This document shows, piece after piece, positions 1 to 64,000 of a stretch of 64,000 nt of DNA (its first letter is position 1; each line of letters starts with the position of its first letter). The notes beneath the pieces were generated by a model. That model had not been told where the DNA came from and searched no databases. It saw only the letters and a list, made by a program, of their open reading frames with translations. The translations under genes were made by a program, and so were the position numbers. This stretch comes from Aphelidium insulamus. Taxonomy: Eukaryota; Aphelidiomycota; Aphelidea; Aphelidiaceae. Where the stretch lies: positions 62,001-126,000 of the forward strand of contig JAZDSV010000035.1 in the NCBI GenBank assembly GCA_036784855.1, in the 5' to 3' direction.

Positions 1-2
1 CG

Positions 3-84
3 GGGAACGTGGCCGAGTGGTCTAAGGCGTTGTGTTAAGGCCGCAATCTCTTCGGAGGCGTGGGTTCGAGTCCCACCGTTCTCA
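3..84 (+). tRNA. tRNA-Leu (anticodon AAG), intronless
   Basis: An 82-nt type II tRNA. The 7-bp acceptor stem pairs positions 3-9 with 77-83 (one G-U), followed by a discriminator A at 84. The T arm is GTGGG/CCCAC around TTCGAGT. The anticodon stem TTGTG/CGCAA encloses the loop TTAAGGC, which gives anticodon AAG, reading CUU/CUC leucine codons after A34 is edited to inosine. A variable arm closed by a TTCG-containing loop supports a class II (Leu/Ser) tRNA. No intron is present. The CCA end is not encoded, as usual in eukaryotes. Confidence 0.93.
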
Positions 85-147
85 CATTTGTTTTTGCCAC
101 TTTGAGTAGGCATCATATATTCATATATTCATATTGTTGTACACACA

Positions 148-1053
148 ATGACAAGGGACGGGGAGACGCGTATGAGTACGCGATGGTGTGCCACCGCTTG
201 TGCGCGAGACGCATTTTTGGCCGCCACTAGAACAACGGAAGCGCCGAGTACCATCGCGACGGACGCGTTCAACACCACCAAAGTGTTCTCCCGCCCACAC
301 AATCATCTGGCGGGCACGGGTCGCGTGATATGTCCACAGTGCGGACGCGCTCGTCATGTCTACTGCTACGACTGCGTCAAGCTGCTGGTGGACGAGCAGG
401 CGATACCGCGGCTCTCACTCCCAGTTAGCTTTACCGTGTGCGTATATGTTTGAATTAATGTATCATTAATCGATATAGCGTACAGCACCAGGAGGAGCGG
501 TGCGCAAAGTCCTCGGTGGTGGGTGTCAAGCTGATTGCACCCGACTCGGTGACCATAATGTCCCGAGACAAGGTTGTGCCTGGTATGGAGTTTGTCAGCG
601 GAACAGTGCTGCTCTATCCCAGTCAGGTACAGATGATATGGTTAGATACTTGTCAAAATGATAATTGGCACCTAGTCTGCAACGCCCATCGGTGATTATC
701 CAGATGCAATTCGACATGTGGTGGTGGTGGACGGGCCGTGGCGCAAGGCCGAAGGAATGATCAATATGCTGCCGGCACTATCAGCACTCCCGCGCATATC
801 TCTGGGCGGCGGCAGCAGTACCGAGTCGTCAGCGATAGAGGTGCAAACACATTTTTGGCGCATAAACAGGCGCACCGACCAGCATCTGAGCACGGCGGAA
901 GCAATGTACTTTACCATGCGGTACTTGCAGCCCGACGCCAACTGGGACGACATGCTGTGGCTGTTTGCCTATCAGCACGGCATTGTCTGTGCGGACATGG
1001 TGCGACGTGTCAAGCGCCTGAATGATGAGTCGATTCCGTTTCCCAATGAATGA
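148..1053 (+). CDS. DTWD1: DTW-domain tRNA-uridine aminocarboxypropyltransferase (DTWD1-like)
   Basis: Predicted to transfer the 3-amino-3-carboxypropyl group of SAM to uridine in tRNA (acp3U), as DTWD1 does. Three exons, 148-423, 486-626 and 676-1053, splice in frame with GT-AG introns to a 264-residue protein. An N-terminal zinc-knuckle pattern CPQCGRARHVYCYDC is followed by LIAPDSVTI and then by the family signature region VVVDGPWRKA, where DGPW stands in for the usual DxTW. Further on is the conserved FWR...STAEAMYF stretch. The canonical threonine of DTW is replaced by proline, worth noting but within a well-preserved frame. The start at 148 is the first ATG; an in-frame ATG at 172 is an alternative. 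It lies just downstream of a tRNA gene, probably by chance. Confidence 0.82.
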
Positions 1054-1339
1054 ATTGTACGCCAAAGACATTAATCTGAGTCCCTGTCGCACGTACAGAA
1101 CGTTCTAGTCAGATTTGGATTATTGCGACATCATCTCACCTTGAATTGCCTTGCCACTGTCTCGTCTCTTAACCGGTTGCTATTGTACGCAAACTATGGG
1201 CATGTTAGCCATCAATATCGCATATATCTATGTTAACGGTGGGCACGGTAAAGGCCAAACGATTGTGGGCAACAGTCTTTGAAGTACAAAGGCAACCAGC
1301 CACTTACATATTTGTCGGTCGGCGCGCTCTAGTGGCGAA

Positions 1340-2961
1340 ATGTCGGCAGCGGCAACAACAACTGGCCACACACAACCACCACAGCGGTGTCCCTCGTGCA
1401 AGGCCGAGTTTGGCATGTTCCGTGCCAAGGTCTGTTAAGAGCTGGCAAGTGGATGATACTCAGTACTCACCCGTTTGTGCAGCACGCGTGCGAGTACTGC
1501 GCCCGCTTCTTCTGCAACTCGTGTGTGCTGCGCGCCAGTCGGCATCAGCAGCCGGTAGCGCACGGCGGCCATGACTGTCTGTGCAGCTTCTGCGCCTTCC
1601 TGCACTCTGGTGCGTACTCCATAGAGCAGATTCTTCATATTATCCAGACGATCTGAGCGGGTATGTAGTGCCCGCGATGCCCGACGCGGTGCTAGAGTCG
1701 TTGAGCGTGCGGCAGCTCAAGCAGTACTTGACCGCGTACAACATTACCGTCAAGGGCTCTGTGGAGAAGTTGGACCTGGTGCGTCTGATACGGTCAGTGA
1801 GCGCGTGTGTACAAGTACTGTAATTATACTGACTGCACAGCAACTCCCTCATAACAGACGAGCGCCAAGACTACTACCGCGCACACCTGGACGCGGTACA
1901 GGAGTTTGACCCGGGTGCCGCCCGCTCCGATACGGGTCCACTGGCATTCCTGCGCAATCTATTCACCCATTCGGACACGCCGTCCAATTCTCGGCTCTCA
2001 AGCAGGCAATCCACGTCCGTACCTTCAGCGTCACACTCGCGCGCCCCTTCGGCGCCCGCATTCACGGCAAATACATCTGCACCACGTACAGCCGGCCCTG
2101 CACCGCCCATACCTGCCTCGTCGCCATCGTCGCCATCTGCAGTCGACCCGTTCGAGTACAGTCAGATTGTGCAGGACGCACTCAACAACGGTCTGGGCGC
2201 ATTCCGCGACTTTCTTTCCGTCGACGTGACGCCCATGGCTGTCCCGCCGTCAGAAAATTTTGGACCGCCGCCAGTGCGCGTCACATACCGCCCACCGCCA
2301 GACGTATATGTGCAGCCACCGCCAGTGTACAACAGCGCCTACCACGTCCCGCCATCTAGTCACCATCAGCATCAGCACCAGCACGACACGCGGCGGTCCC
2401 CATCGCCTAATGCAACCGGCAGCAGAGCACCGCCACCCGCGGCCAGCATAGCGCTGGACACGCTGATTACATTCAATCGCGACACACTGGCCAGCCTGAG
2501 CATCCGGGTACTGAAACAGATCCTGCGCGACAACCACGTGATGGTGGACTCTGTGAAGGAGAAGCGGGAGCTGGTGGACGCCATCGTGCGCCTGGTGAAC
2601 AATGAGCGCCGTGACCGTGGCATGTCGGTACTCGCAGACGGCCACATCGACAGTACCAGTGCTGGTAACAGCGGTTCGGTGCCGGCGACAGACAGCGGTG
2701 GCGATGTGGACGAGGTTGGCGCGGCGCCTGTCCCTGATGTCCCGGATGAGGAGGCGTGCAAGATCTGCCTGGCCAAACGGGCCAATGCTGTCCTGCTAGA
2801 GTGCGGCCACCTGTGCGCGTGCATTGACTGTGCCAAGCAGCTGCACTCTTGTCCGGTAAGTTCTCTTATATGATATCCGTGAATACGCAGTAATGACTAA
2901 CTTGGCCCCGCAGATATGCCGGGCACACATTTCACGCGTTGTGCATACATTTCGAGTTTAA
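1340..2961 (+). CDS. FYVE-like/SAP/RING E3 ubiquitin ligase (RNF34/RFFL type)
   Basis: Five exons: 1340-1429, 1483-1609, 1648-1792, 1841-2855, 2914-2961. The product has the domain order of animal RNF34/RFFL (CARP) ligases. First comes an N-terminal FYVE-like zinc finger (CPSC...HACEYC...FFCNSC...CLCSFC, residues about 17-70). Next is a SAP-like helix pair beginning SLSVRQLKQYL, then a long Pro/Ser/His-rich linker and a second SAP-like motif (SLSIRVLKQIL). The C-terminal RING reads CKICLAKRANAVLLECGH then CIDC then CPIC. The last exon supplies CPIC and a short tail ending FRV, matching the position of the human RING end. Likely role: membrane-associated ubiquitin ligase in endosomal or death-signalling control, inferred from the family. 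The full three-domain arrangement outside animals is notable. Confidence 0.85.
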
Positions 2962-3030
2962 GTTTCTAATAAATACATACATCACAATATCATATAAGGA
3001 TTTGTGCAACACCGTGGAGATCTTTGCAAA

Positions 3031-3731
3031 ATGGGCAAAAAGGTCTCCAATATTCGGCGCAAGGCTGGCTTGCTGCGGCTGGCGAGTACGCAGGCGGTGC
3101 TGGCAGATAACGGCGATCTGCCATCTGCCAACCACTACATCGCAGAGGTGGTGCAGTTGCGCGGGCAAAATCTGGTCGAGTGTCGCGCCGCGGATGCCAC
3201 CGACACGCTGGCCGAGATCATACCGCGTCTGCGCAGTCTGGTGTGGATACGGCGCGGTACGGTGTTGTGTGTTTGTGTGTGTCTGTGTGCATAATGCATT
3301 TTATATTGATCTTGTATCTACGATACAGGGCGATATGTGGTGGTGGAGCGGTGGGAGGTGCCGGCGGATCAGAATCACGCGGCGAGAAAGATTGGCGGCA
3401 GCATTTGTCACGTCATGGAGGACAAGGAGGTGGCGATGCTCCGTAGACTTGGCAAATGGTAAAATGCATTAATTTATTGTATATCTTATTCTTAATGAGT
3501 GCATTATGCAGGGAGTTTACACAGCAGGTGGACAATGCGCCAACGGCTGAAGCCTGCGACAACAGTAACGCGGCAAAGAGCGGTGTGCCGATTGATTGCG
3601 AAGACGACGACGACGATGATAGTGACCTGTTTGTCAACACCAACAGGCGGCCAGCGATGCAAAGCTATGCTGAAGAGCAGTCTGACAGCGATGGTGACAG
3701 TAGTGATGATGACAATGATGTCGCTAGATGA
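3031..3731 (+). CDS. EIF1AD: eIF1A domain-containing protein EIF1AD
   Basis: Three exons, 3031-3256, 3329-3458 and 3512-3731, joined by GT-AG introns of 72 and 53 nt. The protein carries an S1/eIF1A-type OB fold: SANHYIAEVVQLRGQNLVE, then LVWIRRG and YVVVERWEV. A long acidic tail contains the family-diagnostic string DDDSDLFVNTNRR, which is close to identical in animal EIF1AD. The family (beta-mechanosensor/haponin) is nuclear and linked to pre-40S maturation and stress response; that role is taken from the family. The start is the ATG beginning MGKKVSN. The tail alternates Asp/Ser runs, giving CK2-like sites. Confidence 0.9.
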
Positions 3732-4311
3732 AATAAACACGTTAATCCATATCTACATGGAGCCTGCCAGTTGTGTAAATGCTGTCGTCACTGAGAATAG
3801 CAACATTGATACGTCAAGAAACAAAACAGCAAGAATGATGGAAAGAAGAAAGAGAAAAGAAGAAAGGGGAAACAAGGAAAAGAAAAAAAGAAAACGATAA
3901 AAGACAGCGGAAGTAAAAGTTCGGTTGGGTCACAGGAGCGCCCCCGAATTGCAATCGTCGCCTCCAAGCAGCCGTTTATCTCGCCTGGACGCGTCTGCTC
4001 TCTCTTTCAGTTTCTCTCTGCTTCGCCGATACTATCCGCTCCTTGCTTGCTTCCTGCAGCGCTATCAACACTGATATTTTGTACGTAGTCGTCCGTCGAT
4101 ATATCCAAAGGCAGGTGTGGTACGCGCTCATGTTCTGTTTCATTGATTGTATCGCGTGTATCTTGTGGTGCGCGCTGTGTGCAAATCTCATCTATCTGGA
4201 TGTCTGCATGGACATGATATATAACTGCATCGATAAGTATATATCAATTATACGTGGGCATATCACACACGTGTAGCTAATGTCACGCACATATGTAGAT
4301 CACGCTTCAAC
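3732..4311. other. Intergenic region with polypurine tract
   Basis: 580 bp between EIF1AD and the GATA-factor gene. It contains a strongly purine-biased stretch at about 3832-3905 (GAAA/AGAA-rich on the + strand) and no convincing coding sequence. The segment from about 4080 to 4311 is T/A-rich and precedes the GATA-factor start, so it probably includes that gene's promoter and 5' UTR. No specific promoter motif could be assigned. Confidence 0.6.
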
Positions 4312-5870
4312 ATGATTTCCTACGCTGCCGTTGTTGCCGGCACCAACTTGTCCCCGTCACGTATCACATCCTCTACTCTGGTCGCGCCCAACACGTCGGC
4401 GCCACCAAATTCGATGTATCTGCCAGAATCCGGATCCAGTTTAAGCGGTGATGGAAATGATACACGCGCCGCCGACTACGGTAATGATTACTTCTCCAAG
4501 CGCCCGCGTAAAAACAGCAGTAATCGACATCGTGATATTGCTCCACGTAGCTGGTCCGGCCTGGAGTCGCCGGTGGCATTGCCGGCTACAACCGTGATGG
4601 ATGGTCAGCCATCATTGACTGGTTGTGTGGACTACCGCCAAGTTGGATATCATGCTCCACCGTTCGGCACCAGTTGCACGCCGCCAATGTCGCCGGTTGT
4701 AGCGTCGGCACCATCGCGCAATAAGTTGTGCGATGTATTGCCTCCCATCGAGTGCGAGAAGCTGCGGGGTGATATGTCCACAGTAGTTGACAATGCGGTG
4801 GTTAACCTGCCGACACTGCGCGTCGTACTGCCGTTCGATGACAATGACTGCAATGGCACGCAGTTGCTACCGCCGCTGAATGCACCGCCATCGCCGCCCA
4901 GCGAGGCGATGCGGCCACCCCTGTCCAAGGTGGAGCCAACGGAAGCTACTACCACCTCGACAGCCGTCCCGTCAAGGTCCCGCAAACCGTCCAAGCCGCA
5001 TCGTGCTCCATCCAGGCGCCGCGATCGCATCCCTGGCGTAGTGTTGCAGTTTGCACTCCACACGGCCGACACCACAATATCCATCATCAAACGGCCCGAG
5101 GACTACATCACGGCCGGTGATGACGCGGTGACTCGGCAGCGGAAACGGATGCGCAGGAAACGGGCGCAATCGGACAGCGCAGCTATATTGGCGGCAGCTT
5201 CTACAACTGAACAACACTACGACACTTCATTTCCCACCAGTGAAGAGTTTTGTGCGGGATTCGCCGATACGCCGTCCGTGGGCGATTCGGGCACTTCGGG
5301 GACGCTGGCGTCGTCGTCGCTGTCCATGAACTCTTCTTCTTGCGTGTCACTGATCTCCAAGAACCGCATGTTGGATGCGGCGCTGGCAGACTCGATGAGC
5401 AGTAGCGGTTCCTCCTCGACAACGTCCACCACCGCGTTCAACTTTTCTGGCGATGCAGCCTATTACGACGATCTGGACGGCCGGCCTAGGAAATACAGCG
5501 TGGGCAGCCTGGGCAAGAAGAAACAGCAGCAGGGCATGGTTGTCAAGAAACAGCGCCAGACAAAGACGACGGCTCGCAGCGCGGTGGACAAGGTGTGCCT
5601 GTCGTGTCGGTGCACCTCCACTCCTATCTGGCGTGAAGTCAAGGAAGGCTGGGGCGATCGCTGGGACCAGGTTCTGCTGTGCAATGCGTGCGGTCTGCGT
5701 ACGTGCATTGTTTTAATTTTAGTTCGTGGCATATTATTGACTGTCGTCATGTAGAGTGGCGCATGAGCGGTCTGCGCTGCACCGACTGTTTGTATGTGCC
5801 GCGCGCATCCGAGAAGCGTGCGAAAAAGTGCACTCGATGTGAAAATGGCAAATGGTACCGCAAGTGCTGA
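4312..5870 (+). CDS. GATA-type zinc finger transcription factor with extended finger loop
   Basis: Two exons, 4312-5698 and 5755-5870. The first roughly 420 residues are low-complexity (Ser/Thr/Pro-rich), with a basic patch (RSRKPSKPHRAPSRRRDR) and a run KRMRRKRA that could be nuclear localisation signals. A C-terminal GATA finger starts at about residue 429: CLSC, then STPIWRE, then CNACGLQW. The spacing between the two CxxC pairs is 24 residues instead of the usual 17-18, because of an insert around KEGWGDRW. A further CTDC...CTRC pair follows within 25 residues of the finger, ahead of the C-terminus. The splice falls inside the finger at CNACGL|QW. Expected to bind GATA sites in DNA; targets cannot be inferred. 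A convergent gene ends 152 bp downstream. Confidence 0.85.
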
Positions 5871-6022
5871 CTGCAAGCTTCCAGTGCCCGTACAGCTGGC
5901 TGATATATGGGCAAGCAATAAATACATGTATAAATGCGTCGAATGAATGCACAAAAGTAGGCTGAAACTCATTTTATTTCTTGCATCGCATTATTCTCCA
6001 TGCTTTCTTTACCGGCGTCCCT

Positions 6023-6745
6023 TCATTGCTTCTTACCCTTCTTCCCCTTCCTGCGTTTCATGTGTTTCCTGTCATTTTTCTTGCCCTTCTTTGTATTTTT
6101 CTTTCCCTTCTTTTGATTTTTCTTTCCCCTCCTCTTCGTCGTCGTATGAGATCTGCGTCCCTTCTTTTTCCCATTATGTCGGTTGCGGTGCTCATCATCA
6201 GTGATTTTAATGCCCTTATGTACGACATCATATGATGATATTCTGTACAAGTTATAGTCGCGAGTATCAATTCCAAACCACTGTGGCTGAGGCTTGAGCA
6301 ATTTATCATTACTGAACGCCAGCGGGCTGGCTTTACCAAAATCAAAAGCTGGCGTGTAAGATCTATCCCGCTCATATAGATCTCCAGAGATGTACCACAA
6401 CCCATTGTTATGAGAGTGCTCCATGTACTTGTTTCCCTTGGCGTCCCAGCAGTATGTTAGCATCGCAATCTTTCCTTTTTTGCGTAAGAGATACAATGAC
6501 CAGACTTCAGTCAGAATGAGTGAATTTGTGGACGGTTTGAATACGGAGTAGTGTAGGTTAGTCTTTGGGTCAATGGTTTCTGTTCCAACGATACTTTCGT
6601 TGCGCATCAAGTATCGCAATGAGGCGGCTACGAGGACCGGATACTCCGACTTGACTTCAAGTTGGCAAGGATAGGGCTGCGCCGACACCCAGTTCGACCA
6701 TAGAGCATTGAGCAAGACAGCAAGACAGAATCTAGAACGTAACAT
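6023..6745 (-). CDS. Secreted protein of unknown family with lysine-rich tail
   Basis: Single exon, 240 residues, starting at the ATG whose A is 6745. It begins with a clear signal peptide (RFCLAVLLNALWSNWVSA). The mature part opens with CQLEV and holds AMLTYCWDAKGN near residue 93-104. The last 45-50 residues are extremely basic, dominated by GKK, KKG and RRK triplets. A paralogue lies at 15241-15828 and shares CQLEV and AMLTKCWDTDGN at the same spacing but lacks the basic tail. I do not recognise the family. A secreted or surface-retained protein whose tail binds anionic matrix or nucleic acid is one guess. It is convergent with the GATA factor. Confidence 0.72.
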   Translation of the reverse strand: MLRSRFCLAVLLNALWSNWVSAQPYPCQLEVKSEYPVLVAASLRYLMRNESIVGTETIDPKTNLHYSVFKPSTNSLILTEVWSLYLLRKKGKIAMLTYCWDAKGNKYMEHSHNNGLWYISGDLYERDRSYTPAFDFGKASPLAFSNDKLLKPQPQWFGIDTRDYNLYRISSYDVVHKGIKITDDEHRNRHNGKKKGRRSHTTTKRRGKKNQKKGKKNTKKGKKNDRKHMKRRKGKKGKKQ

Positions 6746-7040
6746 TTTAAGATGAACAAGTAATGTTGTGAGAATGAAGTGACTGTAGCACTAGTGAGGT
6801 TACACCAGCTGCAATTCGCCAATCCGCAACTTCTGCGGTCACATGTTCCACATACCAGGACTTGTGCCTGAAGTTAGCGCAGCCTATTATATGATGTCCA
6901 AATAGAGTTCCCGAAATGACCAGCAGTCCGTTGCATGGCTACCGACCAACATGTTGCGATTAATAAACGTGCACTTCACACACAATACAATCCATTATTA
7001 ACCGCACAGTACGTTCGAATTATTGTTGAAAGCACGAAAG

Positions 7041-7996
7041 ATGTTCAAGTACTTTCTTGGCTCTGCTCTGCTGGTGGTGATAGTGGCAGGGACGACTGTC
7101 GCGACTACCGAGTGCCCGCCAGGCCATGTGCCAACTGGCGTTGACGCATCACCCGACCAAACCGACATCGCCGCGGAATCATGTCAAATGTGCCCCGCAC
7201 AGACGTGGCCACATGTGAATGAGACGACGGCCGTGTGCGCCGAGTGCTCAGTGTACGAAATCTGCTACGAGGGCGTACGCGCCGACTGTGCTGCGGGAAC
7301 AGTGGCCGCTGTCGATGAGAATCTCGGCCGGCCCATTTGCGTGACAATGTGCACCGGCACCGCCGATGATGGCAGTAACACTACGGTAGTGACGGCCTGT
7401 ACACCTGGCGCGGCAAAGCACTTGACCGACTCCACTGAAGGCGATAGCGGCAGTCAGGGCGGCGCGAGTGAACAACGCGTCAACGCCTCCGTGATTATTG
7501 GTGGTGCCGCGATGGCTGGGTGCGCGTTCGCCGTCCTGCTCTTTGGCACAAAGTCCGGTATGCTATGCACCTATAGCTGGCCGTGTACTCTGTAGTATGC
7601 ATACTTACACTACATGCATGTGCAGTGCGCCGCCGCTCTTTTGTGGAGCAGATAAGGCGCGGCAGTGTCACCTCGGCCGACTTTGAACCGGAGCGCGTGC
7701 AGACCCTGTTCACGCTGTGTGACTCCAACGCCACCTCACTAACCGCGACCCCGGCCGCCAACTCCTTGCACTCGTCCGCGATGGATGTGCGGCCACCGCA
7801 TCAGCACCGACTGTTGCGCAAGACAGTCACGGAGAGACAGCGCGGCGACATCCACGCGCTGATGGACAGGCACGCGACGGGCGGCGACCTGGGACTGCAG
7901 CAGATATCGCGCCAGGCAGTGAAGCGCGACGCCACACTCAACAATGCCAGCTGCGAGTTTGTGGACATTGATCTGCTGGGGGGCGACGATGCATAG
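7041..7996 (+). CDS. Cys-rich single-pass type I membrane protein, unknown family
   Basis: Two exons, 7041-7557 and 7626-7996, 295 residues. A signal peptide (MFKYFLGSALLVVIVAG) is followed by a Cys-rich ectodomain with CPPGHVPTG, CQMCPAQTW, CAECSVYEICYEG and CAAGT spacing. This resembles the ephrin-receptor-like/GCC2-GCC3 or TNFR-like modules of surface receptors. There is an N-glycosylation sequon NET. A transmembrane helix (SVIIGGAAMAGCAFAVLLFG) ends with a basic stop-transfer segment after the splice (VRRRSFVEQIRRG). The cytoplasmic tail of about 120 residues has no catalytic domain that I recognise. The start is the ATG at 7041. A receptor- or adhesion-like role is inference only. Confidence 0.7.
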
Positions 7997-8083
7997 TGTG
8001 TTCTTTTACACAATATATACAGTATATATATATAGTATGCTTGTGGTGCCACATGGATGTACATTGGGTATAAGTGTGTGTCA

Positions 8084-8976
8084 CTATTCGGAAATGATGA
8101 AGCGGATGATGGCGGCGGCAAACCACTCGCTGTCCACCTGATTGTCGACCACAGAGAGCCACGAGTCAGCCTGACGCTCCGAGAATACTCCCTTGGCCCG
8201 CCGAATGCGTATCAGCTCCCGCACTACACCGGCCACAAACTCTGGATGTGCCTGCACACTCAGCGCTCGGCCGGGATTGATCATTGCCTGGCACGCGGAT
8301 ATTGCATTGTGCGCAATGACCGTGAAGCCTTATTAAATATTTGATTAAATATTAGAGACATGCGCAAAATTATATAAAAGGTACATAGAATTAACAAAGA
8401 CTTGCCTGGGGGAGCGTTGCAAACTTCGTCCTGGTGCATCTGATGGAGGCAAAAGTCGGTGCGTTCAGTGGCTAGCAGTTTGCGGCCCGCTTCACTGATC
8501 TCCACGCGGGACCAGCCGACTTCCCAGCCGCGAGGATTCTTGGCCACACGGCCGCCCAGCGCCTCTGCAATAATCTGATGGCCAAAGCATATTCCCACCA
8601 GTTTTATGGGTGCCGGCAGATGCGTGTATGCTTCCCGCACCACCTGTTTCAACCGCTGGATCCACGGCTGCGCGGTATCGTACGCCGAGTGCCCTGTAAA
8701 TATTTAATTTCTTACGAACAGCAATAGTAACGACGCCGTACTGGAACCGGTGATGACAAGTGCGTCGAACGCATCCACCGAGGCCGGAAACTCCATGGCC
8801 GCCTCGCACTGGAAGGCTGTGATGGCGAGTTCAACTTGGTCGGCACCGCTTGCATTGGGTGTGGATACCGCCGCATTCAGCAGCCGGGTAAACATGGCCA
8901 CATAGTCGCCGTGCGCCGCAACGATGGCGGGTACGGGTGTGTCGGCCACCAGCAGCGCCACCCGTATTGTGCGCAT
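8084..8976 (-). CDS. Class I glutamine amidotransferase-like protein (YLR126C/GGP-type)
   Basis: Three exons on the minus strand, 8742-8976, 8406-8693 and 8084-8328, 255 residues. The triad of class I GATases is present: nucleophile Cys in GICFGHQ, and His with a following Glu in VQAHPEF. VITGSRHSAYD precedes the nucleophile as in the stand-alone family related to yeast YLR126C and plant gamma-glutamyl peptidases. No synthetase partner domain is fused, so it probably acts as a free amidotransferase or peptidase on small substrates. Intron 2 has a GC donor (CCAG|GCAAGT), needed to keep the frame. The gene ends 87 bp from the end of the convergent membrane-protein gene. The start at 8976 is the first ATG; upstream in-frame sequence lacks ATG. 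Confidence 0.85.
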
Positions 8977-9112
8977 GAGGATTGCTGTCTGTAAAGGTGT
9001 CAAGCAGGGATTTTTTGATTGGCTCCTGGAGTATAGGTTGCAAAGAAACTCTGGTTCAGTCCGACGTGACTGACGACCTTGAGTGCTCTGTTATTGAGAT
9101 TCTCCCTCGTGA

Positions 9113-9210
9113 TCTTCAAGCAGAGTAAGTGCAAGCAACGCGCGCTTCACCTCAAGTCTTATCAAGATCTATTACCTTCAAGCAGAGTGAGTGCAAGCAG
9201 CGCGCGTGCT
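9113..9210. repeat. Two-copy imperfect direct repeat
   Basis: Two copies of a roughly 34-bp unit, 9113-9146 and 9176-9210, differ at a few bases and share CTTCAAGCAGAGT and GTGCAAGCA. They lie in the otherwise uninformative 8977-9621 region between the GATase start and the ING gene end. That region has no ORF with recognisable coding character. The function of the repeat is unknown. Confidence 0.6.
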
Positions 9211-9621
9211 TCAGTCACTAATGCTAAAAGCGTCGCTAGGCAACTAGCTAAACAAAGGCGCAACCTTGCGGCCTTTGACAGTTGCTGCTTGGAATAAGCC
9301 AATCATGTTTGGCCGAGCCTTGGGGCTTCCGCATTCAGCTTAGTGTGACAGCGACTCTCATGTATTGTAACACATGAGACGGCTATGGCACTGGCCGCGC
9401 AGCAATAATTTGATCTATGAAATAAATCCTTCTGTACCAAAAAAAATATCATGTCTGCTGCTCTCAATGGGCTACTGTAAATTATTAACGCCCTTTTTAA
9501 CGCCGCCAACACCAATACATATGAACACCAAAAAGCTGACAAGCAAAAGACCCATCAGTCGCCGGAAATAGATCGAATATATAATCGTCAAAACCAACGT
9601 TATCTTTCAAAATATAATTAT

Positions 9622-10625
9622 TTAACGTGGCTGCTTCTGCTTCTTCAGCGCAGCAGCACACGTATCGCAGAACCATGCGCCACGCGGCGGTTCCGACAGC
9701 CCCACACACTCGTAGTGGAACCACTCGAACGGACACGAAATGGCATTGTCACATGCAATCATCTCGCCGTACGACACCTATCCAGTCAAATGTTTTTCAA
9801 AGTGAACTTGCGCTTCTATACCTGTCGGCAGTGGCAGTACACTGGCTCGCCGTCCTGATCATCATCATTGATAAAGTCATCATCGCCCGCAGTGGCGCCG
9901 CCAGACCCTCCGAGAAGCTGCCGCGGAGAAATGCGATTTTCCCGGGACCGTGAACGTGATGACTGTTTTCTGCCACCAGTAGACGCATTCAACTCTATGG
10001 CGCGTCAGGGAGTACAAAGAGAGAACTCCAGACAACCGTCATCGTCGTCATCTAGTTCGCCCGAGTCAGCCATGGTCATCGCGTACTGTCCGTCATCCAG
10101 CGCTGCCTTTGTCGCCTTGGCAATGTGCTCGTCAAGCTTGTTCATGTGGCGCGCCAACTACATACAGTCAGTGGTTAGCACACAACAGTTACACATAATA
10201 GACACTATATGTACTAGACAGTCCATGCAGACAGTCCACGCAGGCACAACGTGACAGACAATGAGACACCACCTACAATGTCGGAAGCTTTTTCAGCCAG
10301 CGTGAGCTTCTCCTCAATGACCGTGCGCGCGGTACCATACCGCTCGCAGATGTTGGCCTCGGATGCCGGGGTTCGACCCGCCGCCATGTAAGCCCGCTGG
10401 TCGGCTAGTATGTGCTTGCGCAGATCTACGCAGTCAGTCTCGGTGTGTGTGCGTGGCAGTATAGATACCGTGCAGCGTGTCATCGCGCGCGCGAATCTCC
10501 TCCAGGTGGTGCTTGATGTCCGCGGGCAGGTTCTCCAGGGCTGCCAGTCAGACAGGGTTAGCCGCGTAAGTGGTGGCGCCCACACCCCACATACATTCCA
10601 CAAACTCTTCCAGATAGACGGCCAT
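9622..10625 (-). CDS. ING-family PHD finger chromatin reader
   Basis: Six exons on the minus strand, 10595-10625, 10469-10540, 10277-10425, 10037-10157, 9822-9994 and 9622-9777, all in frame, 233 residues. The N-terminal ING coiled-coil begins [16 protein letters not shown]. The C-terminal PHD finger begins EPVYCHCRQ, continues [21 protein letters not shown] and ends GAWFCDTC. The aromatic and acidic residues that read H3K4me3 in ING proteins are kept (Tyr of VYC, SYGEMI, Trp of EWFH). A Ser/Arg stretch and an acidic patch ([12 protein letters not shown]) lie between the two. Family role: targeting histone acetyltransferase or deacetylase complexes. The start codon directly abuts the divergent CC2D2A-like gene's upstream region. 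Confidence 0.9.
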
Positions 10626-10709
10626 ATGGTGGCGGGTAACAGACTCACGCTCGGCGCCACTGCCAACTGGTTTGTTATCGCGACAGGCACCGTGGCAAAC
10701 AAGCACAGA

Positions 10710-13410
10710 ATGGCCGCCTCGCTGTCGTATGCACAGTGTCTGAGGCTGCACCGGGTGTTTGGCCAGTGTGCCTCTGCCACGGACAACACCCTGAATGCCA
10801 GTGACCTGATCAAGGCCGGGGTACGGCTGGACAATCAGCTGCATCATGACCGCTCATGCTTGCAGAGCCGGCTGGGCTTGCTGCTGGAGCGTGCCGACTG
10901 CATGGCGGTGCTGGGCAAGTACGGCGACGGTGACAAAATGTGCCTGGTGGACTTTTTGCGGCTGTTTGCCGAGCTGGCGGCAGCGGAAGGTACCGGGGAT
11001 AGTGAAGCCGAGTCGCTGCGCCACCTGCTCAACGAGGTGTGGATCTATGCTTTATATGCACAGAGAAGTCCGTTCTCCTCACGCAATGCCGTGCGGCGCA
11101 GGACCTACAATCGTGGCTACTGGGCGCCAAGAAGAAGTCGGGCGTAGTTGTTGCGCACACCGACGGCTCCCCCGCCCCTGTTCACTGTAATTATCTGGCG
11201 CGGCGTATTCGCGTGCGTATCGAAAGCGTGATCGGTCTGCAGCAGTTCCAGTGGTTGTGCATATTTATATCATACTTTTTATCATCTCATGGTTGTACAG
11301 TGTGAAGTTGCGCCAGAATGTCGGCGTAGAGTTCTCGGCGCTGGATCCATATATTAGCGTGCAAATGGCAGGCATTACCCAGCACACCTCCATTCTATTT
11401 GGACAGGTACGTGATAACGATGACCAAAAGTTTGTATAGCATATTGCAGTCGGGCAATAGCAAATCGCTGCACTGGGACCAAGATTTGGTGTTTGAAGTG
11501 GAGCTGCCACGGGGAACACCGAGCAACGTTGATGGGTGGTTGCGTAGTCAGTTCATACAATTCCAGCTGCGCGACAGCTTCGATGAGGGATATCTTCCGT
11601 ATGCTATATACACTTGATTTGATACCAGGTATCTTAACGCTCGATATTGACAGGCACACAGAAGCACTGGCGAGCGGGGCAATTTCGCTTCACCGGATAA
11701 TTTGTGCCTACGAGCCACAAAGTCGCTTCAGTGTTGAACTCGACAATTTTCACATAGCGACAGACGCCTCGCCACCACGCCTATCCGTGTCTGTGCTAGA
11801 TACATCTGGCGACAAGTATCCATGGCTGCACGTCATGGACTACGTTGTGCCAACGGATAACTGTAAGTTACTTGCGTCTATATCAACAAGACTGACTGAT
11901 AGCTTTAATACAATCTTACTCAGAAGCTTTGAATAGCAGTGCAGTGAGTGGAATGATAATTTTGCAATCAATCTCAAGTGAAATTGGTTAGCAAGTGATG
12001 GCGACGGTTGACCATATTCGGGCAACTGTTGGTACCATTCTCAAGCCGTCACAAGCGTGTCCCGTGCTTGCACTTACCGGATCAAAACTTGGATACATTC
12101 CGGAACTACTGATGTCAACTCCGTCTACAACTACGCTATCACTGGATTCCTTGGCATCGATCGATGAAGTCACCATCGATACGTTCGTGGACGTAAACAC
12201 GGCTACCCGCGACATTATGGTGTCTACATCATCGTCGTCTGCCACTTGTCGGAGCGTGACTCGGCCTAGCTTGCTGACTAATTGCCGGTCTGTGAACGAT
12301 ATTCTTGAAGTGGGACAAGCGACCAATTTTGAAAAGGCCCTGCTGTTGTTTCAAACTCTGCATAGTCATCAACTCGACTGTACCATATGCTACGGAAGCG
12401 GTAAGTGAGCACTCTAGTTTACAGCAATAATACATGCTTATGTCATGCAGCGACATCAGCAGACGAATTCTTTGTCGTCAGCACTCACACGCTGGATTCC
12501 TTGAATTCTTCAGAGTCCACAGTTGACATGGTGTTATTGAACAAGAAGAATGCGAGGCTACTGCAATACATTGCAGCCTCCGCAAAAACAGTGCAGCTTT
12601 GGTGGGAGCCGCGAAATGGTGCGTGAATGTTATCTTGCTCCATCTACATGTGTATGATACATAGGCAAACCATGGGTGGCCAAGGGGCCTCTATTTCCAT
12701 TCAAGTCCGTCTCTGCTTGCTACAAACCAAAAAATATGTGGATCAATCTTCAACACGATATCGCTGATGTTTCACGGTGAGAAATCATCGCAACATTCTG
12801 TGCAAACTCATTAGCGTTAGATTATCCTGGAATTTACAAGATCCGAAAGTGTGGACGCCAGTGTTTGGAGGCAGTGTAGAACTGCGTCAGAATCTTCGAA
12901 CTGCCACATCGCTTATCATTCCGCAGATCGACTTACGGTAAGCACGCCATTGTTATTCACTGCAATCATCTCCGTTTATAGGAGCTTGGCTGATTGCTTG
13001 GTGGCGGCTATATGTGGCTACAGACAGCACTTTCTATACATTGCAACAACTCAATTCCACTCGATCGCATCCAGTGAAATGCAAACTGCCATTAACTCGA
13101 GTGGCGTGAATGTCAACAAACTGTGCGAATCGGCCATATCATGCTTGCCTGATGGGTATGCGTGGCATGGACGAATGTTTCACTTTCTGTACTCTCGTCT
13201 GGACAATCTCATGGAAGACTTAGGCAAGCTCTTAACTGATGTAACCGAATGTATTTATATTGTGCAGTGGCCACGGGTGTGTTGGACTGCAGCTGCCCGA
13301 ATGCACTGTACGCATTAGCCATCAAATTGCAAGACGTTGGCGGCGCTATGGCGGCACAAATTTACATTGGTTACATGTTTGATCTCAATGCCGATTTGAT
13401 ATACGCATAG
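10710..13410 (+). CDS. CC2D2A/CEP76-family C2 and transglutaminase-like ciliary protein
   Basis: Twelve exons splice in frame to about 725 residues: 10710-11036, 11102-11250, 11301-11406, 11450-11598, 11654-11862, 11903-11943, 11992-12400, 12451-12618, 12665-12776, 12815-12937, 12982-13223, 13268-13410. A C2-like region (VKLRQNVGVEF, DPYISVQMAG, HWDQDLVFEVELP) is followed by a degraded transglutaminase-like region. Its pieces resemble CC2D2A: LWWEP, PFKSVSACYKPKNMWINLQ, DPKVWTPVF, then CLPDGYAWHGRMFHFLY near the end. CC2D2A belongs to the MKS/B9 transition-zone complex of cilia. It is about half the length of animal CC2D2A and lacks a long N-terminus. The last intron needs a GC donor (TTAG|GCAAGC). 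CEP76 is the alternative assignment. An in-frame ATG also occurs at 10626. Confidence 0.68.
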
Positions 13411-13475
13411 TGTCGCATAAATGTTTAAATGGAATAGAATGGTGTCAGACTGTATTGTCATGCCTCACGAGACAC

Positions 13476-14503
13476 CTAAAACTTGAAGACATTGTCCTTG
13501 GTGAAGCCCAGCTGCCCCAGCGCACTCTCCGCCGGCACCTCTCCCTGCGACTTGTCGGGCATCTTGTCTCCACTCACAGCCTTCATCAGACCGGGCGGGC
13601 CGCACACAAACACGATACTGCCGGCGTCCGTAGCCGCGGGCAGTTTGCACGCCTTTATCATGTCTGCCGATACGTGTCCCACTTTTCCTGTAGATGTATG
13701 AGATTATAAAACAGTGGCATTTGCATCTGATGCAGATGCATTTACCAGTCCAGTTATCAGCCGGCTTGTCAATGGTGTAGTGCACAGTGAACCTGTGTCA
13801 ACATTAACATTATTATCACACCGTATCAACCAACCTGTCGGGATGCTGACGGGCCAGCGAGTCAATTTCCTGTTTGAGCAAAATGTCATCGGGGGTGACA
13901 TTGCCAAACAGCAGAGTCAGTTTGGTCTTGTCCTGCGAGCTCTTTAGCGCCTCGTTAATGACCTGCAGCATGGGGGTGATGCCGGTTCCGCCAGCCACCA
14001 TGCCAATGTGCGACCACTTGTTTGGCTGGTACTTGATCTTGCTGATGGGCCCCTTAAATAGCAGCTCGTCGCCCTCCTTTAGCCCGAAAATGTAGTTGGA
14101 CATGGCGCCATCGGGGTAGCGCTTAATCACCAGGTCCAGGTGGCCGCGCTGCTCCGGACTGGAGGTGGGCGTGTACGGACGGATCACTTGCTTGGTGGAG
14201 ACTTGGCCGGTTTCACGGTCCTTCACCTGGCAGTCGGCCTTGACCAGCAGGCACGACGCCACGTCCATACCGGCAACATGTTGCTGTGACGGCAACTGGA
14301 AGCTGTAATATCAATTAATACATTGCATATATAGTTGAAGATATACTTACCGATAATGAACCGTGTTGTGCGAGATGGGCGTGGCCGATTTCAGCTTGAG
14401 CCTGGTAAGCATCAGTCTACATCACACTGATACTTGCATGAAGCACTCACGGGATAAATGCATCCGGCTGCAGCGTGGGTATACCCTGGCGCTTCGACGA
14501 CAT
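13476..14503 (-). CDS. NADH-cytochrome b5 reductase
   Basis: Five exons on the minus strand, 14451-14503, 14351-14401, 13835-14302, 13746-13792 and 13476-13687, 276 residues. FAD-binding RPYTPTSS, NADH-binding GGTGITPMLQV and CGPPGLM are all present. So are DLVIKRYPDGAMS and the FTVHYTIDKP segment (formed across a splice), and the protein ends VFKF. It transfers electrons from NADH to cytochrome b5 for lipid desaturation, sterol synthesis and haem-protein reduction. Many homologues have an N-terminal membrane anchor. Here the first ATG gives a soluble start, and an acceptor-like TGTGTAG sits immediately before it, so an upstream exon encoding an anchor may exist. It converges on the CC2D2A-like gene with 65 bp between. 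Confidence 0.92.
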
Positions 14504-15240
14504 CCTACACCACACATAAGTTTCACATACGCGCTAATGTATGCACTGCACTGACCAGCGAGCGGCGACGTAACCCCCAGCAGTCCACAGCTGCACCACA
14601 GTAAGCTTGAAGGATGTGCACAGCAGAGACGCGTCAACAACTTGCCGCCACGGCCGACCAGAAGAGCGGGCGGCGCAAAATCGGGACGGACGACGCGGTG
14701 CTCGCTTCAATTGCCATTTGGTAATTGGCTGTCTGTGTGTGTGTGTGGCCGTGACGTAAGCGCTGAAGTGTTAATACACACCGTGTGCATTTAACTTAAA
14801 TAACTATTGCACGACGTACAAATCATAATAATTTAAAGTGGTCCAGCTACGTAAGGGTCCCATACTTAAGGCGTGGTCCATGGGTGGCCTCCATAAGTTA
14901 CATTGACGTTTCATACTCCACTGAATCATCGTACTGGTAGCTAGCGCTTTGAAATCACACTGTATACTTTATATCAGTTCAGTATTATGTAGTCGGCGCC
15001 CCTCAAAGTCGGCAAGCTGAACCGAGACTGATGAGACTTGAAGGAAATGTGACCCAGATCTGATGACTCCCCATTCAAGGCCGGTATTAGGCATACCCGA
15101 CATGAAATATATACACAGTGCGGTCAGAGCTAAACACGAGGTGCTAAATTGCCAAGTAAGTTGTAAATATGTAGTGAGGAGACGCGCTGTTTATGTATTA
15201 AGTTAAGTTACTACTACTACTACTATTACTGCCAAGAGCT
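14504..15240. other. Intergenic region, no gene seen
   Basis: 737 bp between the cytochrome b5 reductase start and the secreted-protein stop. It has a short (GT)n run near 14733-14746 and a TAC/ACT trinucleotide run near 15208-15228. It should include the CYB5R promoter on the minus strand. Nothing coding is convincing. Confidence 0.5.
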
Positions 15241-15828
15241 TCACGCAGCTGCGGCGGCGGAGACTTTTGTGCCCACGGTGACCTTGCAGCCGTCGGCTTT
15301 GCATGCGGATATGTTGCTGGTGGAGCTGGCAATGGGCGCGGCAAAGGCGTTGTAGAGCGTGGCGTCGCTGGGTGGTGTGCCGCACTTGCCCATCCACCGC
15401 GGCTGCACAGTCATGCCGGGTGTCTTCCAGTAGGGCAGTGGGGTCGCGGGGTTCAGCGGGCACACGGTGGTCTTCAGGGCATTCTCCCCCAGGTCCACGA
15501 ACCACGCCGTGTGCTCGCCGCTGATGTCCGTGTGCTCGTTGCCGTCCGTGTCCCAGCACTTGGTCAGCATGGCCACTCTGCCAGGCTCGCACAGCTGCAC
15601 GCCCATCTTGGTGTTGTCCTCCACGTCCAAGCGGTACATGGCGCTGATCAAGCCGAGCCCCGTCACTGGTTTCTCATCGCCTACGCGCTCCACCTTTTGC
15701 CCGTTGTTGAACACGGTGAATAGCTTGTCTGCCGTCACCTCCAGCTGACACGTGATGTATGTGGCAGTGGTGCTACTGATGCACAGCGCTGCCACCAGCG
15801 TTGTCAATATCGCGGTCAGCATGCGCAT
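15241..15828 (-). CDS. Secreted protein of unknown family (paralogue of 6023-6745)
   Basis: Single exon, 195 residues from the ATG at 15828. A signal peptide (MRMLTAILTTLVAALCISSTTA) precedes CQLEV, and about 70 residues later comes AMLTKCWDTDGN. These two blocks and their spacing match the product encoded at 6023-6745, so the two are paralogues about 9 kb apart on the same strand. Four further cysteines lie in the C-terminal half, and the protein ends in a run of alanines rather than a lysine tail. An upstream TTG-initiated extension is open but has no ATG. I do not recognise the family. Secretion is the only solid inference. Confidence 0.75.
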   Translation of the reverse strand: MRMLTAILTTLVAALCISSTTATYITCQLEVTADKLFTVFNNGQKVERVGDEKPVTGLGLISAMYRLDVEDNTKMGVQLCEPGRVAMLTKCWDTDGNEHTDISGEHTAWFVDLGENALKTTVCPLNPATPLPYWKTPGMTVQPRWMGKCGTPPSDATLYNAFAAPIASSTSNISACKADGCKVTVGTKVSAAAAA

Positions 15829-16597
15829 TGCTGATAGATTCAAGGATTATTCAAATGTGGCGTGCAGGCAACGTCATCGGATCATGAGGATTGCGTGTGC
15901 ATGCGCAGTGGTAATGTATGTACAGTGGTAACGCTCTTGTGTATTTTACTTCAATGGATACCTACTATGGAGTGTGCGCCCGCTCAACAACCAGAATATA
16001 ATGGTCATCATACAGTTTACTGGTTTATCATCGTCTTGAGAAGATGTTTGCATATTCCGTGGCCCTTCATGCGCTTGTTATATACATGCGTATATATGTA
16101 CCACATATGAGATTATTTGCGACTAATCTGTGCTATTACCGCGTACTAGAAGGAGTGCATGGCCTTAGCTTCAACAAAACTTTATACAATGTCAAGTATT
16201 GAGAAGATTGTGCCCATGCATCCCTATGAACTGGGTGCAGCTAGCTCAATTTAATTATGTTATGTTACACGATTAAAGCGTGTGTATGCATATGTATGTG
16301 TGAGCTTGAGATAATCTGACAATAATATGCTGGAGTAACAGTTGGTTTTCTGATTCTTTTGCTCTGCCTGCAATATCAATGGCTCCCTGTTTCGCGGACC
16401 TTTCGGCCCTTGCAAGTTGCTGGTTCCAGCGGAGTGGATCCCGACCTATAACTAGGATTGCGACGATTGAAGATGAAGTTAATTTTGAACCGGCAAGTAA
16501 TAGGGTCAGGGTCAGGGTTGAGTGGCTGAGTCAAGTCAGTCCATTCGAATCATCTCCACGTCTCTTGCTACAATATACAACAAAGCGCCGCGCGACC
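15829..16597. other. Intergenic region upstream of the Brr2 gene
   Basis: 769 bp separating the divergently transcribed secreted-protein gene and the Brr2 gene. It is A/T-rich between about 16080 and 16330. An ORF from 16379 reads into the Brr2 frame but starts well before the conserved N-terminus. No element beyond a presumed bidirectional promoter can be identified. Confidence 0.5.
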
Positions 16598-19500
16598 ATG
16601 GCGGAGAATATTGCGCGCGACACGCAGTACCAGTACAAGGCCACGGCCTCGCTGGTGCTGCAGCAAGACCGCTCGCACATTCCCAACCGCACCAAGGAGC
16701 CCACGGGCGAGCCCGAGTCGCTATGGGGCATCTACGATCCAAAACAGATGGGCGACCGCGCGCAGCGTGCCCAGCCCGAGCACGAGCTCTCCCAAATGGC
16801 CAAGCAGAAGCAGAAGGCGGAGCGTAGTAATAATGGGGCGGGTGCCTCTGGTCTGGTGAAGAAGCAGCAACAAAAGATTTCGGCCCGTGAGCGCATCACG
16901 AGCGCGTTCGGCGCGCAGTCCGTGCTGGATGCCGTCGATGACTTTGAGGGGCTGACCTATCGGCCAAAGACCCGCGAGACCAAGGAGACCTACTCTCTGA
17001 TTTTGCACTTTACGGCTGGTCTGCTCGGTGATCAGGTGTGTGGTAGAGTGTGTCAGTGCGTTCAATATTATGTATTTACTTCTTCTGTAGAGCCAAGAGA
17101 TTCTGCGGTCGGCGACGGATGAAGTTCTGGCAACGCTCAAGAATGCGACGCTCAAAGACTTTGACAAGAAGAAGGAGATTGAATATATCATCGGCGAGCA
17201 GCTGGCGCCAGAAAAGTTTAACCAGCTAATTAATCTGGGCAAGAAGATTACCGACTACTCGGATGACTCCGCTCAGGTGCTTGACTTAATACTTTTACAT
17301 AAATTTATGCTAATGATATACTGTAGGCGGACAAGGCCAAGACCGCCGAGGGAGAAATTGACGAGGATGTCGGCGTGGCCGTTGTGTTTGACGAGGAGGA
17401 GGAGGAGGCGAGTGACGTCTATGAAATTAACGAAGACGAAGAGTCGGACGAGGAGCCAGGCATTGATGAGGCCGGTGAGGCAGATTTGGCGGCACTGAAT
17501 GAGCAAAAAGCGGAAGACAGCGCGGAAGTTGCCGCTGCCATGGACGAGGAAGAGACTGTGGTTCCACCTACTGGCGACGCAGTCAAGTCGCGCAAGAAGG
17601 CTGCCGGTCCCGGAGACAATTTGTCGCCGCTGGAAATCGATGCATTCTGGCTGCAGCGCACGGTGTCGACCTACTTTCCCGACGCCCTGACATCGCAAAA
17701 GATTTCCAACCAGATCATGGATATTTTGCGTGACACTAGATCCGCGCGCGAATGTGAAAACGCACTAGTTCAACTGCTAAACTACAGCAACTTTGAGCTG
17801 GTTCGTGCTGTCATAGTTCTATTCTTAACAGTAATTATCTTACTACCAGGTCAAACTTGCCACCAAGCACAAAGATCTGATTTACTGGTCCACTCGTCTG
17901 GCCAAAGCGGGTCCTCGTGGGGAAGAGCGCACAGCGGTGGAAAAGGAAGTGGCAGACGCTGGTTTCTCCTGGATCCTGGTTGCGCTGCAGACCGGCGCAT
18001 CATCTGTCCGTGATGACATGGAGGTACGATATATGAATATAATAAGCAGACTGTTTACATTGCGGCAGGTGGACCAGGAGGAGCCACGGAAGCGCCAGCA
18101 GACAATGGCGGAAAAGATTGCATCGAGGGCGCCGCACAAACTGCTCGACTTGGACGCCATGGCATTTGCGCAGGGCTCCCACGTAATGACCAACAAAAAG
18201 TGCGAGCTGCCCGCCGGCTCCTTCAAGACCACGCACAAGAGCTACGAGGAGGTGACGGTCCCGGCGCCCACGCCGCCCGCCATGGCCGACGGTGAAACAC
18301 TGGTGTCCATCACATCGCTGCCCGAGTGGGCGCAGCCGGCGTTCAAGTCGGCCAAGTGTCTGAACCGGGTGCAGTCCCGCGTCTACCCGGCCGCCTTTGA
18401 GACGGACGAGAACCTGCTCATTTGCGCCCCGACCGGTGCCGGCAAGACCAACGTCGCGGTGCTGACCATGCTGCGGGCCATCTCGCGCTTCCGCAACGTG
18501 GAGACTGGCCGCATCGACTTGGATGCGCTCAAAATCATTTACATTGCCCCGATGAAGGCGCTGGTGCAGGAAGTTGTGGGCAACTTTAGCGCGAGGCTTG
18601 GCGCCGCATACGGCATCAAGGTCGCCGAGTTGACGGGCGACCGGCAGCTGACCAAGCAGCAGATTGCCGAGACGCAGATCATTGTCACCACGCCCGAGAA
18701 GTGGGACATTATCACGCGCAAGGCGCACGACCGCTCCTACACGCAGCTGGTGCGCCTGATCATCATTGACGAGATCCACTTGCTGCACGACGACCGCGGC
18801 CCGGTGCTGGAGGCGATTGTCGCACGCACTGTCCGCGGCATCGAGGCGTCCAGCAAGCACGTGCGCCTGGTGGGACTGAGTGCCACGCTGCCAAACTACC
18901 ACGACGTGGCCGCATTTCTGCGCGTGGACCGGCACCAGGGACTGTTCCACTTTGACAACGGGTACCGTCCCTGCCCGCTGCGCCAGACCTACATTGGCAT
19001 CACGGAGCGCAAGGTGCACCGACGCCTGCAACTGATGAACGAGATTTGCTACGAAAAGTGCCACGCGGAGGCCGGCCGCAACCAGGTGCTGGTGTTTGTG
19101 CACTCGCGCAAGGAGACGGGCAAGACGGCGCGCGCCATCCGCGACCTGGCCATCCAGCACGAGACGCTGCCCCAGTTCCTGCGCCACGGCTCTGCCAGCA
19201 GCGAGATCCTGGCCGCGGAGGCTGAGACGGCCAAGAGCAAGGAATTGCAGGAGCTGCTGCCGTACGGGTTCGCCTGCCATCATGCCGGGATGACCCGGGC
19301 GGACCGCACGCTGGTGGAGGAGCTGTTTGCCGATGGCCACATCCAGGTGCTGGTGTCCACCGCGACACTGGCGTGGGGTGTGAATCTGCCGGCGCACACT
19401 GTGATCATCAAGGGCACGCAGGTGTACCAGCCGGACAAGGGACGCTGGCAGGAGTTGTCGCCGCAGGACGTGCTGCAGATGCTGGGTCGCGCTGGGCGAC

Positions 19501-22500
19501 CGCAGTACGACACGCACGGCGAGGGCATCATCATCACGGCGCACCAGGAGTTGCAGTTCTATCTCAGTCTGCTGAATGTGCAGCTGCCCATCGAGTCGCA
19601 GCTGGTGGGACGCCTACCCGACATGCTCAACGCCGAGATTGTGTTGGGCACGGTGCGCAGCCGGGACGACGCATGTGAATGGCTAGCCGCCACCTACCTC
19701 TACATCCGGGCACTGCGGGCGCCAAATGTCTACGGCGTCGACGACAACGATGCAGACAACGACAGTGACAAGCTGCTGATGCAGTGGCGCGTGGACTTGG
19801 TGCATGCGGCCGCGGTGCTGCTGGACCGCGCACAGCTGATAAAGTACGACAAGAAGGCGTCGGGCAGGATGCAAGTGACGGAGCTGGGCCGTATCGCCGC
19901 GCACTTTTACCTCTCGCACCGCTCCGTGGCCACCTACAACCGGCACCTGCGCCCCGCCATGGGCATGATCGAGCTGCTGCGTGTGTTCTCGCTCAGCGAC
20001 GAGTTCCGCCACATTCCCGTCCGCCAGGAGGAGCAGATGGAGCTGCAGACGCTGGTGGAGCGTGTCCCCATTCCCGTCAAGGAGGCCGGCGCCGGTATCA
20101 GCGGCGGTGTGTCGGGTGCCGCCGAGGAGCCCGCCAGCAAGATCAACGTGCTGCTGCAGGCCTACATCTCCCAGCTGAAACTGACGGGATTTGCCCTGGT
20201 CAGCGACATGGTTTACGTGACGCAGAGTGCCGGCCGCATCTTGCGCGCCATATTCGAGATCTGTCTGCGGCGCGGGTGGGCACAGCTGGCACGCCAAGCA
20301 CTCTCGCTGTGCCAGATGGTGGAGCGCCGCATGTGGCTGTCCATGACGCCGTTGCGCCAATTCCGCGGTGTCAGCATGGACCTGATGCGCCGGCTGGAGA
20401 AGAAGGAGTTCCCGTGGGAGCGGATGCGCGACCTGAACGCCCAGGAACTCGGTGAACTGGTGCGCAACCCAAAGGCCGGCAAACTGCTGCAGACGCTGGT
20501 GCGGCGCTTCCCCCGCCTGGAGCTGCAAGCCCGCGTGCTACCAGTCACCCGCTCGACGCTCTCCGTGGACCTGACCATCACGCCGGCCTTTGAGTACTGT
20601 TCAGGCAGCGCTACTGGAGACGCCCGGGACAGCACGGCGGCTGTGCACAGCTCCTCGGGCGAGCTGTTCTGGCTGCTTGTGGAGGATTGTGACCAGGAGC
20701 GCATTCTGCACTGCGACCAGTTTGTGCTGCGGCCGCGCTACGCCACCGACGAGCACCACGTGTCGTTCACGGTGCCGCTGCACGAACCGCTGCCGCCCAA
20801 CTACTTTGTGTCGGTGGTGTCGGACCGGTGGATGCACGCCGAGACCCGTCTGCCCGTCTCATTCAAGCACCTGATCCTACCCGCCGCGTTCCCGCCGCAC
20901 ACCGAATTGCTGGACATGCAGCCGCTGCCGTGCCAGGAGGCGCTGCGTGACACCGAGGCACACCGCCAGCTGTTTGCCCGGCGCGGCTGGCGCTACTTCA
21001 ACGCCGTACAGACGCAACTGTTTGACGCCGTGTACAACCGCGACGACAATGTGTTTGTGGGGGCGCCGGGCGGCAGCGGCAAGTCCGTGTGCGCCGAACT
21101 GGCAATGCTGCGCCTCTGGGCCGCCGCCGACGACGCAGTGGCCGTGTACATTGCGCCCAGTGCCGAGCTGTGCACTCAGCGCCGGCTGCAGTGGTCGCGG
21201 GACCCGCAGCGCCGACTGACGGACGCCCCGATGCACCGGCGCATCGTGCAGCTCACGGGCGAATCTGCCGTCGCCGACCTGAAGCGCATGGACGGTGCGC
21301 ATCTGGTGCTTGCCACGCCGCAGCAGTGGGACATGGTGTCGCGGCGATGGCGCCAGCGGGCCGCCGTGCAGCGCGTGCGCCTCTTCATCGTCGACCAGGC
21401 ACACCAGCTGGGCGCCCAGGTCGGGCCCACCATGGAGATTGTGGTGTCGCGCATGCGCTTCATGTCGTCCCAGCTGGCGGTGGAGGACAGCGGAGATGCT
21501 GCGCCGGTGCGTATCGTAGCCCTGTCGGCCAGTCTGGGCAACGCGCGCGACATTGGCGAGTGGATCGGGTGCAGTGGTGCCGCCACAGTCTTCAACTTCC
21601 ACCCGAGCGTGCGCCCCGTGCCCATGGAGATCCACATGCAGAGCTTCAACATTCCGCACATGGCCTCGCTGATGTTGGCAATGGCCAAGCCAGTGTTCAC
21701 GGGCGTCGTGCAGCACTGTCCGCAGCCCCAGCACCAGGCCATGGTGTTTGTCCCAGGGCGTCGACACACTCGCGACACCGCCACTGAGCTGATTGCGCTG
21801 TCAGCCGTGCCGAGTGCCACGGATCCAGTGACGCGAAGGTTCTTGCGCCTGCCAGACGGCCAGCATATCAGCGCCGACGACGAGGACGAGGTGGTGGACC
21901 GTGCGGTACACTCTGCCATTGGCCACGTCCTGGACACTGTTAGTGACGCGCACCTGCGGCTGGCACTGTCGCACGGGATCGGCTATTTGAACGAGGGCCA
22001 GTCGCCCGAGGAGCGCCGGGTGGTCACACGTCTCTATCAGCAGGGTGTGGTGCGAGTGTTGCTAGTCAGTCGCGAGATGATGGACTCGCTGTACGACGAG
22101 GCGAGTGGCCGCGCACTGGACGCGCACATGGTCGTCATCATGGGCACTCAGTACTACAATGGCCACGAGCATCGCTATGTGGACTATGCGCTGGCCGAGG
22201 TGCTGCAAATGACGGCCTGTGCCGGACGCCGCGACAGTGCTCAGAGCGGCAATGACCACGACGACGAAGATGACAGTTCCGGCATGGCGGCCCCGGTGCT
22301 CTTCATGTGCCCGACGAACAAGAAGGAGTTTTACAAAAAGTTTTTGTACGAAGGCCTGCCCATTGAGAGCCACCTGGACCACAGTCTGCACGACCACTTC
22401 AACGCCGAGATCGTCACCAAGACCATCGAGACCAAGCAGGACGCCGTGGACTACTTGACATGGACGTACATGTACCGCCGAATGGCCCAAAACCCAAACT

Positions 22501-23840
22501 ACTACAATCTCATTGGCGTGACACACCGGCACCTGTCGGACCATCTGTCGGAGCTTGTCGAGTCCACGATTGCCGACCTGGCCGCCTCAAAGTGCATTGA
22601 AGTGGCCGATGACGAACTGGGTGTGTCTCCCTTGAACTTGGGTAAGTTTCCATCATTTGCACTTATCCTCGGTGGTGTCTCTATACTTTAATCTTTTATA
22701 TAATGATCTCATTGAATGCAGGAATGATCGCCGCATACTATTATATCAACTACTTGACAATCGAGGTGTTGTCCATGTCGTTGACGTCGAGCACAAAGCT
22801 GCGCGGATTGTTGGAGGTGGTCACGTCGGCTGCCGAGTTTGAACCTATTCCCATACGCCACCATGAGGATGTGCTGCTTGGCCGCATCTACGACAAGTGC
22901 CCCGTGAAGTTCAGCGCCAAGCCAAACTTTGCTGACCCGCACGTCAAGGCAAATCTGCTGGTGCAATCTCACTTTAGCCGACTGCAGCTGCCGCCGGAAC
23001 TCATGGCCGATCTGAATGACAAGATACTGGGCAAGATCATCCCGCTGATCTATGCGTCGGTGGATGTGTTGTCCTCGAGCGGCTGGCTCTACCCGGCCAT
23101 GGCGGCCATGGAGCTGTGTCAGATGGTGGTGCAGGCCATGTGGGGTGACCGCGAGTCCCCGCTGCGCCAACTGCCGTTCTTTGACCAGAAACGCATTGAA
23201 CTGGCCAAGGAACACTCGGTGGAGACGGTGTTTGACTTTATCGAATTGGAGGACGAGTCAGTGCGCAACGCCATTTTGGTCGGGTTGACTGGCGCACAAA
23301 TTGGCGAGGTGGCCAAAGTAGTGAATCGCTATCCAAACATTGATGTCGAATTCAGCCTGGGAACTGACGGTGCCGCCGACCAGGTGAGTTGATCGATTTG
23401 TTGTAGCTCTTCATAATCAATAACTAAATTTAAAGGAATCTACTACGGATGACGGATTAAAGTCTATTGCGGTTACCACGAGCGACGGAATCACGATCAG
23501 CGTACAGCTCAATCGCGACATGGGGGACGAAGAAGATGAGGATGACGGGGCAAATGCTGCGGTTGGACCTGTGTGTGCACCCTTTTTCCCCGTGCCCAAA
23601 GAGGAGGGCTGGTGGCTGGTGGTGGGCGATCCGCAGACAAAACAACTTCTCAGCATTAAGCGAGTCGGCCTGCAGCGCCGGTTCCAGTGCAAGCTGGATT
23701 TCGCGGCACCAGAACAGCCTGGCACCCATCGACTCAAACTGTTCTTCATGTGCGACTCGTGGGTCGGCTGCGACCAAGAGTACGAGTTTGAGGTGCAGGT
23801 GGAGCAGGGAATGGACGTGGACGACGATGCCGACGCATAA
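16598..23840 (+). CDS. SNRNP200: Spliceosomal U5 snRNP helicase Brr2
   Basis: Seven exons, 16598-17035, 17091-17276, 17327-17800, 17850-18023, 18069-22641, 22722-23383 and 23436-23840, 2303 residues (human about 2136). Brr2 unwinds U4/U6 to activate the spliceosome. The N-terminal region and PWI-like region (SPLEIDAFWLQR) are conserved. Cassette 1 is intact: Walker A APTGAGKT (about residue 545), DEIH (about 657), SATLPN, a helicase core ending MLGRAGRPQYD, then a Sec63 module. Cassette 2 keeps a Walker A-like GGSGKS (about 1421) but has DQAH for DEVH (about 1531), and the usual CWGMN block is replaced by an acidic unrelated stretch. This agrees with the pseudo-enzymatic second cassette of other Brr2 proteins. 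The second Sec63 module ends with GCDQEYEFEV and an acidic tail. Long antisense ORFs here are codon-bias shadows. Confidence 0.97.
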
Positions 23841-24317
23841 TAATTGTGCTGCACACTCAAACACTCAATATCATTACCATTCACATTGGAATTGACATCA
23901 CATTCACCTATATTACCCAGTGATGCCCTTCTTTAGCATCCTCCTTTCCCGATATATAGTTAGGAATTATTCTTTGCCGCGGCGGAACATAGTAGACATT
24001 CCACTACGAGCAACAACACATATTGAAGCTCAACAACTAATAGATTCGTCTATACTCGGCGCGAATAGGTCTCGGTGGCAACTCGCAATACGAGTGTGCA
24101 TAGTCTTTACTAATTAACATATAAACACTACCGTTTCTGTGGAAGTTATTTATAGCACAAAGTTATATATAGTCTATACACACAAAGACAAAAATAGCCC
24201 TCTTCTCTTCGTACATTACTGCAGACAACCACGCTGCAACCATTTACAACAACAACAACAACTAGATTTTAAACTAGAGATTAAACACCGCCCAACCCCC
24301 ATTGTGTCTGCGCGTGA
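23841..24317. other. Intergenic region, CRAT promoter
   Basis: 477 bp with a short (CAA)n run near 24248-24262. It lies between the end of the Brr2 gene and the carnitine acetyltransferase start and presumably holds the latter's promoter. No gene was found. Confidence 0.5.
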
Positions 24318-26798
24318 ATGTCTCTGCCATTCATTTCAGTGTGGCGAAATCGCGTTCCACGTTGTGTGCTTGCACACCGCCTTCACACGCCCTGCCACGG
24401 CCGCCGCCCGTTCCTGCCGCGCCAAATGACGGTCGCCTACAGCACTGCTGCTAGTTCCAACAACAACAATCAGGGTGGCGGCGCCTCTGCTGCATCGGCC
24501 TACACCCCCGTCCAGGACCCCAAGTCGCCCATGTATGCGTACCAGCAGCGGTTGCCCATGCTGCCTGTGCCGACGCTGGCCGACACATGCGACAAGTACT
24601 GGAAGTCTGTGCAGCCCTTCCTGGCGGACGATGCGCAGCGACAGCGTACCCGTGCCGCCATCGACAGTTTTCTGAGCGACGGGCGTGTGGCAGCCCTTCA
24701 GGAGCGTCTCATTGCACGCCGGGAGCAGGTAAGCACATTTTGTAGGCTTATGTAGGCTGGTATAACTTCATATCTGATGCACAACACAGATGGCCAAATC
24801 TGGCAAAAGTTGGTTCATTGACTGGTGGAATGATTATGCGTACATGGGGCATGTACATACATTTGTCTACTTGTCTAATTTACACTTCAATAACCACGCA
24901 CAGATACCGCGACCCCGTGGTCATTAACGTGAATTACTTTTTCCAGTTCAAGGATGATGAGAGACGCCGCGAACAAACTGTACGCGCGGCAGCTTTAATT
25001 CGCGCCTCTCTCGACTTTCGTGACCTGGTTGTGAGGTCGGTTCTTATGTAGATAATGAATAACTGTATTCTTAGATGTACATTATAATATATCTTTTTAA
25101 CTGTCACAGCCAAACGCTGGCACCGGATATGGCCGGAAGGGGCACCGAGGCCAGCGGACTGTGCATGCACCAGTACAAGTTCATGTTCAACTCGACGCGC
25201 ATTCCTCGCAAACCGTCCGATGTCACGGCGACCTACGACCCCGAACAGAACCGACATATTGCCGTGTTACGTAAAGGCCACTTTTTCGTCTTGGACACTG
25301 TGAATCCGGCCACTGGTCGCTACTTTGACGAACAGGAGCTGGCTGCGGCGCTGCGCCGACTCAAAGAGACTGCAGACCAGACTGGCTGGGCTCCATATCC
25401 GCTCACGGCGCTGACCACGGAGAATCGCGACAAGTGGGCCACTGTACGCTAATTGATTGTATATGGCGTGGTATTACCATCAGTCTAATCGTTTCGACAG
25501 CTGCGGGACGGACTGCTGCAGCACTCGGCCACGAATCGCAGCTCACTGCACAAATTGGACTCGGCCATGTTTCTGGTGTGCCTGGATGATTACAGTCCCG
25601 TCACTCGCAATGAAGCCGGTCGCGCTCTGTGGCACGGAGACGGCCTAAACCGGTATTTCGACAAGAGCCTGCAGCTGGTGGTGTTTGAGAATGGCAAAGC
25701 CGGATTCAACGGCGAGCACTCCATGATGGATGCCACGCCCACATTTCGCATGTGCGAGTTCATCTGCGAGAGGTGCCGTTTGAGCTTGATTTTGATATAG
25801 TAAATTAACACTATTTAATAGGACAATGACTGGACAGACAGGCGGCACAGGTGACCAACATGGCACATCTGGTCAACCTCGCGTCGAACAGCTGGCATTC
25901 CAATACCCGGATGGGATGGACACGGCGGTTGAGGCGGCACTTGTCCGATTTCAGGCCGACGTTGCACGACACGACCACAATGTGCTGCCATACTTTGGTT
26001 ACGGCAAGAATCAGATCAAGAAGTTTGGCCTGTCGCCCGATTCCTTCGTACAGCTCTCCATCCAGCTGGCCTACTACAAGCTGTTTGGTCACTGCCGGGC
26101 CACCTACGAGAGCGCCCAGACCAAGAAGTACGCCTGGGGCCGGACAGAAGTGTGCCGCTCCGTGAGCACGGAGAGTGTTGCATTCTGCCAAGCCATGCAG
26201 GATCCCAGTGTGGCTGCCTCGGCTCGCGCAGAACTGGCCCGCACTGCCATCAAAGCCCATGGCCGCTTCATGGCCGGTGCCGTTGACGGTCGTGGCGTGG
26301 ATCGTCATCTACTGGGTGAGTAGTGACTTGACATACGTGCCGCGTCTGACACTTATTCAGGATTGAAACTGCTGGCGCAAGAGTCGGGCGAACCACTGCC
26401 ACAGCTGTACACCGACCCAGCGTTCAAGCAGTCGTCGACATGGCACATTTCGTCATCGCAGATCACATCCGAGTACTTTGACGGTTACGGATGGTTCGTG
26501 TCTTTAAATCGCTATCTACACTATTTCCTGACACTTTGGCTATAGGGGCGAGGTGGTGCCGGATGGCTATGGGATCGCCTACATGGTCAAGAACAATTCC
26601 ATACACTACAACATTGCCTCGCTGAAGGGCGGTCCCGGCTACCCGGCAGGCCCTGGCAGCTGGGACGGCGAAGGGCGCGGCATCGTCAACCCCACCGCTC
26701 GCATGGCACACTGCCTGCAAGAGAGTCTGAACGAGATGCGGGCGGTGTTGGAGATGGCCACTGGCCCTGCCGGCGGCAAGACAGCCGCCAAACTCTGA
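24318..26798 (+). CDS. CRAT: Carnitine O-acetyltransferase, probable dual mitochondrial/peroxisomal
   Basis: Eight exons, 24318-24728, 24790-24848, 24904-25035, 25110-25443, 25501-25772, 25822-26315, 26361-26493 and 26546-26798, 695 residues. It exchanges acetyl groups between CoA and carnitine. The catalytic histidine is in NGEHSMMDA (about residue 383). CoA/carnitine-binding landmarks include QLAYYKLFG, GRTEVCRSVSTES and DGYGIAY. From the ATG at 24318 the N-terminus is rich in Arg/His/Ser and lacks acidic residues, like a mitochondrial presequence. A second in-frame ATG at 24426 would remove it. The C-terminus is AKL, a peroxisomal PTS1, identical to the human CRAT ending. Intron 2 requires a GC donor (GG|GCATGT), which restores the AYxxYRxPVV alignment exactly. 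Confidence 0.94.
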
Positions 26799-26863
26799 TG
26801 CATCAATAGTGGCTCAGACTCAATAGAGGGTGAATGGCTGATACACATATTAGCTTCAATCTT

Positions 26864-28644
26864 TTATTTGAAAGAGAAGCCAACCACACCGTCAATAGGC
26901 TCAGTAACGTCAGAACTGATCTGATCCAGGAGTCGCTGTGCCACGGCGTTGTTCGGTTCCAGGCGCAGGGCGGCGCGAAGATCTCCGCGCGCCTTTTGCA
27001 ACAAGTTTTCGCGCACATACAGTTTGGCGCGTCCCATCAGCGCCGCCACACACTGCGCGTCCAGGTCCACGGCCTAAGGAATCATTACAGAGCAGAACAT
27101 ATGAGAATGAGACAGGCACATTACCGCGGTGTACTGGCGCGTGGCCTCGGCGATCCGGCCGTCGTTGAATGCAAGTTCGGCACGGTGCAGACTGATCTGG
27201 ACACACTTTTTGCGCGCTTCATGGTCTTGCGGCCGGCTGTCCAGATACTTCATCAGTGACAATATGGCGTCGTCGAACGCTTCCAGTGCCATACACGTCA
27301 CTGCAATATAGCGTTACGTGTTGTATGTATGCAGCAAAGACACATCACATACTGCCATGTGCGCGCAAAGCGTCCAGTGTCTGCGACTGCTGCAGAGACA
27401 TTTCCAACATTTGCCTTGCCTGTTTCAACTGCCGTTTCCTGCATCGGTAAATTATGCAATACATTACAATAAATGTGCACACACCCAGACAGGACCACGC
27501 CGTACTGCAGGTAGCACGTGGCCAAGAACTGGCGCTCCTCGTCATCCTCGGCACCGACACTCTCCAGATCTGCCAGACACTTGGCATAGTCCTTTTGTGC
27601 CAGGTACACCAAGGCCCTGTCCCGTAAGTCAGCCAGGCATATACATACACATATACATTAGCCGCCACCAACACCGCACCGATCTTTGACGAGCTCCCGG
27701 TTGCCCGGGCGCAGTTCCAGCGACTTGTTGACGGTGGCCAGCGCCTCGGGGAGCGCTTGTGCCTGCAGCTGCTGTTTAGCGGTGCGGCGCAGGCTGTTGG
27801 ACACGGTCAGCGTGTGCGCCGACAGGGCCTTCAACTCGGCGGTGCCGGCCGGTGCCAACTTGTAGCCCGCCTGCAGGTCCATGTACGCGTCCCGGAAGCG
27901 TTCGGCGGCCATGAATGCCCGGCATCGCGTCACCAGTAGCGGCAGCGGGTGCACGGTGGCCACATGCGGGTCACTGTTTAAGCGCTGCAGGGCATCGGTG
28001 GGCCGGCCGAGGCGCAGCAGTGTCACTGCCAGTAACAGTGTGGCGGCGGCGCGGCTGTCGTGGCCCAGTTCGGGCAGCGCTGCCTCCAGCATTGCGCGTG
28101 CCACGGCCACCCTGTCTGCCGGCAAGTGCTGCTGTGGCTGAACCGCGGTGACTGTAGAAGCGGTGGCGATGCTGGCGGCAGTTGACGGCGACGAGGGCCG
28201 CTGCAGGCAGGCGCGGGCGTAGCGCAGTTGAATGTGCGCCACCACCAGGCGCAGAAAGGGCGACGGGGCCGGCTTGTGCGGTGCCGGGGACGTCAGCAGG
28301 CGGAGCGCCACGCCAAGTTCACCCAGCGCCCCGGCAAAGTCGCCCAGTCGCAGCAGGCAGGCGCCTCGGTTGAACAGGTAGCTGGCCTCGGCGGGGTGGA
28401 TGCGCACAGTACGGTCCCAGTGGGCCATGGCAGCCGCGGCATCTCCCTCATGCCACAGCAGTGTCAGTGCCGCCAAGTTGCTACGAAGGGGGGTCGTCTG
28501 TCAGGCCCACAGACACATATGCCACGGGGACATATCCACACACCTCTCCTCTGCGCGGTGTATGACCACGGCAGACGGTGTGACGGTAGTGCCACCTCCC
28601 TGCGCCGTGGCATCGCCAGCGTCGAAAACCGTCGCGACCGGCAT
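26864..28644 (-). CDS. Tetratricopeptide repeat protein
   Basis: Six exons on the minus strand, 28544-28644, 27680-28480, 27485-27616, 27353-27438, 27125-27300 and 26864-27073, 501 residues. TPR helices are recognisable throughout: NLAALTLLWHEGDAAAAMAHW, ASYLFNRGACLLRLGDF, RALVYLAQKDYAKCLADL, and near the end LMGRAKLYVRENLLQKARGDL. No other domain is visible. The pattern resembles TTC16-type TPR proteins, but I cannot name an orthologue. It starts 115 bp from the divergent CSPP1-like gene, and the two probably share a promoter. It ends 65 bp from the convergent CRAT gene. A scaffold for protein complexes is the expected role. Confidence 0.78.
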
Positions 28645-28759
28645 GAGGTGCCCGACAAACACGCCGCCCTCTTACACGCGCCCGCGGTGCCTCGCCTCAC
28701 ACTCCTCACGGACACCGGCAGCTATTATACACGCACGTACACCTCAAGACACTGGCCGC

Positions 28760-31700
28760 ATGAGCATGGCGACGGCCGCGGAAGACGGCTGGTTCTTTGC
28801 CAACCCGCGGGCGGAGGCGCGCCGCACCAGCCTGAATGAACAGGCCAGGGCCGACCTGCAGCGCTACTACCTGTCCCGCGCCGGGCCGCCGTCCAAGGAC
28901 CAGGCGCGCCCCTCAGACAACCAGCAACCACACCCGCCCACTGACATCGCGCCTGCAGGGCGGAGAGGAGGTCGACTGGGCGTGAGGCGGATGTGGAACA
29001 CTGGTGGCGACACCGGCACCGCTGACACCGCTCCCTCCTCCTCTGCCCTGGCGGCCAACCCGCTGCTGGGCGTCGGCGAAAAGATGCTGGCCACCGCGAC
29101 TAGTGTCAGGGAGCCGCCCCAGCCACCGACACCCCGGTCAACTAATGTACAAGCACCGCGCAGTGGCGACTATGACGGCGCCCCCTCGCGGCAAAACTAT
29201 GAAGCTGCTCGCGCCCCGGGACGTCTGCCTCCGGTCACACCCCGGCAGCCATACGGCATGGACACCACACCGCGGTACGAACAGCCACAATACGAACGCG
29301 ACCCCTACCGCGCCGACAGTGCACGCGTGCCACACGCGCCGCCATCATTACTGCCACACCCGCCACAAACTTCACAGCCACAGCCACAGCCACAACGGTA
29401 TCAGGACGGGTATGGACGCGGCGGGGAACAGTACACCGCCGCCCAAGACTATTACGCAGGCGGGCAGCGATATCAACCGCAACCGCCTCAACCACAGGAG
29501 CAAGCATATCGCCCGTACCTTGACTATCAGCAACAGCAACAGTTTTATCCACCGCCACCACACCATGGGGACTATGCACCACCACCACCACACCCACAGC
29601 CGTACTACCAGGACCGTCCACCGCAGCCAATGATGGCACCACAGCAAGCACCGCCACCGCCACGAGTGGATAATGGCGCGGCCGAGTACCGCCGCGAACT
29701 GGAGCGCCAGATACAAATGAAGAAGGAGCGGGAGATGCAGCTGCGTGCCGAAGAGCGTGCCGAGGACCAGCGGGTATGTCTTATTGAACTTATATATATA
29801 TATATATATATATATCTAATGGCTAGTACGCCAGGGAGAACAGGCCGTATAATAATGTGCCGCACGGGGGAGGCAATGGACAACAGCAACAGCGGCAAGT
29901 GTCTATGCCGGCAGCGGCAGACAGCTTTGACCGGCGGCCATCAGGTACAGACCCGCAGATTATATTGTATTTCAAGTCTCACGGCGCAGAGCTGCCACCG
30001 ATATCATCGACTACATCGACTGCTGCACCGGCATCCACTTACGGACGGGGAGCCAGCAATATGGACTCGTTGCCTGAGTGGCAGCGCGAGGAAATCCTGC
30101 GCAAACGCCAAAAGTACCAGGAAGCACAGCTCCAGCTCAAGCAGCAGATGCAGGAAGCCGCTGACCAGAAGCGCGAACGCCAAATGAAGGAGAAGGCACT
30201 GCAGCGCGAGGAGGAGGCGCGGGTGGAGCGCGAGCGACAAGAGCTGGAGGAGCGGTACCGCGCCGAAGAGGCCCGTGCAGCCGCGGAGAAGGCGGCCGCA
30301 GAGCTGAAAAAGTCTGCCGAGAGTGGCGGTGGCGGCGATGCCGGTATGACCAAGGAGCAGGCCCGTGAGCGCGCCAAGGAAGAGGCGCGGCAACTGTTCC
30401 TGAAGGCGCAGGCCGAGGCGGAAGAACTGAAAAAGGCCAAGTTCAAGGCTAAGCGCGAGACTGCCGGGGCGTTGCGTGCGGGGGCCGCTGATACCGACAC
30501 TGCCACAGGCGCCGCCGATGTGGTAGCCCGCCCGTCGCCATTTACTGTGCGCGCTGCATCGCCGCCACTCCCCGCTGCCCGGCGCAAGAGCAGCGCACCG
30601 TTGAGTGTGGATCAGTTTGGCGCAGACAGTCTGCCTCCATCATCGGCGCCGTCTGCACTACCGCCAATTGCACATGCAAGTCATCACCATCAGCCAGCGA
30701 TGAGCGGGGGTGTTTCTCAGCAACAGCGGCAACAACAGTTGCAGTCTGCGCCTGCGCAATTGGCAGCACCTACGGCGGACCCACTGCTCGCATTTCAGTT
30801 GGACTTGAAGACACGCGCCGTGCTGGGCCAACTGTCGGCCATCAAACAGGAGCTGGACCGCGAGCGGGAACAAATCCGCCACGAGCTGGACCGCCAGAGG
30901 CAGATGTCGATGGAGCAGCAACAGCACCAGCAGCAACAAATGATCATGCGAGGATACCCGACAGCTGTGCCACCTGCGCCCGTCATGTGGTACCCGCCGC
31001 CGCCGCAAGTTGCCACAGCATTTCCCCCGGCCAGTGTTCCCGCCACGGACCTCTCAGAGACGTACGTGTACATCTTTATATATATATATATATATACATC
31101 TAGTTATCTGCTACTTCACCCATTTACAATGTTCTAGTGTGCGGAACCACGAGGAACGCATCAGGCGGCAGAGCGACGCCATGCGCCAGTTGCGCGACCA
31201 GATGAAATCGCCTCAGCCACAGCCACAAGGCGCCGGCACCGGGAATAATGCTTTCAGGCCGCAAGAGGCGCCCATCAACGTCGACAACAACAGTAACCAC
31301 ACCACAGAAAATGCGGTGCACTATCTGCGTGGCGGCCACGAGGCGGGCGAAGAGCTGCAGCTGCACTCCACCACCAAGCACATGCCCATGTCGCCGTCAC
31401 AGCTGCCAATGAGGAGCAGTATTGCCCCGGCGGTGGCTGCAGCGCCCACCCAGCGCCCACAAGACGATGACACGTTGTCTGTTCTGTTTGGACCGCACGA
31501 TCTGCGACAGTTGGGCGCACAGTCCCGGTCTCCGCCGCCTCCGTCGACGTCGACACAACCACCGCCATTGCCGCAGACATCTTTGCCATCGCCGACACCG
31601 CAACAGTCACCGCCACCAGCACTGTCACCACCGTCACCTCAACCTGCGTCGACAGCCACACCAGCCACCACCACCGCTCCAGCCATCAAGAAGCCGCCGC

Positions 31701-31828
31701 CGCCAATTACTGGATTCCGCAGCACAAACTCCATCGCCGACCTGGCCACCTTGCAGCGCATCAACCAGGCCAGAAAGGCGCGCCTCACCGAACTGGGCAT
31801 CTCTCCCGCGCGCTCCCTAGACCATTAA
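28760..31828 (+). CDS. Low-complexity/coiled-coil protein, CSPP1-like
   Basis: Three exons, 28760-29773, 29827-31061 and 31138-31828, about 979 residues. The N-terminal third is Pro/Gln/Tyr-rich (many QPQ and YxPPPP stretches). A charged helix EYRRELERQIQMKKEREMQ leads into a long Glu/Arg/Lys coiled coil (EEILRKRQKYQEAQLQLKQQ onward), followed by a second short coil (NHEERIRRQSDAMRQLRDQ) and a Pro/Ser/Thr-rich tail. The repeated YRRELxRQIxxKKxRE pattern resembles centrosomal/ciliary CSPP1 and CCDC66, which is the basis of the call. Within exon 2 a 45-nt stopless GT...AG segment (29945-29989) could be an optional intron. (TA)n runs occupy both introns. Confidence 0.55.
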
Positions 31829-31841
31829 TAGAAAAGTAGAC

Positions 31842-31884
31842 ATATATATATATATATAGAGAGAGAGAGTGAGAGAGAGAGAGA
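31842..31884. repeat. TA then GA dinucleotide microsatellite
   Basis: A (TA)n run followed directly by a (GA)n run sits between the convergent stop codons of the CSPP1-like gene and the mL49 gene. (TA)n tracts recur at 29790-29816, 31077-31096, 52268-52305, 52421-52447 and 55112-55148, mostly in introns and intergenic DNA. Confidence 0.85.
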
Positions 31885-31924
31885 CTTGTATATACTTGTC
31901 TATTGGCAAGCATACTGGTGCCGT

Positions 31925-32581
31925 CTAGAAGCCCCGCGCCGTGAGCCAGTAGCGCACCGTGCGCTGCATGTTGCCACTCAGCACCACGTGGTTGTTGAGC
32001 GGCTTGACAGTGACACGGTCTGGCCGTATGCCCGCCGCGTCTCCGTCCATAGACGTAGTGGTTGCAGTCGTACTTGAATTGTCCAATTGTGGCTGTTGTC
32101 CGAGCGCCGCCAGTAGATCGCGTCGCAGCTGGTGCGCGTCCCCGTCAATGCGCCGTATGATGGTCTCAACGCGGCCGCGGCCATTACGGTACTCGGTGTA
32201 CACGGGCAGGCAGCCGTGCTGCGTGCGCTTCACGGTGTATGCACTTGCACCAGTGGTGGACGTCGTCGCGTCATTCGCGCTCAGTCCATCAGCAGTAGTG
32301 GCCGCAACGGACAAAGGTGGCTGGGTAGGCGCCACTGGCACCACCGGCACCGGCGTAAAGTCGCGCTTGACATTGTCGCGACCAAGCACGAATGGTTTGC
32401 GGCGATTGCGGCGGCGCAGGCGCTGTTCCTCCGTCAGCGGCACCCGGTGCGACCCATCCCATATGATGCCCTTGTTGCGCTCACTCTTGGTGATGATGGT
32501 GCGACGCGTTACAGCCGCCGCCGCCGCCGAGTTGGCCAATACCGCGGCCGGAGTTGTCCGGGCAATGCGCGTCAATATCAT
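31925..32581 (-). CDS. MRPL49: Mitochondrial ribosomal protein mL49 (MRPL49/IMG2)
   Basis: Single exon on the minus strand, 218 residues. The conserved IMG2 block is clear in the C-terminal half: CLPVYTEYRNGRGRVETIIR, then IDGDAHQLRRDL, then a final VVLSGNMQRTVRYWLTARGF. This matches the LPVYTD-RNG...KGF pattern of MRPL49. The N-terminus (MILTRIARTTPAAVLANSAA) has the Arg/Ala-rich, acid-free look of a mitochondrial presequence. It is a component of the mitochondrial large subunit. It lies 90 bp downstream of the stop of the CEP350-like gene on the same strand. Confidence 0.88.
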   Translation of the reverse strand: MILTRIARTTPAAVLANSAAAAAVTRRTIITKSERNKGIIWDGSHRVPLTEEQRLRRRNRRKPFVLGRDNVKRDFTPVPVVPVAPTQPPLSVAATTADGLSANDATTSTTGASAYTVKRTQHGCLPVYTEYRNGRGRVETIIRRIDGDAHQLRRDLLAALGQQPQLDNSSTTATTTSMDGDAAGIRPDRVTVKPLNNHVVLSGNMQRTVRYWLTARGF

Positions 32582-32671
32582 TGTAGATTGATTGAATTGT
32601 GTGTTCTGTCTGTCTGACACGTGCACAACCATATCGGCCAACGCTATTCCATTTCATTTTTAATAATCATT

Positions 32672-35600
32672 CTAATAAACAGGTATCGACGGTGCCAAAG
32701 AGTCCAGCGATGCGACCAAGTCCACCAACAAGTCGTCCCACAGCGAGTCTACCAGGGCAGCTCGCACTGATTCCATGTACGGTTCCAGGTCAAGCCATGC
32801 CGGCTCTTCGTCGCGCACATCCTTGGCCGTCAAGAGTTGCGATGTTGCTTCGCCGTCCTGGCGGCCATTCCACTCCCGTAGTCTGTCGGATACTTTGCGC
32901 TGCAGTTCTTGTCGCGTGAGGGGGCGTTGCGCGAGTGATCGCCGGAATGCGCTCTGTCCGGCAGTGTTGAACAGTTCGTGCATGGCTTCGACGGCTGCAT
33001 CAGACAGCACTCGCATGTATCCGCCACAGTCTGTAATATGCTGCTGCTGCTCATCTTCAGCCTTGGAGTCAACTTGTTTTGTGAAAGATGTCGCTGGCGG
33101 GGATTTGAATAGCTCCTCGTGTGGAATGCTGTCGTCGACAATGAGCTCCATTACCGCGTCCAACCCGAATCCGCGTTTCGCCACCACATTCGGTTTTGCC
33201 GTGACAGCCACAGTGGAAGTGCTAGTTGTCAATCGAGTCGCCGATGTATCTTGCACAACTAGTTCATCTGCTTTACGATCTGGCTGTGACGCACTGCCAG
33301 TAGGCATCAGATTAGCATACGCCATCGCGTCCGATAACAGATCGGATAGTATTAGATCGCACAGCTCATCGACAAGGTCGTTGTTATCCGTCGGCATGGG
33401 TTCATTGTAGCGTTTAGGAAATAGCGCCGGTGTAATTGTGCCGCTTTGGGTGTTGTTCGGTGCAACGGCGCCAACTATCTCATCGATGGAATCAATCTCC
33501 TCGAAAATGTCGTCACCGACTATATTATCTGGAGAGTGGACCGAGACAACTGAAGCTTTGGTATCCTCAACAACATGTGGCGTCTCGTCAATGTTGGCAA
33601 TTCTGTGCAATTTTTGCTCAACCAATTCCTTAAGCGGTTCATCAACACTGTGGATTGCGTCAACTCTTTTCTGTGGGGCGTTGAACTTCGCATCCGCCGC
33701 TTCCCGTAATGTCTCGATTTTTGCGGTTGTGATAGTAGGACCAACAGCGAATATACTCGATTTAATATCGTTCAGAGCCGCGTCTAAATTAGATCTCTGC
33801 TGTCTTTCATGCATGTCCTGGTCCAGTTTCTGCGTGGCAAAGTCAGGACAAAGTGGACACAAGTTAATCAGTCATACCTGCAGTTCATGGCGTAGCTGTT
33901 CTTCTTTTACACGCAGTTTATCGCGAAGTATTTGGTTTTGCTTCATGCGCTCAGCTTTTGCCTGTGCTGCGGCCTGCTTGGCGCGCTCAACCTGGCTTGA
34001 CAACATTTTTATCCTCTCAATCATTTGACGCGACGCGGCTATAGGAAACAATGAGCGATGTGAATATAAATTGTATATGGCGGCATATTTACCTTCAAGC
34101 AGAGATTCCTCTGATGGCGCCCGTTCAATGGTTGTGGGAACCACGGGAAGCGTATTCGGTGGTTTATTCGTCTCCATCGCATCAACATCATCGACATGGT
34201 CGTCCTGGGTTGCAGTTTTGACTTCCAGGTGATCGTCGACAACAGCGGGCGCAGTGTCAACTTCTTCAGTGACTATTATCTCCTCCACGACTTCGGGCTC
34301 CTCAACTATCTGCTCCACAATATCTTCTTCCAGAGAATATGACTGTGAAAGACTCTTCGGTTTAGAGTCGGTGTCGGATAACTGCTCGTTTTTCTTTTCG
34401 ATGCCTGTTTCCGGAATATCGGTTTGATCATTAATTTCCGGTACTGTAATCACAAACGGAATGGAAAGACTTTCACGGTTAACATTGGGCAAAATATCGC
34501 GCTTCTCTCCGACTTCAGTTCTCGGCATCACCTGTAGCATATCCGGGGATGCTACAGCCCTGTTATTGTTGACATCATTTGGCAGATTCAGTACATCGGT
34601 GATGGATGCCTTCGCGCCCAAAGCGTCGTCAAGTAATTTCGAAATCCTCGCAAGCTCTTGCTTCAAGGCCATTTCTTGTTGAACTTGGGACTGCCGTTTG
34701 GTAAGAAGTTCTGCGGCAAGCTGTTTAGTATGCTCGACTTGTTCCACCTTTCGTTCTATGCGCGCATTTTCCGTTCGCTTTTTCAACTTGTTGAGCTTCT
34801 CGACCAGAAGATCCAGCGAGGAATCGGCGGTGGAAGCTGCCGATCCTGCTGGGCTTTCAAAGTCGGCGGAGTAGTGCTTTTCCGAGACGGCGGTCGATAC
34901 GGAGGAGTTTTCACCGCGATTTTCATCCACGATTTCTTCCTCAACTTGTGCAGATCCCAGAGAACTGGAAGATGCGCCAATATCTTCACTTATTTCCGAT
35001 ATGCTTTCCCCGTGTTCCTCCTTGGCAGCAGTAGGACGTGGGTGATCTGTATCAGATTTGCTTCCGCTGACTAAAATGTCACCATGCTGAATTTTGTCGA
35101 CATTGCCGTACAGCATCTGAACCTGAGCTCGAATAGCAGCCTATGAATTGAATGAGCCATATTTACAAGCAATACCCTATCGACTACCTTTCTATTTTCA
35201 GCATGTTCGCGGCGATTAATTTGTCGTAATAGATTAATTTCTGCCTTCTCGGCGGCAAACCTCATCATCACCGCATGCTCCTACTCTATGAACACGGGTC
35301 CATTAACATTAGTACTAACGTACCATTTTCATTGCATTATGTTCAATTAAGTGACTTTGGCCGGATGAGTGCATACGCTGTGAGCGCAAATATGCAACCT
35401 CTGATTTGGCATGCTCTTCCAACGTTTTTTCCTTGAGCATGAGTAGAAGCTCTTGTTCCTTTGTCTGTAACCGCTCCTGCGTGTGTTAATTCCTTGCATA
35501 TATGCTTGGCAACACTAGGCGAACCTTTTTCAAAAATTGGTCAATCGCCTTGACAGTTAGCGACCCAAACTCTGGCACAGGCAACGGTTTCGATTGCATT

Positions 35601-38261
35601 TCCTCAGCGAACAACGAATCTGCCTTCGCATCATTCACATGCGTGTCATCGAGATGCTCAATGACAAAGCCCGTTGAAGGAAACTGCTTGGGCTGCGTGT
35701 CTGCTGGAATTTCTTCATTGATCTCGCTTGATTTGTCATCGGCAGATCCATCGGTTACAGATCCCTGGTGCATCAATAAAACTTCAAGCGTACGTTCTTG
35801 AGAAACTGCGGGCACCGCATCTGCTTCAATATCTTCCACAATCTCCGCAGACTCACTAAATTCTTCAAATGACTCCGAGTACCCAGAAAGCTTTTCTGGT
35901 AGAACTTCAGGTGTGTCCTTCTCAACCTCCACGGCAATATTCAGTTGCTCGTCAATATTTTTGGTAGGAACGTCCGGAACTTCGTTTTTTAATTGGTTAC
36001 TAGGCGACGTTGTTATCAAACGGAATGGATTGTATATAACCGCTGCAAGTACCTCAACATGAGCTGTTGTTGCTGTTGCTCATGATGTGCAATTTGATTG
36101 AGCTTCTCCATTTCCAGTAGTTGTATCCGGGATTCCTGTAGTGTATCATAAAAGTCGAGCTGACTGTCCAGCCTGCAGCGCAATGAGATAATTTGAAGTA
36201 CTACTATTTAAATTAATACCTTTTTGATATGGATTTCGGTGACAGTCTCCGTGGCTGAGGTTTCTCTGATGCGGCGGCGGCCTCCGAATCAGCGTGCGAT
36301 TGCGACGTAGCTGACTGATCATTGAACGACGATTCGGCAATGCTGTCAATAGAGGAAACGGAGTGAGAAGTAGTATCGTTTCCTACACCAACTGCAACTT
36401 GTCCATCTGTGATGTCGCCGCGATGAGTGACAGGGTCCGTTCCGGAAATCTGTTCAGCATTGTTTATAATTGTTTCCATCGCCGTTAATGAAATTGGCGC
36501 AGCAATATTGGTAGCCCCATTACTTGCGACATGTACAATCTGTTCTGGGATTTCAACGGACTCGGGCGCGGTGCTGACTGCTTCCAAGGGTGTCGTATTG
36601 GATTCGTGACGTTGAAAAATGGTGTCACGTACGCCAATCCTGTCCAGGTGGCGCTCAAACACGCTCAGCACATTGTACCGGTCTTCTGGCATGGTCACTG
36701 GAAGCAACTTCGGGCGCTTGTCATCAATGTTTGACTGCACCGTGCTCGCCGTAGACTTGAATGATGATGCGTCAAAACTGAAACTTTCGTCCATGAAAGC
36801 TGATGGATCAGGAAGCGGCGTGACTGGGCGGCTGCGCTTCCTTGTTATAATGTCGCTTTCCAATATCGCGGATGCGGCATCGTCATGAGCAAATGATTTA
36901 CTTGCTGCGGAATGGTCATCGACACCGGCGGGCTTATTATCGCTCGCTTCGTCGGGCGGTGGAGAAATATCGGGGACCGAGGACTTGACAGACCCTTTCG
37001 CGGACTGCGGCAGCCGCTTGGCGACAAACGCAGCCAACTGATCATCCGATAGTTGAGACAGCCGGGACATGCGTTCTTGAAGAAGCCGCGCAGATTGCAG
37101 CAGCGGCGCCCACACATTTTCTGCCTGGCTGACGATGTTCACTTGGGCCGGCAATGTTTGTGCGTCTTGGGTGTTGACCGTCTGTTCTGGCGGCATGTTC
37201 TCTGATTCCGTGTCCGATTCTTGGGCAGGCCGCTGTCCAAGTCTCCTTACTTCATAGTCTCCTTGCTTGCTGGCTTCATCGTGTGAGTCAACGTGTGTTG
37301 TATGCTCATCGGCGACAGGTTCAGCGGCATTGGCAACTAGATTGTCGCGAAGTGCGTCCTCGACTGGATTAGTAGCCGCAATAACTACTGGACGATTACG
37401 CCGCTGACTGCGCCGGTACAATGATAGCTGCCGCAGACGTTCGGCAACTTGCCGCCGTCGCTGCTCCTCATCGTGCTTTTGCTGTTCTTGGCGCTTGCTG
37501 TCAGCTGCGGCTTTTTCGGCAATGTACTGCTGAATTTGTTGCTGGTCTCGACGCGGCGGGACAGTGCTGGTAGCGAGACGCCTCGATGGTGCTGCATCTT
37601 CCACAGGCCGCACAATGACTGGCGGCCGGGTGCCTTTGTCGTTACGTCTCCGCTCGGCTCGCTGCCGCTTCATGTAGGCCAGAATCTCTTCGCGGCTATG
37701 CGTCGGCGCCTTCTTCTTGGCTGGCGGTGGAGGTCTCGTGATAGATATCTGTTGCCGTTGTTGCGGTGGGACTTGTGGACTTCGCTTCCGCGTGGTGACA
37801 GGCACCGAGACTGTGTCCACCAAGGGACTACGTCGTGCCACATCGGCGCCGAGAACAGACTTGGCGGGAGATACGCTGCGTGAGGTGAAAGTACTGCTGT
37901 GGCGAGACACAGAGTCGGTGTTGTCGGCGTCACCGTGCGGAATGGCGCCGAGAGGTCGCCTGCCCCTTGCCGCCGCCGCCATCACTGAGGCATCCACGTG
38001 TATCTGGACGCACTTGCGGGTGATGATACGCCGCCGTCCCAGCTGGTCGGCATCGATGTAGTCTTCGGACAGCACACCGGCCGGAGATTGTTGTTGGTGT
38101 TGTTGTACGGCGGCGTGGCTGTGCGCTGCGACGCCGGCCAGTGGCACATGGATCTGGGCCACCTTGCGCTTGACAGTTCTCTGTGGCTGCTGTACAGTGT
38201 CCCCGCTGCCGCCAATTGGGTGCCACTGCGGCTCCGACGGCTCGGGAGAGCGCAGTGTCAT
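32672..38261 (-). CDS. Large charged coiled-coil protein, CEP350-like
   Basis: Eight exons on the minus strand keep one frame of about 1749 codons: 36220-38261, 36053-36172, 35525-35999, 35324-35476, 35188-35280, 34093-35140, 33878-34038, 32672-33829. A basic N-terminal region contains SREEILAYMKRQRAERRRN, resembling the helix repeated in CEP350-type centrosomal proteins. Short coiled coils follow (DFYDTLQESRIQLLEMEKL, ERLQTKEQELLLMLKEKTL, IERIKMLSSQVERAKQAAAQ) separated by acidic linkers. The C-terminus has VDELCDLILSDLLSDA and DEEPAWLDLEPYMESVRAAL, like the terminal helices of CEP350 and DUF4378 proteins. Expected location is the centrosome or basal body. The 54-nt intron at 34039-34092 is stopless and could be retained. 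Identity to CEP350 is suggestive only. Confidence 0.6.
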
Positions 38262-38350
38262 TATATTTGGCTGTGTAAGTATGCCTTGTGTATGTGTGTG
38301 TGCTTGTGTATGTAGTCACACCAGACTATCTATTGCATGTATGCTCATCC

Positions 38351-38791
38351 TCACCAGTCGGCCTCCTCGCTGATGGTGTAGTCGTCGTGGTCCAGCGAGT
38401 ACCGCATCTTGGCCATCACCACCTCTGTCATCTCTTCCACCCGCTCCAGGCCGAGTCTGAACGCGTCCAAAGCCGTCACGGTGCCTGCCATGTGCATGCA
38501 TGTGAGTCTACATGTGTGCCGTCCATCTAGATGGCACCACCACCAACCATCAGTCTGGATGCGCACGTGAATCTTGTTCTCGGACGGGTGTGGAATGGTG
38601 TAGGCACAGAATTCGACGCGTTCACTGGCGATGTATGCAGTTAGCACTCCCTCAGGGTACATATGACACGATACACACTCTTTCATGATGGCGTGCCGCA
38701 GTACATTGCCCAGCGTGTGATCTTCCCGATGTACGGCCAGTGTGACGCAGCTACCGGCCACACCGCCACCCGCATCCGTCGATATCTGCAT
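38351..38791 (-). CDS. POLR1D: RNA polymerase I/III subunit RPAC2 (AC19)
   Basis: Three exons on the minus strand, 38670-38791, 38548-38624 and 38351-38484, 110 residues. The alpha-CTD-like dimerisation signature is present: [19 protein letters not shown], then [20 protein letters not shown], then a C-terminal helix region ([13 protein letters not shown]). It is the small alpha-like subunit that pairs with RPAC1 in Pol I and Pol III. The first intron (46 nt, 38625-38669) contains a CTAAC branch site; reading through it is also open. This is the intact member of a duplicated pair; its decayed copy lies at 41511-41740. It sits 89 bp upstream of the CEP350-like gene on the same strand. Confidence 0.9.
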
Positions 38792-38987
38792 ATCAGCCAC
38801 ACCGTTAGCATATGTATGTACGTGTACAGCACGGAAGCACAAAGCAGCAGACAACTTGCAATCTCCAGCTGATCCATTTGCAGAATTGATTGCTCTTCTG
38901 GATCTGCCGCTTTTTCGTTCTGCACGCTCTGCGCGAAACAAGTACTCCGCCCGCGGCAGATTTCTTTAACGTGTAAACTATTTAATG

Positions 38988-39680
38988 CATATGATGGATG
39001 GTTGCCGGCTGAGACTAATGCTGGTCGCTCGGCGGCTGGTAGTTCTATAGTGGCCGATAGTGATTCATCGCTGTCAATTGCCCGCGCCAATGCTGTTGGC
39101 AATAGCGCCGAACAGCAAATGCAGATCGACTTGCTTTCCGTGCATGGTGCTAGTGTCGTGCACGATGCAACTCTCATGAACTCTCATTGTTGTGCGCCGC
39201 AAGCCGGCACGAAAGCATCGACTCGGACAGGTGGATACAGTCACCGAGGCACGTCTACATGACAACATGCTATCCAAGGAGGAGCGTCTCAGTTACTTTA
39301 ATGATGGGATTTCTGAGACCCTTACACTTCATTCGGAGGTACAGTCAATGTACGTCAACTAATTAAGCTAACCATTGTAGAAGTATGAATTAAGCTACTT
39401 GCGTATGCTATCCACTGCGCCTTTGGCATATGGAATTGAGGTGGAAGCATGGAGACGCGCCATCGGTGAATACAACCCGCTCAAACGATTCTTTGGTACG
39501 TTTATGTATAATATTCATATCTATTGAAGATGATGAGCCAGTCACTCCAGCCAAACGCAAAGCTATCGCGCAGGAGGCATGATTCCGCAACGATGACTAT
39601 GAGCCCATGGAAGTTGATAATATTTCAGCTGATGTGGGTTCCACCGCTGTGAAATTAACACTCACCACACAGACTACACG
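38988..39680 (+). pseudogene. REC8 pseudogene, truncated duplicate of 42150-44485
   Basis: Close to identical with 42731-43800 of the intact REC8 gene, including its introns and splice sites, but broken in several ways. It lacks the first three exons. An internal deletion removes about 390 bp, equivalent to 42919-43306. An in-frame TGA follows KRKAIAQEA where the intact gene continues. Homology stops near 39680, before the C-terminal winged-helix exons. It lies directly upstream of the intact POLR1D gene in the divergent orientation, mirroring copy B (broken POLR1D, intact REC8). It cannot make a kleisin. Confidence 0.88.
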
Positions 39681-40237
39681 CCGTACTCGTATCAAGATCC
39701 GATGGCGTGCATTCGCCAAACCGCCAAGTCGATCGCCTCCTGAAGAGCTACGACCGCGCCTTTGCCGCCATCTGCTTCGCGTTCTGATTTGCTGATTATC
39801 AAAAAATACCCAAACACAAAGTCTATGGCCTCAACGGCGCAAGAGTCTACAAATAAATTGACCTTTCTCGTTCTTGCTCTCTCTTTGAGCCTAAAAATAC
39901 ATTTAAATGACCAGTGTCGATGAGTATACACGTCAATGATGGTACGATTATGGCGACATATTACCAGGAGAAGGGACAAGAGCACAGGCGACAAAGTAGC
40001 ACGGCAGATACATCACCTTTAGCATTATGAAGAACTTGAACGAACAATTATATTACTTAATTTCTGTGACACTGGCGGCGGCACACTCCACAGCCAAGGA
40101 CTTAACCGGGCCGTCTTCCAGATATGCCAGGATCCGGAGGGCATCGGTCAAGTTACCCGGTCCGGATGCGCCAACTTGTTCCGTTGCTCGGCGCTAAAGC
40201 CAAGTTGCAAGCGCTCATATCAGCCAATCCAGAGGCT

Positions 40238-41017
40238 TCATACGACAGAATTCCGCCTCTTCCAAAGTGACGTGCCGCCCTTCATAGTGAGTCTGTGGTA
40301 AGCAGTGAGCGAAAGTTTCTGCATCGCCTCCAGCACCGCGGGCATCGTGGATGCATCGCCCTCGCGTAGGTCTTCCTCCATCTGGTGCGCGACGCGATCC
40401 AGCAGCGACTGCCGCGCCAAACAAGAGTCATATGCGGCACGGAGAAATTCCTCCATGTCCACGGGGCAACGGCGGCCTGAATTGCCCGATCTCCTCGGCG
40501 CGCTCCGATTTGGTCGAGTAAATCGTCATAGATGATTCCTCTTTGCCCAAAATTTCACACCAGTGTCGTCGCCGAGAGTACCTGATGGAATCAACTGCGA
40601 AAAACGGGTCTGCACCGAATTCCGAAACGAGTTGGGACATCGCGAAGGCGGATTTGGCCCGCTCTTTCTGGACATCGGCCAACTCTGCTCGCAACACAGT
40701 GATCTCGTCTCGTCGCGCAAGTCTCTCCGCCGCCAACTCTCCTGGCGCGCAAGTCTTTCCGCTGCCAACTCGTATCGCAACCCAGTGACCTCTTTCTGAT
40801 GTTTTTTTCTGTCTTTCCTGGCCTTCTTTCGCGTCTTCTTCAGCATGTCGTCAAACTTGTCAGACTGCTCATTAAATCGCCGAGTACAGTCAGCAGCCTC
40901 CGCCGCCAACTCCGCGCGCAGACCATCGATCTCTGCTTTTAGCGCGGCGACTTCCACCTGATAGTGTTCCTCTTCGGCTTCTAAGCGACTCTGCGGATCT
41001 CGTTGCAGACTCTGCAT
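40238..41017 (-). pseudogene. Decayed coiled-coil gene
   Basis: Minus-strand coding-like sequence from an ATG at 41017 (MQSLQRDPQSRLEAEEEHY) encodes a charged coiled coil with DDMLKKTRKKARKDRKKHQ. At 40728-40790 a 32-bp tandem duplication repeats ELAAERLAR in a different frame, shifting the reading frame. Continuing sections (DEITVLRAELADVQKERAK, then MEEFLRAAYDSCLARQSLL) lie in other frames with no plausible introns joining them. It is best read as a gene broken by small duplications and indels; an unrecognised splicing pattern is the alternative. The family is not recognised. The rest of 39681-41040 shows no other convincing gene. Confidence 0.45.
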
Positions 41018-41077
41018 ACGAACGAAAATATCAACAAACGTCAAATTCGCTGATTAGCAGAATTACAAAGCTTCCAA

Positions 41078-41242
41078 TTTACCATTCAACACATACCCTG
41101 GGACCAGAATGTGGTGGCCGATGCCTTGTCCAAGTATGACCCTGGACCGGCCATACTGCCAAAAGGACGCAACCTTCACACTTTCAATGGCGATTCCGAA
41201 ATGCTCATAGCTTCTACCATCTTATTGCGCCTGCTGACGTAG
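41078..41242 (+). mobile_element. Relic of a Ty3/gypsy-type retroelement (RNase H end)
   Basis: A short open stretch reads FTIQHIPWDQNVVADALSK, which closely resembles the C-terminal end of the RNase H domain of Ty3/gypsy polymerases, where the HIP-x-x-x-NVVADALS motif is typical. It ends at a TAG at 41240-41242. No integrase, protease or complete reverse transcriptase is present and no LTR pair was recognised, so this is a fossil fragment. A possible upstream RNase H start-like remnant near 39750-39850 is too degraded to claim. Confidence 0.6.
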
Positions 41243-41325
41243 CACCGCGCGATTTAGAGGCGGAGCGTCGAGATTTTCTAAATGTGGTACGCCGCGGCTA
41301 CCAAAACAATCGCCGCTGCCAAGGT

Positions 41326-41497
41326 CATACTCAAACTTGTCAACAGCAAATCAGTAAGTAGGTCTTCATTGGCATCCAGATTGAACTCTAATTATAAATA
41401 CGTCATCATGCATATCATGCCTTACCTGGCAGCTCTAGATCCTCAACAAATAGACCATGATATGTCAAGTATACTCAAACTTGTCAACAGCAAATCA
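41326..41497. repeat. Pair of identical 20+ bp direct repeats
   Basis: The words CTCAAACTTGTCAACAG and GCAAATCA occur together twice, at about 41328-41353 and 41472-41497, 144 bp apart. The pair sits beside the breakpoint where the duplicated POLR1D fragment stops matching. It may mark a rearrangement or an insertion footprint. Confidence 0.6.
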
Positions 41498-41510
41498 ACA
41501 GCAAGATCTT

Positions 41511-41740
41511 CTTGATGTACAGCCAGTGTGATGCTGCTACTGGCCACGCGGCCACCTGCATCTGTCAATATCTGCATATCAGCCGCATTGTTAGCATATG
41601 AATGGGTACAAAATGGTCACACAATGCGGCAAGCAACTTGCAATCTCCAGCTGATCCATTTGCACCACTCTTAATCTGATGCTTTTTTGTTCTGCACTTT
41701 TTACACAAAACAAGTACTGTGGCTGCTGGCAAGATTTCGC
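41511..41740 (-). pseudogene. POLR1D pseudogene fragment (5' end only)
   Basis: The minus strand repeats the first roughly 27 codons of POLR1D exon 1 from an ATG at 41577 (MQILTDAGG..., then ITLAVHQED), plus about 150 bp of its upstream region. It diverges from 38726-38940 by scattered substitutions. Homology ends abruptly right after the HQED codons, so exons 2 and 3 are missing. The fragment lies upstream of the intact REC8 gene in the same divergent arrangement seen in copy A. Confidence 0.87.
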
Positions 41741-41925
41741 TGAAGTATGTGTACTTAATAGATATGCATATTTGCCGCAGATGTGCAAAGTATAACATTC
41801 CATCAACGTTTAATCAAGTTGAAGCTGCAGCACAAGGATAAAGTTCAATTCGCCTAGAACTGCACATTCAAAGCAACAATGTAATGTTAGCTGTTTGGCG
41901 GATCGTGAAACAGAGAGGAATAAAG

Positions 41926-42040
41926 AAAGAAGAGGAGAGACGAAAGAATAAAGATGAAAGATAAAAGATGAAACCGAAAGAAAAAGAAGGGGCTAATTAA
42001 TAAAAGAATGGAAGAAAGAAAGAAGAAAGAAAGAAAGAAA

Positions 42041-42076
<36 letters not shown>

Positions 42077-42094
42077 GAAGGAAGGAAGAAGAAA

Positions 42095-42126
<32 letters not shown>
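41926..42126. repeat. GAAA/GAAG purine microsatellite upstream of REC8
   Basis: About 200 bp of near-pure purine on the + strand, dominated by GAAA units with GAAG interruptions, ends 24 bp before the REC8 ATG at 42150. The interval 41741-41925 shows nothing else. Such tracts can form triplex DNA and vary in length; an effect on REC8 expression is possible but not shown. Confidence 0.9.
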
Positions 42127-42128
<2 letters not shown>

Positions 42129-42149
42129 TTATTCTCACTCCGCGCATCA

Positions 42150-44485
42150 ATGTTCTACTCAAAAGACATCTTGACGCGCAAGCAAGGCGGACTGGGTGTT
42201 GTGTGGCTTGCTGCAACATTGGGTGAACGCGGCCACGGTCACAGACGCCTGACCAAGCGTGACTATGCAACAGTTGACGTTGTTGAGGCGTGGTATGTTG
42301 TATTGTTCACCAGCTTCTGTTTACACGCTTTAACGTACAGCAACTTTCTGGCAGAGCCCCCGGAGCCGATGGCACTGCGATTGTCTAGTAATCTGCTAGT
42401 AGGCGTGTCGCGTGTCTTTCAACACCAGTACCAGTGCTACATGAGTACGTGTATGACTATTGTCATCTAGGTGTAACAGATGACGGACACGCAGCCGATG
42501 TGCAACAAGTATTTATGCACGTGAAACGCAATCTCTACGCCGCATCCTCAGAGGAGGTCACGATGGCGTGTCCACAGGCTCGCATTGATGTCATCACCCT
42601 TCAACTGGAGACTGGCACGGGTCTGCTGGACTCGGCGATGGATCCAGATGCAACAATCAGTGTATGTTACACCTTTTCACTATCAAAACAACCATTGCCT
42701 TTAGACGGAAGAGCTGGCCAGGCGCGTTCAGCTTGGATGGTTGCCGGCCGCGACTAATGCTGATGCCTCGGCGGCTGGTAATTCTATAGTGGCCGATAGA
42801 GATTCATCGCTGTCGGTTGCCCGCGCCAATGCTGTTGGCAATAGCGCCGAACAGCAAACGCAGATCGACTTGCTTTCCATGCATGATGCTAGTGTCGTGC
42901 ACGATGCAACTCTCATGAAGGATTTCGACGGTGACATTGATGCAACAAGTGTGCTGGGCAATTACACCAATGTCACATCGGTCACGTCGCGCGCAGCTCC
43001 GCAGTCATTTGCCGCTCGCGGTCTCGTTACTTCATCGCGTCTCGAGTCCGAACTGGCGCTGATGGAGAATGACTTTGACAATGAGCTGACCATGGGTGAT
43101 TTTTCTATAAGCATTGTCGCGGGACTCGATGGCGCGCAGAACAACTCCAAGTCTAGTAGTAGCACGCATTTGGACATGTCGGCTGCAACTGCCTTGGCGT
43201 CCAATTCGACATCATCATCCGCCGAGTCCGTGCTGGGCTCTTTTGCGGATGATTTCAATGGACAAGGCAATGCTGATCTTGCGGTCGCGCCGACAGCCAG
43301 TAATATTGTTGTGCGCCGCAAGCAGGCACGAAAGCATCGACTCGGACAGGTGGATACAGTCACCGAGGCCCGCTTGCATGACAACATGCTATCCAAGGAG
43401 GAGCGCCTCGGTTACTTTAATGATGGGATTTCTGAGACCCTTACACTTCATTCCGAGGTACAGTCGATGTACGTCAACTAATTAAGATTACCATTGTAGA
43501 AGTGTGAATTGAGCTACTTGCGTATGCTATCCACTGCGCCTTTGGCATATGGAATTGAGGTGGAAGCATGGAGACGCGCCATCGGTGAAAACAACCCGCT
43601 CAAACGATTCTTTGGTACGTTTATGTATATTTTACATTCTAGTCTAAGCGATTGAAGATGATGAGCCAGTCACTCCAGCCAAACGCAAAGCTATCGCGCG
43701 GGCGGCATCATTCCGCAACGATGACTATGAGCCCATGGATGTTGATAATAATGCAGCTGATGTGGGTTCCGTCTCTGTTAATTTAACGCTCACCATACAG
43801 ACTACGACGTCGTCGATCGAAGTGGCCCGAGCTGCGGTTCATACTCCACTGGAGCGCAAACGTGGCAGCATACCGTGGAAAACTGGCATATACTCTGCGG
43901 ACCGCAGTTCCAGCTCTGCCCTGCCAGCACAATCGGCGGAATATGCACCGTCGATGAATATGGCAATGAGCAGTGTCACCACCCCGCCCGCTACTCCAGT
44001 AGCAGAGCGCAGCTTGGGGTCAGATGGAAGTCACCGCTCCTCATTGGGACAGTCCGAGATGAATTTGGACGACTGTTTGGACGAAGCAGCTGCGATGGAT
44101 TTCTATCGCGTGCAACAGCTGGATATGGGCAACATTTCCCAGACACAATTGAACACTCAGGAATTTGCACAGCAGGATACTGCCGACTTTTACAGGTGAA
44201 ATTGTGTTTAGCTTGTGCTTAGCTTGGTATTAATCTAACTTGGTAAGTTATGCGTGCAATATTACGTCCATGAAGAAAAAGGAGCGGCTGAACTTTGACG
44301 ATGATTTACTGGAAAAAAACACGTCACGCGGGATTGCATGTGAAGCATTTTACCACCTTCTTGGTGCGTAGTATGGCTATATATGTGCAATAGCTAAAAG
44401 GGCCTACTTAGAGCTGACCAGTGTCGGAAAGCTGCAAGTTATCCAACCACAGCCATTTGGCCCCATTTCGATTGCATGCATTTGA
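42150..44485 (+). CDS. REC8: Meiotic cohesin kleisin REC8
   Basis: Eight exons, 42150-42292, 42341-42444, 42471-42661, 42705-43457, 43500-43614, 43658-44195, 44248-44363 and 44412-44485, 677 residues. The N-terminal Rad21/Rec8 domain (MFYSKDILTRKQGGLGVVWL, TKRDYATVDVVEACNFLAE, SSNLLVGVSRVFQHQYQCY) binds SMC3. The C-terminal winged helix (EAFYHLLELTSVGKLQVIQP then PFGPISI) binds SMC1. The long middle is acidic/Ser-rich and would hold separase sites. The WLAA and TKR features favour REC8 over RAD21, though RAD21 remains possible. Its presence implies a meiotic programme. Exon 3 follows a 26-nt interval (42445-42470), unusually short for an intron here. A broken copy lies at 38988-39680. Confidence 0.82.
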
Positions 44486-44661
44486 TTATGTAACGTTATT
44501 ACACCGCTCAAATATGAGATAACCATTGTATGGATTACGTATAATAAACGCATATGCCATGTAGTAATTTAAACTTGATACATTATGTATTTACTTCGAC
44601 GGAGAAGTACGCTGGCTTTGTGACCGGGGTTGTGCACCGCAAGGCAACAATCACAAATCAA

Positions 44662-47294
44662 ATGGCACGGAAAATCACGTCGACGCGTAAAACGACGATT
44701 ATTCCGTACTCGCTGCACCGCAAGATATGCACAAGCATCGCGGACGCGCGGCAGGCTGGCGGCATCGATAGTGGCACGTGGCAGGACGTGGATATGATGA
44801 TTGAACACGCGCGCAATACGGTTCCCGAGGCGCGTCGGCTCAAACTCAAGCTGCTCAATGACTGCGTGGAGCAGTGCATTGCCGAGGTGTTTGCCCAGTT
44901 CACGTCGCTCAGTGATGTGGATGAGGAGATGGATGGTGGTGTGGTGGAAGGCGATGGCGGTGGCATCGCTGATGAGGACGATGATGAGCCGCTGGACCCG
45001 CAATTTCCCATGATGAGCGTGCAGGTAGGCGATACGCAGTTTGCCATCACTTAATATTAATCTTGATGTTCTTATCCAGGACACCAACTTTATGAACAGA
45101 TCTCTGTCGCAGACGTATGCAACTGTCAATGCCAATGCGGCGCCTGATACTTCGGCGGCTCTCAAGCGGGCGGCGCCAGTTCCCGCTGAGTCGCCCGCCA
45201 CGGCAACAACTAGTGACGCCAAAGCAAGTGGTAGTGGAAGTGGCAAGACCGCCAAGAAGGCCAAGACCGCGCCACAACCAGACTATGCGCCACCCACTAC
45301 GCGCTATAGTGATCTGGGTGGCATAGATGCGTGCATTCAGGAAGTGCGCGAACTGATCGAGGCCCCGATGGCACATCCCGAGATCTATCTCCACTTGAAC
45401 ATTCCACCGCCGCGTGGTGTCCTTCTACACGGTCCGCCTGGCTGCGGCAAGACTCAGCTGGCGCGCGCAGTCGCCGGCGAACTGGGCGTGCCGTTCATCC
45501 AGGTGTCGGCGCCGTCCATTGTGTCGGGAATGTCGGGCGAGTCCGAGAAGAAGATCCGCGATCTGTTCCAGGACGCGTGCACCATGGCCCCATGCCTGCT
45601 CTTTATTGACGAGATCGACGCCATAACGCCCAAACGTGAGACGGCGCAGCGTGAAATGGAGCGCCGCATCGTCGCTCAGCTGTTGACGTGCATGGACGAT
45701 CTGTCGATGGAGCGCACAGGGAATCGCCCAGTGATTGTAATCGGCGCAACGAACCGGCCAGACTCGCTGGACGCGGCACTACGTCGTGCGGGGCGGTTCG
45801 ACCGTGAAATATGCATGGGCATTCCGGATGAAAAGGCGCGTGAGGCCATTCTACGCGTGCTCACTGCCAAATTGAGGTTGGAATGCAGCAGCGACGATGA
45901 TGCTGAATTGGGATCATCTCACTTCGACTATGTGAAACTGTCTAAACTGACTCCTGGCTATGTCGGCGCCGACTTGAATGCGCTGACCACGGCTGCGGGC
46001 GTCTTTGCAATCAAGCGCATATTCGGTCTGCTTGCTGGATCATCGTCATCTCACGGCACGGGTGTTGCTGCAGATGGCGATGCGCATGCAGATAGTCATG
46101 GACATCAAGAATCTGATGAAAAGGCCAAATTTTCATCACCGGAACTAACGTCGGAAATAAGCCGATTCCTGCAACGGCATCCCGACCCGCTTACGCCCAC
46201 GGAGCTGAGCCCATTGGCCATCACCATGGACGACTTCATGAAGGCGCTGAAGAAGGTCCAGCCGTCATCCAAGCGCGAGGGATTCACTTCTGTGCCGGGT
46301 GTCAGCTGGTCCGACATTGGTGCGCTGGACACCGTGCGCGACGAGCTGCGCATGTCCATCGTGGAGCCCATCAAGCGGCCAGAAATGTTTGCGCGCGTGG
46401 GCATTTTCAATCCGTCTGGTGTGCTGCTGTGGGGACCGCCCGGATGCGGCAAGACGCTCCTTGCCAAGGCGGTGGCAAATGAGAGTCATTGCAATTTTAT
46501 ATCGGTGAAAGGACCAGAGCTGTTGAACAAGGTTCGCAGTAAGTGTATTCGGTCCTATTTTGCTCAACTCTCTACCTAGTATGTGGGCGAAAGTGAGCGC
46601 GGTGTTCGACAGGTGTTTTCACGAGCTCGCGCATCGGCACCTTGTGTCATATTCTTTGATGAGCTAGATGCGCTGTGTCCCCGCCGCGGTGGCGACAGCT
46701 CCGACGTAGGTGTAGTAATATCAGTGCATATTCTCAGTATTGACGGAGTGCAGTCGCAGACGTCGGAGCGGGTAGTTAACCAGCTACTCACCGAACTGGA
46801 CGGACTGGAGGGAAGGAAGAACGTGTTTATTATTGCTGCCACGAATCGTCCCGACATTATCGACCGCGCCATGTTGAGGCCTGGCCGTTTCGATAAATTG
46901 CTTCATGTCCAACTGCCCACGGAGACGGAGCGTCGTGACATTATCCGCACGCTGTGCAATGCCGGTGTTCCACTAGATTCTGATGTGGACCTGGCCAAAG
47001 TTGCGCGTAGATGCCTGCGCTTCAGCGGAGCCGACTTGTCCTCGCTGATTCGTGAAGCTGGAATGGCCGCCCTGCGCGAGTCTATTCATGCGGGACTCGA
47101 AACAACATCAGACACCACACCACTGGCCGCCATGACAATACGCCAACATCACTTTGACGTGGCACTGGGAAAAGTTATGCCGTCCGTGTCGGAAGCGGTA
47201 AGTAGATCATACTATTTGTCCATCTCATCTTTCACTCATCATCACGCAGGACTTGGCGGCTTATGCGCGACTAGAGCGAAAGCTATCCTCATAG
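44662..47294 (+). CDS. NVL: Nuclear VCP-like tandem AAA ATPase (NVL/Rix7)
   Basis: Five exons, 44662-45024, 45080-46531, 46580-46705, 46754-47197 and 47250-47294, 809 residues. Two AAA modules each have Walker A GPPGCGKT (about residues 241 and 571). Walker B is FIDEID in the first and FFDELDALCPRR in the second. Both carry ATNRPD and arginine-finger segments. FTSVPGVSWSDIGAL links the modules as in NVL. The N-terminal NVL region and an acidic/Lys-rich linker precede D1. Family role: nucleolar release of pre-60S factors. The 48-nt intron at 46706-46753 is stopless and a multiple of three; removing it restores the alignment. The gene ends only 14 bp from the convergent ankyrin gene. Confidence 0.95.
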
Positions 47295-47308
47295 AACAAC
47301 TAGCATCT

Positions 47309-48757
47309 CTATTGCTGTAGTATTCTTGTCAACAGCTCTTGAAGGTTGTTGGGATTATGCGACTTCACCCATTGCAGTACTTGCAGTCGGTAAGGGGTAG
47401 GATAGCCTGGGCAGCTCATCACACTAATGCAGCGCTGCTTGTCCCAGGGAATGCCAGCTGCATGCAGCGCCTCCATAGTCTCTATCTGGCCGTGGATGAC
47501 GGCGGTGAAGAAGGTTTCCTTGCCGCACGGGCAACTCTGGGAGCGGGCATAGTTCAACATTTCCAAATCGCCGCGCATCGCAGCCCGGATGCACGTGTCT
47601 TCATCGCGCGGACAGCCATTCTCAAGCGCGTACTCTAAAATCTCCATGTGACCACCAATTGCCGCTTGCTTGCAGGTGTTGACATCCCAGGGAAATCCTT
47701 TGCTACGTGCCCAGTCGAGCATCTCCAAATCATTCCTGCCAGCCAGTGCGGCACAAGTAGATGTATCGCGCGGGCAATTTTTCTCTAACGCCCACTCCAT
47801 AACCTTTTTGCGTCCGTAGTAAGCTGCAGTGTAAAAATCTTGCGTTGTTAATGCAGCGCCATCTCGCACCAAGGCCTTCAACGTTTTCAGCTGTTTCTCG
47901 CTCGCCGCTTTTTCGCAGGGGTCGATTCCAGTTGACGCTGTATTTGGCTTTGCCCGCTCCATTGATACTTCCGCCTCGGATGACGGCCCTTCACTCATCT
48001 CGGGTTCACGTGAGGTATTTGGTATGGTTTGTTCCGGGTCACCTTCAGGGTCACCGGCCAGTGGAGCAGAGCTTCCAGGCGCACCATTAGCCATTACCGC
48101 ATCATCAGTTGTTATTGGCGGCCCTTCACTCATCTCGGGTTCACGTGAGGTATTTGGTATGGTTCGTTCCGGGTCACCTTCAGGGTCACCGGCCAGTGGA
48201 GCAGAGCTTCCAGGCGCACCATTAGCCATTACCGCATCATCAGTTGTTATTGTAGAGTCCGTATTTGTAGCATAGCCTGGAATCAATGCCGCATTCGAGA
48301 GTAATGCCTCGCCGAGGAAGCCATCGCGCGAATTTCCACTTCCACTGCAAGGATGACACGACGCCCTTCGCCCAAATTTCATTCGACACCACTGGATAAA
48401 CTGGGCAATCTTTTGTTGCACCTGCGAATTGCGCATCTGGATGCGGCGGCGGCGACTAGGTGCGCCGAATTGCGTATAGTAATCTTCACGCGTGGGCCAG
48501 GATTCTCCCCACTGAATTAGATCCTCATCAGTTGTCGGCAAATAATCGGTGTTAATGCACACACGGACACGGCCATCCGACGTGGCGTAGTAGTGGTCAT
48601 TGCGCCTCATATCATCGTCCGATAGTAGAGGCTTTGCCGCCGGGTCCACAGATCGTTCCCGTGACCACGGCCATGGAATTGTTGGCGCCGCATGAGCCAG
48701 CAGAAGTAGGTCATGTACAGCTGCGATAAATAATGCCGTGTTCAATACTACGTGCAT
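47309..48757 (-). CDS. Signal-peptide ankyrin-repeat protein 1
   Basis: Single exon on the minus strand, 482 residues. A signal peptide (MHVVLNTALFIAAVHDLLLL) is followed by a non-repetitive segment of about 150 residues. Next come two near-identical 45-residue repeats, then six or so ankyrin repeats of the form CPxDxxTCxxAAxxGxLExLxYA (for example KGFPWDVNTCKQAAIGGHME and NGCPRDEDTCIRAAMRGDLE). Intracellular repeats of this style expand in amoebae, oomycetes and large DNA viruses, but they normally lack signal peptides. Family members also occur at 48986-49867 and 61054-61998, always on the minus strand and with signal peptides. Function unknown; secretion or a luminal location is inferred. 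Confidence 0.8.
   Translation of the reverse strand: MHVVLNTALFIAAVHDLLLLAHAAPTIPWPWSRERSVDPAAKPLLSDDDMRRNDHYYATSDGRVRVCINTDYLPTTDEDLIQWGESWPTREDYYTQFGAPSRRRRIQMRNSQVQQKIAQFIQWCRMKFGRRASCHPCSGSGNSRDGFLGEALLSNAALIPGYATNTDSTITTDDAVMANGAPGSSAPLAGDPEGDPERTIPNTSREPEMSEGPPITTDDAVMANGAPGSSAPLAGDPEGDPEQTIPNTSREPEMSEGPSSEAEVSMERAKPNTASTGIDPCEKAASEKQLKTLKALVRDGAALTTQDFYTAAYYGRKKVMEWALEKNCPRDTSTCAALAGRNDLEMLDWARSKGFPWDVNTCKQAAIGGHMEILEYALENGCPRDEDTCIRAAMRGDLEMLNYARSQSCPCGKETFFTAVIHGQIETMEALHAAGIPWDKQRCISVMSCPGYPTPYRLQVLQWVKSHNPNNLQELLTRILQQ
47985..48252. repeat. Two-copy 135-bp tandem repeat inside ankyrin gene 1
   Basis: Two head-to-tail 135-bp units differ at only one or two positions (one changes Gln to Arg). 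Being 45 codons long, the unit keeps the reading frame and encodes an acidic Gly/Pro/Ser-rich segment (DDAVMANGAPGSSAPLAG...). Near identity at synonymous sites indicates recent duplication or homogenisation. Confidence 0.95.
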
Positions 48758-48985
48758 TATATCAATGCGATGCAAATCTATCAGTGTGGGTGAGCAGAAA
48801 GAGAGTCTGCGATGCAAATTTAAATCTCAGCTGCAAACCGTGTGGCATACGCGTTGTGATTGGCAGGCTGCTTGTCGGTTACCCCTGTTGTATTGAAAGA
48901 AGTTTGTAAAAGAGAAGTTGCCAGCGCTATATAACTACGCTTTGCTGTCTACACTTATTAAAATGCATCACAATTTGGTCACAGT

Positions 48986-49867
48986 TTATTTATGTGTCTT
49001 TATGTGTCTTTTATGTATTGCAGTTGCAGGCAAGGGACAATTAGCTGCATCAAGAAAGTTGATAACCTTGCTGTTGCCATTTGCCACCAAACCAACCCCC
49101 TCAAGGGCAGCTTGATATGTGCGAGCGCTGAATTTATAACTCTTTGTTTGAGCCCATTTGAGAGTATTGATGCGTCCATTTCTGGCGGCACCGCAGAATG
49201 TCCACTCGTTCAGCGCACAAAAATTCTTGGAGAGAACCCAAATGAGAACCCCGCAGTGTCCACCTTCGGCAGCCCCACTGCAAGTGGACATGTACCACGG
49301 GGCATCAATCTCGCGCAGCCACCTCAGAATCGATAGGCGACCGTTCAGTGACGCGCTGTAGGGTATTTCACTCTTGTCCATCTTGACACCTCGGGTGTGC
49401 AGATACTTTAACAACTCCAAGTGATTATTAGCGGCGGCTTTTGCCAGCACATCTTCAGTGATGGTGACGTCGGCGGAGAACAGCTTGCGCACCTGCTCCA
49501 AATGGCCACTTATAATGGCTGCATAGAGCTGATCGCGCTGTTGAATGGCCGTGTCATCAAGAACGCTTCCGCGACGCGTCCGACTCAATAGACTACTGGC
49601 ATGCCGGGACAAAACTGTCGACATTCTCTGCGTACGTTGGTACAGGGCGCCGGGAATCCAATGCGTTGAATGATTAGGGGCAGCAGGCTCGTTTTGGGTG
49701 GCATCATTGCCGCCAACAACTGCATTGCCACCACCATACTCCTGATAGAGGGCCGCCACAGCAGGAGGTCTGCCGCGGACATCACCACCATTAGTGCGCG
49801 TGGTCACCGCGCCCGCGCCCGCCACAAATATCAGCGCGCATGTCAGCGTTAGTTGAATTTTGTGCAT
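48986..49867 (-). CDS. Signal-peptide ankyrin-repeat protein 2
   Basis: Single exon on the minus strand, 293 residues from the ATG at 49867. A signal peptide (MHKIQLTLTCALIFVAGAGA) precedes a Gly-rich linker. At least five ankyrin repeats follow, more diverged than those of gene 1 (HLELLKYLHTRGVKM, GRLSILRWLREIDAP, CGVLIWVLSKNFCAL, GRINTLKWAQTKSYKF). It is a neighbour and probable paralogue of gene 1, with 228 bp between. There is no transmembrane segment after the signal peptide. Function unknown; a secreted ankyrin scaffold is inferred. Confidence 0.78.
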   Translation of the reverse strand: MHKIQLTLTCALIFVAGAGAVTTRTNGGDVRGRPPAVAALYQEYGGGNAVVGGNDATQNEPAAPNHSTHWIPGALYQRTQRMSTVLSRHASSLLSRTRRGSVLDDTAIQQRDQLYAAIISGHLEQVRKLFSADVTITEDVLAKAAANNHLELLKYLHTRGVKMDKSEIPYSASLNGRLSILRWLREIDAPWYMSTCSGAAEGGHCGVLIWVLSKNFCALNEWTFCGAARNGRINTLKWAQTKSYKFSARTYQAALEGVGLVANGNSKVINFLDAANCPLPATAIHKRHIKTHK

Positions 49868-49942
49868 TTTCGCTCCTTGCGTGATATTCACGCGGATGTC
49901 TGGAAGCGTTCTGATTCTATCTCACTTGTCTGTATGAGAGCT

Positions 49943-52186
49943 CTATTGCATGGTATACATCTTGGGAGTGTAGGTGCCGTATTCCCGCCTGATATTCTTG
50001 GGCTTCATGCATGTGGCGCGTGTGGCGGGACAAAAGTAGCGCTGCCGTAACTGCTTGGTCACGAACAGGTACAGATAGTCGTTCAGCGCCATCATGGGCT
50101 TGTAGGACTTTTGTTTGCCCGTCTGGCTCTCCCAGCGGTGTATCAGAAAGTCGTTCGGCAGCACCACGAACGCGAACCCGCGCACATACAACTCGAATGC
50201 GAATATGCACTTGTTTCTCCCCCGGTCTGTCATCATGGTTAATAGAGTATACATGCATACACATCTCACAGCTATCCGTACCGAGAAAGCGCTCATCAAA
50301 CCAGTTGACAGAGTCAAGCTGTGAGCGCCGCATGAGCAAGTACGGCTCGTACCACTCCCCCCATTGCACGTAGTATGGCTGCTGCGATGTGAACAGCCAG
50401 CGGCCAGTGTTTGTGAATGTGTGGCCGGCCAGCTGCTGGTGGAAGCGTCCCACGCTACCAGCCCTGATCAGTCGGCGCAGATCGGCGCGCTTGGTCGGGA
50501 ATGGAAAACAGTTGGTGGCGGCGGGTGGTTTCTCATCCTCGGCGCCCACCACCTCTGCGCCGTCATAGTTGGTGTTTCGGCACGGGCGACTTGCATCGCC
50601 CACGAACTCGAATGCCGGCACCACAAACACGTGCCGGCGCCGAGAATTGGTCCAGACGTGGTCGTAGGTTGGATCTGTCATCAGACGCTGATGCAGTCCA
50701 ACGCTGGGTATGAAGTCCAGGTCCAGCAGCAAGATCATGTCGGTGCGTGCATGCCGTATCGCCACGTTGCGCAGTGCATTGATGGGGTAGGGCTGCGTCT
50801 CGCGCTGGATGACAAAGTGAATGTCCACGCGGTCACGCGGATAGTCCGCGGTCAGTGCTCGAGTCAAGGCGGCGCGCACCTCCGATGCCGGCACCCAAAT
50901 GGCCGCTGATATTGGGCCCGACCACTCGTTGGCCAGCTGTTGCAGCCGCTCGAACCGGTCCAGGCTGAGTTGCACGGTGGCTGTGGTCAGACGGGAAGCG
51001 CGATACTCTGGCGCCGAGTCATTCACCGCGCCGCCGTGACAGTGGCTGACGGCCGACGGGAAGCAGATGTGCGGCATGACCTGCAGGCACAGCTGGGGCA
51101 TGTCCTTGCTGATGCGTCCAGCCACTATGGGTATGCAGTCGCCGTACGTAGCCGTCCACTCGAACTGTGAGACATGCCGTAGCTGCATGAAGGCTCGCAC
51201 ACGGGCCGCGTTGCTGGTGTCGGCAATTGTTTCAGCGGCTACGGAACCCCGGTGTATGCTTGGATATAGTACTCGCATGGCGTCAGATGCCGTCAGAGTT
51301 GTCGTGGCATTCATCGCAGCCGTCTCCAGGCCTGCTCCCAGGATTATTATTACCGCACAGTCTCGTTGGCCACACTGCAATATCCCCGGCACCCGCAGCT
51401 TCATCGAAGAACTTGCACTCCTGAAAGTCCCAGCAAGTCCCACCAGCCAGTCAAGAGATGCATCAGTGACACCTACATATGAGTACTGGGTGCCACATGC
51501 CTACATACAGAGTCCGTACTGATTACGATCCGTGGGGCTTCCACATCGCCCACAGTCGTCGCGGCGAGAAACAGCGCCGCGTCCGTGCACGCACTGTCTG
51601 CCTCATATAGTGCAGCAGATTGTGCCGCCAGACGCTGCCAGCCGCTTGGCTCCAGCAGTCCCGCCTTGGCAACCGCTATAAGTTCAACGGCGGTGTATGA
51701 CGAGGAGTCAGCGGTGGCCCCCAGCTTCATCAGTTCGGCGAATACCAGCACAGTGTCCAGCTGTGTGGCGTCTGTGACCACCATCACGATATGACGTGGC
51801 GGTGCAGTGTCGCTATAGTTGCCACTGGCCTCTGGCTCCACCGTATCCACCGGCGGGGACGCGTCAATTACCGCGTCGCCTTGTTCCCGCTGTTCCGACT
51901 GGCGCTCGTGGTCCACCTCAAACACCAGCTGATCATGTTCGACGTCAGGAGAGCTGGTGGACTCTTCTATATACGCCATCTCTTGTTCAGTGCCACCAGT
52001 ATCATCCACAGCTATATCGGTATCGGTGGGCGCGACACACGGCGCGTCATACAGCTCGATTGCAGGCCACGCAATGTCCATCGTGGACAGAGAATAGTTT
52101 CCAACGTCCCATATGAGCACGGCAAGCAGCGCAGCCCACACAACGTCCCGGTTCTTCTTCCACCACCACCTCGCGGTGGTTTCCAT
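49943..52186 (-). CDS. GT49-family (LARGE/B4GAT1-like) glycosyltransferase
   Basis: Three exons on the minus strand, 51477-52186, 50282-51420 and 49943-50226, 710 residues. A short cytoplasmic head (METTARWWWKKNR) and one membrane segment (DVVWAALLAVLIWDVGNYSL) make a type II Golgi-type topology, followed by an acidic Ser/Thr stem. The catalytic region contains PINALRNVAIRHARTD and the DxD-bearing LLLDLDFIPS (about residue 466), then VQWGEWYEPYLLMRR and FDERFL. The domain ends FELYVRGFAFVVLPNDFLIH, all typical of GT49 enzymes such as LARGE's second domain and B4GAT1, which build matriglycan-type chains. Donor and acceptor cannot be set from sequence. It is divergent from the LKB1 gene. Confidence 0.87.
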
Positions 52187-52833
52187 CACGTGGCCAGGAC
52201 GTTGGTGATAAATAATATAGTGGCACGTGAATATACTCGACAAATATTGCGACATCGGCAATATATTTACATATTATATATATATATATATATATATATA
52301 GATGTATATATATATAGATGTAGCGCCATCCACGACATAAGGCGCAATCTGCAGGCGCTCGCAGTGCAGCAGTGTGTGTAATCTCCATCAGCTCCTCGAC
52401 ACCACAATAGCATATAACATGATATATATATATATATATATATATATACTAGTTCAGTAAAACCGGCGGCATGTCCGATGGTTAATACATATGAAATTCA
52501 GATGATCAATGAAAGTCTCATGCAGTCATCATTTTACTGGATGGAAGGTTGAGACACAGTAAGAGTCTTAATGATGTGTAGGTACACCCTATGGAACAAC
52601 ACTGCCATGCTGACTTTGATACACAGAGTGGTTTATCGTGCAAGTATGGGATGTTGTGCAAATATTTAGATATATAACATATGTGTATATATTTCTAAAT
52701 TATATACACACATATATATAATGAGCATGCAGATGTATTTGCACAGCAGGCCAACTACATATCTCAAAGTTAAGTTTGGACACGCCGGTAACAGCAGCCG
52801 TGCACTCTACATTGTATATATTGCGCGGCATCC
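52187..52833. other. Divergent intergenic region with (TA)n tracts
   Basis: 647 bp between the GT49 start (minus) and the LKB1 start (plus). Two long (TA)n tracts (52268-52305 with neighbouring GATGTATATA repeats, and 52421-52447) and further A/T-rich stretches up to about 52720 make this the least coding-like interval in the right half. It should contain both promoters. No other feature was seen. Confidence 0.6.
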
Positions 52834-55863
<3,030 letters not shown>

Positions 55864-55902
55864 ACTGTGTGTATACATACTACTTATGTGTGCAGTGTGG
55901 TG

Positions 55903-56118
55903 GCTTGTGCTCTCTACATAAGTATACTGTAGCGTTGTTGTCTCTACAGTATGTATACCGCAGTCTCAACACTTGTGCTGTCTACATAGGTATACTGTAG
56001 CGTTGTTGTCTCTACAGTCTGTATAGTATATAGTTGTATAGTATCAGTTGTATAGTATCGTTGTCTCTACAGTACGTATACCGCAGTCTCAACACTGTTG
56101 AGTGGCTGTCTCTACAGA
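55903..56118. repeat. Tandem repeat of about 75 bp upstream of TMEM97
   Basis: Two full and one partial copies of a unit containing GTATACTGTAGCGTTGTTGT, CTCTACAGT and GTATACCGCAGTCTCAACAC run from 55903 to 56118, between the LKB1 stop and the TMEM97 start. The copies differ by small insertions. The last copy overlaps the upstream alternative TMEM97 ATG at 56119. Confidence 0.85.
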
Positions 56119-56175
56119 ATGTATTCAACAGAGTTGCAACAGTCCACACTGCAAGTGTATCAACTACATGCTACA

Positions 56176-56752
56176 ATGCACTCTTTGCTGGACGCGCTCT
56201 TTGTCGCCTACTTTGTCACGCACATACCCATTACGGTGCTGATGGACGCGTCGCTGGTGCTGCCAGCATCGGTGTACCCCGAGTGGACGCAGAACGTGCA
56301 TCGGTGGTATGTGGCGCGGTTCGCCGACCCGTTCATGAACCCGCGCACGGCCCCGCTGTGGTTCCGTAGCTTCATTGGCGCTGAACTGCTGCTTCAACTC
56401 CCGCTCTTTAGCGTGCTGGCCTATGGAGTGGCGCGCGGTATGCCCATTGACTAGTGTGACATATTATGCACCGCATTCATACTTAGCGCGACCGTGGGTG
56501 CGGCTGCCAGCAGTGGCATACGCGGCACACGTAATCACCACCATGCTACCGATATTGACACTGTTGCTGCTGGGTGATGACAAGGACTTTGGAAGTGGCG
56601 TGACGCGTCCGTCGCAGAGCCAGACGGCGGTGCTGCTCTCATTCTACCTCCCGTACTTTATTGTACCGCTACTGCTTCTCTTGCGTATGCTATTCTACTG
56701 GCCCCCAAGTGGCCGTGCTAAAGCTGCCTCAACGCGGCGCAAGGTGGAATAG
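56176..56752 (+). CDS. TMEM97: TMEM97/sigma-2 receptor-like EXPERA-domain membrane protein
   Basis: Two exons, 56176-56437 and 56487-56752, about 175 residues. Four hydrophobic segments are visible. EXPERA landmarks include FVTHIPITVLMD, NVHRWYVARFADPFM, WFRSFIGAELLLQLPLFSVL and a C-terminal LPYFIVPLLLLLRML. The length and the position of the acidic residues (MD and GAE) match TMEM97. Family role: ER protein of sterol handling and NPC1/LDL trafficking. The chosen ATG at 56176 mirrors the short N-terminus of human TMEM97; an in-frame ATG at 56119 would add 19 residues. A basic C-terminus (RAKAASTRRKVE) could serve as an ER signal. Confidence 0.9.
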
Positions 56753-57013
56753 AGCTGATGTTAATGCCGTGATGGTGCTGTGCTATAATGGTCCTTGTTG
56801 TCTGCCAGATGTTGTCGCGCGCCGTCAGTCACAAATCACTGAAACTTCTTTGCCGCACGAGCGTACTTGTACCGCAGCCATTCTGCAGGTATTCTGCCCG
56901 GAATTGGCTGTCAATGCCAATGAACGTACGCTTTCTGGCAGGTCAACAACAACGTATTGCCAGAGCCGAGTTAATCTCGGACGCGTTCAAATTAATTAAT
57001 ACCTAATACGTTT
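56753..57013 (+). other. Unassigned interval left of the TIR element
   Basis: 261 bp between the TMEM97 stop and the left terminal inverted repeat. It has a small ORF, 56788-57006 (MVLVVCQMLSRAVSHKSLK..., basic, 72 codons, stop just before the TIR), whose coding status is uncertain. It could be a small mitochondrial or ribosomal-type protein, or the 5' part of a gene interrupted by the element (see 58396-58772). Confidence 0.35.
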
Positions 57014-57066
57014 GTAGGACTAATCTAGGGAGGACTCGAGCCCTCGACGGAGAGCGGAGGACTCGC
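57014..57066 (+). repeat. Left terminal inverted repeat
   Basis: 53-bp TIR starting GTAGGACTAATC. It differs from the reverse complement of the right TIR at two adjacent positions (GC against TT within the GGAGAxxGGAGG portion). Confidence 0.9.
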
Positions 57067-57167
57067 GGCGTTGCTAGGCTGCCAATCAACTGTCAAAAGT
57101 GCTAAGTCCGCTCATATAAACATTTATTAAATTCAATCTTTTGCCGCCCTCACATGCACCTCACTCA

Positions 57168-58139
57168 CACCCGCCATGGACGTCGATTTTCCTTCTCAAG
57201 CACATCACGGGCGCGCTTCTTTGGAGGGCGACCGCGACCACGAACACGTTTCGGATCTTGCAGCTGTTCAGACTCCTCCACCTCATTCACCAGCTGCACA
57301 TCAACACTTGCCACGCCACGAGGATGCAAAAACGCGTCGTAAACGGCCAGTAATGTACAAAACAGGGGCCCACCACTAACTGCATGATGAACTCAAACGG
57401 CCATCTAGCGTAGGTGCTGATATTGTCACGTGTGAACATGAACACTACATACCCTGAAAGGACAGTCACACTTAATGGAGTTTTGCGTGGTTTGCTTCCC
57501 GCTCTGGCTGCGCCACAAGCGACGACGGCGAACAACACCATCTTTAACCGCAACTGCCGATAGTCGGATGGAAAATCCCTTGTGGAGCGCATATAGGCGG
57601 CACTTGGCATGCGCCTCTTCCAATGTTTCAAAAGTGTCTTGCTCTTTTATCGTCAGTTCTTCTGCCATTGATGTATGGCGCTGGAAGACAAGCAAGTGTG
57701 GCTATCACCTTCATCGCCATCATCACTGCCCGGAACAGACACCGCTCGGCCCAGCTGAGTACCACCTTGAAATTCGTCCATGTCATCATCTATAACCGGA
57801 TAAGCATGTAGTCAGCAATACTGACACCGTACGGCTGCCGCTATCAAGTCCACCGTATCCATCCTCGGCATCTTCGTCCTGAGATGCCACATTATGCTGG
57901 TCATCGACCGCCTGCAGCTGCTGAGCTTTAGATGCCAGAGGTGAAGTTCTTAGTTGCCTGAGTGGGTTCCATGTCATGTATAGCTGCATCGTCACGCCAC
58001 AGTCCACTGTGGGCACAACAGTTGCCAGATCACCCAAAAATTCGTCCAAATCCACCGAAAGTTCGCTTGGTAGGCCGCCAATGTCGTCAGCAAGGTCGCT
58101 TGGCAGGTCATCATCCGCAGCGCCAGCCAGCAGCGCCAT
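57168..58139 (-). CDS. FAR1/AT-hook protein fragment inside the TIR element
   Basis: Minus-strand coding sequence in probable exons: an acidic N-terminus (about 57786-58139, DDDLPSDLADDIGGLPSELS), a middle exon (57430-57695) and a C-terminal exon (57168-57330). The middle exon has the FAR1 signature FETLEEAHAKCRLYALHKGF followed by CDCPFR. The C-terminal exon ends with an AT-hook, RVRGRGRPPKKRAR. The FAR1 domain is the N-terminal DNA-binding part of MULE-derived transposases. No MULE catalytic core is present, so the product could at most bind DNA. Exon junctions are uncertain; I could not fix them by frame alone. Confidence 0.6.
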
Positions 58140-58342
58140 GAACCCGTGGCCATCGGCATCTACAGATAGTAAGGCTATGTGTCAGCAACCCGCTCATTGG
58201 GCGCTGATGCCGCCTACCGCTATGCTGCAGGCGAGCGGTGGAATACGCTGGCAGCATTGTACGCACTTGTGAAAATACAACAAAAGGGTTCTATTGTTTC
58301 CTGGCAACGCCGCCGTTGGCATGGCGTTGTTGTTTGCTGCCG

Positions 58343-58395
58343 GCGAGTCCTCCAATCTCCGTCGAGGGCTCGAGTCCTCCCTAGATTAGTCCTAC
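58343..58395 (-). repeat. Right terminal inverted repeat
   Basis: 53-bp TIR in inverse orientation to 57014-57066. Just inside it, the right end carries an extra segment relative to the left before a further shared GGCGGCGTTGC word. Confidence 0.9.
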
Positions 58396-58772
58396 GTTGG
58401 TATGCGGAATCCTTGTGCCGGATTGTACAATAAACCCGTATTTAAAATTTCTTCAGTTAAGCTTCAAGAACAGTGTCGGCAGGTGCACCAGCAGGTTGGC
58501 CGAGTCGAGGCACAAGTCTTACAGTTACAGAACTCGGTCGGCGACGTGCTGGCCGCCGCTCTGTTTCGCAACTCTTATGCGGTAAACGAACCGGTGCCGC
58601 GCTTAAGATCTGGCCGTGCCGGCGTATTTCCCCGCCACACTGGCGGACTTAAGTCCCTGACGGGCCAGGAGTACCGCGATCTACGGGCCTTTTGCGGGCA
58701 GCCGGTGGGGGCCAGGGGGACGGGTTGCAAAAGTTGCATAGTAAACTGGCTGTACATGCACATCTGATCTAT
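58396..58772 (+). other. Unassigned interval right of the TIR element
   Basis: 377 bp between the right TIR and the stop of the convergent NCA2-like gene. An ORF, 58402-58767, contains a helical stretch (KLQEQCRQVHQQVGRVEAQV) followed by an Arg/Gly-rich segment. I recognise no family. It may be the 3' part of a gene split by the TIR element, or noise. Confidence 0.35.
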
Positions 58773-60960
58773 CTATTCCGTGTCTGGTCGCAGGAATGGA
58801 TAAGTGCGATGCATGCGCGTGATAACATTCAGCTTCTGCGTGGGACTGCTTGCACTCAACTGTTCAATCTCGGCCAGATCTTCATTGAACGCATCGCGGT
58901 AAGCAGGATGCAGGCGGGCGCAGTACTTGCGCAGCACACAGCACTCGATAATCACGAACCCTTGCGCTTGGTACGGCAATTGAGGTGCGGGCGGAGATGA
59001 TCGTGCCGCGCCTGCAGCGGAGTCCAGCGATTCCGTGCTGCTGTCTGCTTTCAACGCCAGCAGGTGTTGACTGTCTGGCTGGTAGTGCAGACACTGGTTG
59101 AGTGTGCGCTCAATGTGGCGCAGGCTGGCCGATAGTTTGGCGTGAGCATCGCGGCGAGTAGTGCCACGCAATCGCCGCAATGTTCTCCCCAGCAAGCGCC
59201 ACCCGGCAATTACAATCAGCACGGTGGGCACGGCAGCCAACAGTGCAAAGTTCAGTTCATTTGATTTGAGCAGTTTGTCCAGCGCCTGCATGGCCGCTTC
59301 CAGGTCCACCTGGGTATGGATGAGATGTATACGATTCATATTACAAGCATGGATACCGTTCATATTACGAGCATGTATACCATTCATATTACAAGTACAG
59401 TTAACCAACCTTTGTCTTTTGCACCTGGATGAGCAGTACACGGACCATGTCGCCGGCCAGCGCGCTCTTGAACGGCTGCTTGATATCCTTCTCATACTGC
59501 TGCAGAATGAGAGACATGTCGCCTTGTCGAACACGCGCAGACAATGCTACCAGCTCCTTGTCGCTAACAGATCCTTGTTCCCGGGCAAAATCGCACACCA
59601 TCCTCTCCAGCGAGTCCAGATCGGAGGTGAGCGACATGGCACCTGCCGTCAGCTGCAGTGACTGTGACTGGTCATGGCGCACGGTGCGCCAAATGTTTTG
59701 CGCCGGCTCGACAATCCAGTCATTGAACAGCTGGTAGCACAGCTGCGCGCTATTGCGACACATGACGGTCAAGTCCGTCCATCGGGTGTACGTCAGCAGC
59801 GACACACGAGCTGCCAATAATGCGCCCACAGAAATTGGCAGCCAGTTCCTTGTCACGGCATCCAGGCGGCCATGAGCGCTCAACACCCGGTCCACTCGCA
59901 ATTCAATCGTGTGTGAATGCGATTCTGCAATAACGCTATCGGCGTCGTAATCGACTACAAGGTGCCGGCACACTTGTCCAATGCAGTCGCAAGCGTCTTG
60001 AATCGACAGCGGAGAGCAGTGGGCAGCGCCGGCACAGTCAACAGTCTGTAGCAGCTGGTCCATTGCATGCTGGCTGTCGGATCGTTTATGACCACCGCCG
60101 ACGCTCTTTGCTGTAAAAGTTCGTAGCCGCTCTGCATCCTCGGTTGCGTGGCGCAGCGCCTCCAGTGACCGTGTCAGAATCTGCAGTGTGCGCGATGTTC
60201 GCCTCTGCAGCCTCTCCACTCCGCCACCGCCTTCAGTGACGGCGCACATCTCTGGCACGCCATCTTGCGCCAAAAGACCCAGCACCGCGGCTTGTTGCTG
60301 TCGCAATATTCGAAGGGCATCGCGTTTTCTCCTGATTTCAACCTTTAACGGTTCCGACAGGGCCGAGAGCAGTCGACGTGGCGACCGTGCAATTCTCTCC
60401 ACCACCCTCCAAACACCATGCAGTCCGGGTAACGCAGCGTGCGCAGTTGCAGCAATACGCACCGGAAGTGCTGCACTTATATGTCAATATTTCTATGTAT
60501 GCATGCGTATGTATTCATATAGTAAATTATGTCACGTACTCTCAAGTCCGTAGTAGAGGGCACCGAGACGACCGCCGCGCACCAAGAGATTGTTCCAGTG
60601 GTAGTACTCGCGCGACACCGGGAACGAGGAGGCAACAATGCGCTGCCGACACTCTAGATACACGCGCAGTGTCATCTCTGCCAGACACAGCCAGGCGGCC
60701 AGCTGCTGCACGTCACTACTACTATTGCTGCTGCTGCTGTCGGCAGCAGCGATCTGGGCGCACAGCGACAGTGCATGAGTCACGAGTTCGTCGCTGTGCA
60801 GCGGCTGGCGGGTGGTGGTGGATGATGTCTGCAGCAGCCACTCGAGCACGGCGCGCTGCACACCGCACGAGTCTTCATCCAGCAGCCGTGCAATGGTGGC
60901 AGAGGCGGCAGTGCGCCACAGCAGCGCAAACCGCTCGGCAATGTCCTGCGCGTCAGACAT
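58773..60960 (-). CDS. NCA2-family mitochondrial protein
   Basis: Three exons on the minus strand, 60536-60960, 59410-60475 and 58773-59309, 675 residues. The C-terminal NCA2 domain is clear: GDMVRVLLIQVQKTKVDLEA, then AMQALDKLLKSNELNFALLA, a membrane segment (VPTVLIVIAGWRLLG) and FVIIECCVLRKYC. REYYHWNNLL in the first exon corresponds to the conserved YYW motif. A second hydrophobic segment lies near WLPISVGALLAARVSLL. Yeast Nca2 is a mitochondrial protein controlling expression of the ATP6/ATP8 mRNAs, and animal/plant homologues are mitochondrial. The first donor (AC|GTGACA) is set by frame. Intron 2 holds a short minisatellite. Confidence 0.85.
59325..59400. repeat. Intronic minisatellite, 24-bp unit
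   Basis: Three imperfect copies of a 24-bp unit (ATTACAAGCATGGATACCG plus TTCAT-type end) fill much of NCA2 intron 2 (59310-59409). Confidence 0.85.
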
Positions 60961-61053
60961 GAGCGACTGTGCGTAAATTTATTGAGTGAACTAATCTATA
61001 GGCAAGTCTATAGCAGAGCTTATTGAATTGCTCACAGCAGCCAGCCTATTCAA

Positions 61054-61998
61054 TCAGCTCTGCTCGGCTGCAAGTTTCCCTCTCTTCTCCACTTCTTCCT
61101 TCATCATGGCACGCGCTTCGTCCGTTGCTGCTGGAAATGCCTGATACGAAAACTTGCAGCCATTGTCGAACGCGTAACGAATAACGTGCAAATGCCCCCT
61201 CATTGCAGCACGGACAAAGACGTTTTCGCTCCACGGGCAGCCATTTTTACGTGCGTAATGCAGTATTTCCAATTTGCCAGCTTCCGCAGCGTTGGATGTG
61301 GTGTATTCATTCCATGGACATTCATTATCATGGAGCCACTGAAGCATTGGCAAGTTTCCCGCCTGTGCCGCATAGGCGCAAGTGACGACATCCCAGGGAT
61401 AATTATTATCATGCAGCCACGTTAAAGCTTCAAACTGGTTACACATTGCCGCCTCACTTGCCGCCTCAGAGTTGCAGGGGCATTCCATTTCGCGCAAGGC
61501 CTTCATGGTCTCGATTTGACCATGCTTGGCGGCAGCGACAAATGTTTGCTCATTCAGCGGGTAGTCATTCAGATTGGCCCAGTTCAGGACATTAATCTTG
61601 CCGCTGGCGGCAGCTTGATTCGGAACAAAGGCTTTGAGCTCCTTAATTGCGTCCTTCTCGAGTTCATCTTCGGCCGCCGATCCTAAGATCTTGTCCAGCA
61701 CTGGGTCAATGATACCGCCCGATTGCGCATCGTCACCAACATCGTCAGAGTCAGAGGCGTCAGTGCGAATGTAGTTGGCAGGCCCAGCAGCGCTGTTGAC
61801 TGAACTGACAGTGTATCTCGTCGATAATTTCTCTATATGCTGGTGCATTTCTTCAAGCTTCTCAATATTTCCAGTCTTCGCCGCACTTTTCAGCTCTTCA
61901 AGAAATCAACTGTCAATGCCACCGCGAGTCGGCATGGCATTAATGCTGGTGATGGAATGCAGGGCCAGTAACGCGCAGCAGTAAAGATAAGCTTTCAT
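61054..61998 (-). pseudogene. Signal-peptide ankyrin-repeat gene 3 with in-frame TGA
   Basis: The minus strand starts at an ATG at 61998 with a signal peptide (MKAYLYCCALLALHSITSIN). After about 30 codons a TGA (61906-61908) interrupts the frame, which otherwise continues open for about 284 codons. The body has at least seven ankyrin repeats of the CPWxxxTxxxAAxxGxLxxL type (for example NECPWNEYTTSNAAEAGKLE, NGCPWSENVFVRAAMRGHLH). It is paralogous to the genes at 47309 and 48986. The stop could be a nonsense mutation, readthrough or a sequence error. An ATG after the stop would give a protein lacking the signal peptide. Confidence 0.75.
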
Positions 61999-62207
61999 CG
62001 TTTATGAAATTGTCGGTTTAACCAGTGAGAAAACGAAAACATTTATACCAATCGAGTTATACCAATCAGGGGTTCGTATGAGCCTGCTGATTGGATGGTC
62101 AACGAAATTGTAACTGTTCTCTAATTGGCCAGGCCATATGAGTTGGAACCATGCCTCTCTATTGTTGGTATTGTTGTAAATTGGTGGTGAATGTGAAAAA
62201 CTGCTGG

Positions 62208-64000
62208 TCAGCAAGATTCGGAACCCATCAAGTGCCAGCTGACGACGACGGCCAGGGCCAGACTTGCCAGGCCGACTCTTCGCGCCCTCGTGCGGTGCTG
62301 ATGCCGGAGCCATATGGAAATATTGACAAACAATAATATCGGCAGTAGTACAAACGACAGTGTGCCCAGGATGAAAGAGTTTGAGCCGCAGCCAGCCAAT
62401 ATATCCTCTTCCGTCGGTAATCCGTTAGTAAGCTTCATACGCTGTAGTGCCTGCCGCGGCACTACCCGTTCAGCATGCCTTCCAGTCGGAGGCTTGAATA
62501 TGAACGGCTCAGACTTGGCCGGGGGTGCAGTGGTGAGTAAGACATTTTGCGGCTGATCAATCGGGCGCAATTGCGGCGCAAAGGGTCCAATTTGTTCTGC
62601 ACTTGTTTGCTCCGCGCCGCTAGCTGGATTAAATTCTCCTGTACCGGCGGTATCTACAATATAAATGAGTAACAATGCTAGATAACATCATATACATACA
62701 CTGCTCCGCTGGCCGTATTGTTCGTCGCTTGCGTCGCCGCTTCTGCTTCCTTGCTTTCCTCTTTACTGGCACAGGTTTTCCCAACACGATTTGATCGGCC
62801 GCTGCGTCAGGTGATGCAACTTTATCATTTGATATTGCCGGATTGTTTCCAGTCATTGCGGCCACAGCTTGCTTGAGCGCTGCTTCTGCCGCAGCTGACT
62901 CCTGTAGACGCTTTTCTGCCTCCAAGAACATTTTCAATTCATCATCCAACATCTTGTCCATACTTTCGTCAGCTGCGAGTGTCAAAAATAGTATAATTGA
63001 GGTGTCCACATACTTATTAGAGTGGCGGGAACATGTGGTTCTAGCACAGATTTGACCTCAAAATTTTCCATTCCGCCTCGGTGCACATTCTCTGGCACTA
63101 ACGACACATCCTCGTTCAGCTGCTCGACATCAAGCTCCTCCGCGTCTTCGGCATCGTCGCCGTAGTAATCCTCTTCATCCTCACTTAGCTCATCGTCTAT
63201 TTCACCATCGGGATCTTGATCAACATCGTTTTGTGTCACTGGATCCTCCGCTGCGGGGTTGTCTTGCGGCATTGGTGCAACTGCATTGTTTGCAAGTTCA
63301 CCGCGAGTCTGTTGCTGGTCCAGCGCATCGTCGGGGCTATCCACCTTTGACTGCGGAGTATCAAATGACAAAGCGCCGACATCTTTTGTCTCCACGTGTA
63401 GACTTTTCTTCAGCTGCGGAGCCAGCTCTGGCTTGCGCCAACCGAGCTTTTGAATCGAGTCGACATTGAGCATCGCCGGCGAGGATTTATACCGCCGTGC
63501 ATCCCCCGTAATATTCTTATTCATTGCGTCCATATACTCCAGCGGCAGGTACCGATCTTGCTTGAACCGCTCAATAATCTTTGTCAGTCCGGTGTTTGTG
63601 GCATTCAGGGCTCGTTGTGTCGTCTCCCACCAGAACCTCAGCCGGCCGCGGTATGTGGCAAACATCTGCTCCTTGATCTGCACGTTGTGGTAAAAGTTGT
63701 TGGCGGCGCTGCTGGGCGGATGCCGCATGTGAAATAGGAGCGTGTTGGGTAGCACGGTGAACTTGTAGCCAAACATGTATCGCAGCATTTTCAGAAACAC
63801 AACCTTGTTGCTCCCGTACTCGGTGAACAACTCGTCCCACAGCAAGAACGAGTACATTTTCTCCGCGCCCGTGGTCGGAGACTTTAGATATAACCGCGTG
63901 GGCATCACGCAGTATGGCTCGTATAGATCGGGTATCCCTCGGTGCGCGAGACGAGCAGTTGGAATATCGTACGGTTCCGTGGCATTGATCCAGTTGTCCA
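62208..64000 (-). CDS. GT49-like glycosyltransferase, 3' part (continues beyond the window)
   Basis: Minus-strand gene cut by the right edge. Exons visible are 63014-64000 (partial), 62700-62972 and 62208-62653. The start of the visible part reads DNWINATEPYDIPTARLAHR then GIPDLYEPYCVMPTRLY, followed by LLWDELFTEYGSNKVVFLKM and YMFGYKFTVLPNTLLFHMRH, the C-terminal end of the GT49 domain. About 400 residues follow that are not typical of the family: a strongly acidic segment (DGEIDDELSEDEEDYYGDD), a Lys/Arg-rich segment (KRKARKQKRRRKRRT) and two hydrophobic helices at the very end. It is related to the GT49 gene at 49943-52186 but is not a recent copy. The substrate is unknown. Confidence 0.82.

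Follow-up and report, generated by a model that had tools for sequence, protein, structure and literature searches.

Part of one published account (PMC3449122) presents partial gene duplication with breakpoints inside genes as a known kind of event, and part of another (PMC3924818) describes interlocus gene conversion between duplicates as a known process. Among the titles and abstract openings listed for literature on POLR1D with REC8, on divergent pairs with tandem duplication, and on partial duplication, we found no case like the one described here. The locus lies in a window of 64,000 nucleotides, the whole stretch of DNA analyzed (positions 62,001 to 126,000 of contig JAZDSV010000035.1 of Aphelidium insulamus; assembly 18 Mb, 169 contigs; GC 54%), where parts of a divergent POLR1D-REC8 pair occur twice in tandem (Table 1). 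Beyond it, a gene from position 45041 matches fungal RIX7 (among the best 120 of 7998 matches, identity is at most 70% and the named ones are mostly fungal), and a protein search with a 682-aa ORF near this gene returned zero matches. A close relative was absent among the matches listed for the RIX7 and REC8 proteins, which point to a probably early-diverging fungus. Elsewhere in the window, a 135-bp unit is repeated in tandem at 47981-48252 (98.5% identity, one open frame per strand throughout), and a 53-bp inverted repeat with 96% identity occupies 57014-57066 and 58343-58395, 1.3 kb apart.

Table 1. Features of the duplicated POLR1D-REC8 locus (positions within the window).
Feature	Position	Strand	Basis or remark
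POLR1D (RPAC2/AC19), intact copy A	38351..38877	-	PF13656; best solved relatives RPAC2
Duplicated POLR1D 5' half and upstream DNA, copy A	38719..38994		BLAST to 41505-41738; aligned to 41767
REC8 pseudogene, copy A	38995..39684	+	Blocks 38995-39180 and 39186-39684; self-BLAST, alignment
DNA common to neither copy, 1.8 kb	39685..41504		No POLR1D 3' or REC8 3' relic established
Decayed stretch	40315..40585		Two pieces common to C123 (89% and 76%); BLAST
Presumed Ty3/gypsy pol fragment, 326 bp	40997..41322	+	93-94% to three other genome places, 73-77% to three more
27-bp perfect direct repeat	41327..41497	+	41327-41353 and 41471-41497; self-BLAST; beside copy-B boundary
POLR1D 5' fragment and upstream DNA, copy B	41505..41767	-	Self-BLAST, alignment
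Purine-rich repeat, 93% A+G	41909..42127	+	Self-BLAST; just 5' of REC8 start
REC8, intact copy B	42150..44485	+	Spliced 677-aa model with stop; open model, domains, relatives

The POLR1D gene of copy A is intact over its domain, with PF13656 (RNA_pol_L_2) scoring 70.5 bits; exon 2 starts at 38785 (plus-strand coordinate), and the candidate first exon at 38833-38877 is uncertain. Among solved relatives, its product is closer to RPAC2/AC19 (E 9e-13) than to RPB11 (E 8e-6). One RNA_pol_L_2 gene was found elsewhere in the genome, on contig C130, with E 4e-11 to RPB11 versus 0.03 to RPAC2; judged by its best solved relatives it is RPB11-like. The REC8 of copy A is a pseudogene, in which CTCTC (39181-39185) stands for 385 nt of copy B (42920-43304), resulting in a frameshift, and TGA occupies 39580-39582 in place of the TCA of B; REC8-A also lacks its 5' part, which corresponds to about 41768-42733 of B, and its 3' part. 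Copy B carries an open REC8 model with seven introns and a stop at 44483-44485, the last two introns having been picked among seven open alternatives. Rad21_Rec8_N at its N-terminus and Rad21_Rec8 at its C-terminus both score above cut-off, and thus both kleisin end domains are present. A protein search gave 15 matches, fungal where named and including named REC8, the best being from Endogone and Mortierella. The POLR1D of copy B retains 67 nt of exon 2 together with the stretch corresponding to the presumed first exon. These models agree with the earlier note, which had assigned an intact POLR1D and a deleted, stop-containing REC8 to copy A, and an intact REC8 and a POLR1D 5' fragment to copy B. 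Genome searches for further copies of either gene, which scored just their best candidates, yielded no other REC8, all 8 REC8 protein matches falling at this locus; the REC8-B search found no RAD21 paralogue outside the locus either, probably reflecting a limit of the search.

Self-BLAST of the window revealed three collinear blocks on a single strand, in the same order and orientation: 38719-38964 with 41505-41738 (76.6% over 248 columns, E 1e-45), 38995-39180 with 42734-42919 (93.5%, E 4e-77), and 39186-39684 with 43305-43813 (91.6%, E 0). The similarity includes introns and upstream DNA, and the POLR1D-type upstream DNA of copy A reaches as far as the REC8 block, which bears out the earlier proposal that a divergent pair was copied in tandem. 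Since both REC8 introns within the copied part are present in A, the copying took place at the DNA level and not by retroposition, also as proposed. The similarity ends inside both genes; REC8-A and POLR1D-B each lack the 3' end, in both cases on the side turned toward the new junction.

We explain this arrangement, with moderate confidence, by a single partial tandem duplication with breakpoints in both genes, followed by decay and probable conversion. In an ancestor with a single divergent pair, POLR1D on the minus and REC8 on the plus strand, a segment of ~2.3 kb (41505-43813 in copy-B terms) would have been copied in tandem at the DNA level, with the left breakpoint within POLR1D exon 2 and the right one within REC8 exon 6. 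The expected product from left to right is a whole POLR1D, a 3'-truncated REC8, the junction, a 3'-truncated POLR1D, and a whole REC8, and the gene order seen is the one predicted. The broken copies would thus have been broken at birth, with no working gene lost. Two deletions in REC8-A would have followed, the 1.8 kb of other DNA including the gypsy pol fragment would have come to the junction afterwards, and gene conversion from REC8-B probably replaced part of REC8-A. Because breakpoints in both genes yield the facing truncations directly, two full pairs with subsequent losses are unneeded and fewer steps are required.

The DNA between the copies had been described in the earlier note as holding a decayed coiled-coil gene and as pointing to transposon-mediated rearrangement. 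The gene so described is a decayed stretch whose DNA recurs in two pieces in C123; two of its ORFs, used as protein queries, gave matches in the window only. The pol fragment, which we take to be Ty3/gypsy from a motif and from the earlier note, differs by about 6% from its family, with 19 substitutions and one deletion private to it, and its three nearest relatives are 98-99% alike among themselves. BLAST found no remaining parts of the element beside it, and therefore the piece is a fragment. A second gypsy lineage in the genome, represented by L005 (C142) and L006 (C1), is about 71-75% identical to the window's fragment, and its two copies are 98.7% alike over 1.8 kb. The transposon claim is not supported: the piece is internal to pol, and its divergence lies below the 22% of the POLR1D copies and nearer to that of the REC8 copies. 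Nothing in these comparisons indicates that the gypsy fragment caused or drove the duplication. The 27-bp direct repeat and the repeat-like 5 nt inserted where REC8-A has its deletion are reminiscent of error-prone end joining.

Copies A and B differ at 58/261 sites (22%) in the POLR1D block and at 12/186 and 34/499 sites in the REC8 blocks (6.5-6.8%). The inequality appears both in exons (18/112 for POLR1D versus 38/609 for REC8, p 0.0016) and in noncoding DNA (28/120 versus 8/76, p 0.024), with odds ratios of 2.2-2.9 by site class. None of the 19 copy-A CpGs of the POLR1D block is kept in B (15 have become TG or CA) and none of the five copy-B CpGs is kept in A; 36 of the 49 copy-B CpGs are kept in the REC8 blocks. 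The lowest observed/expected CpG of the window (0.58-0.60, versus a median of 1.03) falls at 41251-42000, over the dead POLR1D fragment, in the 500-bp segments from 41251 and 41501. We nevertheless rejected CpG decay as an explanation for how strongly the POLR1D copies diverge, because non-CpG sites are raised too: significantly when pooled (26/188 versus 28/578, p 1e-4; without the upstream part 14/133 versus 28/578, p 0.022), but not by class (exons 8/90 versus 22/510, p 0.11; noncoding 17/98 versus 6/68, p 0.17). A spread of silencing from the transposon is unsupported, since the gypsy fragment keeps 21/24, 21/25, and 22/25 CpGs of its three nearest relatives. Coding differences between REC8-A and REC8-B are distributed over codon positions 1/2/3 as 10/14/14 (third position, 14/38), with no third-position excess, and those of POLR1D exon 2 as 4/2/5, in a record whose older part gene conversion would wipe. 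The codon counts thus give no sign of selection on REC8-A, which after conversion would be valid just for the time since, and for that reason 10/14/14 does not prove that REC8-A died at birth.

The earlier note had interpreted the locus as reciprocal loss, in which two full divergent pairs later lost opposite partners. That portions of each gene were copied along with introns fits such a history, but independent losses would have had to strike precisely the ends that face each other, with no recognizable trace left, and neither copy was found to hold remains of the two genes in full. A candidate continuation of POLR1D-B at 40228-40299 had a score reached in 1/300 block shuffles and 5/500 dinucleotide shuffles under strict scoring; it was dropped, as its score was matched or exceeded in 21 of 174 overlapping control windows. 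In relic searches over other lengths, the score was reached in 2/300 shuffles for the short stretch 40000-40300, and in 103/300 (39685-40330, looser scoring) and 162/300 shuffles for longer ones. The search for a relic of the REC8 3' end in 39685-41504 gave a best E of 0.36, and the insert matched 41739-42733 weakly and in opposite orientation (E 0.005). Very old relics of the missing ends, decayed beyond recognition, would escape such searches, to the benefit of the loss history; the absence of a third-position excess between REC8-A and B counts against it, in a record that conversion could have erased. We consider reciprocal loss improbable: the breaks more likely arose from the copying than from later losses, as an ordinary genome accident.

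The unequal divergence of the two halves counts against one event, as it exceeds what a single duplication would predict. If a small piece at the POLR1D 5' end had been copied in tandem long ago, and a patchwork including REC8 pieces and the gypsy fragment had later been inserted between the copies, this would accommodate the 22% versus 6.5-6.8%, the REC8-like distance of the gypsy fragment from its family, the internal nature of both the REC8 and the gypsy pieces, and the short repeats at the junctions (CTCTC at 39181-39185 and the 27-bp repeat near 41505). Such an insertion, however, would have had to hit the older tandem junction exactly, and its REC8 pieces keep parental order and orientation beside POLR1D upstream DNA. 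The C123-like piece, at 76-89% identity, is also not ~6% different, with the qualification that C123 may not be its source. This two-event history merits somewhat more credence than reciprocal loss, while remaining unlikely. An assembly artefact, such as two haplotypes set end to end, is very improbable: divergence between the copies is 7-22%, deletions private to one copy and a frameshift set them apart, 1.8 kb of DNA between them is unshared, and the flanks have no second copy in the self-BLAST of the window.

The uneven divergence could be explained either by a later overwriting of REC8-A from REC8-B or by pieces of different age, and we favor conversion because the geometry favors one event, namely the single partial duplication. 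A two-rate fit over all blocks placed 32/609 differences inside 39029-39642 and 71/333 outside, with the low block lying within REC8. The tail after 39600, which was picked post hoc, had 12/85 differences versus 26/524 at other REC8 exon sites (p 0.003), and 8/73 versus 14/437 at non-CpG sites (p 0.007). Permutation tests for a tract in REC8 alone gave p 0.034 with one change point and 2000 shuffles, and p 0.04 with 100 shuffles; in a finer scan with 500 shuffles, p was 0.024 for exons, 0.14 when all sites were used, 0.26 when the last 10 were dropped, and 0.40 for non-CpG exon sites. A conversion tract inside REC8 is suggested by the shape of the differences but is not robust.

The intact POLR1D now has about 109 bp of upstream DNA up to the REC8 fragment, and 484 bp, including a 219-bp purine stretch, separate the candidate start of the POLR1D fragment from the REC8 start codon in copy B. 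Each gene thus has its own upstream region, and the duplication possibly separated a putative shared promoter. A 30-bp block spanning the candidate start of POLR1D (38853-38882, 41635-41664) is identical in the two copies, with 0/30 differences versus 57/227 elsewhere (permutation p 0.04). As a speculative and improbable extension, a putative bidirectional promoter between housekeeping POLR1D and meiotic REC8 might have been split in one step with no function lost, whereby REC8 would gain a control region of its own, including the purine-rich repeat, and a dead POLR1D 5' end with its unchanged 30-bp block would stay in the REC8 promoter. The locus exemplifies how a head-to-head pair could be uncoupled by a single short tandem duplication with neither gene lost, and cautions against inferring reciprocal loss too readily from facing truncations; it is of little wider importance unless REC8 control was changed by the promoter split.

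Relative to interlocus gene conversion (PMC3924818), the locus is alike in that divergence varies along the copies and reaches its minimum in the middle of REC8, and differs in the weak statistical support obtained within REC8 by itself. With partial gene duplication, as presented in part of PMC3449122, it shares a DNA-mediated origin, disregard of gene boundaries, and a truncated copy beside a whole one. In contrast to that system, both ends of the segment here appear to lie in genes, and two genes are each present as one whole and one truncated copy.
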